A stretch of DNA of 64,000 nt, taken from NCBI GenBank assembly GCA_037042915.1, contig CM073193.1, forward strand, positions 4,836,001 to 4,900,000, written 5' to 3'. This stretch comes from Auricularia sp. M13 (taxonomy: Eukaryota; Basidiomycota; Agaricomycetes; Auriculariales; Auriculariaceae). The notes below the pieces were generated by a model, which was given only the letters and a program-made list of their open reading frames with translations, was not told the DNA's origin and did not search any database. How positions within the stretch are numbered: the first letter of the stretch is position 1; every line of letters starts with the position of its first letter. Shown in pieces: positions 1-64,000 of this stretch. The position numbers and the translations under genes were made by a program.

Positions 1-322
1 CTTTGAAGATTTTGCAGATTGACGCGCCGACACCTCCTTCGACGCGGACCTTCCGAACATAGATTCCGAATGCGGACTGTCGTTTCAGCACGGCGGCCAG
101 AGCACTAGATTGGGCCGGAGAGCGCAGGATGACCGTTTCGTAGAGCAACGGGGTCGCGACGCGCAACCAGCGCTTGCACACGAGCAGTACGGTTGACGAC
201 GACAAGGCGTCGCTCGCGAACGGCGACTTGCTGGCTGTCGTACATGCAAAATCGGCGTCTTCGACCGACAGAAAGTTGGCCAGAATGGTGGCTAGTGTCT
301 CGTCGGCTAGCTTGTGGGCCAT
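1..322 (-). CDS. F-box-like protein, N-terminal part, cut by window edge
   Basis: The reverse strand reads an open frame from an ATG at 322 (MAHKLADETLATILANFLS) to the window edge without a stop. The opening helix, the line VLLVCKRWLRVATPLLYE and the following leucine-rich start match the F-box-like family that is greatly expanded in Agaricomycetes; these proteins are thought to be substrate adaptors of SCF ubiquitin ligases. An in-frame ATG at 469 would add 49 residues. I prefer 322 because the family begins about there and the mirrored copy at 29346 starts with the same MAHKLADE. Only about 107 codons are visible, so the leucine-rich C-terminal part is outside the window. Confidence 0.6.
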   Translation of the reverse strand, partial: MAHKLADETLATILANFLSVEDADFACTTASKSPFASDALSSSTVLLVCKRWLRVATPLLYETVILRSPAQSSALAAVLKRQSAFGIYVRKVRVEGGVGASICKIFK

Positions 323-909
323 GGCGACAAAGAAGGGACGCGCCAACGGGATTTGCCGAAGGCGTGTCAAGTCCGCAACATCCCGGTCCGCAACCCCGAA
401 GTTCCCGCGCCCAGATCGTCGTGTAGTTAACTTCTTGGCCATATTGCGAACTTGGCTTGCATTGGCCATTGGATGATACCCTGCGATGTGCGTTCCCTGG
501 CTTGCCGCAATCCGAATCACCGACTCACTCGCGCCGCATACGTAATTGGAGCATCGCCTTTTGAGGCATGCTTCGTGTAGGCTTGGTGCACACCTTGAAC
601 ACGAGGGCCAGGCGTGGGCTGCCGTCTAAATTGCTGGGCCGGATCGTACGCATAAGTTGTCCAATATCACTGCCAGTCATGTCTCAGCTAGAGGTCGTCG
701 CCGCCTCGTCGCGCACCCGAAGTGTGCCTTTCAGTATCGCTCCAAAACAGAAGCATCCCATCGATCGTCGTCATCGGCATGGTCAGATCCTGCCGTCTCA
801 CGTAGCCGATAGCTTATCTCGTGGCCTCGCAACCATTCCGTTGTATGCGGAAAATTCGTATGTAATTGCTTAATTGATCATTGTTCTCTCGCTCTAAATC
901 TATGCACAC

Positions 910-1866
910 ATGATCCCTCCTCCACGAAGTGTCGACGCTGGACCGGGTCCTATATTAAGCAGACCTGTGGCATTTTCCCTGGATGCGCGGTCGACGCTTA
1001 AGAGGTCGTTACGCGTCGCAACTGAGCTTAGAACGACGCTTTCACGAATGCTTCGCATACTCAAGGCCGAGCGCGAATATATCACGGAGGATAACGCTCG
1101 CACCTGCCGGGAGCTGGCAGACAACCTCTCCTGCATCGCCGAAGGCACACGTGATGCCTTCAGCCACATCCACGGCACTGCCGAGGCGGTATGTCTTTAA
1201 ACCCTCGGCCCCCTTGGTCCGCTCCCTAAAGCAACATAGGTATCGCAGGACATGGCTAGTCATATTCGTCAAACCGCAGCTACATCCGTTCCCTGCTGGA
1301 TAAAGACTGCCCGCATTGGAAGCATATGCGTGTCGTTACCAGCGTTCGCTGCTGCCGTCCTTTCCGCCGTCTGGAACACGACACACCCTTTGCTCGCACT
1401 CATCATGGCCCTTGTCAGTGCCACTGCGGCGATGTGTGGCGGCATAGGGCCTTGTATTGCTCAATGTGCGTATGGACTTCGCCGACAAGTGCACATGCAT
1501 TGGATACGACTGACGGCTTCCGACCATTAGGGTACTGGGAGATGACCGACAAGAACCCTCCGCGCGCAGACATACAAGCTGTGCGCATAGAAACGCATCG
1601 ATTATGCCATGCACTGTCGCTGCTCGTGGAGTGGTGGTTCAAACTGGCTGCTATGGTCTATTGGCTTACCAAATTGACCGAGGGCCGTCGTACAACACAT
1701 ATTATGCAGGAACTAGTGACTATTAAACAACACCTTGACCGGTATCTACGAGAAGTGAGTATCAGTCCTCATGATACATGACATGCTCATGTGTACATAG
1801 ATGCAGGACATCCTCAGCTCCGTAGAAAGCGGAACGGGTATGCTAGGCGACGTGGAGATGGTCTGA
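910..1866 (+). CDS. Gene A, copy 1: helical protein with a hydrophobic hairpin (unrecognised family)
   Basis: Not recognised. The model joins 910-1188, 1249-1465, 1531-1754 and 1807-1866 (259 aa). All three introns are GT-AG and at the same positions and phases as in the paralogue at 27790-28969. The protein is mostly helical and polar, then has a strongly hydrophobic hairpin of about 45 residues (from ARIGSICVSLPAFAAAVLSA to about GGIGPCIAQ), then another helical segment. The paralogue has about 80 more N-terminal residues. Matching sequence is visible from 679 here, but that stretch is not open in one frame, so this copy may start at 910 or be non-functional. Its 3' end overlaps the convergent gene B by 53 bp. 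A membrane-associated role is inferred from the hairpin only. Confidence 0.5.
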
Positions 1867-2806
1867 AGTTCTGAACTTCACGGCGCGATAAGCGCTCGCC
1901 ATGAAAGTTGTATTCTGTATATGCCATCAATTCTTTTTGTATTTCATATGGAACGCCATGAACATACTTCATAGATCCGCTGAGGCTACGAGGTGTGCGC
2001 AAGATGGGCGGCTGAGGATGAGATAGGTCTTGCTCGTTCCGATAAAAAGGGTTCAGGAAGTCGAGATACGTATCGCCAAGCTGCTGGCAGGACTGGTAAA
2101 AGCGGGACAACTCTTCGTGACCGAAAGTGTAGCCCGAACCGGAGAAGAGTCCGTCTCGCTTCCTCCAGAATGCCTCAATGCGCTCCAAGCTCTGCATCAT
2201 AATTCCCAAATCTTCATGGACGCTAGCCCCTGCATTATCACGTAGTGACTCCGGGGGCATCGCGTGCGACGACACGGGCTGTGACGCAAATGTGCCGAGA
2301 TTGCGTAGGAAGGTCGCCACACCAGATGGGGAAGGACGGGAGCGGGCCGATAAAAAATGCAACAGAGACGCATGGAATTCTTCCCAAGCCGTCTGAGTCT
2401 CTTCCATAAGTGCACGATTTGTCGAACACCCGCTGAGGATTGATGCGACCATCGGCTCGAACCCTGCGGCGCCGCTATTCGAAGGATCGTTTCGGAGGGT
2501 CGCGCCAGCAGTGTAGACGGTGAGTGAGATGAGTCCTCTCGTGTCCGAAATGACGGCATAACGGATGTCGGAATACGCCCAGACGAGCCTTGCGCGGATT
2601 TCGAGGAGCTGCTGTCGTAAGGGCGCCGCCGCAGGATCCGTGTCTTCGGCCAAAGCAACGGCAGTGGCACGAACAGATTTTGCGACACGCGTCGCCGCGT
2701 CGGAAAGGTCTGTTGTTATAGGCCACAGGTGTTGAATGTCAAGAGGATCCTCTGATGTGCTCTTCATCGAAGTCAGTCCGAACGCATAGAAAGCGACGGC
2801 GGCCAT
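1814..2806 (-). CDS. Gene B, copy 1: helical protein paired with gene A (unrecognised family)
   Basis: Not recognised. A single 330-residue open frame from an ATG at 2806. It resembles the 298-residue paralogue at 26805-27701, for example in the segment SLERIEAFWRKRDGLFSGSG and in the block around LWPITTDLSDAATRV. It is predicted helical with no clear signal peptide or membrane helix. It has a 60-residue C-terminal tail that the paralogue lacks. The true start may lie further upstream: sequence matching the paralogue's MAHALS start is visible near 2862 but in another frame. It is convergent with, and overlaps, gene A, and both genes were duplicated together. That suggests, without proof, that the two products act together. 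Confidence 0.55.
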   Translation of the reverse strand: MAAVAFYAFGLTSMKSTSEDPLDIQHLWPITTDLSDAATRVAKSVRATAVALAEDTDPAAAPLRQQLLEIRARLVWAYSDIRYAVISDTRGLISLTVYTAGATLRNDPSNSGAAGFEPMVASILSGCSTNRALMEETQTAWEEFHASLLHFLSARSRPSPSGVATFLRNLGTFASQPVSSHAMPPESLRDNAGASVHEDLGIMMQSLERIEAFWRKRDGLFSGSGYTFGHEELSRFYQSCQQLGDTYLDFLNPFYRNEQDLSHPQPPILRTPRSLSGSMKYVHGVPYEIQKELMAYTEYNFHGERLSRREVQNFRPSPRRLAYPFRFLRS

Positions 2807-3250
2807 ACAGCTGGAGTGATTACTTCCACTATGCCGACGTCAGAACTTAATGCGTGTGCCATAGCCGTTGGGCTCGCGGGTGCTCCGATGGAGCTGGATA
2901 GTAGGCAAGAGGTGCCAACATGTCGCGGGATTAGACGAATGCTTCCGAGCGCAAGTGAACCACGTTCCGACAGCTCGGCGCTACGCGCCGGGCGACCCAC
3001 TGGATTGCATTTTACCTCCCCCCATGCCTTACACCATAATACCACATGAGGATACGGACAAATCTATGCAGAATCATCCATCTTCTAACAACTGGATAGC
3101 ACCCGATAATAAAAGCGCGGAGAGGCACACCAACTTGAAGAACTCTTAAGAACTTTAGACAGCCACTTTTGTCAGAAATTTATACTCAGAATTCATTCAT
3201 ACTATACTGCCATGATATATGTGCTGAAACGTATGAGAGACAGCTTACGC
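2807..3250. other. Gene-poor spacer inside the duplicated arm
   Basis: No convincing gene. The part nearest gene B is its probable 5' region and matches 26640-26830 in the mirrored arm. The part from about 3170 is AT-rich and matches the stretch after the tRNase Z fragment at 26405-26500, so it is probably the tRNase Z 3' untranslated region. Confidence 0.5.
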
Positions 3251-4497
3251 TTAAGTTGCGTCCCTCTTGGGAACGGTGACTGTCATTAAATCCCTCGCGC
3301 AATCGACTTCGCCCGCATTGTACGTTGACTTTGCAAGCGCGCAAATAGCGTTCATAATACGCAGGCTGGCCTCGGACTCGTCTCCAGGATAGCGCGCAGA
3401 GAAATGATTGAGCACGAGCCGCCGTGCGCCAACACGTGTCGCGAACGCGCCGGCCATCTGGGGAGTCGAGTGCCCGCGGCTCTTGGCGCGTTCCTCGACG
3501 GTCTCCGCGGTGTCCTCTTCCTTAGTCGCGGGGTCGACTCCGGGTAGGTGCGCGTTGGTCGCCTCGTGCACGAGCAGGTCCGCGTCCTGGGCGAGCGCCG
3601 CAATGGGCGCCGGGTCGTACGTGTCGCCAAGTACGACAATCTTGCGTCCCGGGCGACGCGCGGGTGGTGTTAGCAGCGTGCCGTCGGGCAACTCGACGTG
3701 CTCGCCGACTTGAACGCGCGCGAGAAGTGACATGGGCTGTTTGATGCCGGCTGCGCGCAAGGCTGTCGCGTTGCGCGCGATGTGTGGCGTATAGAGCGCC
3801 GGCTCCATCTTGCCCGGCACCGGCTGCTCGTGCACGACGTAGCCAACGCACGGCACGCTGTGCAACAGCGGCGCCGCGGACACGCGCAGCAACGGCGACA
3901 CGAAGATGTCTGGCCATGTGCCGTCCGCGGCCTGCGGGATGTCGCGCCCGTCGGGCAGCTCGCAGACGTGCGCGGGGAGGAGTGACCCTGCGTCCGTGCC
4001 GCTTGGCGGGTCGTGTGGGAAGCGCAGCTCGTGCACGACGTAGCGCCCTTCGAGCAGCGTGTGCGTGAAGTTGAGCGTTGCACGGACATAAGCGCGCGTG
4101 CCCAAGGGTCCGTAGATCTCGAACGGCTATAACAGCGCATGAACAACAGAGTTTCATGGTCGAATCTGGAGTGACTCACCGGCGCGCCTTCAGCTGCAGC
4201 GACCCGATCGTCCTCTGCGCCTCCTGCAGTGCCTCCTGCGCCGTTCAGAATGGCTGCCATGACGGGTGCAAGCCCAAAGATATGGTCGCCGTGCGTGTGG
4301 GTGATGAAAACTTTGCTAATACGGCCCATGCGGACATCGCGAGAGCGCTGAATTTGGTGCTGGGTAGCCTCGCCACAGTCAAATAGCCATGTGTCACCGG
4401 AGAGTTTCAGAGCAAGTGACGAGTGGTTGCGAGTCGAAGACGGCTGGGCAGAGGCCGTACCCAGGAATGTCAGTTCTATGGAGCTGAGCGACGACAT
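3251..4497 (-). CDS. tRNase Z (short form, ELAC1-like), tRNA 3'-end endonuclease
   Basis: Removes the 3' trailer from tRNA precursors. Two exons, 4180-4497 and 3251-4126, separated by a 53 bp GT-AG intron, give 397 residues, the size of a short-form tRNase Z. The metallo-beta-lactamase fold is visible: an N-terminal [19 protein letters not shown] strand-loop, the zinc motif [10 protein letters not shown] near residue 72, LGDT and HEAT motifs in the C-terminal half, HSTPQMAG, and the closing [10 protein letters not shown]. The start at 4497 gives the family-typical short N-terminus; an ATG eight codons upstream (4521) is also in frame. A decayed copy of the last hundred or so codons lies at 26103-26405, so this is the functional copy. 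It is divergent from the MIX23-like gene to its right. Confidence 0.93.
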
Positions 4498-4950
4498 GGC
4501 TGCAGGATGGAACAAAGTCAAGTCAGTTTGCCAATAAATCAGGCTTCTCGCTATAATAGTACAACTTGCCTCTTGCTATGGTCTTGGTAGAATACAGCCG
4601 GAACGCAATGCGAATCGTCAGGTGAATTTTCGTGATTATCAACTGGGGAAACATGAAAGTTCACTTCCCCGCTAGGACAATGTTCCAGCCATAGCTGAAC
4701 GGGCCATTTGGTCAAGAGCAAGGAGCGGAGACAGCCGCGAGCGCCGTTCTGCCCGCCGCTGTCATCTAATCTTCCAGCCGCTGCACTCGATGTCACGCTC
4801 AGCACCAGAGGCTACGGGCAGCGCTGGCCATTATGCCCAAGGCCTATCCTCGCCGCCCGCTGTGGCGCGTTTATCGCCTGACATATGCAGCCAGCTCTCG
4901 CTCTTCAAAGGCGAGCCTCCCCTCCCGTCTGCCGCGGCCTTTATTCATCA

Positions 4951-5626
4951 ATGAAATGGCTCTGCGCGGACTTGATATGGTCAGACCTCCTGCGCGAGTA
5001 CCGCAAAATCGACGACACCATTACCATGCGCCTCAACCGCACCACCGCACAGTTTCGCGAGCGCGAGCGCGCGGGCGATACTTACGGCTCAGGAAATCTG
5101 TCTGATGATGCCTGTGCGTTCTTCTGGACGCATCTCGTCGGTGCGTTCTCCTTTTCTCGCTCAGTATGGCTAGCATCGGAGCTGAGGAATATGATAGCAC
5201 ATTGGAAAGGTCGCGCTGAAGTCGTGCAGTACTGCGTCGACGTTGTGGACAAGTCAATGGAGGATAAGCGGGCTGCACTCTCCAGTAGGGATACGACGCT
5301 CGAGGAGGACGCCCGGCTGAGAAGACGACTACAAGGCGAGCTGTACGCGGATGAAGTCAAGGTTTGTCGTCGTCATTGTTAGTTGACAAGCGCCGACCTC
5401 TGACCGTATCGCGCAGCGGACGCAGATTCACAACGAATTAACCGTCGAACAGATCATAAGACAGCGCTCTTTCGATGGTACTTACAGTGCTGTTTTCACC
5501 ATTACGGAAGGCATGAACTCACGTCGTGTTTCTCTAGCATTCCGATCGCGGTGTAAGTTCTGGCAGCCACCCCCGGGGGACTCAGACGCCAGAAAATGGT
5601 GGGATGCAGAGCAACGGCGCAGATAA
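4951..5626 (+). CDS. MIX23: MIX23 / Cid2 family protein (mitochondrial intermembrane space)
   Basis: Four exons (4951-5140, 5198-5361, 5417-5477, 5538-5626) with clean GT-AG introns give 167 residues. The family signature is present: an N-terminal cysteine followed by LLREYRKIDDTITMRLN, a long middle helix, and LTVEQIIRQRSFDAFRSRC near the C-terminus. The last cysteine matches the conserved one of human CCDC58/MIX23 and S. pombe Cid2. In yeast, Mix23 is an intermembrane-space protein that supports mitochondrial protein import; the S. pombe gene was named for caffeine-induced death. The ATG at 4951 places the first conserved cysteine at residue 5. An in-frame ATG at 4885 would add 22 residues of low complexity and is less likely. 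Confidence 0.85.
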
Positions 5627-6219
5627 TAACTTTTCGTCCCACTTGTCATTCGCTCCCAACTAAAGGAATCAACACTCATCCGAATTCTCCCCGCTGATCA
5701 GCTAAGTATGCATGTCTTCGTCCCCGTCTTTACGTGCATGTTGTGCAGAATCCCAGGACAGGGCGGTGTGTTGCTCGAGCGGATTCGGGGTAGCACATGG
5801 CAGGAAACTGGATCTCCGGATTGACTTCGCCAAGGTTCAGATGGCATCTTGGACCAAATCCTCAAAGCAGTCGTCTTCATGTCCGCTCCTTTGCACGATT
5901 GCTATCGCAAGGCGGTGGGAAGGGCGACCTAGCGGCAGTCTCGACCTCCGCGGTACGGGTACTAGTCGTTCTAAACTCGCCTTCAAAGAAAACAGAGTAT
6001 CCGAGTAGCCACCGAAGATCACTGCGACAAGCCGAGAAATATGCATGCAATGCTGATGTTTTTGAGGGCAACTGTGAAGCATACAGCATATTTTTGACAT
6101 GCGCACGATCGTATAGTCGACAGTTGGTCCGCGGCGTCACCCGAATCTTCCGAAACGTATGCCCTTCGCCGTCATGCATTGAATGTCGGAGACGAAAGGG
6201 CAAGACATGGTACATGTGA
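5627..6219. other. No supported gene
   Basis: Short overlapping open frames on both strands, none with a recognisable domain or a coherent exon pattern. The sequence lies just outside the inverted duplication that starts near 6220. Confidence 0.4.
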
Positions 6220-6605
6220 TCTCTAATTAAACTTCCACTTCCCCGCTCCGCGCAAGTTGGAGGATTGGTTGGTTTGTACTATTAATGAATCCAACCTGTA
6301 AACTTGAAAAGTCCCCCCGTTTACCGTCCGGCACAATTCTCTTTCATCGTCTTTCTAAGCCTCAGCCTTTCCACAGTGCCTTGCCGGATTCGGAAGATCG
6401 GTGGTGCTTCGTCCATTGAAAATCACTCGATTCCTGTCTTACCGTTCACATCTCACGACGCTAAGTATTCAGTATGCATCTCCCGAGTACGCGTTGATGG
6501 CACATACTCTCGGGTTCCTTCGTGTACGCATTGCAGAATACCTGCGAACTGCCTGTGCTTATTGAACTGCCGATCAGCGAAGGAGGGATTGGAGCCGAGT
6601 GTGGA

Positions 6606-7593
6606 TTATCGAGTACCTCTAAGCCTCAAATTGTTCTCTGCCCGAGGCTTCAGTTTGGTAACAGCCTGAGAACCCTCGTATGCACAGACCTTAATCGCTG
6701 ACCATTCCAGTAGCACGGCCTGGATGCGCTTGGCCACCGCGTGTCCGCACTCGACGCACGGACAGCGGTACGCAATCGGGTTGAGCGCGGTCTCGATCTG
6801 AGAACTTGAAGTATCCGGCCTTTCAGCCACATCCGAGTGGAAGAACAGTGAGCGACTGCTGAGAGCAGACCACGGAACTTGGAAGTCAGACGCACCGCGC
6901 GCTGGCCACCAGCTGCGCACAGGCGAGCATCCACGGCACCAAGACGTCGCGCTCGCGCTCCGCGGTGCCGCACACAGGCGTCGCGGCGTGCGCGGGCGGC
7001 GGGGGCGCGCCGAGGATGCGCCTGAGCGCCTCGACGCGGCCGAGGTGCAGGAAGAACAGCCGGCGGAGGTACACGGGGCCGATGTGGATGGCCCACACGT
7101 CGTCGATCGTGCTGAGGTCGAGCGACAGCAAATGCGCGCTCGCCGCCACCGCCAGCGGCTCCAGCCCGAGGTGCGCCGCGAGGCCGAAGACGTCCCGCGC
7201 GCCGCCCGGCCGGCCGACGTGCGCGAGCAGCGCCGCGTGCAGTGCTTCGTCGGCAGCGGGCGGCGGTAGGCCGTATCGCGCGACGGCGCCCGCCGCGCGT
7301 GCCAGTGCCGACCAGTCGTATATTTCTGGGTGTGGGAGGGAGTAGACCTTGCAGAGAAGTATGGTGAGAGTCTGAGAGTCCTCGGGTACTTGAATTGGGG
7401 TGGGACTGGGCTGAGCTAGGAGACCCGCGAGGCTGTTTGCCGAAGTGCGGCGGATGACCGCCGTGTGCACAAAAAAGAGCATGTCATCTGCTGAGAGGAT
7501 GGTTTGGTCGGGTGGCACGTTGTTGGCTGAGCTGTATCGAGCATCTGCGCTGAACATGGCTGAGACCACAGGCGTTTCCGGGAGCTGCATCAT
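6606..7593 (-). pseudogene. BTB-domain-like protein, decayed copy
   Basis: A 235-residue open frame (7593 to 6886) begins MMQLPETPVV and carries a divergent BTB-like region (LFFVHTAVIRRTSANSLAGL, then VPEDSQTLTILLCKVYSLP). A helical region rich in Ala and Leu follows. Compared with its intact paralogue at 12329-13336, it ends early at a stop around 6886. The matching C-terminal part, with the CPCVECGHAV cysteine cluster and the ENNLRLR segment, continues in another frame down to about 6606. The difference looks like a small insertion of about 7 bases replacing an Arg-Val pair. Function, if any, would be as a nuclear or ubiquitin-ligase adaptor as for other fungal BTB proteins; substrate unknown. 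Confidence 0.65.
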
Positions 7594-7649
7594 CAGGAAA
7601 CCGCGTTTTGCCCTAATGCGGCATGGTCAAACTCTCGAGAGTTGAGCGC

Positions 7650-9140
7650 TGATACCCGCTGCCAACGAGTGTCCCATTCGGGTTCATGACACCAGATCGA
7701 CCGTACTAAGCATTTTGAGGCACCTGGCGCGAGTCAGCGCCATACAAAGGCAATCTCAGAGCTGCGAGGGTGATGGCACGGCGCGTTTGACACCCTGTTG
7801 AGATCAATTGGCGCGTCTGCGCGCACTGCGGCGCACTTTCCGCGCTTTCCGCACGCAGACCAGGTGGTGAGCTGCACAGAAGGAATACGATTGGGGGATG
7901 CACCTGCCGTATCTCATCTTGAATCTCATGGCCAGCACAGATGCAATGCGTCATAGAATATGCCCAACATGTCTTTCTTCATGTGTATGTAAGTAGTTCA
8001 TGTTGGTTCTCTCACTCGTGCCCACTGCACAAGTCAACTGCCTCCACACCATCCGGGGAAGGGGTGGGAATACTAAGTACATTCTGGGGATAGCGAAGGA
8101 AAGTCAAAAGCCCGAAGTGGCAACGGCCGACTGTCGTAATCTCAGGCCCGTGTTGGGTCGGAGTTCAAGCGTCTCTTGCCCTCCAACCCCCACCATCCCC
8201 TTGCGACGCGTCGTGGTCTTCACCCTTTCCTCGCGCCTCATTCACACGCCTCACGATAGACGTCTACTCTGGTGGCGGAGGGTCCTGTGCTTTCTGGATG
8301 CGACACGAGTATCGCCTAGTATGTCTCATATCCATCCGATTCCCTGGCTAGCCGCTGATTATCTTGCAGGCGACGCAAATTCGGTAGCTTGACTGGGTGC
8401 GTATTACCATTGACTTGACCAATCTCAAGGGTATGCTCCCCGTCAATGGGCCTCGTCAATGCGACTCGACCGTCCGATGGAGATTGGTATGTCGCATCCA
8501 CGCCGCGGTGCCCGCTGCCGTACCTGAATCCACTCTTTTCTAGAGCCGAATTGCTCTCAAGATGTCGGACGCATAGTAAGCATATGATTTGTATGGCTGG
8601 AACCCGCCATGACCTCATTATCCGTACTCTTCAGCGCGCTCTGTCGTGCCATGTCGGTATGTTCTTCGTGGTGCAGCTTGATATCTCTCTGATATGTTAT
8701 TCCTTTTAGACATCCGAAGATGCTAGGCAATTCGCAAATTGTTGACTGCGTCGACAGGTCTCGGGCCTCACGGCGCCTAGATTCGTCAGTTTCGCTCCTC
8801 GCTCTCATCAGGACGTCTCGTCCAACGCGCACCTGTACTATGCATACGTTTACTCTATCTCCTTAATACAGTTGATTTTCTTCCATAATATTCTGCGCGC
8901 TGGACAGATTGGAAACAGCGGGAAAAGCACAAAAAGAGCAACCAACAGCTCGCGCGGCAGGACCTATTACACTGAATTCAGAGCGTCGCAGAGCAAAAAG
9001 TGGCATCTACAGTGCGCACAAGCCCGCTATGGAGCGATAGTATTGCGCAATAAAACGGGGACATGGGTCCTGGGGCACGGACCGCTATGGAGGCTCCAGT
9101 CCGCCCCAGGGAGAAGACACAGTTTCCTGATGATGACGGA
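7650..9140. other. Left-arm-only segment, no supported gene
   Basis: About 1.5 kb present only in the left arm of the inverted duplication; in the right arm the flanking blocks nearly touch (about 12260 to 12329). I see no long open frame, no terminal repeats and no poly(A)-like end, so it cannot be assigned to a transposon. It is either an insertion here or a deletion in the other arm. Confidence 0.4.
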
Positions 9141-9144
9141 TGAG

Positions 9145-9480
9145 TTGCTATGAACGGCCTTATCGAGCAATCGATATACCAGGGAAGTCATGATGGCCTA
9201 GGGGCGCGCGCCCGAGAGCAGAAACCGAGGTTTCCTCTGCAGTGTGTGAGTGTTTCTCTTTGCTTGGCTCATGTCTGGCGGCCTGGATCGGCAGGGCTCG
9301 GAGGCAAGAACCTCCGACGTGCTCGGTCGGATCTTCCGTCGGTACTCGTACGACGTCGTTCTCTTCAGCGATAGGTAGGTTTCGCTCAAAGCTCCGTCCG
9401 CAGCACATTCTGGTAGACCGCGCGCATACTGCGAGCAGTGCTTGATGGCCATGCTGGTATGACTAGCGGGGGCTCCGAGT
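9145..9480 (-). repeat. Conserved block shared by both inverted arms
   Basis: The reverse complement matches 11985-12260, with runs such as CGACGGAAGATCCGACCGA nearly identical in both and a shared CATGACTTCYCYGGTAT further along. Both copies can be read as containing PTEDPTE followed by a valine a residue later, but neither is a full open frame. It may be an exon remnant of a gene that once lay between NAA10 and BTB, or a conserved upstream region of BTB. Confidence 0.55.
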
Positions 9481-10025
9481 GTCGTCTCGGCACCAGCCTA
9501 CCGATGCGGACCGGTATTTCCAAAGTGCCGAAGGTCGCGACTCTCGGAGTCAGAAACTCTGGCTGCGAGACGAAGCCGATTGTCCAAGGTCGAAAGCAAA
9601 CGGGCTAGAGCTGCCATGGTCTGAAGGACATCCTGACCGGAAAGCCGGGAAATATGGTCATGAAAATCAGTCCAAGTGCGAATGAGAGCAGCTGAGGTCG
9701 CAAGCGTTTAGATCGAGTAACTCGAGGAATCGAGCCATCCAAGCCGACCGCGCGACAAAGCAGCGAGCTCAGCGCTCATGCATGGCGAGTAAGAAAAGTG
9801 GCACAACAGCATCACGTCATCAAAGACGGTATAAAGCAGCGGCGCTTTGGTCGACGGAGCTTCGAGTAGCATCGTCCCAGTCAAGAGACCGTCAGCAGCT
9901 GCATCATACAGCTTCAGCTGTTGCGGCGAGGGTGAAGGGATTTGATATCCATTGCGAAAACAGTGACTTGGATGGTAAGTACATGGGAGCAAAAGCTCAA
10001 AATCAAGACAAAACAGATTTGGCTC

Positions 10026-10850
10026 CTACAAGGCGCCGTCCGAGGGCTGCAGATACAGCCGCATGGCCAGCGCATCCTCGCCGTCCGCATCTGAAAGCGA
10101 TCAGCAAACGGTGGACCGTCGGCGCTGCACATACAGTAACCCTTCTCGATGTCGTGCACGCCGAAGCCGAGCGTGTCGCGGTACAGCCCGATGGCGGCCC
10201 TGTTGGACTTGCGCACATGTAGCGAGACGTACGCCGCGCGGTGCACGTCGGCCATCGCTTGTTCTGCCAGTCCAAGTCAACACGGACAGCCTTGCGAGCG
10301 CACGCAGGCCCGACTCACGACTCTGCACCATGAGCCGTTTGGCGAGGCCCAGCCGCCGGTAGGGCCGCAGGACGGAGATGGACGTGACATGTCCGTGCGG
10401 TTCGCCTTTCTGCGCTTCGTCGCTGTCGTCGTCCCTGCGCATCCCGGCCGCGTCAACCAGAGGACATTGTGCTTGAAATTGATGGCGGTACCCACATCTT
10501 CGCCAGAATATAGCCCACGATCCGCCCCTTGCCGTCCTCCGCGACGTACGAGAGCGCCGGCCACGAGAGCAGATGGTAGAAGTCTGGGCAAGGAACATTC
10601 GCCGTTCACTTTGGGTCGATCCCAGTATGGCATGGCTGCGCACAGTACTTCATCGTGTAATTCTCTAGAGTATAGACCGTCAGCATCAGCAAGGCAGATG
10701 ATTGCGCGGCAGGCGCGTGCGCGCACCAGGCAGATTCTGGAGATTGCACGCCTGCATGCCAAGCAGGTCTTCTGGCTTGTAGTGCATTGGTTCAACTTGT
10801 CATTTGAAATGGGCAATGCTGCTGCGCACTCGTGCTTGTCGTATGTTCAT
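10026..10850 (-). CDS. NAA10: N-alpha-acetyltransferase 10, catalytic subunit of NatA
   Basis: Seven exons (10830-10850, 10727-10775, 10644-10664, 10496-10583, 10319-10434, 10135-10263, 10026-10090) joined by GT-AG introns give 162 residues. The product reads as a canonical Naa10/Ard1: [51 protein letters not shown], then [20 protein letters not shown] containing the acetyl-CoA-binding RRLGLA loop, and [20 protein letters not shown]. NatA acetylates N-termini of nascent chains at the ribosome, with Naa15 as anchor. The acidic C-terminal tail of many orthologues is absent and the protein ends shortly after [16 protein letters not shown] decayed inverted copy lies at 11045-11570. Every exon junction is independently supported by the family sequence. 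Confidence 0.95.
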
Positions 10851-11044
10851 CCTGAACGCGAGTGGTGAATGGAATGCGGAGGAGAGTGACACCGGAAGCA
10901 AGTACTGTAGTCCGACAAGGCCGTACCTGGAAATCAGGCGCCGACGTGCCTCAAGAAAGAAACTTAACAGAATTCAAGCACTTGCGCTTGCAGGGATAGT
11001 GCAATCGTCTGAAAAATATTTCGGCGCCGAATTTCCGGGCATGA

Positions 11045-11570
11045 CTTGAATCGGACTTTTGCGCTTTCGTCCGGTGTCACTCGTGATCATTGCCCACTGC
11101 CAGCGCGATGCGCAGAGACGATGATAACGACGACGCGCAGAAGGCCTAGGGCGGGCCGCATGGGTATGTCACCTCCGTGTCGCGCTCCGTCCTGCGGCCA
11201 TACCGGCGATTCGGCCTCGCGAAGCGGCTCAAGGTTGAGACGTGCGTATTGCGCACTGCCAGCGCAAGCGCCAGGTTGCTGCTACTGAGCCGGAGGCTCT
11301 CTCACTTGCAGAACAGGCAATGGTGAATGTGCACCGCGCAGCGTAGGTCTCTCTGCACGTATGTAAATTCAACAGGGCCGCCATCTGCCCTTAACGCGGC
11401 ACTCCGGGCTTTGGCGTGCACGAGACCGAGACGGGATCCTGTGAGCTCGTTCCCGTGCGGGGCGCACCGATGTCTTGCTTCTGATCGCCATACATTCGAT
11501 TCCAGATGCGGACGGCGCGGACGCGCTTGCCATGCGCCTGTATGTGCAGCCCTCGGACGGCGCGCTCTAG
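11045..11570 (+). pseudogene. NAA10 pseudogene (inverted copy)
   Basis: On the plus strand the sequence can be followed as NAA10 in pieces. Around 11107-11240 a stretch corresponds to the [18 protein letters not shown] region and RPYRRFGLAKRL. Around 11325-11400 a stretch corresponds to VHRAA-VSLHV-K-NRAA, and around 11500-11570 to [20 protein letters not shown] followed by TAG. It has internal stops (for example within the AAYVSL segment), a frame change in the GEPHGH region and degraded splice sites, and the first exons are not recognisable. It is a decayed duplicate of the gene at 10026-10850. Confidence 0.85.
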
Positions 11571-12328
11571 GCATGCAATCTATCTTGTTTTGGAAGCAAG
11601 TCTCTGCTCCGCAGCCTCCTGTACACCACATCTCGGTTGGCGCATTTCGCAAGGGATGGCTACTTCCTTCGCCCTCGCTCCTCGCCGCCCGCAACTAGGA
11701 CACTGCTTGATCCTTGTCTTTACCGATATAACTTCTTCGACACGTTGGATTTCTACGCGTTTGACCGTCTGGTCCACCGGCTTGATTCCTCGAGTTGCTG
11801 ACTTTGTCTCGGTCTCGATTGCTGTGGTATCAATCCTTCTACCTCTCCTTCGCACTGAGCTGGCTCTCTGTCCTGCGCACGTTTCAGCAGCCCTGCTTCT
11901 CGTGATCTTGGTCCGAGCCGGTAACTCGAGCTCCACAACACAGATGTTTGTGTAGTGTGGAGTGAATCCAACCCGCTCTCGCTTCCAGGAAATTCTGAGG
12001 ACGGTCCGCCTATCGTTGAGGGCGGGACGTCGTACGATTCTCAGGGAAGCCCCGACGGAAGATCCGACCGAACCCGTCGAAGCCTGCATCCGAGCTCGCC
12101 GATGTAGGCTGCCTTTCATAAAAGCTGGCAGTCAGAAAGCCAGAATTGTCGCAGAAAACCTCTATCTCTGATTCAGGGCGTGCGTCCCCAAGGCCCACAT
12201 GACTTCTCCGGTATTTTGGCCTGGTCTATCAGAGTGCGGTCAGCTCATCCGTCGCCCAGGACCCGTATACTCCTATTACCTCGACCACCTTCAGTGCAGA
12301 TTCTCTACACAGCTCAGCAAATAACGCT
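11571..12328 (+). other. Spacer with the mirrored conserved block; no complete gene
   Basis: Holds the right-arm copy of the conserved block (about 11985-12260). Open frames on both strands near 11580-12120 lack recognisable domains. An ATG at 12197 opens a short frame (MTSPVFWPGLSE) leading towards the BTB gene, but it is not in the BTB frame; it might be an upstream exon. Confidence 0.35.
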
Positions 12329-13336
12329 GTGCCGGACCTGAACATCCTCTCACTCGATAATGTGCTCTTCTTTGTGCACGCGGCGGTCATCCGCCGCACG
12401 TCGGCAAACGGCCTCGCGGGGCTCCTGGCTCAGCCCACATCTCTTCCCATCCGCATACCCGAGGACTCGCAAATTCTCACAATTGTCCTCTGCAAGATCT
12501 ATGCTCTTCCTCTTCTGGAAACATACGACTGGCCGACACTCGCACGCGCGGTGGCCTCCGCCACCCGCTATGGCCTGCCTCCGATTGCCCCCGGCGAAGC
12601 CCTTTACAGCGAGCTTCTCACACATGTAAACCGGCCTGGTGGCGCGAGGGACGTCTTCGGGCTCGCGGCGCACCACGAGCAGGAGCTGCTAGCGGTGGCG
12701 GCGAGCGCACACCTGCTCGCGCTCGACCTGAGCACAATCGACGACGCGTGGGCGATCCACATCGGCCCCGTGTACCTCCGCCGCCTGTTCTTCCTGCACC
12801 TCGGCCGCGTCGAGGCGCTCAGGCGCATCCTCGGCGCGCCTCCGCCGCCCGCGCACGCCGTGACGCCTGTGTGCGGCACGGCGGAGCGGGAGCGCGACGT
12901 CTTGCTGCCGTGGACGCTCGCGGGCGCGCAGCTGGTCGCGAACGCGCGGTGCGTCCGCGTCCCGTGGCCTGCGCTGAGCCGTCGCTCATTCGCCGATGTG
13001 CCTGAAACGCCGGATACTTCGAGTTCTCAGATCGAGACCGCGCTCAGCCCAATTGCGTACCGCTGTTCGTGCGTCGAGTGCGGCCACTCGGTGGCCGAGC
13101 GCATCCAGGCCGTGCTACTCGAATGGTCTGCGATCAAGGTACGTGTGTACGTCGGTTCGTAGTCTGTGTTTCAACTAAAGCATTGGACAGAGAACGATTT
13201 GAGGCTTTGGTTGGAGTGCTCTGATGTACCTCCATCCTCCACTGAACGACAGTTCAATCCGTACAGGTCTCCCGAAATACGTTCAAGAAGGAGCCCTAGA
13301 GTATGTGCCATCAATTCAAACTCGGGAGACTGCTGA
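12329..13336 (+). CDS. BTB-domain-like protein
   Basis: Two exons (12329-13138 and 13181-13336) with a GTACGT donor and a 42 bp intron. The visible frame starts without an ATG (GTG at 12329), so a short first exon must lie upstream, possibly around 12197-12300; the left-arm paralogue has a full N-terminus beginning MMQLPETPVV. Features are a divergent BTB-like segment with LFFVHAAVIRRTSANGLAGL and SQILTIVLCKIYALP, a helical middle, and a C-terminal cysteine pair in YRCSCVECGHSVAERIQAVL. The second exon begins HWTENDLRLWLECSDVPPSS. Many Agaricomycetes have large families of such BTB proteins without known substrates. It is the better preserved of the two copies in the window. Confidence 0.7.
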
Positions 13337-13915
13337 ATACTAGTGTTGTGAGAAATGAATGTCAAGATGGGAATGCACACATTCTCATTGGCTTGTAAGA
13401 CCATTGATTGTCGAGGCTCGGGAAGACAAGATGGAAAGGCTGAGAATTGGAAAAGGTGGTGAAAGAGAAGTTCCCTGGAATATTGCAAGTATGCAAGGGA
13501 AAGGCCAAATTCTTTGCTAGTGCAGACACCCAGTCAAATTGCGCGGAATGGGGAAGTGGAAGTTCAATAATCGAAATATCGGCGGATACAGTGCTGTAAT
13601 ATCTTTATTTGAAATCCTGCGCGTATATCAGCAGTTAATGTCGGGATTTGACTTAAATCTCTGCAGAGCTAGCGTGGGCACAAGATTTGGCGCGGCGTTT
13701 GCGATGAGTGAGAAGAGTTCGTGGGGGAGCGCCCTGGGGCTCGCGCGCCGCCCTAAGACTTCCGGGACGCCAGGGAAGCATATGTAGAGCCACGGGTAGC
13801 GACGGCGCGTCGCGCACATCAGAAGGGTGGCAGCCATTCCGGGCAGGCAGCGGAGCGAGGAAGAGCGTGTTGTCGCAGTTCAAAGACCGATGCCGCGCTT
13901 CTCTTCCCGCTCTCC
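13337..13915. other. Spacer; weak reverse-strand open frame
   Basis: The first 230 bases mirror 6235-6530 and belong to the inverted duplication. A 69-codon reverse-strand frame at 13628-13837 (MAATLLMCATRRRYPWLYIC) has a plausible ATG just upstream of and divergent from THOC7, but no family was recognised. Confidence 0.3.
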
Positions 13916-15126
13916 ATGGCCGCAGCTACGGCATCCGCGTCGCCTTCTAATGGCGCATTCCCGCTCATGTCTGCCGCGGAAGAAGGTCAGCGCTACGCAC
14001 ATCATCTCTTACCTGCAAATGAACACCTTGTCTCAGATTCTCTGATACATTCCCGACTTATGAACGATGAACGGGCCCTTCGTCGCCTTGCCAAACGATT
14101 TCACTCGCTATCGGAGGCAGAGCCTTCTGCGCGGGCCCAGGAGCGCGAATTTTTCATGGATGACCTGGCCGCGTTCCAATCTACTCTAGCGACTCGCGCT
14201 TTAATCTGCGACGCGGAAGAACGACAAGTGCTGCTATACGAAGAACAGCGCAAACGAATAGGTATGTGCCTTGCTCTCCTACTGTCGTTTATGAACGCCT
14301 TGTACTGGGCTGCAGCACGCGAACGCGTCCCGGCATTGTACCTGCAGTCGCTGACGCGCACCTTCAGAGGCAGAGCAGCACGAACTCCGCGAAGAAATCG
14401 AGCGCCTGAAGTCTGTCCTCGAGGTGGAGCAGGTCCATCGCAAACGGAAACTCGAATACGACCAGATTGCGGAGAAAGTGAACCTCTTCGCACCGCGGTC
14501 CGAGCTCGAACAGTATGTCTGTAGCTCTGCCACGCCGTTCGAGTTACTTACCCGATCTATATAGGTCTATATCAGCGCTGGAAGAGGAGATTTCTTCCAT
14601 TGAGGCGCAGCTAGAGGCCGAAAAGCGCTCGATGCTGTCGCGGCAGAGCGCGTTCGACCAGGTCGTGTCCGAGCTGCAGACGCTGCGGCTGATGGGCAAG
14701 GAGCCCGAGCTGGAGGAAGACTCGCAATCGCGCTCTGCCTCGCCCGAGCACGAACGCGAGCGCGAGCACCCGGACGACGACGACGACGACCCGCGCCGGA
14801 AACGCCAGAGTCAGAGTCAGAGCCAGAGCCAAAGTCAGGGCGCCGCGCAAGCGTCCTCTTCGACGCCCGAACCCGCGCCCACGCTCAACGCGGCGGCGCG
14901 ACCGTTCAAGCCACGATTGCTCTCCGGGCTCGGTACGCGCGAAAGCTCGATGGCCGCGAGCTCGCCTGCCGCTCCCAGCCGCGAGGAGGGCGAGGAGGGC
15001 GCCGCCACTGACGGAGACGTTGAGATGGGCGAAGTATCCGAGTCGCAGGTCAAGGCTCGGAAGTCAGATGAACTGGAAGAGGGTGAGGCGAGTCCCCTGA
15101 CACCGTTGTCTTCAGCAGGGCTGTAA
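13916..15126 (+). CDS. THOC7: THO complex subunit 7 (THOC7)
   Basis: Three exons (13916-14261, 14368-14512, 14565-15126), all GT-AG, give 350 residues. The coiled-coil core matches the THOC7/Mft1 family: RALRRLAKRFHSLSEAE, an FFMDDLAAFQ helix, then LREEIERLKSVLEVEQVHRK, EYDQIAEKVNLF and RSELEQSISALEEEISSIEA. THOC7 belongs to the THO/TREX complex, which couples transcription elongation to mRNP packaging and nuclear export. After the coiled coil there is a low-complexity tail typical of basidiomycete orthologues: an aspartate run, Ser-Gln dipeptides repeated several times (14811-14840) and acidic patches. The tail is longer than in animals, which accounts for the larger size. Confidence 0.88.
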
Positions 15127-15380
15127 GAGCTCGCTGAGTCTTGTTGTACTACGACTATCTGTACATTTCATGTAAGTAGATCGTGCCTTCCGACCAAGTT
15201 GCATCGCATCTTATAGTGAAAATTGCAGTAAGAACCAACTGTTCTGCTCTCCATGCCTCCCTAATTTGATGGGACCTAAGCTAGGTATTGCAATGGTAAG
15301 ACAATCGGCTATACCCGTCGAATTGGCGTGCTTCTTCCCCTCGGAGAGTTGGATCAAGCCAACATTCGACGTCCACGGCG

Positions 15381-16750
15381 ATGGCCTCCGAGATACCACC
15401 GCTCCAATACGTCCCTGTAGATGGAGCTGAATCGTTGGGACGCTACAAAGAACGCGCCTACCACCCTGTGAAGCTTGGAGGCCGGCTCGCTTTTGGACGT
15501 TGCGAAATACTCAACAAGCTCGGCTTCGGGTCATATTCGACAGTGTGGCTTGCACGCGACGAGCCGAAGCAGCGCTACGTCGCCGTCAAGATCAAAGTTG
15601 CCTCCCTGCCCAACGAAGATGCACGCGAACTCGAGATATGCCAACAGCTCGCCGTTGCCGCCGCCGGTCATCGCTCGGGCAAGGACGTGCTACGCACTCT
15701 GGACGCATTCTTCGTAGCTGGTGCGAATGGCAGGCATGAATGTTTCGTGAGCGTACCTGGCGGTTCGAGCCTCGGTGTGCAAAGAACTTTCGGATTCAAT
15801 CTATCTCTTTCCACTGGAGGTATCCCGTGCCATCTGCGCGCAAATGATACAGGCCACGGCGTTTGCGCATTCTCAGGGAATTGTTCACGGCGGTAGGCTT
15901 CACCTCTATATGAACGCTACCATGCAATTCTGACTCGCCAGTAGATCTTGGAAACGTCCTCGTAGCCTTCCCCAAGCTCGATTTCATGTCTTCTGAGCTC
16001 TTCAATGCGACGCGTCCGCGAACCCATTCGACGTTGGGATGGCGCCCCGCTTACTGACTCCTGTGTTCCACCGTATTCAGTCGCGCCCCGTGCATTCTGC
16101 AAAGCATCTTACAAAATGACGCTCTCCGATGCTCGCATTCTCTTGACCGACTTTGGTGAATCGTGGGCCCCTGCGATGGACCGAAGGTTCTCGCTCAACA
16201 CAGCTCGTAACTACCGCGCACCCGAATCTATCTTCGCTGAGAGCCATGGACGCCCGGTTGGACAGACCGCCGATATATGGACGCTGGCGCTTGCCCTCTT
16301 CGCAGTCTACGAGCGACGGGACTTTTTCATGGATTTCATGGCAACCCCAGATCAGAAGCTCATCGCTGGTATCAGAGCATTGGAACACCCGCCGTAGTCT
16401 TGGTGGGAGAAGTGGGAGAACCGTAGCAAGTACTTCGACGACGTCGGCGAGTGGTGCTCCATTTCTCGGACTTTGTCGTTCTCGCCGTATCCCTTGGCCG
16501 ACCGCGTGCTTTACATTCAAGCCGACCGCGTGCTTGACATTCAAGACGACCGAGATGATTGTGCCAGATTTCTTCCTGGCGCACCTTTTGGCGATGACGA
16601 GGTGCAAGAAGTCACGACGATGCTGTGATGTTGAAGTGGGACCCGGACGGTAGGCTCGCGGCCCAGCAGCTGACTTACGGCCAGTGGATGCGGCGTTGGG
16701 GCTTGCCGACTTTGGAGAAGATGGAGGAAGAGCTGAAGCAGTCAACGTGA
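15381..16750 (+). pseudogene. SRPK-like serine/threonine protein kinase, decayed
   Basis: The start reads as an intact kinase N-lobe: YHPVKLGGRLAFGRCEILNK, a glycine-rich loop LGFGSYSTVWLARDE and the ATP-binding lysine in YVAVKIK. Further on are the helix EVSRAICAQMIQATAFAHSQ, a catalytic loop reading VHGDLGNVL after a short intron, DFGESW for the metal-binding loop, YRAPESIF for the APE motif, and a C-lobe ending WDPDGRL. HGD instead of HRD is usual in this fungal SRPK-like subfamily. The frame changes at about 15800 and 16005, there is a stop at about 16396 after HPP, and another frame change near 16625. No simple intron explains all four, so I call it a pseudogene. A 24 bp tandem duplication lies at 16498-16545. 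Confidence 0.75.
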
Positions 16751-16986
16751 TGGAGCATTTGCCTTCCTTTCATCAGGCCCTACTACGCCACTTTCATGAA
16801 TCGGTATCAGTACTGTAGTAGTTGTAGCCAATGTAGCGGTGTTCTGTCTGTCAGCTGATCCCGTGTGCAATTATCTACACTGTACTTGAATGGCTAGAGT
16901 TTCTCGGTGGTGTCACGGTAAATAACGTCCCTCGCACTCATCGCCGCCCGCTCTGCAGGCGTTGTCACCCAGTAGCCTCAATCACA

Positions 16987-18700
16987 TTACCAGCGATATC
17001 TCGGAGGCAAGGCTGAGGTCTCCCTGCCTCGACGTACCGATGAGGTCTCACCGTCCATCCTCTCTGCAACGAACGCCAGCACCTCCTCCAGGACCTCCGG
17101 TGGCATGTGCCGCTGCCTCTGCCTTGAGCTTGACGTGGTAACCGACCTGGCCTCGGAATGGTTCATACTTTCCGTTCCAAACGGCGCAGAGCTGGACACC
17201 TCGGTCGCAGTGGCCCCGCTCGTCTCAGGCTTGGGAATTGAGGCTGTACTTGCGAGAGCGTAAAGCTTGTTCCCCCGCGCCTGCGAGGGGTGCCGATTTC
17301 CCATTGACGCTGAATCCCGGCGTGATTGGATCATATCGACGGAGGGAGTATAGCTGAATGCCTGAGTCTCTCGCGCGGCTGACGCAGAGAGCCTCCTCCG
17401 CCATAGTTTCAAGCAAGCGAACGCGACGAGCAGGATTATGATGGCGCCAAAGACGCCACCTACACTGGCGCCGGCAATTGCTCCCACACTTCGTCGATGC
17501 CCTGGCGGTGATGTTGCAGTCAAGGCGCTTGCAGACGACGTAACAGAGCCGTCCGGCAGCTCAGGATTTGTCCTGAATGACAACAGGTGAGCGCACCATG
17601 AGGGCACAGAACGTCTAATATGTACTCACAATGGTAGAGCAGACGTCACAGCGGGCGCATCTGCGGCGGAGGTTGGTGGTGACTGAGGAGCGCTGCCGAT
17701 GCTATCCGTGATGGAGTTAGCCTATTCTCAATGAATTCACGGAAGAAGAGAAGGAAGTACGAACTGGGAAGAAGATGGCTGTGGTAAAGGCACGGCGGTC
17801 CCACTGCCGTCTCCCAGCAACACGAGGCCATCCAGGTTCACGCAGCACGCAAGAAGGTGCTGACTGGGCGGGAGGTAGTACAGCTTGTCGCACGTCGGGT
17901 AGTTCTCGTTGAAATTATTCAGGGTGATGGTGTACTGCCTTTTCGGGTCGAGCCCCCCGCGCATGAACAACACGACGCTGCTTGGATCGGGCCAGACGCT
18001 CGTGGCATCCATGTCCGTGTGCTCTCCGTCGAAGTCGACAGAGTACACCTCCAGACCCATGCCGACGGTGCCGCGGAGCAGGACGCCACCTGCGCCGGTG
18101 AACGTGTATGAGGCGCTCTGGGTGTTGACCGAGTCGTAGATGCACGTCCAACTGTGCCCGTCGTTGATCAGGTGGCTACTCTCCGGGTCGCTACCGGACT
18201 GCCATGCGTCGGCGCCTCCCCTGCCGGGCTTCATGGTCCACGCGGCGTCTTGATCATCAACCAGTTTCTCGAGAACATGAGAGCTAGCACAGTAACGGTG
18301 AGACCGGGCGCAGATTGATACGTTTGGGGGGCTGTAGGCACATACCTTCCGCTCGTAACACCCATAGTAACCACCGCTCCAAAGAAGCGGAATTGTTTGG
18401 CCGACGACGCTGTCACTTTCAGATGCACCTGGTGGTTTCCCATGCGCACGCCCGACGACGAAAGCAATACCGTTCCCGTAGGATAATCAGCACACGCGGT
18501 GTGTTCCTGAGAAACTGCGGTTTCCACAGATGACCCGTCCACAGTGAGAGCATATGATGCGCCGCCATCCGTCAAGCACAGGTGCACATCCGTACCTTGA
18601 CGAATCTTCAACACGAATCAAATAGGAGGACATAAAAGCTCACCTAGATAGCTAAAATCCATCGTCGCCGAGTCCGACATCGTGCGCCTGTATGGGATGC
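16987..18700 (-). CDS. Single-pass membrane protein with two tandem ectodomains
   Basis: A multi-exon reverse-strand gene. Two similar beta-rich ectodomains occur in tandem: one around 18360-18690 (with FFGAVVTMGVTSG), the second from the exon starting near 18285 (VDDQDAAWTMKPGRGGADAW) to about 17750 (with SYTFTGAGGVLLRGTVGMG). A Ser/Thr/Pro-rich stalk follows, then a single membrane helix (IAGASVGGVFGAIIILLVAF) and an RRR stop-transfer. A cytoplasmic tail of about 130 residues ends LPPRYRW. This architecture is common in Agaricomycetes and is annotated as a transmembrane protein of unknown function; the ectodomains resemble carbohydrate-binding-like sandwiches in pattern only. The 5' end is uncertain (18690-18985); the exon containing TMDFSYL is the first I trust. 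Confidence 0.7.
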
Positions 18701-18730
18701 CCTTCGGCTCCTGCTGGTTCGCAATCGGCG

Positions 18731-19546
18731 GCCAGACAGGCGAATCTGTGTAGGACGAATTCCAAGTCTAGAGATTCTCAATTGAATTGCCAATGCAGTA
18801 TCGCGCAGTGTGCTTACTATGGACGCATCGCCGTCTCGAGTGGGGGAATATCTGCCGAAGGAGCTGTTAGTCCTACGACATTCTTCAAGCCGCCCTTCCC
18901 ACGTACATAAAGAAAGGACTGACTGAAGCCAGAGAGACGTTGTACGGTGCGAGGGAGGACATATTCCTGAAATCAGGAAGAGCAAGGTGCAAAAGACAGG
19001 CGTGTGATAAGGCTATGCGAAATGCTCAGCTGTGGAGTGGATGCTTTGCTTGCGCTCGTGCGGTGCCGAGGAACAGCGCTGTAGGAAGATCAGGAGGCAA
19101 ACTTCTGGCAGGCGTCAACTCTTCCTGTCACATATATTGGGCGCGGTACAGATTGCGAGCCCGTCATTTCTTGCCCATCGCAGTCAGTGAAGTCGCTCAG
19201 AACCAAGACGAGATCTGCGATGCGACCACGCAAACATCTTGAAACAGCCTCGCAACTCGCGCCAACTCTCGTCACCGTCTTTTCAGGCCGTAAAGCGCGT
19301 GAGATGCGGAGTAGCCGTGCGCAGAGGCTCACTGCCAGTGTCTGTTGTTAATAGAGTGCGATGCCACCCGGAGCAATTCTTGCTTGCAGTTGATATCTGA
19401 ATAAGACATATGCCAATGCATCTCGTGGCGGACTGTCTGAAAGCGATGACTGTATCCGAAATGTTGTGGAAAGCAAAAGCAGAAGAAGTGCGCGCCGGGA
19501 TTTGCCATCTCTCAGCTCTGCTCTCTGCTTTGACTATCACTTTGTC
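18731..19546. other. No supported gene
   Basis: Short frames on both strands without domains. The left part may hold the first exon and promoter of the membrane-protein gene; the right part is upstream of NDUFAF3. Confidence 0.35.
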
Positions 19547-20161
19547 ATGTTTGCACGAATAATGGCGCGTTCAGCGCGGACGACGCTGAGGTCTAGCCTT
19601 ACCTATGCGCGCCAATTACATGCCTCGCCTACGCGCCGCGGAACTGGGCTCGTAAATCTCGTCGGCGAGCCTGAGGAGTTCACGACGACGCATGTTCGCC
19701 GCATCACAACCCACGGCATCGAGCTCTCCGACGGCCTCATGCTTCCCGGCGCATGCATCCTGATGAACGGGCGCGTGTTTCTATGGGATGTGAAGCGCGC
19801 GGAGGATATATGGGATCCCGAGCTGTTTGCGCCGTTCGAGGTCGTCGTGCCCAAGCCTGGCAAGTATTCGCAGGATGAGATTGAACACTAAAGTCCTACT
19901 TATCCGCTCCGGCAGAGCTTGTCATTGTGGGCTCGGGTGCGCGCGCGATTCAACCTCCTCCGCGGGTGCGAAATGCTCTGAATGAGATGGGGTTGGTGCT
20001 AGATGTCATGGACACAGTACGCTTAGCCTTTTCTCGTTTATGATGTCTCAACATAACGAAACTCTCAGCGCAATGCGTGTTCGACATTTAATCTGTTGCT
20101 CGAGGAAGGGCGGCGCGTTGCGGCTGCGCTTGTTCCTCCTTCCGCGCATCCATGGCGGTAG
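19547..20161 (+). CDS. NDUFAF3: Complex I assembly factor 3-like protein (Mth938/DUF498 family)
   Basis: Three exons (19547-19859, 19916-20016, 20069-20161) give 168 residues. The N-terminus MFARIMARSARTTLRSSLTY is arginine-rich without acids, as in a mitochondrial targeting peptide. The domain then reads YGIEL-like (HGIELSDGLMLPGACILMNG), WDVKR, FAPFEVVVPKPELVIVGSGA, PPPRVRNALNEMGLVLDVMD and RNACSTFNLLLEEGRRVAAA, all characteristic of the NDUFAF3/AAMDC family. In animals NDUFAF3 works with NDUFAF4 in early assembly of respiratory complex I. The first intron starts GC rather than GT (G at 19860, then CAAGT) and ends in CAG. Without removing it the frame stops at a TAA right after DEIEH and loses the conserved second half. 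Confidence 0.88.
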
Positions 20162-22777
20162 CCCAGTGTCCCATAAAGTCGTAGAAGATATTCACGCGCA
20201 TTGTATCATATTCGCAATGCTCAACGCAGCTCGTTGACCCCCACGCGTGGCGCAGCCGGACGGGCTGTCAAGGGTCCGCCTATGCGCCTATGTATGTGGG
20301 CGCGTCTCTAGGTCCAAGTACTCCATGTCGCTCACCGTTATGCTCGACGAGGACGGCCACACGTGCGCTGCAACCATTTGGGACAAGGTGCGTCTATAGC
20401 TTTGTGGCCGCAAAGATATTCTTATATAAGCAGGGTAGACTCGTGGCAGAGTGTCCCGTCGACATGTTGCCCGTCGCATCGCTGCCGATGCCGCACATCC
20501 TGCCAGGCCCACTGTCGCCTAGCAGCAGCCCCTCCTCGGGCTTTGGCATGGCCGGGTACAGGCACATTCTATTTTTGCGGCCATGGCACTCGGCGCGGCG
20601 AACAACCAGCGCGAGCGCGCGAAGGCCATACGGAACGTCGTGCACGCTCTGCCCCAAGCCGCCGCGGCCGTTACATAGTCATTCGCGTCTCGAAGGGAGA
20701 TAACGCCCATGAGCTCGTGCTCGCGTGCATACGGAGGGCAAGAGACTCTGTTCAGTCGTCGATGCTCGCCCTGTGTCGCGCCGCCGTGGCAGGTGCAGAC
20801 GCGATGCGTGCCAGCACCAACTCTGTGCGTGGACCCCGATGAGCATCTACAACTACAACGCCATACTCGTCATGCAGGCGGACGGCGCAACGAGATCGAT
20901 GGCGCTACGAACGAGCTGGGATACAATGGTTAAGCCGCATATCAGGACCTGTGGCGTAGGGCGCTTTGACGTGCTCCTCAGCAGCTGCCACGGGTGACGC
21001 TCACACCAGGCATTAGTCCCCGGGTGTCGGCGTTGCTCGTGGTAGCTAGGGATGGCGGCCTGAGCGGGTCTTCGCGCTGGCGCAGACCCGCAACTTTTCT
21101 GTAAGCCCAAAGCCAGCGATCAATTGCTCGTTGGCAGCTATTGTAGTCTCTGTGAGAGCTACAGTACTCAGCCTACATCTCAGCTGGTCTCAGATTAGCT
21201 CGACTCGGACGATGACTGCGGCATGGACGAACGACGACGACAAGACACTCCGCTGCAGACGCTCGTATTCGTCCTGCGCAAAGTCCATATCGACGAACGA
21301 GGTGCATCTAATCATCTTCACAGTGGCGTCCGACGCGCTCTCCTATACAGTGATATGGAGTCAGCAATTTATTTCAGCGGCTTCGCCGTGAACGCCAGAG
21401 TACCTTGATAGAGGCGCTGGGCGACTTCTCGTAGGGCGACTGGTGCATGCAGCGAGAAAATAAGAAAGGGTTTAGAGAGAGAGGAAGAGGGATAATGGAA
21501 TGTGTGTGGATTGGACTCGTATATGGGCGTCGCCATCGCCGCCTTTAACTGATAACCGACTGTCCAGCGCCGGTAAAAATGGAGCACACCCAAAGCACAC
21601 CGATCTGGGAAATGTGTCAATGCAACAAACCCGACAGGTATGGTGATCACAATTGAGGTGAGAGTACGAAAAGCGCTCATTGGATGTGCAAGTGGTGGAC
21701 AATCGAACGGCGGCGGGGTTTCAGCTTTTAGCTGCGAAACGTCTAGTACCTGCTTTAGTTTTCTATCTACATTTATTGGGCCATTTGACTGAGTTTCGCC
21801 TGGAATTTCTCAAAACTTGAAGACTCTAACCCGACTTCACCGCTAAATCTCTAATGTAAGAGCGAACCGCTATAGGGCCCAATGTCTCACAGGCTCAAAC
21901 AAAATTCCCAATTCTATAAAAGATATATCCCGAGAATTTCAGGTGAGACGGAGAGTTCAGACCCGTAGGGTTCAAAACAAAATCCAGTAGCCACCGCCAA
22001 CCGGATCACCCGATCCGGACCAAGCTCAAAGGTTCCGGAGTTTGCCTGTTGACCGCTTGAACTCGATTCACTCTGTTCTCGCGCGCCAGCCGAGCACGCA
22101 TCTATACTGCTTCCCGGCGAAAGTTTCCTCGGTCTACTAGATTCGCATATGCTCGCCGACGTGTGCACTCCGAGTTCGCTTAGTAACTGCAGCATTTGGA
22201 AGTACGAGCAATGGCGAACTCTCTGCCATATTTCTTGCAATTCTAGTCTGGTCTTTGTTTCTTTCGTTCTAGAACAATGGTCTCACTGTGATAGCCTAGT
22301 TGCTTGCTGTCCCGTCTGGCGCAACGATCTCGTCGGGCATGCATCTCTATCCATCTCTGAACTGCGATCCTATCATTGCTGGCTTTGGACTGCACGCGGT
22401 TCTTCCTCGTCTTGTCCACTCTATCTGCCTTTGTGATGCGCTCACTGCTTCGGACCGGCACTACTACCTGCGCAGAGGAGCCGGTGCGTACGACGATATC
22501 ATCCGTTCAAAGATTTTTCTCGCCATACGACAAGACTGTTCAGTCTGGCCCTAACATACCTCTCTCCATAACCTCTCCATAGACGTCAGGCATTTTATGC
22601 TCACTTTCGGGGGACCGCTCACGCAGCGCATGCAGTAACAACGCTGCTTTTGCATTCCCGGCACGCCGGCACGTATTTCATCGTCGCTGTTCTCATAGGC
22701 GCGTTTGCGCCGCGCCTACCCATGGGTATGCGCACAACAACTTTGCTGGCTCTTGATCTCCCTCGCTGAAGCTCCAC
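20162..22777. other. Gene-poor stretch; possible decayed gene at 20290-20900
   Basis: A plausible coding fragment runs from about 20320 (SKYSMSLTVMLDEDGHTCAA), across a possible GT-AG intron to GRLVAECPVDMLPVASLPMP, and on to about 20675 in shifting frames (MALGAANNQRERAKAIRNVV). It has no clear start and no recognised family, so it may be a gene remnant. From 21110 to 22700 the sequence is lower in GC, with only short frames, and probably includes the promoter of the NLR gene. Confidence 0.3.
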
Positions 22778-25700
22778 ATGTCCGGACACGTTCCCTCTGC
22801 GTTGATCGATGCTTTGGAGGCATGCACAGACTCACCGCTCGTCGACGTCGCTCGCTCCATCAACGATTCTGCGCTGGTCGGTTTGAGTTTGTGCCTAGCC
22901 AGTCGGAAGCTGACAGACACCGTTTTTTTTTTTTTTTTCAGACGCTGAGATTCAACAAGCAGGACGCTCGCCGACTCGCACGCTATGTTCAGGATCTTGT
23001 GGTCGCCCTCGACAGCGTACAACAAGAACGGAACACTCCAGAAAACACCGAGACAGTCAATGAGCTTGCTTTTCTGGGCGAACTAAAACGGTGCGCAGCT
23101 CCACTGCACCGTCCATGCGCGTAGAATTGAGCTCAGCGTGCAGCCTCATCGCTGACACACAATTTGGCCTGGAAGCGCTTGCGCGACGCAGCTACATATC
23201 GCAGGTTATGTATCAGCAACGGGACAAAGAGAAACTCATTGGCATGTGGGACAATCTCCACGATGCGTTTGACCTTACGAAAGTACGTTTATCAACATCC
23301 ATAGTCTCCAGTAAGCACTAATTACGCGTGTGCGCAGATCCAGCTAAACCTCAAACTGAGCGAGACGCTCACGGCGACTGAGCAGAGATCTCCCACGGTC
23401 GCCGAGCTGGATTACCAGATCCAGCCAGCTGAGTCGGCATCACCTTCGACTCGCGGCACTCCGTCGGTGCCTCCGCTGCCTCAGTTATTTGGACGAGCAG
23501 CTGAGCTCGAGGCCCTCGTCTCTGCCGTCACAGCTCCGAATCTCGGCCACGTTGCTATTCTGGGAGGTCCCGGCATAGGCAAGACGTCGCTCGCGCTCGC
23601 CGCACTGCACCATCCGCGCGTTTTAAACCACTTTGAGCAGCGCCGCTACTTCGTGGCGTGCGACGCCGCGGAATACAAGGCAGACTGTTTGGGCATCATC
23701 GCCGGCGCATTCGGCTACAGCGGCCAGAATCACGCGGCGCTGCAGCAGGAACTATTTTACTCCCTCGCGAGAGCACCGACATTACTCGTCCTGGACAACT
23801 TCGAGTCTGCATGGGAGGCGGCGGACTCGCGCGCCAACGCTGAGCAGCTGCTACAGTCGGTCGTAGGGCTCGGGACCGTGGCTCTCGTCGTTACTATGCG
23901 GGGAGCAGAGCGGCCGCAGGGTGTCCCTTGGAGCAGGCCGTTCCTTCCGCCGCTGAGCCCTCTACCAGACGACGCTGCGAAGCAGACCTTCATGTCTATA
24001 TCTGATATTCCGGACTCTTGCGAGGCCACCGCGATGCTCGTCCAGATCCTCAGTTACATGGAGAACGTTCCATTGGCGCTCGTTCTCATGGCGAACCAGG
24101 CGCAATATGAAACCCTGGAGACGCTTCTGGGCCGGTGGTACGATATGAAAACTGCGATGCTGACTAGAGGGGACGGGACGCAGCGTCTGAACGCGCTCGA
24201 CGTCTCCATCGCAACGTCCCTTGATTCACCGCGCATGCGACAGCGTCCCGCGGCCGAGCGCTTACTCAGTCTTCTGTCACTCCTCCCCGTTGGTGCCATG
24301 CACACCGACCTCGCCGTATGGGGGCCGACGGATTATCAACCGTCCGTTTCCGTGCTGCTGCAGACCGCCCTCGTCTACCAAACGGCCGACCAGCGTCTCC
24401 GCGTTCTCGCGCCCATCCGAGGGTTCATGCTGGCCAACCATGCTCCTACACAAGTGGAATCGGCGCAGCTTTACAAACATTTCTTCGACCTTCCGCGCAT
24501 GTGCATCGACAGCAATGCTCTCGCGTCTATTTCGACCTCCATGGCGGCGATACTTCCTGAACTCGACAACCTCGAATTTCTTATTATTTATTCTCTTCGA
24601 CAGGTCGCTGATAAAACCAATGCTCTGAAGGCTACGGTAAATCTCGGTGTTCTGTATTCCAATGGCGGAATGCGCTCTCTTCAGAATCTGTTGCCAGTTG
24701 CTATTTCTGTGTCGCGGGCTGGCGGCTTCGATTCGTTTACTGGCGATCTATTGACTCTCTGTGCGACAACCATGGGAAATACTACTATGAGGCTGGGCGA
24801 CCCTCTGCGCCTTCTTACTGAAGCGCGCGCCATGTACGAGCGCGTTGAAGCCGCGCCTTGGCGCATCCTCGAAGCATCCATGATCATGATGCACTACATG
24901 ACACCGTCGGCGGCGATCGCAGAGGCAGCGAGGGTCATCGAGCTCGCCAAGGCACATGGCTACCGCGACACCGAAGCGCGCTGTAAACGGGCATTGGCGG
25001 CCACGTACGAGCGTGTTGGACGCGTGTCTGATGCACTTCGGTGCTACGAGGAGGCTCTTGCGATACTTGGCGAAATACAACCCGGCCCGGACAACATTGT
25101 GGCGGACCTCATGGTCCAGATCGCTGTCATCCATGGCGAAGCGGGGCACGTTAGCCAGGCTATAACCGAATTACGGGAGGCGCAGACTGTGTGCGAGTAT
25201 TTACAGGACGTACGATGCCTGGCGTGGATCCATCTCACGTTCGGACAAACGTTCGTGCACCGGGGCTCATACGCGCTCGCCATAGAGGAGCTGCGGCAGT
25301 CGCTTGATCTATGTCGCAGAAATAATAACAGGATCGACTTCTTCTGTCTATCCGACTTGCTCATTGCGCATCTTGCTCGCAACGACACGACAGCTGCACT
25401 GGACCTTGTGCGAGAAGCAGAGGTTATGGCAGGAACTCACGGCCCCACGGCTTTGCGCGTGCGTTCGTATGTGGCCTGGATGCACGGCGAGCTGGCTTGG
25501 TATCGCGACCACATCGACGAAGCCCGGGCAATGCTCATGATTTCACGCTCAATCTGCAGGGCGGGGAAGGATCCAAGCGATACCGCCGAGTCCCTGACAC
25601 TGCACGAGGCGAAAATATGCATCATGGCTGGCAGGATCGAACAGGGAGACGGTCAACTGGATGAGGCCGCCAGATACTTCATACTCGCAGCAGTCGTGCG

Positions 25701-26004
25701 CGCCCAGTTCAGGATCTGCACCGACACTGTCTGTGCGCTTGCTCGGCTAGCCGAAGTAGTCGACGACGTCTCGTCAGCTAACCTGCTCAATGCAACAATG
25801 GTGGCGCTCCATCGCTTCGGTTACCTCCCTCAGCTCGCAAACGCCCTCCTCCATTCCGCGAGGCTTGCGGAAAGGCTTGACCAGGCACGTCTCGCGCTTC
25901 ATCGAGCTGAGAATGCATTGCGATACTTTGTCGAAATAGAAGACAAACGTGGAGCGGCGCGGGCTCGTGCTGTGATCGCCCGCGTCGAGACCGGTACAAC
26001 GTAG
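22778..26004 (+). CDS. STAND NLR-like protein: helical N-terminal domain, NB-ARC-type NTPase, TPR-type repeats
   Basis: Four exons (22778-22876, 22942-23090, 23144-23282, 23338-26004) give about 1017 residues. The N-terminal 225 residues are helical, of the kind at the head of many Agaricomycete NLRs. The NTPase follows: LFGRAAELEALV, P-loop GGPGIGKTS, Walker B TLLVLDNFE, VVTMRGAERP after it and VPLALVLM further on, then a winged-helix-like region. The C-terminal half is a helical-repeat array of TPR type, for example YERVGRVSDALRCYEEALAI and GSYALAIEELRQSLDLCRR. Fungal NLRs of this plan act as signal-transducing switches in non-self recognition and programmed cell death; the ligand here is unknown. 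The long pyrimidine run at 22922-22939 is the acceptor tract of intron 1. The exon 1 donor is the least certain junction. Confidence 0.88.
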
Positions 26005-26102
26005 GGGGCATTTGAATGCAGATATTTGAACGCAAATATTCCAGACAAGCCTTCATATATCAAGGTTGATCCATACAGTCGCAGGATACTATGAGCAAAA
26101 AG

Positions 26103-26405
26103 AGATTCGCGCACCTACCCGGCGTCGACCCGCGACTAAGGAAGAGGACACCGCGGAGACCGTCGAGGAACGCGCCAAGAGCCGCGGGCACTCGACTCCC
26201 CAGATGGCCGGCGCGTTCGCGACGCGTGTTGGCGGCGGCTTGTGCTCAATCATTTTTTTGCCCGCTATCCTGGTGACGAGTCCGAGGCCAGCCTGCGTAT
26301 TATGGACGCCATTTGCGCGCTTGCCAAGTCAACTTACAATGCGGGCGATGTCGATTGTGCAAGGGATTTAATGACAGTCACCGTCTCCAAGAGGGACGCA
26401 GCTTA
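26103..26405 (+). pseudogene. tRNase Z C-terminal fragment
   Basis: The plus strand matches the last hundred or so codons of the gene at 3251-4497: [38 protein letters not shown], then in another frame the [21 protein letters not shown] part, ending at TAA 26403-26405. It has a frameshift after ATRVG and lacks the N-terminal three quarters of the enzyme including the HTHGDH zinc motif, so it cannot function. Its left edge near 26103 is the inner breakpoint of the outer inverted duplication. It lies only 100 bp past the NLR stop codon, in the same orientation. Confidence 0.9.
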
Positions 26406-26804
26406 ACTTTAAGTATCCTCTCATACGTTGTATCCCATATATCATGGTAGTATAAGATCAATCAGTTCTGATAATAAATTCTGACAATAGTAGTAAGTAT
26501 CTAGCAAGAAAATGATGGTCGTATTAGGTTCTTGGTGTGCTATCCGCGCTTTTCATATCGCTTGCTGCGGAGATCTTGGAAAATGGATGATTCTGCATTG
26601 TTTTCCGAGTATTTGTGCTGGTTTTATGATATTCTCAGGCGTTGAGGGATGCGAATTTGCGATCTCATGGGCCGTCCCGCGCGTAGCGCCGAGAAGCCGG
26701 AGCGTGGTTCACTTGCGCTCGGAAGCAATCGTCTAATCCCGCGACATGTTGGCACCTCTTGCCTACTATCCAGCTCCATCGGAGCACGCGCGAGCCCAAC
26801 GACT

Positions 26805-27701
26805 ATGGCACACGCACTAAGTACAGAAGTCACAGTAGTGGAACTGCCACCTGTAAGGCCGCTGTCAGCTTCTAAGCTGTTTCCACGACTGACATTCGTG
26901 GAGAGCGTTGCAGAGGATCCTCTCGACCTTCGAGCTCTGTGGCCGATTACTGTTGATCTTACCGACGCTGCGACTCGCGTTACTAGGGCTGTTCATGACA
27001 TAGCCCGTGCTCTGGCTGACGACACGGAGGCTGCAACGACGTCGTTACGACAGCAGCTACTGGAGGTCCGCGCACGGCTCATCTATGCGTATTCGGGCAT
27101 CTGTTCCAACATCATTTCGAACACCAGTGTCCTTATCTCATGGAGTGTCTATACTGCCGGCGCGACTCTTCAAAATGATCCTTCGAACGACGACCCCGCG
27201 CATTTTCAAGAAATTGTCGAAGCAGTTATCAGCGGCTGCTCGACAAGCCGAATAGTCATGGGGGAGACTCGGCAGGCATGGGACGCATTCTACGTGTCTC
27301 TGTCTCAGTTTTCTTCCTCCCGCTCTCGTTCTTCGCAGTCTGGCGTTGCGGCGTTCCTGCGTAATTTTGGTACATTCGCAACGCCGTCCACGTCGTTACA
27401 GGCGAATCCCCAGCAATTGCGCACTACTGCAATTGGAGCTGGTACTGGAGAAGATTTTGAGCGGATGATGACCAGCCTGGAGCGCATCGAGGCGTTCTGG
27501 AGGAAAAGAGTCGGGCTCTTTTCTGGCACGGGCCGCACTTTCGGCCGCGAAGAAATGGTTCGCTTCTACCAGTCCTGCCAGCATCTTGGCGACGCCTATC
27601 TCGATTTTACGGACCCGTTTACGCAACACGAGCTCGACCTATCCCATCCGCAGCCGGCCATTATCCGCTCTCCTCGTAGTCGCAGCAAATTTGACAAGTA
27701 A
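26805..27701 (+). CDS. Gene B, copy 2 (unrecognised helical protein)
   Basis: Not recognised. A single open frame of 298 residues from ATG 26805 (MAHALSTEVTVVELPP). An in-frame upstream ATG at 26649 would add 52 residues of low-complexity Arg/Ser sequence that also exists as untranslated-looking sequence in copy 1. Shared with copy 1 are DPLDLRALWPITVDLTDAAT, the run TSLRQQLLEVRARLIYAYS, and SLERIEAFWRKRVGLFSGTG. Its C-terminus stops at FDK, about 60 residues before copy 1. It converges on gene A copy 2, whose stop is 88 bp away; in copy 1 the two genes overlap. Helical throughout, with no signal peptide. Confidence 0.6.
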   Translation: MAHALSTEVTVVELPPVRPLSASKLFPRLTFVESVAEDPLDLRALWPITVDLTDAATRVTRAVHDIARALADDTEAATTSLRQQLLEVRARLIYAYSGICSNIISNTSVLISWSVYTAGATLQNDPSNDDPAHFQEIVEAVISGCSTSRIVMGETRQAWDAFYVSLSQFSSSRSRSSQSGVAAFLRNFGTFATPSTSLQANPQQLRTTAIGAGTGEDFERMMTSLERIEAFWRKRVGLFSGTGRTFGREEMVRFYQSCQHLGDAYLDFTDPFTQHELDLSHPQPAIIRSPRSRSKFDK

Positions 27702-27789
27702 GCTTCGTGCATTCCACGTAAGGACAGGCAATATTGATGGCATATATAGATCAGAAACATCCTGGAGAGACCTGATTGAACCATGACGA

Positions 27790-28969
27790 TCAGACCATGT
27801 TCGAGTCGCCAACTGTAGCATTTCCGTCTTCCACGGAGCTGAGAATGACCTGCATCTGTTTGCGGCGCATCAGGATCCCGTGTAATATGCAAAATGTCAC
27901 TCACTTCTCGTGAATACTGATTGAGGTGCAGTGCAATAGATTGCAATTTGCGCGTCACTTTGGAGATGTGGTGGTCTTCGCTCCATAGTGACAGAGTTTG
28001 AAACTGGTAAGCTAATTTCTGCCACCACTTCAAAAGCAAGGAGAGCGGGTAAGACAACCGGTATGTCTCCACGCGCACGGCCTGTATCTCGGCGCGCGGG
28101 GGGCTTTTCCTGGTTGTCTCCCAGTACCCTAACGATCGAAAGTCAGGCACGGCTATCGATCTTGATAGAGGATTGTAAACGGACATTGAGCAATGCAGGG
28201 TCCCATTCCGCCGCACATCGCCGCGGCGGCGCTGACGATTGCCATTATGAAGGCAAGCATGGGGTGCGTGGTGTTCCAAGCAGCGGAAAGGACTGCAGCC
28301 GCGAATGTCGGGAGCGAGACGCAGATACTACCGATCCGGACAGCCTTTATCCAGTTTGGAACGGTTGTAACGGAGGCTTCGCGGACGTGTGTCGACATCT
28401 CTTGAGAAATCTGCACTTGCTTGAGATGCGGATAACAGAATGGTTGCATTACATACCGCCCCTGCAATGCCATACAGCTGCTTGAAGGCATCGCGAGTTA
28501 TTTGGACACTACAAGCGAGCTTGTCCAGCTGTTCCTGACTGCTACGAGCCTGGGACGGGGTGATATCCTCCCCTGCGACGTCTAGTATGCGAAGAAGTCG
28601 ACCGATCTTGGTCTGAATCTCATCTGCCACAAATAACGACCGCCTGAGCGTCGATCGCGCATCTAGCGAAAATGCGACGGGTCTATTCAGGATAGAACCC
28701 GAGCAATGGTCGACGCATTGCCTATAAGACATAGTGAATAGTTCATAGACTGTAAGACTACGGCATTGCATAACATACGATTTCTCCTCATAGAGCGGGA
28801 TGATTGCAAGACCACGGGATAGACTTTCGGCTACGTGTGCCGGCAGAATTTGAGCTTGCAGATGAGGCAAATCCACAAAGTAAGAGAGAGACCCTTCCCT
28901 CGTCCCAAGAGCTACCGATATATTCTGGGGTCGAGATGTAGCGACGATGAGCTCCCTAGACCGAGACAT
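27790..28969 (-). CDS. Gene A, copy 2 (unrecognised helical protein with hydrophobic hairpin)
   Basis: Not recognised, but well supported as a gene. Four exons (28457-28969, 28185-28410, 27905-28128, 27790-27849) with GT-AG introns in phases 0, 1 and 0 give 340 residues, and copy 1 keeps the same three introns. Order: an N-terminal segment MSRSRELIVATSRPQNIS, a long amphipathic helical region (STLRRSLFVADEIQTKIGRL), the hydrophobic hairpin (SICVSLPTFAAAVLSAAWN to about AAMCGGMGPCIAQ), then a helical tail ending VGDSNMV. The hairpin in an otherwise soluble helical protein suggests membrane insertion or anchoring. No enzyme motif was seen. Its convergent partner, gene B, was duplicated with it. 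Confidence 0.7.
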
Positions 28970-29345
28970 GGATTGAGAGTAGGGGAGGTTCTGTTTACGA
29001 TGAGACCCGGGGATTTAGACAGCTCATCCATTGAGGTACACGCCTAACGCGCGTGTTGAAAGTTGAAGACGCGTGTATCAAGCCTGTACGAAGCATGCAT
29101 CCAGGGCCCGGGCGGTGTTCTCAGCTCTGTGCTCCGATTATTCTGCGAGAGACAGTCAGTCTGTCGCCAAAGGTTGGGGCGGGCCAACGAACGTCTTTTA
29201 ATATAAATATGGGCACGCTGTCTCTCCAGGGTGGTAATATAGGATGGTCTGTGCGCGGGAATTTCGGCGTTGCGGACCGGGATGTTGCGGACTTGACACG
29301 CCATCGGTAAATCCCGCATACGCGTCCCTTCTATCTTTCGTCGCC
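28970..29345. other. Spacer of the duplicated arm
   Basis: Sequence between gene A and the F-box start, partly matching 323-670. It includes the stretch NFGVADRDVADL (about 29260-29300), which in the left arm lies in the possible N-terminal extension of the F-box frame. No separate gene seen. Confidence 0.4.
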
Positions 29346-29874
29346 ATGGCCCATAAGCTAGCCGACGAGACACTAGCTACCATTCTGGCCAACACTTTGT
29401 CGGTCGAAGACGCCGATTTTGAATGTACCACCACCAGCAAGTCGCCGTTCGCGAGCGGCGCCTTGTCATCAAGTTGAACTCTGCAACGTACGGTCTTCCG
29501 GTTCCCTCCCGTTACCTCAGCATGTGGCTCACGTTCATGGGAAGCTGCCACGCCTCGTGGAGAGCATCCTCCAGCTCTCAACACCCCACATATCCAAGAA
29601 TCTGGTGTGTTCTCAGTCTCGCATTCCTTCACGCATACTTACTACAAGGATGTGTAGCCTCGGTCGCAGATACAGCGGGTCGCGTGACCAGAAACTAAAC
29701 ATGCGATTATTGTCCGCATTTTGCGACGCGCTGGGCCGTTCCAAGTTCCCCACGATGCGAATTGTGCACATTCCGAATTCCGGCCCTCGAGGAGAATATG
29801 CTGGAACGTGGTATCCGGATTGTGAACAGCGAGGGTACGGCTTGGAAGCGGCGGCTTGGAAGAAGAAGTCATAA
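29346..29874 (+). pseudogene. F-box-like gene, decayed copy
   Basis: Starts MAHKLADETLATILANTLS and stays open through KSPFASGALSSS, then meets a stop at about 29475, where the left-arm copy continues VLLVCKRW. The conserved F-box core is missing. Past it, another frame (from about 29520) reads HGKLPRLVESILQLSTPHIS and then NMRLLSAFCDALGRSKFPTM, which resembles the leucine-rich C-terminal part of this family and stops at TAA near 29874. It is therefore a truncated and frame-shifted relative of the gene at 1-322. Confidence 0.6.
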
Positions 29875-31026
29875 TCAGGTTGAGCGGAGGGCCTTTCCCC
29901 AGACAATGCATTGTTACTGTCGTTCGCGATGCCTATTGGCAAGGCGAGTCATGTACACGATAACTTCCGTCGCATAAATGGAGTCTTAAGCACGATGTTG
30001 CAATCTTCTGCCGTTAGTCCCCTCGGATTAGCAGAGGCAATGTCGAAGGGACTAGAGACGGTGTGATGCATCCGCCGTCGATCGCGACTTTGTCCTCGGG
30101 CATGGACCAGTCCTTTATATACCCGTCCTCCCACGACTGTTGTATCCTTAGAACATACTCAGCTAGGATCTATTTATAGAAACTAACTGCAGTCTTGCGC
30201 ACTCAAATGTGCCGCATTCTTCACATCCACCCGATGACACCGCCCACACCCTGCTTAAGCAGAGAACATGCTCCGCTCGCGGAGCTCGATGAAGCTGACC
30301 ACTGTCCTTTGCTTTCTGCTCCGGTGGATTGCAGGCAGCGGTCGTGGGGTTGTGGCTTGTCTGATGGATGCCTTCATCTTGTCTTTTTGTATACTGTTAG
30401 TTTATTGGCAATGATACTTTTTTTTTTTGCCATTGGGCTTTTGGTTCATTGAAGGTGTTTGAGGCCCTAAGCATTGAATTTGACAGCAAACAGCCGCAGA
30501 TTGCATCGTCTCAAGTAAATTGGCAACGGTTGGATTTCGTGCTGAGGACGGCTACGATTCTTTGCATCTTTCATCTTGCTCGCGCCTACACCCGCGCTCC
30601 GTAGACTTGACAGAGCTTTGCGTTGACTCCCTCATGTCTGGGGCGTTGTCAGTGCGATGTCTCGTCAGCAGCACTGATCTGCTTAAGCGCGCTGGCAACT
30701 GCGTGGCACGATCTCAAACAGGTCCGCTGTCATGCTCGGCGCATTCCATTCATGGCTTTGCGAACGTCTTGACAGTAACACGCTCTTTATGCATGTCATC
30801 TAGCGCCGCAGCGCTTGCCACGAGTATTGCATGAGCCGCTACCGCCGACTTGTCCACAACCCGAGGAATTGCAGACGACGAACCGACTTGGACATGGATC
30901 CTCCCCGAAAGAGCGTCTCGTGCTCAGGCACCTGTGCCATCGCTCATGTCCTGATTGGCAATTACACACGCTGTGCGTCGCCCAGACATGCTGAATGATG
31001 GGATCCACAACCGCGCAGGATCATTG
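29875..31026. other. No supported gene
   Basis: Open frames up to about 104 codons on both strands without recognisable domains. A run of ten T bases near 30419-30428 has no element around it. The last few hundred bases are the promoter region of the CBM9-like gene. Confidence 0.4.
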
Positions 31027-31034
31027 TATAAAAG
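31027..31034 (+). promoter_or_regulatory. TATA box of the CBM9-like gene
   Basis: TATAAAAG sits 110 bp before the ATG at 31137. A transcription start about 30 bp downstream would leave an untranslated leader of roughly 80 bp, which contains a CT-rich stretch (31099-31112) typical of strongly expressed fungal genes. Confidence 0.65.
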
Positions 31035-31136
31035 CAGCAACTTGTTTGATGCACCCCCCAGGAATTCTTCACTTCCTTCAGGTCCCCACCCAGCCCACGC
31101 TCTCTCCTTCTCATACAAAAGTTTCGATAGTACAGT

Positions 31137-31823
31137 ATGCTCTTCAACGCCCTTCTCGTGGCTGCCGCTGCCGTCGCCCCCGCGCTGGGCAAGAAGCACA
31201 CCAGCGTGCCGTCGCTCAAGGTGCCCGCGTGCCCCGCCAAGGGCACCGTCAAGTACAGCAAGACGGTGCCGGACCTCGCGCCGTTCCCGCCGACGCAGGT
31301 CGACCTCTGCTACGACGACAGCGCGATCAGCTTGACATTCACCGCGTACAACGAGACCAACTTCTTCTTCAACCCGAACTACACGACGAATGGCAACATC
31401 TGGGAGTACGAGGTCATGGAGGCCTTCATCTACAAGGGCACGAACGACCCCACGACCTACCTCGAGGTCGAGGTCGCGCCGAACAACGTCACCTACACCT
31501 CGTTCGTGTACAACCCGAGCAAGGTGCGCGCCGAGGGCGCCGCGTTCGACCACTTCTTCATCGAGGATCCGCTCGGCGACGGCTTCGCGGCCTCCACGAC
31601 CCTGGATAAGGCCAAGAGCACGTGGACGTCGACCCTGCGTGTCCCGCTTGCGCTGTTCAACGTCGACGCCGGTACCGCGCGCGGCACCAAGTGGCGCATG
31701 AACTTCTTCCGCACCGTCGTCGCGCCCGCCACGTTCCCCGACCAGCTCCTCGGCGCCTGGAGCCCGCCAGACAAGGCCAGCTTCCACATCACGCCCCTCT
31801 TCGGCAACGTCCAGTTCGTCTGA
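31137..31823 (+). CDS. Secreted CBM9-like (carbohydrate-binding family 9-like) protein
   Basis: An intronless 228-residue frame with strong codon bias towards C/G-ending codons, suggesting high expression. Residues 1-18 form a signal peptide ending ALG, and a Lys-Lys pair follows. The mature part reads as a DOMON/CBM9-like beta-sandwich: LAPFPPTQVDLCYDDSAISL, FTAYNETNFFFNPNYTTNG, the WEYEVMEAFIY strand, and a closing WRMNFFRTV with LGAWSPPDKASFHITPLFG near the end. Three NxT sites are possible glycosylation positions. Similar extracellular proteins are found in wood- and litter-decaying fungi and are presumed to bind glycans in the wall or substrate; no catalytic residues are expected. Before the LINE inserted, its downstream neighbour would have been the convergent lipoate-ligase gene. 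Confidence 0.82.
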   Translation: MLFNALLVAAAAVAPALGKKHTSVPSLKVPACPAKGTVKYSKTVPDLAPFPPTQVDLCYDDSAISLTFTAYNETNFFFNPNYTTNGNIWEYEVMEAFIYKGTNDPTTYLEVEVAPNNVTYTSFVYNPSKVRAEGAAFDHFFIEDPLGDGFAASTTLDKAKSTWTSTLRVPLALFNVDAGTARGTKWRMNFFRTVVAPATFPDQLLGAWSPPDKASFHITPLFGNVQFV

Positions 31824-32144
31824 GGTTCTAATCTAAGTTAATTATATATGTGCGTGAGCGTCTGCTCTGTTTGCGCTGCCCATGGCTTACGCATGCCTTG
31901 TCGTTAGTGCCCACATGCTTGTATCGTAACGGCTGAGCGATGCACCGCTTAATTGAAATTGCACGGGGCACCTTACTGCTGCTCTGCCGGCGACGCACTC
32001 GTCGACAGCCGTCGACAATCCGATACTGTACTCATCCGCGCATGCTGCGATTATCTATTCGCGATCTGATGCGCATCCATTGGATAATTGATGAGATCTG
32101 CCCCGCGAATCCAGGGCAAGATCCTGGCACAGCGTGCGAAGAAT
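31824..32144. other. Intergenic, CBM9 3' side
   Basis: Contains the 3' untranslated region of the CBM9-like gene and the sequence up to the LINE target site. Nothing else seen. Confidence 0.5.
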
Positions 32145-32156
32145 CCGACATTCGAT

Positions 32157-32158
<2 letters not shown>
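32145..32158. repeat. Target-site duplication of the LINE, left copy
   Basis: CCGACATTCGATTC, directly before the 34-T run, occurs again without mismatch at 43692-43705. It marks the 3' side of the insertion. Confidence 0.88.
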
Positions 32159-32193
<35 letters not shown>

Positions 32194-32376
32194 TGGAGCA
32201 TTGACTCGTGCTGTGGCCACCTAGTGGTCCAGGTACGAGGCTTATCTAACCTAGGTCAGAGCTGTAGTTGTAGCCAGGGGCTACTTGCAATATGAATGTA
32301 TTCGATTGCTCCCCCCGGGGAAATCGCCTTTGGCACGCCCGATGTTGGCAGTGTGGGGCTTGGAGTTGGGCATCTT

Positions 32377-35300
32377 TCAGCCAATGCCGCTCGCAGTTTG
32401 CTCTCCCGTACCCACTAAAACCCCGGGTTGTTCATTCCTTATTTTGATAGCCGGTAAGAACGCCGCGACCCGGTTATTGCACCAAGTCAAGTAATTGAGA
32501 CCCTTATCGAGCGCCTTGTTGCCGAATTTGTACCTGTTTGTCAAGCGCCTGTCTAAAGTCACTTGCGCTTTCAGCATACGCATCCATTTCTTGGTGATTT
32601 GCTCCTCTGGCAGTTTCCAGTCTGGATCGTCGCTATGGCCAATCCTTTTCTGGCAGCGGATTTTCCAGATCAGCAGGGCCGATTCAGCGACTACGATCCT
32701 GAATGCCCGCGCTAATCCTTTCGATTTCGCATTCCATCTACCACGAGGTCGTACGCTCGCGCAGCCGATAATCGTTCCGAATAGGACTGGCGTATCAATC
32801 TGTTTCTTGTAGAGGAATCTGCGAACCAGCTTCCAGATTGTCGCTTGCCCAGAGTCGGGACATTCTGTCAGCACGTGCTCCAAGGATTCGACTACTCTGC
32901 AAGACGGACATATTGCCTTCTCTGCCCAAGGGGTCGGCATTTTCTCAAAATACGCGCCCAGCTTATGTGCATCATGGATGCCTTTCCAGAGAAACACTTG
33001 TGCTCCTCGTGAGAGGTCTCTACAGTCAATTGCTTTCCACACTTGCGTCTCCGTAGGTGAATCCTCATTCGCGATTCTAAAATCCTCCTGGATACGGGTC
33101 AGCATTCTCCTCGTCGATCTTCTGGGCTTGTATCCTACCATCTTGGCAACCTTAATCGCACTGTGCGCCGACCGTTGCCTGAGGTCTTGGATGCTCATTC
33201 CTGGAATGTCAAAGAGCGCAATCTGTTCTACGTCAACCGTGAAGAACGGGCCCCAGATGGCCGCCGTCTGCGCCCGCAGTAGATTATCCTTCATTACTTG
33301 CGAGCTTTTGATCTTGCTCTTCGCAATATTGGTTAGGGTTGTCTCTGCAGCGCGTGCACGAAGTGCCGCGGCTGCTACGCGCATGCTCCAGGCTGCTTCG
33401 TTAAATTCGCTCCACCCATGCTTCTCGTGTCGGCGACGTGACAGCGTCAACGCGTCGACTAGGATTTGACATGGTACCGTAATATGGAGTTCGCGGCTGG
33501 GGTCTACAACTTGCGATGTAGCGCATATTCCTAGTGCTACACTTTGAAGGAAAGATTGATTTTCACCCTGGCACCGGAAGTACAGGTCCTCGTATTCATT
33601 GTTCTCGAAGTGGACAGCAAATCCACTTTGTGCATCCTGCGTCCCTGCCATGTGTGCTGCACCGCATACTAGTGCATGGATTGGACTATTGGCTCCAACT
33701 GGCCTGGATCTTACGCCCGCTTCCAGTCTTATCGCACTCGAGGCGCTCCTCTTCTCGACTGCTATGGAATCTACAAAGACGCGACATAGGTCCTCGTGTC
33801 TTGATTCACTGACAAATTCGCCCGCAAAGGCGATTGGTTTGCCTTCCCTTAGAGCTGACGACCGTGATGGTAGGAGAGACTTCCACAGCTTATTTGCAGG
33901 AGGCTCATCCGTTGTAGCCAGGTTCCAACGGGATGAGATCGTACCGAGGATATCCTCTGCGAGGCTCTGACACCTGTGCGGGTTCCGACACCCTGCCTTG
34001 CGATCCGTCAAGCAGTTTTCGCACCTGCATGTGCGACGTGGTACATGTTCAGGTAAGTCCAATTCTGCGATCTCCTCGAGATCTACTACAGACGCGACCG
34101 CGTGATTCGTTCTGAGGCATTTCAGAGCGCCGCGTCGTCTCGTGAGGACTTCCTCGTCCAGCATGGCAGGGTGAGACCACAGCGGCGTGTTTTCTCGGGT
34201 TTCGAGAGGGAGGAGCGGTGCGTCCACTGCAATTCCGTATTTCTTCGCGGTTTTGACCATCTGTCGCAGGACGAATGGGAGCTTCTGAACATTGGGCCGC
34301 CAATCTTGTGTGAACGGATTTGTGCGTTGTTCCCGAGGAATCCTAGCACCTTGTTCCGCTATTATAGCGTCCGCGAAGATGTGGTCAGCAACTACCGCCC
34401 AGGCAGGTCGTTTCCCGGTAGGCGCCATGTATGCACTGATCCATGATAGATATTGGGCTTCATTCCGTTCTTCCGCAGAGAACAAGTTCAGTCCGCCGTC
34501 GATGCGTCTGAGGCGAAGCGTGGCCATGTTAATTGGGTGTCTCTTTGCTTGGCCCCAAAAGAAATTCAAGGTGAGCTTATCAATCCTACGCTCGACGCTT
34601 TGCGGCATCCCTTGCGCCGCAGTAAGATATTGTGTGTGTCCGCCTATAATTACTCGTGATATGATGCTACGGCCGTTCAGAGACGGTTTTGATCTTTCCC
34701 ATCTTTCCAGGGTGAGTCTTAGCTTGTCTAAGATACTTGACCACGCGTTAACGACTCCGAGATTGTTGCCCGGCCAGGCTCCAAGGATTCTCGTGGCTTC
34801 ACCATCGCGTGATATTCTCACCTGTTCGGGGAAAGGAGAGTCTTCGTCGTTCAGACGACGTGACTGTACAACCGACGCGCGGTATTCCGGCGAGCCGAGA
34901 GGGATGACTTCAGTTTTCTTAATGTTGAATTTTGCTCCAGAAGCGATGCACCAATCTTCCAGGATCCCACATAAACCTGAATATGAGTCTGATTCTGCGA
35001 GGTAGACTGTCGTATCATCAGCGTAGAGTGTCGATATCAACTTATCGTTCAAACCTTCGATCTCAAAGCCCTTGAGGGACGAGAGCCTGAGCATGGACGA
35101 GAGCGGCTCGATTGCGAGGTTGAAGAGGAGACATGAGAGGGGATCCCCTTGTCTGACGCCTCTTGTTACAGGGAACTTCGAGCTGATGCAGCCGTTTACT
35201 ATTACAGCCGTCCGCGCATGTTTGTACAGAGATGCAACCACACGTACGAAACGTTCCGGTATGTTGAATTCCCGTAGAACTTTGTGTAGATAATCATGTC

Positions 35301-37758
35301 TCACTCGATCATAGGCTTTTTCCTGATCGAGAGCGACTATCGCGCCATTTACTTCGCGTGCTTCGGCATAGTTCAGGATCATAGAGGTGAGTTTAGTTTG
35401 ATCCGTGATACTACGGCCCTTGACAAAGCCAGCCTGAGACTCATGGATCAGCGACGGAGCTACTTTGGCTAAACGAAGGGCTAAGGCTTTTGTATAGACC
35501 TTGTAATCTGTGTTGAGGAGGGTAATGGGGCGATAATTCGCTATATCTCCCCGATCACCTTTTTTATAGAGGGGGCAGAGCCAGCCATCCGTGAATGACG
35601 TGGCTGGATCTACGCCGAAGGTTTCAATATCTTCGAAAACAAGGCGTAATGCCTCTATAACGTCAAACCATGGGTCCTCGCTCTCTTTGGATGCTAAATG
35701 TTTACGTCGAAGTTCCTTCCAGAATTCGTAGATTATCCCATCTAGGCCAGGTGCAGAACCGTTTTTGGCAAGTCTCAGTGAGTCTTCGACTTCTTCGTAC
35801 GAGATTGGAGCGCCAAGATCGCTTGCAGCATCCGGAGACACCGGGTTGGTGACATGTGAAAGCACCTGGTCCATTTTCACTGTGCGTAGCTGCTCATCTA
35901 TGTCCAGATCTTTCGCTTGAATATTCTCGTGATAATCTCGAGCTATCTTCGCCATCCTATTTGAGTTAGTCGTGAAACCTTGAGGATGTCCGGTTTCCTC
36001 GTGTAAGAGCGCTATAGTGTCTCTTGGTTTGACATCTTTGTGCCATCTGAACCATGATTTACTCATCGCTTCAGCAGCCATCCAGTTGTAGGCCCTCCGA
36101 TTGGCGAAGCTCTTGTCGAAGTCGTTCTCTTGGATGCGCTCGATCTCTTTTTCGGCATCTCGAAGCTCCCGACATGCCGCTTCTCTTTCTTCGTGCTCCC
36201 ATGCGCGTCCAAGGTTCGAGACCGCACGCGCACGAGCCCTCTCAGCTTGCTCCATGCGTGCTCTTCTGCTGCAGTTAATGTCACGTGACCTTGATTTTGC
36301 CTCCGCCATTATGTCATCTTTCAGTTGCTGCCATAGGCGCTGGACGTTATATGACTCCGATCTCCTGTGCTCCGAGATATTGCGCATTTCCTGGAGCTTC
36401 GTTTTACCCAGCTCGTTCGAGCGACGCATAAATTTGCTATCCCGCACTAAATCCGGCTGCATTGCCCATCTACCTGGGCCGATTTCAGGGGCATCTAGGT
36501 GGGCGATTTTGACCGAAATGCGGCTATGGTCTGGAGTTGTGATACCTGAAAGCTGGATTTCCCAGCTTTTCGCTGTTCTTGTTAGATCTTCTCCCATATA
36601 AATTCGATCCAGCCTCGACATCGCTGTGCGAGCTGGGTTTCTCCAGGACCATTCAACCTGGGATGGGAAAGTCAGCCTCCACCCGTCCTGCACACGGAGG
36701 AACTGCTTAAGCTCCGAGAAGGAGTCTGGGTTGTCTATTGGGGTCAAGCGTGCAGGGAACCGGTCCACAGGGTCTTCTACGAAATTGAAGTCTCCTAGTA
36801 CAATGTCTGGCTTCTTTATGGGACTGTTCCGCGCGCGCAGTATGTTCAAGAGCTCTGACCAGAACATCTTGTTTTCACGTTTTTCCGTCGGCGCATAGAC
36901 TGCGAGGATAGAGAGATGGCGGCCACGGTGCCATTCGAAAGACACGCAGATTGCCCTGCCCGCGATCAGTTCGTTGAACTGTACGTCCTGCGCGTTAGTG
37001 AGGTACTTATTCATAATGATTGCTACGCCACCCGCTCCCGTCGGGTTCGACTCGGAGGAAGAGTTGAAGATTCTTAAATGTCTGTACATCGCCTCTGCCT
37101 GAGAAACATGTTCGTCTACCATATGGGTCTCTTGTATCGCCATGATGCCTATTTTATGTGCTCTTATATCGTCAGCAAGACGTTTCCATTTAAGACTGCC
37201 GCGAATGGTTAAAGCGCCCCTACCACGTACATTTTCTGACGCAATTTTAAGGAAGGCTTTTGTGCTCTTATTGCTGTTACGCAGCCCAGGTGAACGCTGT
37301 GTGCTTGGTTCCTGGTGAGACTGTGTGCGGTCTCCTCTGATTGACGAATGTGCAGCCTGTGTCCGTTGAGACGCGTCTGGCCGTGTGTGCGGCAGCGTTG
37401 CCCGTGGGCTTGACGGATTAGGTTGAGTTGCAGCACAGATTATGTTGCCCGTGCCAGGCCTCAACACGCCTGATGTCTGCGGTTGAGGGGAGAGAAGGTG
37501 TTCTCTAGCTTGTGAGCCCGACTGTTCCAGTCTCGGAGGCGCTGATGGGCCTCTTGGTCCCCCATGGGGGACGTTCAAATGGCGTCTGCTATCCTTAATC
37601 TCTCGGATGTCATATACGCTATGCGCGGCAGAGCCATCGCGCTGCGGTCCATCCGGAGAGAGCGTGTAACCAAACCAGTCGTTTCTCGCCGTAAGTAGGT
37701 TGTCTGGAGTATTGCTGTTAGGTTGCGCTGAGAGTCTCGCGACGCAGGGCAGCGCCCC
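32377..37758 (-). CDS. LINE ORF2: AP endonuclease and reverse transcriptase
   Basis: Open from 37758 to the stop at 32377, more than 1,790 codons without a break. Order: a Pro/Ser/Gln-rich lead; an exonuclease-endonuclease-phosphatase domain (KIASENVRGRG, MAIQETHM, IVLGDFNF, TPDHSRISV); RT motifs (GSAPGLDGI, YRPITLLN, ALDQEKAYDRV, GVRQGDPLS, and the catalytic LYADDTTVYL); a thumb/connection part; a long C-terminal region; and a CPSCRVVESLEHVLTECP zinc-binding motif. It nicks the target and primes cDNA on the nick (target-primed reverse transcription). No ATG occurs in the first 200 or so codons; the first one is inside the endonuclease (IGIMAIQ), so translation probably depends on a non-AUG start or on coupling to upstream translation. 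All seen motifs are intact, so this copy could be young. Confidence 0.93.
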   Translation of the reverse strand, partial: GALPCVARLSAQPNSNTPDNLLTARNDWFGYTLSPDGPQRDGSAAHSVYDIREIKDSRRHLNVPHGGPRGPSAPPRLEQSGSQAREHLLSPQPQTSGVLRPGTGNIICAATQPNPSSPRATLPHTRPDASQRTQAAHSSIRGDRTQSHQEPSTQRSPGLRNSNKSTKAFLKIASENVRGRGALTIRGSLKWKRLADDIRAHKIGIMAIQETHMVDEHVSQAEAMYRHLRIFNSSSESNPTGAGGVAIIMNKYLTNAQDVQFNELIAGRAICVSFEWHRGRHLSILAVYAPTEKRENKMFWSELLNILRARNSPIKKPDIVLGDFNFVEDPVDRFPARLTPIDNPDSFSELKQFLRVQDGWRLTFPSQVEWSWRNPARTAMSRLDRIYMGEDLTRTAKSWEIQLSGITTPDHSRISVKIAHLDAPEIGPGRWAMQPDLVRDSKFMRRSNELGKTKLQEMRNISEHRRSESYNVQRLWQQLKDDIMAEAKSRSRDINCSRRARMEQAERARARAVSNLGRAWEHEEREAACRELRDAEKEIERIQENDFDKSFANRRAYNWMAAEAMSKSWFRWHKDVKPRDTIALLHEETGHPQGFTTNSNRMAKIARDYHENIQAKDLDIDEQLRTVKMDQVLSHVTNPVSPDAASDLGAPISYEEVEDSLRLAKNGSAPGLDGIIYEFWKELRRKHLASKESEDPWFDVIEALRLVFEDIETFGVDPATSFTDGWLCPLYKKGDRGDIANYRPITLLNTDYKVYTKALALRLAKVAPSLIHESQAGFVKGRSITDQTKLTSMILNYAEAREVNGAIVALDQEKAYDRVRHDYLHKVLREFNIPERFVRVVASLYKHARTAVIVNGCISSKFPVTRGVRQGDPLSCLLFNLAIEPLSSMLRLSSLKGFEIEGLNDKLISTLYADDTTVYLAESDSYSGLCGILEDWCIASGAKFNIKKTEVIPLGSPEYRASVVQSRRLNDEDSPFPEQVRISRDGEATRILGAWPGNNLGVVNAWSSILDKLRLTLERWERSKPSLNGRSIISRVIIGGHTQYLTAAQGMPQSVERRIDKLTLNFFWGQAKRHPINMATLRLRRIDGGLNLFSAEERNEAQYLSWISAYMAPTGKRPAWAVVADHIFADAIIAEQGARIPREQRTNPFTQDWRPNVQKLPFVLRQMVKTAKKYGIAVDAPLLPLETRENTPLWSHPAMLDEEVLTRRRGALKCLRTNHAVASVVDLEEIAELDLPEHVPRRTCRCENCLTDRKAGCRNPHRCQSLAEDILGTISSRWNLATTDEPPANKLWKSLLPSRSSALREGKPIAFAGEFVSESRHEDLCRVFVDSIAVEKRSASSAIRLEAGVRSRPVGANSPIHALVCGAAHMAGTQDAQSGFAVHFENNEYEDLYFRCQGENQSFLQSVALGICATSQVVDPSRELHITVPCQILVDALTLSRRRHEKHGWSEFNEAAWSMRVAAAALRARAAETTLTNIAKSKIKSSQVMKDNLLRAQTAAIWGPFFTVDVEQIALFDIPGMSIQDLRQRSAHSAIKVAKMVGYKPRRSTRRMLTRIQEDFRIANEDSPTETQVWKAIDCRDLSRGAQVFLWKGIHDAHKLGAYFEKMPTPWAEKAICPSCRVVESLEHVLTECPDSGQATIWKLVRRFLYKKQIDTPVLFGTIIGCASVRPRGRWNAKSKGLARAFRIVVAESALLIWKIRCQKRIGHSDDPDWKLPEEQITKKWMRMLKAQVTLDRRLTNRYKFGNKALDKGLNYLTWCNNRVAAFLPAIKIRNEQPGVLVGTGEQTASGIG

Positions 37759-38437
37759 TCACGTCGCACAGCTAGCTACCAGCTAGCGTGGAGGGCTATG
37801 CTTTCGGGGAAAGCGTCAGAGCCGGCTCTGACGTCTTCCCGTTGGCTTCAGTGGCTTCACGCGGCGTACCCTTGGCCTGAAAAGGCCTCCGCTCTTGCCC
37901 AGAGCTTCCTACCTAGGTAGTACGTCAGCGATAGGCAAGGTACTAGCTTTAGAGATTGTACATAGCTCCAACAACTTCACACCTGCTGCTCGCCTGCCGG
38001 TTCAGACCTGAGCCCAGGCATCACACCCGTCAGACAAGGGTCTTACAATCTTGACTAACGCTACTTCTCGGCCAGACCGGCCGTTGGAAAGGAGAATCAG
38101 CTTGTTTTAACTTGCTGGTCTTCATTGAGGTAGACACTTGATGCTCGGGCAAAATGCCTTTCAAATGAATTCATTGCGTGGCGACGCTGATGTGATGAGT
38201 CCTAAAGACATGCGGAGGATCCAGCGGGCAGGACTGCGTCTAGGTAGTGGCGAGAGGGCGAAAAACCCGAGGCTGGGAACAGGGAAGGGGGGGCATAGCA
38301 TGATGAGTGGGGGTTGTGAGAGAGCGGAGGGATGAGGCATATGCATGGGGGGAGGACTCTAGGTGGGGAAGCACGCAGCGTGTGCGTGTCTCTTCGCCAG
38401 CGGCTCTAAGTGCACGTCATGGCGGCCATCGGCACAT
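37759..38437 (-). other. LINE spacer between ORF1-like gene and ORF2
   Basis: Contains a small self-complementary stretch (CTAGCTACCAGCTAG at 37771-37785) and the pair CAGAGCCGGCTCTG (37826-37839). No long frame. It may carry structure for translational coupling to ORF2, which lacks an early ATG. Confidence 0.4.
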
Positions 38438-41294
38438 CTACGCGCCGCGGTTCCTCGAGCTCGGGCCTGGACGACCGCCGCGTTGTTGGTGTGTGGGAAC
38501 ACGAGGCTGGCGACCAGCGCGACTGCCGAAAGGTGCACCCGCAGGCGACGGGCGCGGCGTATTGTTGCGCGGGCGTAGAGCGCCGTGTTGAGCGGGACGA
38601 GGTTTGGGGCGACCCCAGCTGGGGATCGACAGGGCCTGGCACTTGCCACGCGGGTGTGAAGACGCCCTACAGATCGAGCATTTGTACATAGCAAGCGCTG
38701 GGCTGCGCCTGACGGCCGCGCCGTGTAGTGGGTCTGGAATCGAGAGCTCGAGGATGGCGTCATGCAGGCGGCGGCGTTGGTCGGACGAGATGGTGACCAC
38801 GTCGGCGGTGCCGTCGTCCTTCACGACCTCGTATACGATAGGGCCAGTGTAAATGTTGTACTCGATAACAGGGACCTTGCCTGGCCCGCGAGGGATGATC
38901 TCAAGCGGGCGTACCTCCAAGTTCTTGAGGAAGGCCTTGTAAGCTTTTTTGCCTTCGCCCTTGTGGGCAGTCTCGATGGCCTTGAAAACCGTGCGGACCT
39001 TGGGAGCTGATCGACAGCGGACACGCAGGCCGTGTTCGACGCGCTCGCATGGTGCCGTCGAGTCCGCGAATGTTCCGACGAAGCGCGAGTCGCCGTGGTT
39101 TCTGCGGAAGACGATAATGCAGTATTTGCCGACTTGGTAGAACGTGCGACTGGTCCATGTTGCAGTGACAGCGTCGTCAATGCCATGGGCGAGGAAAAGG
39201 CCGGGATCTGCGGGAGGTGCACCAGGAGCCGCGCGTCCTGGGGCGAGAAGCAGGTGGCTGCCCGGTTCGGTCTTGCGAAGGGACTCCTGTAGACCAATAT
39301 TGAGCTGAACCTGGTTCATGTCTGCGACGTTCGTGTCCCCTTCAACGCTGTGGATGCGTACACCGAAGCCGCCGTGGATGTCCTGCCACGCGGCGAGGAC
39401 GGCGGGGTCGACGCCGGTCCACAACTCGCCCGCCATTACGCCGTCAAGAACTTCTTCGTTGGGAGGGGAGGCGCGTAGCTGGATGCGGGTCTGGGAGAAC
39501 CTGGGGTCGATAGCGCTTGCGACTGCGCGATGCTCGTCGGATGCCAGGTACTCGTCCTCGACGTCGGGGTGGACTGCGTCCTCGTCGTTGTCAGACAGGT
39601 CCGCGTCCTGCGCCTGCGCGGGGTCGGCGTCGTCGACGTACATGTCATCTTCGTCGTCCGTGAGGCCGTCCTGGAAGCGGAAACCGTTTGGCTGGGGCTG
39701 GAGGATCGGCGGGGGGGGGCCGTTAGGCCAGAGAGGCGGGGCAGGCGCCCATTTGGCGCGACGGCATTCTTCCTCGGTGACTGGCGCCTGCTCCGCGCGA
39801 CGGGGGCCGCGTTGTTCAGGCATGCGCTTGCCCGCGATGTCATCCTCTTGCGCGTGCACGACGTGCGGCGCTGGAGTGGCCTTGCGAGATGGGGCGTCTG
39901 CGGCTCGACCGACGCTGGACTGGAGCCAAGAGTCCTCGTCCTCGTCTTTCTTCACCGCCTGCGAGCTCGAAGCTTGAGAGTTGACGGCGGAAATGTCCAT
40001 CGATGCCGATCCAAGGTCGTCTCCGTCGACGTCCGGCATGACTTGCGTGTATGGACGCCAGTCTCTATCCTCCTTTTACGGCACTCGTTAGAACTAGTGA
40101 TTCTGCGATGCGCTATACGTACCGCGTGTGGGGGCGGGGACGGTGGGTCCTGTCTCGCGAGCTGCCATGGCGGTTGCGGGAGTTTGAACACCTTGGCTGG
40201 GCCGGTCGAGAAGTTCTTGTTGACGAGGCGCGTGCCCAAGGCGGGCGGATTGCGCGAGTACAAGGCCAAGGCTGCCTGGTTGGGCGCGGGAGGGCGGAAG
40301 GGCTGGAAGCGTTTCCTGCCGGCGTGGGCGATGAGCTTGCCGTTTCCAGTGCGAACGCTCAGCTCCTGGGGCTGGCTCTGGCCGGCCGTCGCGTGTTCCG
40401 CGGTGGCCTCCGCTGCGTCCGCCTGGTCGACTGCTGACGCTGCATGGGCGGCCGATGCTTGCGTGAAGGTGTCATCGTCTTCCCCGGGCTGTAGGGAGGT
40501 GAGTTGCATGTGCGCCGTGTTGGTGACGCACTTACGTTGACTTGGTTGTCGCGCCATAACATTTGGCTGTCGTCGCGTTCCGCGGTGAGGCCAGTTGGGT
40601 TCAGAGGCAGCGCGTGAGCAGGGTCCTGCACATCGTCCGTGCCAGATTCGCCAAACTCGCGGTCGGACATGGCGTGATGCGCTCTAACCCAACGCTCCGC
40701 CCTGGCGACCCGTTCTGCGGTCGGCGTGCCGTTGGGGGCGAACTCCTCGTGCTTGCGAATGCGGCCAGGGTGTGCGGGCGATTGGTCGATGGGCGCGTGG
40801 ACTCCCTGGGAAGCGGCGGCGTCTTGTTCACCGAGGGCGATATCCGCCAGGACGCCAAGGTTGGAGCGGGCGGAGCGAATGCTCACGGCAGGGGTCTGAG
40901 GACGGGATGCGAGAGCTCTGGCGGCAGATCCTGCGTCGTCAGAATCCACGTCGCCGTTTGTGCTAGGCGCGAGAGGCTGGTAGCGATTTTCGATATGGCG
41001 ATCCATGTGCGATGTATAGGGGCGACGCTGGTTGCGCTTGTCCCAGGGTGTATGCATTTTATGTTTGCTTCTAGCCCAGGCGGTTTGCCGTACATGCCGT
41101 CGTTGCCGAGGGCCTCGTAATACGCTTGGGCCGCACGCGCGGCGGCGCAGGAAGGCGCCGACGTCTTCAGCGTTGAAGTGCGCGGAAAGATGAGTGGATA
41201 TTGGACGAGTGAATGAAGCCACCGTTGATCTTGCGCGCCAGCAGCAATTGATCAGAGTGTGGCTGGGCAAGCTTGGCTGTGTGAGCGTGTTCAT
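38438..41294 (-). CDS. LINE ORF1-like CCHC zinc-knuckle protein, apparently with introns
   Basis: Three open segments follow each other on the minus strand. The first (41294 to about 40534) ends WRDNQVN at a GTAAGT donor. The second (PGEDDDTFTQASAAHAAS onwards, to about 40120) ends PPPHA at a GTACGT donor. The third (DRDWRPYTQVMPDVDGDD onwards) runs to the stop at 38438. The two gaps are 47 and 53 bp, both phase 0, end in AG, and the second contains CTAAC as a branch site. The last segment has an acidic middle, a conserved-looking core (FYQVGKYCIIVFRRNHGDSR), and a CX2CX4HX4C knuckle (CSICRASSHPRGKC) followed by an Arg/Pro-rich tail, as in nucleic-acid-binding ORF1 proteins. The N-terminus is uncertain: a better-looking peptide (AYYEALGNDGMYGKPPGLEA) lies in another frame near 41080-41140. 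Confidence 0.55.
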
Positions 41295-41420
41295 TGGGCG
41301 ACAGCAAGGACGTGGCAGTTGTTTAGGGCGCGAGCGTCGGTGTCCGAAAAGACCCGATGTTAGAGGATTGCGTCATCTCGGAACAATTCGGGTACAGGGC
41401 GGGAGTTAACAGGACGGGGG

Positions 41421-41765
41421 CTAATGTGACGAGTAAAGGCGATATTTCCGTTTCGGTCGGCCCGCCTGGCGCGCCCGACGCCTGCATGATTCCTCGTAAT
41501 CCGCTTCATCCACCGTACCTCGAACAAAGGTTTCGTGTCGTGCCTCACAGGACGGATATGATGCCCAGTGTTGGTCTCGGCCTCTGGGTGTAATGAAGAG
41601 ACGTTTGCAACCTCCCTGGCATGCGATAGCACCAGCAACATTCCCCGCGTTGCGCCGGGGTCTGCGCTTTTTAGGCTGAGCCGGATCGGGGTGGGGTAGT
41701 GATGGAGGGGTGGGGGGCGACGAATTGCCAGTATGGTCTGCGTATGAATTAGCCACATGCGACAT
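41421..41765 (-). CDS. Small zinc-finger-like ORF in the LINE 5' region
   Basis: A 114-codon frame starting with ATG at 41765. It has a basic stretch PKKRRPRRN that could be a nuclear-localisation signal, and a Cys-His cluster (CQGGCKRLFITPRGRDQH, then YPSC and EARH) spaced like a CCHC or C2HC finger. The tail is Arg/Lys-rich (RRRARQAGRPKRKYRLY). No family was recognised. It lies in the same orientation as the LINE ORFs, some 130 bp upstream of the ORF1-like start, so it may be an extra ORF, a first exon of ORF1, or unrelated sequence. Confidence 0.35.
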   Translation of the reverse strand: MSHVANSYADHTGNSSPPTPPSLPHPDPAQPKKRRPRRNAGNVAGAIACQGGCKRLFITPRGRDQHWASYPSCEARHETFVRGTVDEADYEESCRRRARQAGRPKRKYRLYSSH

Positions 41766-43691
41766 GAGGCTATGAGGATGGGGGGCCGACCGGGATTACT
41801 CTCTTGGACTGTGGGAAGTGCGTACACTGGACTGACACCCCATGTCTGGCTATTGGGAATATCGCGGGTACTTGGGGATTTTGCGGCATTACTGTACGCG
41901 TTCCATCCCACCGGGAGTAGGGGGGGGTGAATATGCACGGGGCGAGGGCGTATTGGGACCAGGTGGCACCGTCGGGATGTCGCACTCAGTGTCTTGGGCA
42001 TATGGTGGGGATGTGATGTCGCTTGCAGGAGACGGGGGAGGCGGCGAAAGCCGTACTACTCTCTACTTATTAAGGGCGCTCAACCTGGCGCGGTCAATAA
42101 GCGTGTATTTTAAAACGGCGCTTGTAATCAGGGTAATTATCCGTATCTCATGAGGCGGGCGACATGCCCTTCCGCTGAGAGGGAGCCGTGTCAGTCTTCA
42201 CGTGGGATGCGGCTAATTTCTCGGGTTCTGGTCGCTGCGCAAGTTGCGCTGGGATAGCGGGCCAGATTCAGGGTCCGCTGCTCTTCCGAACTTGCTACAC
42301 GGCTGCGCCTGCTACGGCACATTGAAGCGCAGAAAGCCTGGTGTCGTTCGCGTACTTTTACACTGCGGAAAACAGCGGCACTGACGGTGCCGATAGTAAA
42401 GGTCGCGTCGTTCGATTTCAAACCTTGCACGGCTCGCGCTCGGACGGACGCTCGTGAGCTTCGCCGGCGGGCGGTAGGCTCCCAGGCTAATTCTTGTTTG
42501 ATGATAACATAAAGGCTTCTTTGGACAGGTGTGAGTGATCCAACGCGGGCTTAACAACTGTCAGGGAGTTCTCATTCGCTGAGCTCTCATGTTACAGGAC
42601 AGCCGGCCGGCCTCGACGGCAAGGCCATTCATTTTAGTTGTGTGCCACAGTGACCCCGCCGGTTTCAGCGACAGCGCTGACGCGTGCTTGTGAGCGAGTA
42701 TAAAGAGGATGCGATGGGACGATGCTTCCCGCAAAAACTTCGATATGTGCGTTATCCGCAAGTGCGTACGCAAACGTTTAGTTTTACAGCTGGCTCATCC
42801 TGTAACGCAGCGTGAAAGCCCGCTGCCTTTGCAACGTTCGTACCGCCCCACTCATGCGCGTTGATTGGAATGACTCAGGTTCGCGCAGTGTGTCGCGAGC
42901 GGCACGCCCTCTATCCAGGTCGTGACCCCCTGTTATTCCGATTTTTGTCGTGACGGTGGCGATCGCGCACGCTGCGACTGCCGTACTTGCAGCGAGGTAC
43001 GCGCTCGGATTTCGCTGGCACGTTGTGACTAACTTGCTACACAGCCCCTCCCCGTTGGCGCAGGCGGAACGGTCTACGCGGTATGCTTGACCTGCACCGG
43101 CATGCTGGCGGTCACCGCCTTCGTCACGGTCTCGGCGTTCTTTGGTCTTCGTCGGGTCTAGTCGGGCCGTAGGTGAGTCATTTTTGGGAGACGCCACGTA
43201 TTCCTTGTGCGACGTCCGCGTTCGCAGCGGGCCCTTGGGCGCTGGGCTTCTCAGTGGCAGACTATCTTCTTCGTGTGCTTGTCTAGCTGCTGGTGTCTTG
43301 TGCTGACCTTATGCATAACAGCTCGTACCCTCGTGGCCAGGGTCGCTATTGCTGGGCAAGAGATGGAGGGGTCCCTGTGGGCAGCGCGCACGGGCCTGAA
43401 GCATGAGTCCTCCGTATGCATGGGCATAGAGGATGTTGTCGTTGGGGTCATGTCTAGAATTGAGCTATTGCCATAAAGACTGCGTGTTCATCTCAAAATT
43501 TTCTTTTTTCGTGGGGAAGGCAGCGAGAAAAAAGGGAACTTGAATAAATTCCGGATAGGGCTAGCTTATAGCTTACGCCGTATATGCTGGGCAGACTGGC
43601 GGGCTCGTGGAGGGTCTGTGAGGGGAGTTTGATGTGCTTTTCGCAGATGTGCGACACGGTATGTGATGGTACCGGAACAAGCCTCCCCTTC
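41766..43691 (-). other. LINE 5' region, no recognised gene
   Basis: Nearly 2 kb between the zinc-finger-like ORF and the 5' duplication. Frames up to 137 codons (42784-43197, minus) lack known domains. It may hold the internal promoter of the LINE, or sequence carried along with it. Confidence 0.4.
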
Positions 43692-43705
43692 CCGACATTC
43701 GATTC
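43692..43705. repeat. Target-site duplication of the LINE, right copy
   Basis: CCGACATTCGATTC, identical to 32145-32158; the flanking bases differ on both sides, so the match is exactly 14 bp. Confidence 0.88.
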
Positions 43706-43751
43706 GCTCAATACTTCCCACTGCTTGCAGTTGCGTCCTATATCTGAGTGT

Positions 43752-45168
43752 CTACATCTCATCCTCCAACCAGCTCACGACCTCCCGCTGTCTCTCGTCC
43801 AAAGCCCAAACCTCCAGTTCCAGCGTACCGTATCGCCGCCCCTCCAACGACGGAAGGTCTACGCCCTCGACGCGAGCGTCAAGAATAATCCCGTGCTTGG
43901 AGTGGATGCGCACGCTGACGGCGCCCCACGCAAAATCCCGCGCCATGGTGTGTGAAAACTCGGGCGTCTGGCCGTAGATCCAGTCCCATGACTGCCGAAT
44001 CGCGATGCGGTGAGCGAGCGAGCGGCCGGATGGACAAGGAGTAAAAAGCAAGGCGCACCTCAAGCTCAGCCGCGATTTCGTTGATTTGCGGGTGGGCGGA
44101 GGGTTCCACCAGCTCTGGCTGCCGCAGCGCCGAAGCCAGATAAGAGAGGAGGTAAAAAAGCATGCGCGAACGCGAACCTCGGCATCGAGCCCGAACTCCT
44201 CGTTAAAGCTCTGCGCCATGGCGCGCACGAAGTTGTCGTGCGTCGCGTTGGACGTCCACAGGTGCAGCTTCGTCACGGGCGCGCGCACGGACTCGACGCC
44301 CTTCGTGACTAGCCCTGGCTACCGATTCAAACCACCGTCAGAATAAAATAAAATCACAGAGCGAGAAGAAGGGCGAGACAGCGTGCCTTGTCATTATGCA
44401 GCACCTCTCCGAGCTCGTCCAGCGCGCTGGCAAGCAGCATCGTCCCGTGGTGGTACGCGCGCCGTCCCGCAATCTTGTACGCCGAGCCAGAAACCTTGAG
44501 CTCGCGTCCGTCGCTGTCATCGACGACGAGGTCGTTGCGCGCGTTCATGCGCGCGTTCGGTACGCCGAGCAGGTCGCGCACGGCGCGCTCAACGACGCGG
44601 CCCGTGCGCGCGCGGTCAAACGCCGTGCGCGGCAGGTGGATACTGTAGTTCGAATTGCCCGCGTCCTGCAACATGTAAATGCGCGCCTTCAGATCATGCA
44701 AGCAAGCCTTGATGCTCACATGGTAGACCGTGCCGCCGCCACTGCGTCGCCGCGCGAGCCAGATGCCGCGTGCGCGTTGTGCTGCGAGGTTCACCTCCTT
44801 CCATGGGTTCTGCAAGGCGCTGCTTAGTTACGCGAAACGCGGTGAGCCGGGACGTACGGACTTGGTTCCTGCCTATGATCACGCTGGGCGCGTTGCGGTA
44901 CAAAAACAGCGTCGGGAGGTCGGGTTCCGCGTTTTTCAACAGCCTGCACGCAATTAAATGGCGCAGCGGGAGGTTCATTCAATACCAAACGCGATTTAAG
45001 GTCGAAAACAGTGAGTATTAGCTGGCTGCAGGCTACAGAGTGAACGCACCAGTCTTCCGTTGCGAGATTCAGATACGGCACCGTGCTCTTTGACACAATA
45101 ATTTGAGGCGGGCTTAAGAGGGAAGCGTTATGTATCGCTGTGCTTAATGCGCGTCGCACGCATGTCAT
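43752..45168 (-). CDS. Lipoate-protein ligase A / lipoyltransferase
   Basis: Several exons with short introns. The start MTCVRRALSTAIHNASLL looks like a mitochondrial presequence. Then STVPYLNLATEDWLLKNA, TLFLYRNAPSVIIGRNQ and NPWKEVNLAAQRARGIWLA lead into the signature RRRSGGGTVYH. After an intron come DAGNSNYSIHLPR and the catalytic-lysine region KVSGSAYKIAGRRAYHHGTM. The C-terminal domain starts GLVTKGVESVRAPVTKL and ends VVSWLEDEM at TAG 43752. The enzyme transfers or activates lipoic acid onto E2 and H proteins of mitochondrial dehydrogenase complexes (yeast Aim22 / human LIPT1 group). An upstream in-frame ATG-like start at 45240 exists but adds a non-conserved peptide. The LINE lies 46 bp past its stop codon. 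Confidence 0.87.
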
Positions 45169-46821
45169 CGAGCTCAGGGTCAAGATCTGAGAGCCTGTGG
45201 ACCGCGAGTTGCCGCGATGGCGCTCAACCTTGCTTTGCACACACGCGTTCCGCCTGAACGGCGAATTTAGTTTTTGATTTACTCACGCGCTACTCTCGAT
45301 TTATGCAGCCAGTATGCGCGCACATAACTCGGCGTCGTCTCGGGCTGTGGTTGTCGGCTGGGTCGAACACGACTCGCTAAGATTCGCTATACTCGTCTTG
45401 TCTGTGCTGCGCTGCCTAATTTCCCAGGGAACCAAGTTGCTGTGCCCTGCGTCTAACCCTAGCAGAATCTGCCCACTCTATGGCTATTCCTGCTACCTTG
45501 GTAGTAGGTCTTAGAGTTCGCTCCCGGAATCCGCAATAGAAAACTGTTTGATATGAAACGTTCCTCCTGCTGCACAATCTCCTTTTATGGGAATTTTCCG
45601 CGGAAAGCGAGCCTTTTATGGTCCTCACCCGCGGATTGCTGCTGTTCTTCGGTCCGATGCAGCGCCCACGCCCGCGATCCTTGACTCTCGACCAGCTCGC
45701 AACATCGACCTTTGCATCCGTGCAAACAGCAGAGCCTTTCTATGGATGCTCCGAGCATGGAAGGCAGGAAGGATTCGGAATCCAACCAGTTCTGCTCATA
45801 GACTCTTACCATCAGGCTTGAGATGTGGTCATTCATGGCTTGCGTTATCCGGCATCTTGCGCCTGAACTAGTGTTCAACCTTCTTGAAGTACTGGACTCG
45901 CGGCGTCGACGTGAATACCGACCTTGACAGCCGCAATGCCTGTGCTCCTTGGCAGATTTCAACTGTTTGCCGTTCTCCAGGTTCGCTTCAGTGCGACGAC
46001 TGTGAGTCACAGTGTTTGCAAGCTAGAACAGGCTGCACGAGGGCACCACCTGCACCGTCGCCACAGATCTGGAACAGACTCGCCCTCCATGCCTCACACG
46101 CACATACAAGCACCCCATCTGCATGCTGCCAGCCGTCCCCCATGAATTGCATGATCAGGGTCTTCGAGCTGTGCTTGTGCAGAGATCTGCTGTACGGCTG
46201 CCGCTGCCCTGTCTATGTCGCAACACGGTGCTCTTGGGCCTCTTCACCGCTGCCAAACTGTGACCCTCAAAGCTCCGTCAGTCCTCTCTTGCCGACTTTA
46301 TGAGTTCTTCCGAAATTTCAGAACTTCAGCGGGTGACCGGCAGTGACTGTTCATCAAACGTTCGTCATTCTCACATGCTCTCACTGGCAAAACACTTGAT
46401 TGCTCTTCCTCTTACCTTAAGTTCACAAGGTAGCAGGTATTGCCCGCACGGGCCTGTAGGAGTTATATTGCAGCCGGTCGCCCTGACGCTTGCCCCCAGA
46501 GCGAGTGTCTTCATAGATGTACACCAAAGGCGCATCGGGCCGCCTTTCCTTTCCTTTTGCTCACTGTCGTTCCAGCGGTCCGCACAGTTTGCTTACCGTG
46601 GCTCTACACTGACCAAGGTCTCTTTCGTTAGACTACTCGGCAGTTTGTTTGCACCCAAGGATTCCGATGGCGCTACAGGCGCCGCGGCTTTGCTACCCCG
46701 ACCTCGCGTCACCCGCGTGGCGCAGTGTGCGTGAATGAGCTTGTGACCCAGTACTTTCACGCGTATATCTTGGACGCCTTGACCGCGGGATGTGACGCTG
46801 TGCTCAGTGTGCGCAGCGAAG
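45169..46821. other. No supported gene
   Basis: About 1.65 kb with frames up to 144 codons on both strands but no domain, no convincing exon chain and no repeat. Confidence 0.4.
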
Positions 46822-46829
46822 GACTCGAG
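46822..46829. repeat. 8 bp target-site duplication of the MITE, left
   Basis: GACTCGAG directly before the left inverted repeat; identical to 47335-47342. Eight bases is the hAT-superfamily length. Confidence 0.85.
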
Positions 46830-47334
46830 TAGCGCTCAGTTAGTTATCTCCGACGAGATAACTAACACGTTACTAACGTTAGGTGTTAGTAACACCGTGT
46901 TACTAACATTGTTAATAACAATGAGCTTATGTAATACATACAAGACGAGAGTGCATCCCAGGTTCACCCAGTTGTAATGACTGGAGAGTGTGAGTGGCTC
47001 GGAATGCTCGTTTAATGTCCACCTGCGTGTGCAATATATGAATGCTGCCCTCAAATATGGCTCAGGCCCATCAATCCAGCCAGCAGAACGCTTGAGCAAA
47101 CAGGGATCACTCCAATGCAATAACTTCCAGAGGAAATTAGACACTTGGAGTGCTCTGAGAGTTGGGGTCACCCAACGGAAACTTCTGAGGCAGAGATCCC
47201 TGCTCCAACCCGCTGCTCTGATGTACCTGTAAAGTTAATAACACAGTCTCCCCGCCGCCCACGTGTTAATAACACGTTAGTAACTAACAAGTTAGTAACT
47301 TTGTTACTAACTTCCGGTAACTAACTGAGCGCTA
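46830..47334. mobile_element. hAT-type MITE, 505 bp
   Basis: Perfect 17 bp terminal inverted repeats: TAGCGCTCAGTTAGTTA at 46830-46846 and its reverse complement at 47318-47334, flanked by the 8 bp duplication GACTCGAG. Subterminal regions on both sides are packed with GTTAGTAAC-like motifs in both orientations (46850-46925 and 47260-47312), the usual kind of transposase-binding array. The 350 bp interior has no transposase, so it is a non-autonomous element needing a hAT transposase supplied elsewhere. The perfect ends and duplication suggest a recent insertion. Confidence 0.93.
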
Positions 47335-47342
47335 GACTCGAG
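47335..47342. repeat. 8 bp target-site duplication of the MITE, right
   Basis: GACTCGAG, second copy, directly after the right inverted repeat. Confidence 0.85.
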
Positions 47343-47493
47343 ATACCGGCGCCGCAGAGCCCCCTCCGACTTGATTGGCACAGGCTCTACGTGACATCGG
47401 CTTCAGCTCTCCGAGTTCTGTACTTTCCCGAATATTGCAACCGTAGAGCCATTGACATTGGCTGTGCCACAGCTCTCTCTGACCGAGACAGCC

Positions 47494-48328
47494 ATGTCGT
47501 CCGCCCCTCAGAGTTCGCACGCCACGACTAGCTCTGCGACGCTTCCGCAGGATGCGGTCAGGCTGAAAGACGCAGCGGCCCAGCTCGAAGCAACCGCTCG
47601 AGTAAGCACATGTATATACATAGTTCGCGCGGGTACTGACGAATTCTATCAAGGCCATGGAAGTCTACAAAACCGCGTCGCAGCAGCTGAGCGTTACGGC
47701 GGGAGATATCGCGACCGCCGTATGCGCTAGCTGCGCCAGCCTTTCCCTCGTCGATCTTCCTGTATTCGCACAGCCAGTGGTTGACATTGCAGCGAAGTAA
47801 GCATCGGATTTTGGCCTGTGAACTGTTCCTTGCTCACTCGCAATATTCAGCCTCTTCGCGCAGTGTGCGACCGATCTGAAGACGTACCAGAAGAAGTCCT
47901 ATGTTTCAAGGTTGACCAAGTGGCGCGACGCGAAAGTATTGCTGGGAGACTGCCTGAAAGCCTGCGAGGCACTTCGCGACCTGCTTCAGGTCAGAACACC
48001 TGCCATCCGATACGGTCATGCTGATCATAAACTCCACCAGATACAGAGCGGCTGCAGCCTGCTGGTCGAGAGCAAAGCTGTCCTGACATTCCCCCAGCCG
48101 TCCGCTCGGAAAAGAGACACGTCGGAGCTCGGGTATGTCGTGCCGCTCTGCCCGCGTCGATATACCGGTGTTGACAGTGTTTGGGCCAGCAAGCGGATCT
48201 CCTTGACAGTCACGTTGTTCGACGGTATCAAGGTGCTGCTGGGTGGAACGGTCAATGCGACAGACGGCGTTGCGGTCCACAACATGGGCCCTATTCCAAT
48301 CATGGCGATGGCGCAAACGGTCCTTCAG
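47494..48328 (+). pseudogene. NLR gene 2, N-terminal part (split by an LTR element)
   Basis: Starts at ATG 47494 (MSSAPQSSHATTSSATLP). Exons joined by short GT-AG introns read VRLKDAAAQLEATAR, AMEVYKTASQQLSVTAGDIA, NLFAQCATDLKTYQKKSYVS, LGDCLKACEALRDLLQ and IQSGCSLLVESK. The last exon ends GPIPIMAMAQTVLQ, where the 4.2 kb LTR element begins. This is the helical head domain of an Agaricomycete NLR. The frame resumes exactly after the element with MVNHYE at 52541, the TTCAG of the duplication encoding the shared Leu-Gln. The gene cannot make a normal product with the element in place unless it is spliced out. Confidence 0.8.
48324..48328. repeat. 5 bp target-site duplication of LTR element 1, left
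   Basis: TTCAG, identical to 52536-52540 just beyond the right LTR. Confidence 0.85.
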
Positions 48329-48808
48329 TGTCACGGTGACTGCTATATCACTCTCCGAGACGACGCCCGAGGGGAAGGGATGAGTGGGGAGAGGGAGGCG
48401 CGGATAAGCGGTATGATAGACCAGACCAAACCTAAGGTACAAGAGGGGCGACGGCCCAGATATATATACTACGGAAGCAAGGCCGAGGGGACCCGCGGAC
48501 CAATTGCGCCACCGACCGGTTGCCACGCGGGCGCCACAGATCAGGCCGAAAGAGACCGCCGGGGCGTCGTCGGCGAGACAGGAAACCCGGGATAAATAGA
48601 GCCCAACCAAACCAGAAACATCCCGTCGTATTACCCTTCTCCTGGGAAGAGACCGAGGTACTCGCCGAGCGGAGAGACCGCTTGGACGCGCCGACGAAAG
48701 GGCCGCGGGGCCGGGCGCAAGGAGTTTGGGCGCCCGGACGAGGTGCGAGGGCCACGGGACGGCGAAATGAAACAGCGGGGGAGGAGGGACCCGACGAAGA
48801 CCGCAACA
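48329..48808 (-). repeat. LTR element 1, left LTR (3' LTR)
   Basis: 480 bp, TGTCACGG to CCGCAACA. It carries a TATATATA stretch near 48462 that could serve the minus strand, and GATAAATAG near 48592 on the plus strand that could start transcription towards the antisense gene. Confidence 0.9.
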
Positions 48809-49034
48809 TAACCCCCCTTCTAGCCGTCCAGTGGCCGAGGTGGGAATAGCCAGGGGAGGTGCGGGTTAGATCGGGCGTGGGGAGACGGACCATAGCGTGA
48901 CCGGGCCGAGCTCCATCCGCCGCGGGATCAAACTCTAAGCGTCAGATGCCGCGAAAGGCTCGGCCGTCGCCGTACACGAACCGCGGTACTTCTCGCTCTT
49001 CGTCTCCCCGCTTCCCGTCACCGTCCGATATCCC

Positions 49035-50297
49035 ATGACGCCCACCGCCGCCGACGGACTGACTGCGAAGCCTCTCGGCGAACTTCGGGACCTCAGGGAG
49101 CGGGTGTTCACGCTGCATGCCTCCATCCAGCGCCAACTGAACTTCGGGCACTACGCCGCGGACGCGGATGAGGAGAAGGCGCGGACGGTGCTTGCGTCTG
49201 CGGGCCAGCGGTTGGAGGCCATTGACGCCGAGGTGCGCCGACGCAACGCCGCGACCCGCAATCTGGAGACGGCGGCGTCTCTCCTCGGCATGACAGCAGC
49301 CTCGCTCCCCGTCGTGCCGAAGGTGGAAGGGGTTCGCCGCACGGGAACGACCTCCTCGACCGCGAAGGGCAAGGGCCCATCGGGAGCGGTCGCGTCTGGG
49401 TCGAAGCGGCCTTCGGACGTCGGCGCGCAAGGGACCGGCGACGAGGAGAAGGACGCGGTCGGGCCTCCTTTTAACACGGTACGTCCTGGCCAAAGGTCCT
49501 CTTGCTCCGGGGTGTATCCTGCGCTGACATCCTTCGTCCGGGTCCAGCCTTGTGAGCAGTGCGAGCGCTCCGGCCAGCCGTGTTTTCGACAAGTGTCCGG
49601 GTCGGCGACTGCCTGTGCTCGCTGCCACCGGACCCGCGTGGGGTGTTCTCACAGTGTCGGCCGGTCGGGCACATCGCGCAAGAGGGCGCGACAAGACGCT
49701 GACGTGGACGGCGACGACGGGGACGATCCGGACCAGGACGACGTGGTGGACACCGTCGGCGCGTCCGTGGCGCGGTCGCGCACACGCCGAAGGCTTCGGT
49801 CGCCGGGGACAGCCACCATGGCCGACCTCGAGGTCCTGGGCGACCGCATCGTCCAGGGTTCCAGCTGTCCGTCTCGGCGTTGAGCGCGCGACCTTCGCAA
49901 GTGGACGCAAGAGCTCGTCGATGACCGGTGTGCCCATAAGACGGTGCGCCTCGTGTCGCCGGGCGGGAGCGAGCGCGATACCGACTCCAATGACGGCCGA
50001 GCGGTGGAGGACGAGGCGGGGAGGTCGTTCACCGACGCGCCGACTTCCCCTGGCGCCGCGGGCGTGGAGGCGGAGGCGCCGGCTGGTCCTGTCGGCGTGC
50101 TTGCTGACTTCGGCGCCGACCTGGCCCTTCTTGGCGTGGTAGTACCGGGGGATGTGCGTCCGACACCCAGCTTTGCGTCGATGGAGGCGTCTGGGTCCGG
50201 ATCCGGATTCCTGCCACGCGTCCAACGGTCCGAGGGTCGGGATGCGTCTGTGATAGGGGAGAAGTCGGTCGATGCGGGCCAACCCATGGAGGAGTAA
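49035..50297 (+). CDS. Antisense Zn2Cys6-like protein of LTR element 1
   Basis: Runs opposite to the element's own genes. It starts at ATG 49035 (MTPTAADGLTAKPLGELRDL). A first exon of 148 codons ends at 49478 with a GTACGT donor. The second exon, from 49548, opens directly with the cysteine cluster CEQCERSGQPC, ten residues, CARCHRTRVGC: a CX2CX6CX10CX2CX6C pattern, within the Zn2Cys6 fungal binuclear-cluster consensus. A basic RKRARQ and a long acidic Asp/Gly run follow. The 3' end is unclear: the first frame stops at about 49883, and an acidic Ser/Gly/Ala-rich frame at 49944-50297 may be a last exon. The N-terminal part is helical. A DNA- or RNA-binding role is inferred from the cluster only. 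Confidence 0.6.
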
Positions 50298-50593
50298 GAC
50301 CGTGTCCGGGTACGATTTGGGTAGTGGTGTGGAGGCTCGTAAAATATGTAAATAGAGAGGCGGAAAGACGAGCATAAATACGGGGTATGAGAAACGACCG
50401 GGACCGTGACTGTGGAGAGCATCCGACCGAAGCAGCGTCCGACCGAGGTAGGGTCCGATTTTGGGCACGGTCGCCGAGGGGGAGGGAACGACGGGTGGCG
50501 TCACCTGTACGCCAATAGATATCGACAAAGAAGGGCGGTTTCAGCTTCGCAAAGCGTGCTGCTGTACAAGGCAGGGGCGACCGTCCGGAGCGT

Positions 50594-51409
50594 TCAAAGA
50601 CGGTGGGCCGGGCCGGGGGACGCGATCCGCAGGACCAGGGCGTCGTCGGCGTACGTGGAACGATATTCGTGGACGTCCCAGACAAGGCACGCCGTAAGCC
50701 GAACAACCTGGAGGGCTCGCTCCGTCGTAGGCGACGTGAGGAGATGAGGGCCGAGGCGAGGTGGGAACGAGAAGACCACTAGCTCGGTGCAAGCCCGTCG
50801 ACCTCGGTCATTGCGCACGACGGTCGGGAGTACCCAGTAACGCGAGATATCGAGCGGGAGATGTCTCGGGGCAGCGAAGCGGCCGTAGTGAGTGAAGCGG
50901 TCTAGCATCCAGAAGAACGGTTGGGGAGGGGCCACGAGCATGGAGATGTTGAGCTGGGTGTCTCCCGGGTCCGGCGACCGGATACGAGCGCGAAGGGGCA
51001 TGAGCTCCAGCGGGGGTGTGGCCGGGCGCGCGTCCTCAAGTTCGGGCGACTCGTCGTCGGCGAGGGGTGACTCGCCGGTGCTGATGGGTGATTCGCCGAA
51101 CAGCTCTTGGGATCCGTCGCCAAAGTCCTCGCCGAGGTCCATGTCCGCATCCTGGTCCAGGTCCTGTGCGGCGCCTTGGTCCTCATTTGGCTCCGGTGGT
51201 TCGGCGTGGTACTCCTCCACGAGTCCGGTTCCGTCCAGGTCGGCGGCCAGTTGCCAGCTAGCGTCCTCGGGGGGAAAGCCCATCCATTGGACGAGATACT
51301 GGGGAACTCCTCGGTGTACGCGGTGATCCAGGACTGCCGCCGGTATGTATTGAGGGTTAACTATGGTCTCGTCGTACTGGGACATTTTGTGAGCGTTCGG
51401 TCCGAACAA
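50594..51409 (-). CDS. Chromodomain-bearing frame of LTR element 1
   Basis: A 271-codon sense frame. Near its start YIPAAVLDHRVHRGVPQYLV and QWMGFPPEDASWQLAADL form a chromodomain (aromatic cage region and WE-type helix), as at the end of chromovirus integrases. An acidic Glu/Asp/Pro/Ser linker and a unique C-terminal region follow (YWVLPTVVRNDRGRRACTEL). It is the only clear remnant of the element's coding part. Chromodomains guide integration to particular histone marks. Confidence 0.65.
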   Translation of the reverse strand: MFGPNAHKMSQYDETIVNPQYIPAAVLDHRVHRGVPQYLVQWMGFPPEDASWQLAADLDGTGLVEEYHAEPPEPNEDQGAAQDLDQDADMDLGEDFGDGSQELFGESPISTGESPLADDESPELEDARPATPPLELMPLRARIRSPDPGDTQLNISMLVAPPQPFFWMLDRFTHYGRFAAPRHLPLDISRYWVLPTVVRNDRGRRACTELVVFSFPPRLGPHLLTSPTTERALQVVRLTACLVWDVHEYRSTYADDALVLRIASPGPAHRL

Positions 51410-52055
51410 AGGGGCGTGTCGGGGAAAAGGGGAAAGAGGCGTCGGTCTGGCGGCCGATCCGGATTATATGGTGTATGTGTCGTAAGCGTTGATGCGTGGG
51501 GATGATGGGGGTCACGATCCGAGGAAGATGATGTGGATGCGCCGCGCGCACCACGGGGGGGAACTTGCTCTCGGGATGCGCGGAGGGTGAGGTTCTGGAG
51601 AGAGGGGTCGGCCGTGGGAGGTTTAGAGGTTGACCGAGGGGTGGGGACGCAGCGGGCGCGTTCGGCGAGTAGGGCTTGTGGGGGGGTGGTCTCGCCGCGG
51701 ATGACCGGGCTCTGATGAAGGGGAGAGATCAGGAGCCGGTGATGGAATGAGCTTTCGGATTTGACGACCGTATGGGTCTGGAGGGGTCCTCGTTGGCTGA
51801 GTGCCTGACCAGAAGGCCAGTGGGCAAGGCTCGGCGTCCGGAGGGTGGGTCCTGCAGGGTCCTGGTGGGCCGATGAGTGGGCGCGGCGGTCGCGACGGGT
51901 CCTCGTCGACGCGAGGGGTCTCCTAGCCGGTCCGAGGGGTCGGATTCCTTCCTGGACCGAGCAACGCCGACCGAACGGTTCGCCCGGATTGGAAGGGTGG
52001 TGAGTAAGGGGTATGGGGATCTCGAGCGTCGGGAGGGAGGGTAGGTTTGGTCTTA

Positions 52056-52535
52056 TGTCACGGTGACTGCTATATCACTCTCCGAGACGACGCCCGAGGG
52101 GAAGGGATGAGTGGGGAGAGGGAGGCGCGGATAAGCGGTATGATAGACCAGACCAAACCTAAGGTACAAGAGGGGCGATGGCCCAGATATATATACTACG
52201 GAAGCAAGGCCGAGGGGACCCGCGGACCAATTGCGCCACCGACCGGTTGCCACGCGGGCGCCACAGATCAGGCCGAAAGAGACCGCCGGGGCGTCGTCGG
52301 CGAGACAGGAAACCCGGGATAAATAGAGCCCAACCAAACCAGAAACATCCCGTCGTATTACCCTTCTCCTGGGAAGAGACTGAGGTACTCGCCGAGCGGA
52401 GAGACCGCTTGGACGCGCCGACAAAAGGGCCGCGGGGCCGGGTGCAAGGAGTTTGGGCGCCCGGACGAGGTGTGAGGGCCACGGGACGGCGAAATGAAAC
52501 AGCGGGGGAGGAGGGACCCGACGAAGACCGCAACA
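52056..52535 (-). repeat. LTR element 1, right LTR (5' LTR)
   Basis: 480 bp; matches the left LTR except for five transitions, all of which look like loss of CpG in this copy. Confidence 0.9.
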
Positions 52536-52540
52536 TTCAG
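52536..52540. repeat. 5 bp target-site duplication of LTR element 1, right
   Basis: TTCAG, second copy. Confidence 0.85.
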
Positions 52541-55111
52541 ATGGTCAACCATTACGAGGTACGCATGTCTCAGGCTCTCTGGAAAGGCTTGTTCTCCTCA
52601 ACGGAGACGGGTAGAGCTTCAATGCCTCCAAAGATAATCTCGCGAGACTTCAATCGACCATCGAGTCTCTGTCGGATGTGATACGCAAGAATTACGCGCA
52701 TGATGTTCACGTTGGCACCGCATTGAATGAGCAAGTGCGCAAGCTCGTGCGGTACGCTTCTCGATCGGCATGGCCGTATTACTAGCGCTGTCTCACTGCT
52801 ATCCTGTAGGCTGCTTTTGCGCACGGTGATTCGTCTGTATCTCGTCAGAGCCGCGCCCTCTCTCAAGCGCTTTATCGCTGTGGCCACGGTCTCGCAAATC
52901 ATCGCCGACGAGAAGCGTGCGTTAGACGAAGCCAAAGGCGAACTTAATGTATGCCCTTTGCGTATCTGGTTGACCTATCGCTCAACATTTCGTAGCTGGC
53001 CTTGGGCTTCTCGACCAACGCCGGCGTCTCCGAGATCTCCTCCAAGATGGCCACGGGGAGCGAGGTCGACGATCTTGCGGGCCACGTCAAGGCCCTTGCC
53101 GACCGTGTGAATATTGAAGGAGATAGGTTGGGCGTCGTTGCTGCTGAGGTGGGCGACTTGAAGAATGTCGCAGGTGCGCTGAGTCGTAGTGTTGCTTTCA
53201 AGTTGCTTTCTTCGGTCTAACTTGATTGTGGGACATCTAGTCGTCGGTGTTGCCGCACAAGTGAATGACCTCGACGCGCATATCAAGGCTGTCTCGGACT
53301 GCATCCGCGCCGATGGGCAGGTTCTTGGAGTCGTTGCTGCCAATACGGCGCACTTGAAGGAGGTTGCCGGTACGCCCTCCGAGTTGCAGGTTACAGCGTC
53401 CATAATCCTGACTGCAGGTATGTAGATACACGTGACCTCCGACAATGGCTAGGAGTCGATCCCACATTTGAAGGTCGACAACGTCAGCTTCTGAAGCGAT
53501 GCGTCGGAGAACCGCGCTGGTTCTTGAAGGGGAAGAGTTTTCTTGCTTGGAATAGCGGAGAGGCAGGCGTTTACTGGGTTTCCTCAAGCCGTATGTATGC
53601 ATTCCACCAAATGATATAAGGCTTACTCATGTATCCCGCACATCGGGATGCGGAAAGAGCGTCCTTCTGTAAGTGATTTATCTCCATTTGCCTTCATCTG
53701 CTGACCACACCGCGTCCATAGTTCGGCAATTATCGATCATTTGCAGCCGGAGGAACGAGTCTTCTTTCACTTTGACATGCGCAACCAGGCGCAGCAACCG
53801 AGGCTCCGAGACTTCCTCGCCGCACTTGTTTATCAGTTGGGGAACCGCTTGCATGCGTATCCTTCGGAACTCCTGCTCGCTCACGAGAGGGGACTAGAGA
53901 TGCAGGCGTCCGAGGAGGTCCTTCGTGACGCGGCGATAGCGATGCTCAATTCCCGACCATGGATCGTGGCCATCGATGCGCTCGACGAGTGTCCCGAAGT
54001 ACGTCAGCAGTGGGAGACCGTAGTCCCCCTTCTCGAGCAACTCCGGGGCACAAAGGCTCGCATCATCGTCACTAGTCGCAACGAAAACAATGACTTGGTC
54101 CAATTCATGAGGAAATTCGCTACGCATAGGCTGCATCTGAACAACAGCGTCCACCACCAGAAGGCGATCAACCGTTTCATCTATGCGCAACTCTACACGC
54201 CAGGAAAGTTTCCCGTATGGTCCAACCAACAGAAGAACAATGTCGCGACACTACTCAAGCAAAAGTCCGGTGGCATGCGAGTAGCATTGTTAATCAGATC
54301 TACCCTGGTCTTAACCCGCGCAGGTTCCTTTGGGTCTCCCTTCAGCTCGATCAGATGCGAAAGGCCCTCCCACACTCGGTCGATAAGATGCTTAACGAAG
54401 TCCCCGTTACAATCCACGACACGTATCGCATGATTCTCGAGGGCTTCACTGACTCGAAATTCGTGGCGAATCCCGCTGCGCACGTTCTGCAATGTGTTGC
54501 ATTATCTCCCAGAAGCATGTCTCCCCACGAGGTTTCTGAGCTTCTCCTCTCTTTCGCATTTCCACCTCTGGAAACCTCGCCTCAGACGAACCCGCCCTTC
54601 CAAAGACTCCTCCTTCCTCACGAGTCTCTACCGGATAACATGCCCGACCCTGAGGTTCTGATCCTCTCATATCTGCCGGCCTTTCTGCAGATTACGGACG
54701 ACGCTGAGCACGGCAAGGTCGTCCGTTTCAACCATCTCTCTGCTGTGGAGTACCTACAGTCGGAAGACTGTAGGAAGAAATCCGACAAATCTCTGGTTCC
54801 TCTCTATGCGTTCAATGACGGGATGGCCCACACGACGTGGCTGCGCATTTGCTTGACCATCTTTGAAAGAAAGATGTCGCTCAAGCTCACCGATGGTGCT
54901 AAATCCCAATGGGTTCGGCATATCATCGGTCGCATGGAGGACCGCCTCAATGGAGCAGAGTTCCTGACGAGGTACCTTACGCCTGCACCCCCCTCACTCA
55001 CGGAGCTCTTCGTCTTCAGAAACAAACGAGGCAGCACCCCGTTCCACCGTGCCTGCGCTTCAGGACCGCTACACCTCGTCAAATGGTTTCTTGCTCAGTA
55101 CAAGCTCAACG
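52536..55111 (+). pseudogene. NLR gene 2, middle part: head domain, NACHT, start of ankyrin repeats
   Basis: Resumes at MVNHYE and continues through helical exons (QSTIESLSDVIRKNYAHDVH, FIAVATVSQIIADEKRALDE) and two similar exons at 53060-53170 and 53245-53370. A P-loop SGCGKSVLL follows near 53650. After an intron the NACHT domain continues: VFFHFDMRNQAQQPRLRDFL, Walker B WIVAIDALDECPE, IIVTSRNENND. A winged-helix-like region reads RFLWVSLQLDQMRKALPHSV and PVTIHDTYRMILEGF. The ankyrin start is GSTPFHRACASGPLHLVKWF. It is of the NACHT-ankyrin class common in fungi. One junction near 54280-54320 leaves the two flanking exons one base out of phase, so this copy may have decayed besides being split by mobile elements. 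Confidence 0.82.
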
Positions 55112-55768
55112 CTATCCTCCTTATTCTGCACAAAAATAAAAACCTCCAAATGAGACCTTCCTCCACCCTGAGAAACTATTCCATCCTAGAATTGATGTCC
55201 ATCCCAAAATAAGCGCCCACCCTCCAAATGGGGATGTGTCCATCCAAACTGGGCGATGTCCATCCCAAATAAGCGCCCATCCTTCCAAAATGACCCCCCT
55301 CCAATTTTTGTGAGGACATCCATCCCAGCCATGCTTTCCATCCTAGATATTATATAAGCGGTCCTCATCGGCAGAGCTGAGAATCTCGGACTGAGCTCGA
55401 GCCCGAACTCCGGATGCTTCCGAGTATGCGGCTTCGAAGCCTGAAAAGCTGCATACTCGGAAGCATCCGGAGTTCGGGCTCGAGCTCAGTCCGAGATTCT
55501 CAGCTCTGCCGATGAGGACCGCTTATATAATATCTAGGATGGAAAGCATGGCTGGGATGGATGTCCTCACAAAAATTGGAGGGGGGTCATTTTGGAAGGA
55601 TGGGCGCTTATTTGGGATGGACATCGCCCAGTTTGGATGGACACATCCCCATTTGGAGGGTGGGCGCTTATTTTGGGATGGACATCAATTCTAGGATGGA
55701 ATAGTTTCTCAGGGTGGAGGAAGCTCTTATTTGGAGGTTTTTTTATTTGTGCAGAATAAGGGGGATAG
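55112..55768. mobile_element. Fold-back element 1, 657 bp near-perfect palindrome
   Basis: Two arms of about 323 bp (55112-55434 and 55446-55768) around a 10-11 bp centre. The central 240 bp of each arm are identical; only the outer 60 bp differ at several sites. The ends read CTATCCTCCTTATTCTGCAC and the inverse. The arms contain repeats of CATCCCAAAATAAGCGCCCA. No coding capacity beyond mirrored frames. It interrupts the ankyrin region of NLR gene 2 between a QYKLNA segment and the repeat that resumes at 55769. Superfamily not identified; no clear target duplication found. Confidence 0.85.
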
Positions 55769-55921
55769 AGCGCCGCCATCCATTGATCGACTTGACTGAC
55801 GTTCACGGCGGCACTCCTCTATGTGAGGCTGCATTTTCGGGGAAAGCAGATGTCTGCTCCTTCCTTTTGGTCAAGGGAAGCAACATCCGAGCCTACGGTG
55901 GTCTGCAAGACCGCACCGCGT
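55769..55921 (+). pseudogene. NLR gene 2, ankyrin-repeat fragment between two fold-back elements
   Basis: About 50 codons reading DLTDVHGGTPLCEAAFSGKA and DVCSFLLVKGSNIRAYGG, one ankyrin repeat with the TPL and LL signatures. It is stranded between fold-back elements 1 and 2. Further repeats were presumably beyond the second element. Confidence 0.75.
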
Positions 55922-56610
55922 TATCCTCCTTATTCTGCACATTTAAAAAAACCTCCAAAAAGAGGTGTCCTCCTCTGTCAGAGAACATCCTTCAAATTCT
56001 GAGAGCCTTCCATCCAAGAAATGAGTTCCATCCCAAATTGAGTGTGGTCATCCAAACTGGGAAATGCTTCCATCCAAGGCAGCGCATGTCCATCCCAAAA
56101 TAAGCGCCCACCCTCCAAGGCAGTGCGCTTCCATCCCAAAATAAGCGCCCATCCATCAAGCCAGAAAGCTTCCATCCAAGACAGAATGCTTCCATCCTAA
56201 AAATAAGCGCCCACCCTCCAAGGGAAAAGGTGTCCATCCAAGCTGAGTGCCTTCCATCCACGCTGACCTTGCTTTCTAATTTGTTCATAAGCATATTCAG
56301 ATGCAGAGATGTTACATAAGCAGGATACTCGGCCAATTGTACAACTCTATTAACCAAACCATCCCTGCTTATGTAACATCTCTGCATCTGAATATGCTTA
56401 TGAACAAATTAGAAAGCAAGGTCAGCTTGGATGGAAGGCACTCAGCTTGGATGGACACCTTTTCCCTTGGAGGGTGGGCGCTTATTTTTAGGATGGAAGC
56501 ATTCTGTCTTGGATGGAAGCTTTCTGGCTTGATGGATGGGCGCTTATTTTGGGATGGAAGCGCACTGCCTTGGAGGGTGGGCGCTTATTTTGGGATGGAC
56601 ATGCGCTGCC
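55922..56610. mobile_element. Fold-back element 2, interrupted by the Gypsy element
   Basis: The same family as element 1: it starts TATCCTCCTTATTCTGCAC, and its arms carry the same AATAAGCGCCCA repeats with TTCCATCC units. Left arm about 55922-56325, then a spacer of about 35 bp; the right arm begins at about 56361. The right arm breaks off at 56610, exactly where the Gypsy LTR starts. The part matching the left arm before position 56080 is missing and should lie beyond the right LTR outside the window. Confidence 0.8.
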
Positions 56611-57334
56611 TGTTAAGCCTGCTGTGCCTTGGGGGTTTGGTTGCAAGGATAGTCGAACGTCCGGGCGCAGAGAACACTCGAACGAACAACTAGAGCCTTC
56701 GGTGCGTTATTGAGCACACCGGCTACGTCGAGTAGCACGACCGAAGGGACCGCGAGCAGCAGAGGACTCAGACGAGTAAGTCGGGCGAGGGAAGAACCCA
56801 GAGGCGAAGTCGAGAGAGAGAGATAGAGCGTGCGAGGGGCACGACTATGTCGATTTCGTAACTGGGGAGCTAGATACAAAGTCGAGGGTCTTTTATACCT
56901 GGGGAGGTGATCCGATGTACTCGGAGTGTATCCTAGAGACGAAGGAGAGGGGGCCTCAGATCAATAGAGATCGTCGTCATCGGCCGATAGGATGAGTAAG
57001 AGCGAGTGGGTAAGGTATCGGGGGATCGGGCGAATGACGAGAGGCGAATGACTAAGACGAGTGGAGCGAACCGGATATGAACACTATCGATACAGTAGGG
57101 ACAAGGCGAGTTAGGTGGATGTATGCGAGTAAGGGGAGAAGCTAGAGAAGTGAGGGAGAGGTCTAGAGGTAGAGGACGATGAGGAGAACATATCCCGAGC
57201 ATATGAACACGAGGGGAGATAAGCCGGGTATTCGGGAGCTTGACCGAGTTGACCGAGTTGGCCGAGTGACGTAGAATGACGCCGAGTGATGCCGAGAGCA
57301 CGTGGGGTCCGCGGACCGGGGCACGGGCGTAACA
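56611..57334 (-). repeat. LTR element 2, left LTR (3' LTR)
   Basis: 724 bp with 5 bp inverted ends TGTTA/TAACA. GTATAAAAG on the minus strand near 56890-56898 is a good TATA box for the sense transcript. Confidence 0.85.
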
Positions 57335-57530
57335 GTATCCCCCCTTTACGTCCTGAGCCCACGAAGGACTGCAGCAACGCAAGGTGAATACGAAAATGAG
57401 ATAGCACGCACTCGAGTCCGAATGGGGCCAAAAGATCGGGTCGGGTCGGAACGGGTCGGACGCAGATTAAAAGTGGTTGGGTCGGGAGTTGAATCGTCGA
57501 ACCACTCTTGTCTTCTGCCCGCCGCCCACC

Positions 57531-58770
57531 ATGCCGCGATACGAATCGCTCGAGGACGTCGCCGCCGCGTACGACCGCAAGACCGTCGGCGCCGTCATGA
57601 GGTCGCTCGAGGACGACCCGACGATGGAGGCGCTGATCGCAGCGCACGAGGACGCGAAGCGGACGCTCGGCGGCCTACAGCAAGAGGCCGTCGACGAGGA
57701 GGACCTCGACGCGATCGAGGCGTTCAGCGCGCGCAGGCGCCAGGCGAAGGCCGAGCTGCGCCTGGCGGCGCAGCGACGCTTCGGGATGCTGGCCGAGCGC
57801 GTGGCCAAGATCGCGGCGGACGCGGGCGCCAAGGCGACGAAGAGCCAGGCGTCGCCGGCGAAGGCGCCGACCACGAGCACGAAGGCGCCGGCGAAGGACG
57901 CGAGGGAGACCGAGTCGCCGCCGAAGAGGCGGAAGGCCATGGAGGTATGGGTCGAGTTACCTCGACTGCGCGATTTGGCTAAGGTGCGCTTTTGTTTTAG
58001 GTCGATGTCGCGAAGACGACTCAGGCGCCGCGCAAGGTCGCGCCGAAACCCGCGCCGGTCGCGGTCGCTCGCTCGCCGTCGCTCGGGGCGGGCGAGACGC
58101 TCGAGGACGACGACGAGGTCGAGGAGCTCGCGAGCCCGGTGGCGCCGGCCGCGAAGCCCAAGCCCAAGCCCAAGCCGCGCGCGGGCGGCAAGTTCACGGA
58201 CAGGTGGCCGGAGGTGCCGTACGGGACGCGGTTCCCGAGTCAGGTGAGTTGTCGGTTGTTCGTGTTTTGCTCGCCGGGACTGACGACGAGTAGTGCGAGG
58301 CTTGCGCCAAGCGCGGCGGCCAGTGCGTTCGGCAGCACCGGTCGAATACTTGCACCGCGTGTCATCAGACCCGGGGCAAGTGTACGCACTCGGGCAAGCC
58401 GTTCGTGCCGCGCGGCGAGAAGAGGGCGGCGTCGCCGAGTGCGTCGCCCGAGCGCCCCAAGAAGGTGCGGATCGTCGAGGGGACGACGCTGGGGACGAGG
58501 GCGGCCGAGGATCGCGCGAAGACGGCCGAGCACCGCAGGGTCGTGGAGAACCACGCCCTGTGGACGAACAATTCGGTGCACAACATCGAGCGGATGTTGT
58601 ACCGGATGCTGCAGTGGCAAGCGCAGCAGTTCGGCCAGTCGATCGACGAGTCGATCGACGATCCGTTCACGAGCGAGGAGGAAGAGGAGGCCGAGGAGGA
58701 GGTCGAGGAGGAGACCGAGGAGGAGGACGAGGAAGCGGTCGAGGAAGCGACCGAGGACGCGGACGAGTAG
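57531..58770 (+). CDS. Antisense spliced gene with a Zn2Cys6-like cluster in LTR element 2
   Basis: Runs opposite to gag-pol. Three exons (57531-57944, 58001-58243, 58294-58770) with GT-AG introns, all phase 0, give 377 residues with no break. The N-terminal 110 residues are helical (MPRYESLEDVAAAYDRKTVG onwards), followed by an Ala/Lys/Pro-rich linker with PPKRRK. The third exon opens exactly at the cluster CEACAKRGGQC, eight residues, CTACHQTRGKC (CX2CX6CX8CX2CX6C). Then come a basic region, a helical segment (HRRVVENHALWTNNSVHNIE) and a strongly acidic Glu-rich tail. The family consensus for Zn2Cys6 proteins is met. Introns can persist in a retroelement only if they lie antisense to the genomic RNA, as here. 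It corresponds in place and plan to the antisense gene of LTR element 1. Confidence 0.8.
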
Positions 58771-58890
58771 GCGATAGGATAGAGTAGTAGCGGGTGCGAC
58801 CAAAGTCGCCCAAAAATGTAATAAATGACTGTTTCTTGGAATCGGGTGAAAAGCGAGTGAGCGAAGGAATAGCGAGTGAAAAGCGAGTGC

Positions 58891-61800
58891 TTAGATGTTT
58901 TCGAATTTCTTGAGGATCTGCTGGAATTCTTGATAACTGCCGGGAGCGCTGGGATTTGCAGCATAGAAGTCTTGAACTGCTTCTTGCGCATGTTCGAGAT
59001 TTTCCGAGCCCATCTCGGTGGTCTCGGGGTCGTCGGGCGTGCCGATGTGACCGATCCAGCGAATGCGAAAACGAAGGCGCGAGTGACGATGGCGATTGTC
59101 GATGCGTACGCTGAGTACTTCGAGCTCGTACTCCTGCTCGCCGTCGACGACGACGGGCGGAGGAGGTTCTTGACGTTGACCGGGGAACGCTTCTCGAGGG
59201 TGGGGTTCGAGTTGCGAGACGTGAAAGACCGGATGTACGCGAGCGAGGTAGTCGGGTAGGCTGAGGGTGAACGATTGCGAGCTAGGTTGATCGACGATCG
59301 GGAACGGGCCTAGGTAGCGATCGGCGAGTTTGCGGGTGGGCTGTGTCGTCTTGATGTGTTCCGAGAGGACGTAGGCCATGTCGCCGACCTTGAAGTCAGG
59401 CGGGGGAGTGCGTCGAGCATTCGCAGATGCAGTGTAACGTTTCTGAGCGGCAGCGATCTGCTCTTTCAGGACGTCCTGCAGTTCGTGGATGTCGACAGCG
59501 AAGTCGCGGGCGCGAGCAGAGGCGACGTCGCGCTCGGGGTAGACGGAAATGTTCGGGTGAAAACCCTTGTTGGCGAAGAAAGGCGAGACACCAGTCGAGT
59601 CGTTCGGGGTGTTGTTGTACGTGAATTCGGCGAGAGGGAGTAGCTCGGACCAGTTGTCCTGCTCGTAGTTGCAGTAGAGACGGAGGTACTGCTCGAGCGT
59701 CTGGTTCGTGCGTTCGACTTGACCGTTCGCCTCCGGGTGGTGACCCGAGGTGAAGTGCATGGTCATGTTGAGGAGCGAGCCGAGTGCGCGAAAGAAGCGG
59801 GAGACGGTCGGAGCCGCGGTCGGTAGAGACGTGCGAGGGAGCGCCATGTTTGGCGAAGACGTGGATGAGGAAGAGACGCGCGAGTTCTTCGGAGGTGATC
59901 TTGCCCTTGGTCGGGACGAAGATACCCTGCTTCGAGAGGCGATCAATAATGACGAGGATCGCGGTGTAACCGTTGGACTCAGGGAGTTGTTCGATGAAGT
60001 CCATCGAGATCGAGTCCCAGTTGCGAAGCGGAATCGGGAGCGGTTGAAGTCGACCGTACGGCTTGTGTCGTCGAGGTTTGCTGCGCCCACAGGTGACGCA
60101 GGCCTGGACGTAGGTACGAATCGAGTCGCGCAGGTCGGGCCAGTAGTACTCGCGGGCGACCATCTTGAGTGTCTTGTTCTGACCCGGATGGCCAGCGAGC
60201 GGGTGATCGTGCTTTTCGCGAAGGATACGAAGGCGACAATCGAGAGCGTTCGGTACGTAGATCCTGCCCTTGAACAGCAAGAATCCATCGTCCGAGGCCG
60301 ACCAGTTGATCGCGTCATCGGTGCCGAGTTTCGAGCGAATGTCGAGAGCGAGTTCGTCCGAGTCGTACGAGGCGCGAATGTCATCCCGAATGGACTGAGT
60401 GTCCATGATCGTGGCTGCGCGAAGGAAAGTCTCTTCAGCATACGTCGCGCGAAGGGAAGCGGCGAACTGTTCCGAAGTAAAAACGGGTCGGAAGTTCTGC
60501 GGGTTTGCGCTGGCGTAGCCACCATCCCCCTTTTGAGATAGACGTCGTGGCGGCGAGTGAGAGCATCGGGTTTGCCGCCGAGTCGACCGGGTCGAAAGCG
60601 AATGAGGAGGTTGAAGGTAGAAAGGTACTCGGACCAGCGAGCTTGCCGACGAGTGAGCATCTTCGTGGTGGAGAAATACTCGAGGTTCTTGTGGTCCGTG
60701 ACGACGTCTATTGGGGTCTCGGCCCCTTCGAGGTAGTGTCGCCATAGTTCGAACGCCTCGAATATCGCGAGTAGCTCCTTGTCGTGCGTGTCGTAGTTGA
60801 GCTCGGTGGGAGTGAGCGTGCGCGAATGGAAAGCGACGGGGTGAACAGAGCCGTCCGGGAGGACGTGCGAGAAGATCGCCGCGATCGCGTAGTCGGAAGC
60901 GTCAGTCTCGACGACGAGGAAGAGCGGGATCGAAGTGGTGAAGGACGGGAGCGCAAGTGAACGCCTTCTTGAGCTCGTTGAACGCAGCGAGGCATTGCGG
61001 AGTGAAGTTCCACGTTGCGGTCTTTCGAGTGAGACGAGTGAGCGGGACGACGATATCGGAGTAATCGTAGATGAATCGTCGATAGAAGTTCGCGAAGCCG
61101 AGGAACGACTGGATGTCGCGAACGTTGCGAGGAACGGGCCACTCGAGGAGGGTGGCAATCTTCTTCGGGTCCATGCTGATGCCCTCGGGGCTGATGATGT
61201 ACCCGAGGTACTCGATGGTGTCAGCATGGAACTCGCACTTCTCGGGCTTACAGAAGAGGTCATTCTCCCGCAGCCGTCGAAGGACCTCTCGAACGTGTTC
61301 CTCATGCTTCGAGGGATCGTCCGAGTAGATGAGGATGTCGTCGAGGTAGACGGTGACCGTGACGTCGAGGAGATCGGAGAAGATGTCGTTCATGAAGCGC
61401 TGGAAAGCGGCTGGAGCGTTCGTGAGACCGAAAGGCATGACGAGATACTCGTAGGTGCCGTAGCGCGTTCGAAAGGCAGTCTTCCACTCGTCGCCGGCCG
61501 CGATGCGAACGTTGCTGTATCCGACACGAAGATCGAGCTTGGTGAACTTCTTGGCGGTGCGAAGGCGGTCGAGCGTGGACGAGATGAGCGGAAGCGGGTA
61601 CTTGTCCTTCCGAGTGATCTTGTTGAGCCCACGATAATCGACGCATAGGCGAAGAGAACCGTCGGCCTTCTTGACGAAGAGAACCGGGGCGCCACCCGGG
61701 GACGACGAAGAGCGAATGTGTCCTTTGCTGAGGTTATCCTGAATGTACTCCCGAAGCGCGAGTTGCTCGGGCTCGGAGAGCGAGTAGATCGGACCGGATG

Positions 61801-62600
61801 GGAGAGGCTTGCCTTCTTCCATGTCGATCTTGAGATCGTACGGCCGATGTTCAGGGAGTCGGTTCGAGGCCTCCTTTGAGAAGACGTCGAGGAACTCGTG
61901 ATAACACTCGGGGATGCCTTCGCCGGTTCCCGAGGCCGGGTTGGCAGACGCAGAGCGAGCGGGCACCGATGGATCTCGAATGTAGATGGCCGAGACCATC
62001 GAGCCGCGAAGTCGACGAGAGGTGTCGAAGGCTGCGGCGCCGATGATCTTGATGTCGACGCGAGCAGCGGCCGCGCGAAGGGCGGTTTCGTCCATCGGCG
62101 GTTCGGGAGGCAGAGTACGTGGCGCGGGAGGAGGTGACGACGGAGTCGGAGGAACCGAGTCGAGCGAAAACCCAGGGACGAAACCCGAGGGATCCGAGGG
62201 CGAGACACGAGTGGGGAAAGAGATGCGGTGATGGAACCAGTCAATCCTAGGATTGTAGCGGGCCAACCAGCGGTATCCCAGCACTGCAGAGCAAGTCGGA
62301 TCTAGAGTGGTGAGGAGGAAGTTGATGATCATCGAAGTTCCGCAAGGGAAGCGGACGGGAAGCGACACGTATTTGGAGATAACACCGCGATAGGAGCCGT
62401 CGAAGAGCCGAAGGCGAAGCGGTTGATCGAGAGACTTTTGAGGGAGTCGGAGACTCTCGGCGAACTGAGTATCGAGGAACTGATCTTCGGAGCCGGAGTC
62501 GACGAGTGTGCGAAAGGATGGGACAGCGTCGGAGGAGAGGACGACGATGAGAGCGTCTTGATCGGTGAGCGCGGCAGCGTTCAACCGAGTGTAAGGCATC
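58891..62600 (-). pseudogene. Pol region of LTR element 2 (protease, RT, RNase H, integrase, chromodomain)
   Basis: Domains in sense order from right to left. Protease with a DSG site is near 62500. RT is at about 61100-61850, with LDDILIYSDD as the catalytic motif and YLGYIIS after it. RNase H is near 60600-60900 with ETDASDYAIAA. Integrase has its His/Cys zinc finger near 60080-60200 and core to about 59700, and a C-terminal GPFPIVD/FHVSQLEPH region is near 59200. A chromo-like domain follows near 59000-59130. The order PR-RT-RH-IN-chromo defines a Ty3/Gypsy chromovirus. The copy appears broken. Confidence 0.85.
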
Positions 62601-62619
62601 TTGGGCTTGACGCAGTTGG

Positions 62620-63995
62620 CCCTAGATGCCCGTGGGGAACTGCCCGTTAGTTTTTCGCTTCCGCCGGGCAGAAGCGGCGGCGCCCGAGGGAGCGGGAGCC
62701 GGCGTCGAGGAAGTCGCGGGTTGAGCCTTAGCGGCGCGACCCTTCGACTCGCGATTGTGAGCGGCCTTGCGGCACTCGGACGCGGTGTGGCCGGCATGGC
62801 CACAGTAGAGGCAGAGGTTGTTATCGAGGCGACGGCGTCGTTCGGCGTCGTTGAGCTTGCCGTTCGAGTTGAGGTTCTTCGCGACGTCGTCCTTCGACTT
62901 GGTCGTGGTCTTCGAAGACGAGCGGGCCGAGGTCGAGGACTGACCCCTCGAGTTCGAGTGGTTGTTCGAGTTGCCGTTGTTGCCGTTGTTGGAGCGCGCG
63001 TTGGACTTGGTGTTCGATCGGGAGCCCGATTGAGGCGTCGCGGTCGAGGTGGTCTTCTGCGCTTTTCGGGGTTCGTTCGCGTGCTCGAGAGCTTGCTCGT
63101 CCTTATCGATCCAGTAGTTGGCGTCGATGCTAAGAGCGAGCGCAGCGAGTGGCGTCAGAGAAGCCGGGCGTTGAGCTACTTGAGCAGCGAAGACAGATTT
63201 GATGCGGCGAGGGAGTCCGCGATAGAATTGCGAGGCGAGTGCAGCGTCGTCCCAGCCGAGCAGTTTGGCGTATTCGTCGAACTGGAGCTTGTAGCGGGCG
63301 ACCTTGCCGTTGTCGGCCATTTGCAGTCGTCGAATCTTGACTTCGGCGCGTTCGCGTTCGTTCGTGACGCCGAAGGTGATCGTGAGTTCGTTCTTGAATT
63401 CGTTCCAGTCTTCGAGGAACTCGTAACCGGGAGGCGGATTCGGGACGAGAGGAACGTAGCCGCCCCACCATTCCTTCGCCCGACCCGAGAGATAGGTCGC
63501 GGTGAAGAGAATCTTCTCGCGGGACGTCTGGTACTTCCGAGGGTTGGCGAGGAAGTAGGTTTCGCAGTCGATGAGGAATCCGCGAAGTTTGTTGGCGTTT
63601 TCGCCGTCGAATTTGTCGGGTTTGGCGGCGTCGATGCGAGAGCCGCTGTCGTGTCGACGAAGTAGACACGAGGGACGTTGTCGTGTTGATCGTGGAATTG
63701 TCGTTCGCGATCGACGTCCGAGTCGTAGCCGTCCGACGGAGGGTCGAAGGGAGGTCCCGGGGGACCAGGAGGATCGTTACCGCCACCACCGCCCCCACCG
63801 CCGCCACCTCCGGGAGGAGGGTTCCGGAGGGTGCGAGCCGTGCGAGTGGTGCGAGTGGTGCGAGTGGTGCGAGTGGTGCGACGAGGGCGAGGAGCACCTC
63901 GATGACCACCACCGCCACCGCCGCCTCCGCCGCCTCCGCCTCCACCGCCGCCACCTCCGCCGCCTCCTCCGCCACCCCGCCGCCACGCCGGGGCG
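62620..63995 (-). pseudogene. Gag region of LTR element 2
   Basis: Capsid-like helical part followed by a Ser/Asn/Thr-rich linker and the zinc knuckle CLYCGHAGHTASEC (CX2CX4HX4C) near 62790-62840. The N-terminal end is dominated by glycine-type triplet repeats (GGT/GGC runs at 63780-63990) and a short tandem repeat at 63835-63885. Reading is not continuous in one frame. Confidence 0.75.
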
Positions 63996-64000
63996 TGTTA

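Follow-up and report, generated by a model that had tools for sequence, protein, structure and literature searches.

A Ty3/Gypsy retrotransposon in the genome of Auricularia sp. M13 almost certainly carries, between pol and its 3' LTR and on the strand opposite to gag-pol, a protein-coding accessory gene that bears introns, is inherited through retrotransposition, is under purifying selection as judged from its aligned copies, and has a homologue in a second element. The gene occupies at least 40 loci, retains GT/AG splice signals in 36/36 aligned copies, and shows constraint that is specific to its reading frame, and it is therefore more than a product of chance. The best explanation as a whole, in which this accessory gene also has a role as a nuclear regulator of its element, is given a probability of about 0.6.

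Structure of the antisense gene

The window is the whole stretch of 64,000 nucleotides that was analyzed, and positions given without a further label refer to it. The antisense gene (57531-58770, + strand) has 377 codons in three exons and is organized, together with its flanking signals, as follows.

57466..57473, + strand: TATA-like ATTAAAAG, 65 nt upstream of the ATG; putative antisense promoter
57531..57944, + strand: exon 1, 138 codons; charged, with a KRRK-type stretch at its end
57945..58000, + strand: intron 1, GT-AG, phase 0, 56 nt; donor GTATGG, branch-like CTAAG
58001..58243, + strand: exon 2, 81 codons; Pro/Lys-rich linker
58244..58293, + strand: intron 2, GT-AG, phase 0, 50 nt, branch-like CTGAC; abuts the first Cys codon
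58294..58770, + strand: exon 3, with the Cys6 cluster, a helix-like stretch (by eye), an acidic tail and the stop TAG
58294..58383, + strand: Cys6 cluster CX2CX6CX8CX2CX6C, residues 220-249; begins at the first codon of exon 3
58820..58825, + strand: AATAAA polyadenylation-like signal, ~50 nt downstream of the stop

The KRRK-type stretch of exon 1 is one that we take to be NLS-like. A first-pass annotation, made from the sequence alone, had described 377 residues in three exons, phase-0 introns and the cysteine cluster, and its coordinates proved to be exact. It was also right to place the gene on the strand opposite to gag-pol and in the interval from the end of pol to the 3' LTR, as the pol stop lies at 58891-58893 and the LTR at 56611-57334. 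The GC content at third codon positions of the gene is 93%, the region has long open frames on both strands, and a 399-codon ORF on the minus strand overlies the gene. In all copies considered for the flanking signals (31/31, with nine truncated copies left out), TTAAAA is present within 120 nt before the ATG and AATAAA within 120 nt after the stop. Because the entire leader is conserved among copies, the conservation of TTAAAA argues only weakly for a promoter. A promoter scan of the leader found none, its model being of bacterial type and uninformative for this leader.

The host Gypsy element

The element that carries the gene has the following parts, some of which lie beyond the window in the continuing contig.

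56606..56610, no strand: target-site duplication CTGCC; the other copy is at 65230-65234, outside the window
56611..57334, - strand: 3' LTR, TGTTAC...CTTAACA on the minus strand; identical to 64506-65229
57335..57347, - strand: polypurine tract AAAGGGGGGATAC, adjoining the 3' LTR
58891..63154, - strand: pol, with protease, RT, RNase H, integrase H2C2 and a C-terminal SH3_Tf2-1
62622..63776, - strand: gag (Retrotrans_gag, Pfam 1.9e-14)
64506-65229: 5' LTR, outside the window, in the continuing contig

LTRs, a target duplication, gag, RT, RNase H, and integrase are thus all present, as in Ty3/Gypsy elements. The two LTRs are identical across 724 nt, and the insertion is therefore young. In the window copy, pol runs through two alternating frames with three switches: RT is in the first frame, RNase H in the second, the integrase H2C2 and core regions again in the first, and the integrase C-terminus in the second. 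Integrase_H2C2 is matched with a Pfam E-value of 5e-19, the match of the integrase rve core falls below its Pfam cut-off, and the CCHC matches in gag are sub-threshold only (zf-CCHC_5, E 0.037). At the C-terminus of pol, no Pfam Chromo match was obtained at E up to 10, and SH3_Tf2-1 (a Tf2-1-like SH3) was matched instead; in a comparison of this C-terminus with PDB sequences, the only match was a weak one to MPP8 (E 1.1). The label of chromovirus for the gene-bearing element is not proven.

The surroundings of the insertion contain further repeats and open frames. Two near-perfect hairpin elements, at 55112-55768 and 56077-56611, have arms of 323 and 248 nt that are 98 and 100% complementary, respectively; the Gypsy element is inserted at the end of the latter, and the matching sequence restarts inverted past the far LTR. 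The interval 53705-55212 holds a NACHT-like ORF (NPHP3_N, Pfam 8.1e-15), as well as a second ORF that has a sub-threshold ankyrin match and extends into the first hairpin element.

Copies of the gene and retention of its introns

The DNA of the gene matches at least 42 places in the 52-Mb genome, corresponding to at least 40 loci, two of which are matched in two pieces; this count is a lower bound, as the best 40 of 57 candidates were scored. Within the fetched stretches, the LTR edge and leader adjoin the gene in 38/40 copies, the pol tail lies beside it in 37/40, and LTR edge, leader, and pol tail are all present in 35/40. The reverse check, which covered the best 40 of 63 candidates for the pol tail, found the gene within 2 kb and on the same strand in 37/40 pol-tail matches, and within 10 kb of 39/40. 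By these linkage counts, the accessory ORF belongs to most copies of the family. At one Gypsy copy (G000 C10:1998387-2005154), the pol tail and the antisense gene are split apart by matches to the short second element described below.

For comparison of sequences, 36 of the 40 copies were aligned; four that are partial, deleted, or interrupted (L037, L041, L042, and L043) were left out, and in L037 intron 1 is partly deleted. All 36 aligned copies retain GT/AG at both introns, the donor GTATGG of intron 1, and CTGAC of intron 2, and 35/36 retain CTAAG of intron 1, the remaining copy being without that stretch. Between these signals the intron sequence varies, the acceptor of intron 1 occurs in two main forms, and intron variants are common to many copies. 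All 40 fetched copies were also searched for exon-exon junctions, and none was found. The claim of the first-pass annotation that the introns survive reverse transcription is thus borne out, with both introns in every aligned copy and no junction among the 40, and such survival through retrotransposition is expected if the genomic RNA contains the introns in antisense orientation. Among the 36 copies, the mean pairwise difference at codon positions 1, 2, and 3 is 0.036, 0.029, and 0.067, respectively; in introns 1 and 2 it is 0.13 and 0.095, and over the 60 bases on either side of the gene it is 0.036 upstream and 0.10 downstream.

Purifying selection on the encoded protein

Selection was assessed by placing substitutions randomly on sites of equal base and CpG context in 1000 permutations, and variants with a minor count of at least 4 were treated as common. 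The permutations ignore the tree of the copies, and the resulting z-values are therefore only indicative. Frame constraint in other copies had been proposed beforehand as a check on the gene, and the frame is constrained: 26/69 common variants are non-synonymous vs 53.6 expected, a value as low being reached in 0/1000 permutations. The depletion persists with CpG sites left out (24/55 common variants non-synonymous vs 45.8 expected). For variants with a minor count of 2-3, the corresponding figures are 48/87 vs 57.7 expected, and for private variants of the gene they are 190/280 vs 193.7 expected. Since the depletion is found in common but not in private variants, the element gene is selected as a protein, and the earlier suggestion of selection is upheld in the form of purifying selection on the protein across copies. 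Even so, private variants cannot serve as a strictly neutral reference, because fewer of them than expected are non-synonymous both in the pol tail and in the second family's first exon (see below).

The signal is carried by exon 3, in which 10/37 common variants are non-synonymous vs 28.7 expected, and by exon 1 (8/19 vs 14.7 expected). Constraint on exon 2 is not significant (8/13 common variants vs 9.5 expected), and there is no clear constraint on the acidic tail, where 11/16 shared variants change the protein vs 11.8 expected. All six cysteines are retained in 36/36 copies; at three, the codon alternates between TGC and TGT. A six-frame comparison, based on unfolded counts, found the plus frame to be the most depleted, followed more weakly by the minus frame whose third positions coincide with its own. 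The 399-codon minus-strand ORF has no overall depletion, as 60/86 variants are non-synonymous in its frame vs 61.3 expected. Over exon 3, non-synonymous variants of the minus ORF are even in excess (28/31 vs 22.1 expected), whereas those of the gene are depleted (8/31 vs 23.3). Over exon 1, depletion is observed for the minus ORF (9/17 vs 13.1 expected) as well as for the gene (8/17 vs 13.6) because third positions coincide there, and it is therefore exon 3 that tells the frames apart.

Constraint on the pol tail is stronger than that on the gene, with 1/26 common variants non-synonymous vs 17.0 expected, and its private variants are depleted too (52/99 vs 65.4 expected). The antisense gene diverges faster than pol, and is less constrained. 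By overall frame, the gene is intact in 16/36 copies, or in 14/36 if each exon has to keep its own frame, and exon 3 alone is open in 29/36; the pol tail is in frame in 20/36, in a set that overlaps with that of the gene but differs from it, the copies in which the pol tail is incomplete having been dropped. The gene had been described in the first-pass annotation as unbroken within a broken pol region, which is accurate for the window copy but does not extend across copies (16/36 genes vs 20/36 pol tails). Similarly, the contrast cannot be taken as a sign of special function, since it is pol that is more constrained. Judging from these copies, nothing sets the antisense gene apart in how well it is preserved after insertion.

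Relatives of the antisense gene

A second, shorter LTR element in the same window contains a homologue of the gene.

48329..52535, - strand: second short LTR element; target duplication TTCAG, LTRs of ~480 nt that are 99% identical
49035..49883, + strand: Cys6 homologue in the second element; ATG at 49035, cluster from 49551
50594..51463, - strand: sense chromodomain ORF in the second element (Pfam Chromo 1.6e-9)

The polypurine tract of this element is on the left, as in the Gypsy element (by eye), and its Cys6 gene is antisense and lies beside the tract, which is the same place as that of the Gypsy element's gene. No gag-pol was recognized in the second element, and none of seven further minus-strand ORFs matched a Pfam family with an E-value of 0.1 or less. 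The frame of the homologue stops at 49883 in the window copy and continues in another locus, L044, where positions 97-4323 form a second element of the same kind and of about equal length. The Cys6 proteins of the two families align with an hhalign E-value of 7e-7, and their homology exceeds the cysteines, as 0/100 and 0/1000 shuffles with fixed cysteines aligned as well; the tail past the cluster could not be aligned from one family to the other. When the element families were compared by tblastx, the numerous matches were short and scattered; they were judged to be low-complexity noise and were set aside.

The chromodomain region of the second element has 27 genome matches, 23 of them full length, and the element has thus multiplied; it is presumably a non-autonomous family. 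Across 22 copies, shared variants of its Cys6 gene are non-synonymous in 22/48 cases before the cluster (32.5 expected) and in 13/33 cases from the cluster onward (23.0 expected). Private variants are depleted before the cluster (46/85 non-synonymous vs 56.2 expected) and show no clear depletion after it (18/31 vs 20.7 expected).

A single-copy relative was found ~25 kb from a contig end (L045 1569-2405; G000 C1:9395168-9396004). It has a Cys6 cluster, an acidic tail, and a 60-nt intron that ends right before the first Cys, and no repeat was found within the 4.4 kb examined around it. In comparison with the antisense gene, 1/1000 shuffles with fixed cysteines aligns as well, although on the cluster alone the link is weak (9/100 shuffles as good). 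This gene may be a source of capture or a domesticated element gene.

With an E-value limit of 1, a third repeated Cys6 family (L047, L048, and L049; G000 C3:2501583-2512320 and others) gave 43 matches, 33 of them below 1e-30; it is partly arranged in head-to-tail units of ~3.47 kb. The family matches Pfam Zn_clus with 22.0 bits (cut-off 21), and its intron seems, by eye, to end just ahead of the cluster. A link of the antisense gene to PF00172 by way of this family is not supported, because the alignment was no better than 25/100 shuffles with fixed cysteines. A further weak and distant match, L046, was discarded, being without a Cys6 frame.

Identity of the cysteine cluster

Zn(2)-Cys(6) domains follow the spacing rule CX2CX6CX5-12CX2CX6-8C, and the spacing of the cluster fits this rule. 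The antisense protein resembles the Zn(2)-Cys(6) domain (PF00172) in this spacing and in the basic and acidic stretches that flank the cluster, and differs from it in having no Pfam match: Zn_clus was not matched when the entire protein was searched with an E-value limit of 1, nor when exon 3 was searched with a limit of 10. Therefore, the original description of the gene as Zn2Cys6-like stands with regard to cysteine spacing but not with regard to membership in Pfam Zn_clus. The search with the entire protein, to the same limit of 1, matched neither bZIP nor any other Pfam family. In the genome, PF00172 has 115 matches at E up to 10, many of them above the cut-off, and none is on the loci of the antisense gene family (by eye). 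A search of PDB sequences with the cluster returned nothing below E 0.15, the best match being a ribosomal protein, and among the 14 pattern matches from a scan of IMG/VR none is a relative.

Binding sites in the LTRs, including those of the CGG type, were considered and rejected as evidence. The LTRs of both element families have three same-strand 9-mers in common, including CCGCGGACC, vs 3.5 expected from shuffles; CGG-CCG pairs number 3 and 4 vs 3.8 and 3.4 expected, and 4 and 10 vs 8.2 and 8.0. The pairs are not clearly enriched in either LTR. Separately, a 12-nt palindrome, GGTCCGCGGACC, is present at 57306-57317, close to the end of the 3' LTR, and shuffling would lead one to expect 0.11 of these; this was one of several statistics tried, and the palindrome is a possible protein site.

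Proposed role of the protein and alternative explanations

In the mechanism proposed here, the antisense mRNA would start in the leader between the 3' LTR and the ATG, where the TATA-like ATTAAAAG is found, would be spliced, and would end at the AATAAA before pol. The protein would then enter the nucleus by means of its KRRK stretch, its Cys6 cluster would bind metal, and it would contact DNA or chromatin and regulate the element, similarly to HTLV-1 HBZ or to the Grande and Retand proteins. As a first guess, the protein may tune how the LTR is transcribed, or how the element integrates or persists in chromatin, a guess that is based on the acidic tail and on the chromodomain partner in the second element. 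The chance that the protein is a nuclear regulator of the element, binding metal as well as DNA or chromatin, is put at about even.

A different function for the same protein would be to work inside the particle or to help bring the cDNA into the nucleus, for example by acting as a nucleic-acid chaperone, or by carrying the pre-integration complex to chromatin as an adaptor. A small, basic-acidic protein with a metal cluster would suit such a function, as would a gag in which CCHC matches are only sub-threshold, and the second element, which keeps the gene and a chromodomain ORF and has no recognizable gag-pol, may supply a targeting module in trans. However, antisense expression, uncoupled from that of gag-pol, would be odd for a particle component, and the acidic tail also speaks against it; both are arguments rather than tests, and a function in particles or import is considered unlikely. 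It has also been proposed for retroelement antisense transcripts, in the accessible text of PMC7264820, that they form dsRNA or trigger silencing, or that they interfere with sense transcription, and if the antisense RNA itself acted in one of these ways then the protein would be incidental. This is improbable, given that selection is observed on amino acids and on splice signals (0/1000 permutations, cysteines in 36/36 copies, GT/AG in 36/36).

Two further explanations would deny the gene any use to its element. In favor of a host gene that was captured by transduction and is simply along for the ride is the single-copy relative L045, with its intron ending right before the first Cys and an alignment equaled by 1/1000 shuffles. 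Yet the gene is present in nearly all copies examined and was constrained during its spread, a homologue is found at the same place in another element family, and the link to L045 is weak on the cluster alone; a useless passenger is thus a very doubtful account of the gene's present state. Capture is plausible as the origin of the gene, and the transfer may also have run the other way, as a domestication. Similarly, a third-position GC content of 93% and long open frames on both strands are what would be seen if a chance frame with a cysteine motif were merely kept open by high GC, but this explanation is refuted by the frame-specific constraint, the splice signals, the invariance of the cysteines, and the constrained homologue, and its probability is negligible.

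Comparison with known antisense genes

Antisense accessory genes between pol and the 3' LTR are described, in the accessible text of PMC7264820, for plant elements and for Boty, and the function of the plant genes is reported there as unknown. The antisense protein of Grande is nuclear according to the available parts of PMC7264820 and PMC11963269, and that of Retand (TRP28) is predicted to bind DNA (available text of PMC11963269). The gene described here is like those of Grande and Retand in place, strand, and presence in most copies, and differs in its protein, which has a Cys6 cluster, whereas none is named for the plant proteins in the available text; in the main text of the Retand paper, the words "intron" and "zinc" are absent. 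In the Boty-like retrotransposons of Botrytis cinerea, brtn is an additional antisense gene (available text of PMC7264820, and of PMC8365987, which cites Zhao et al. 2011) and is thus likewise an extra antisense gene of a fungal LTR element, the comparison being by description only.

Among viruses, the antisense genes of HTLV have spliced transcripts and mostly nuclear products, several of which lower LTR activity (available text of PMC10186651), and hbz of HTLV-1 and the APH genes of HTLV-2, -3, and -4 resemble the present gene in being antisense. HBZ is a bZIP protein, whereas the antisense protein here has a Cys6 cluster, a distinction made by Pfam. The gene hbz starts inside the 3' LTR, whereas transcription here would start at the TATA-like site between LTR and gene. 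A spliced Zn2Cys6-like antisense gene of a fungal element was not found in the accessible open-licence literature, including PMC3248453.

A wider reading, which is tentative, is that fungal LTR elements acquired, and retain by selection, an independent spliced antisense transcription factor module, made up of a Zn2Cys6-like cluster and an acidic tail, that would regulate them as HBZ does, and that an element lacking gag-pol, with only this module and a chromodomain protein, spreads by means of it as a two-gene satellite and manipulates chromatin or its helper. The copies in one genome show that an antisense, intron-bearing accessory gene of a fungal retrotransposon is selected as a protein. 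The question of its function is directly testable because the protein is short and has a metal cluster, a homologue is available in an element without recognizable gag-pol, and there is a single-copy relative. Some of the Zn2Cys6-like "hypothetical proteins" of such fungi may thus be element genes or their descendants.
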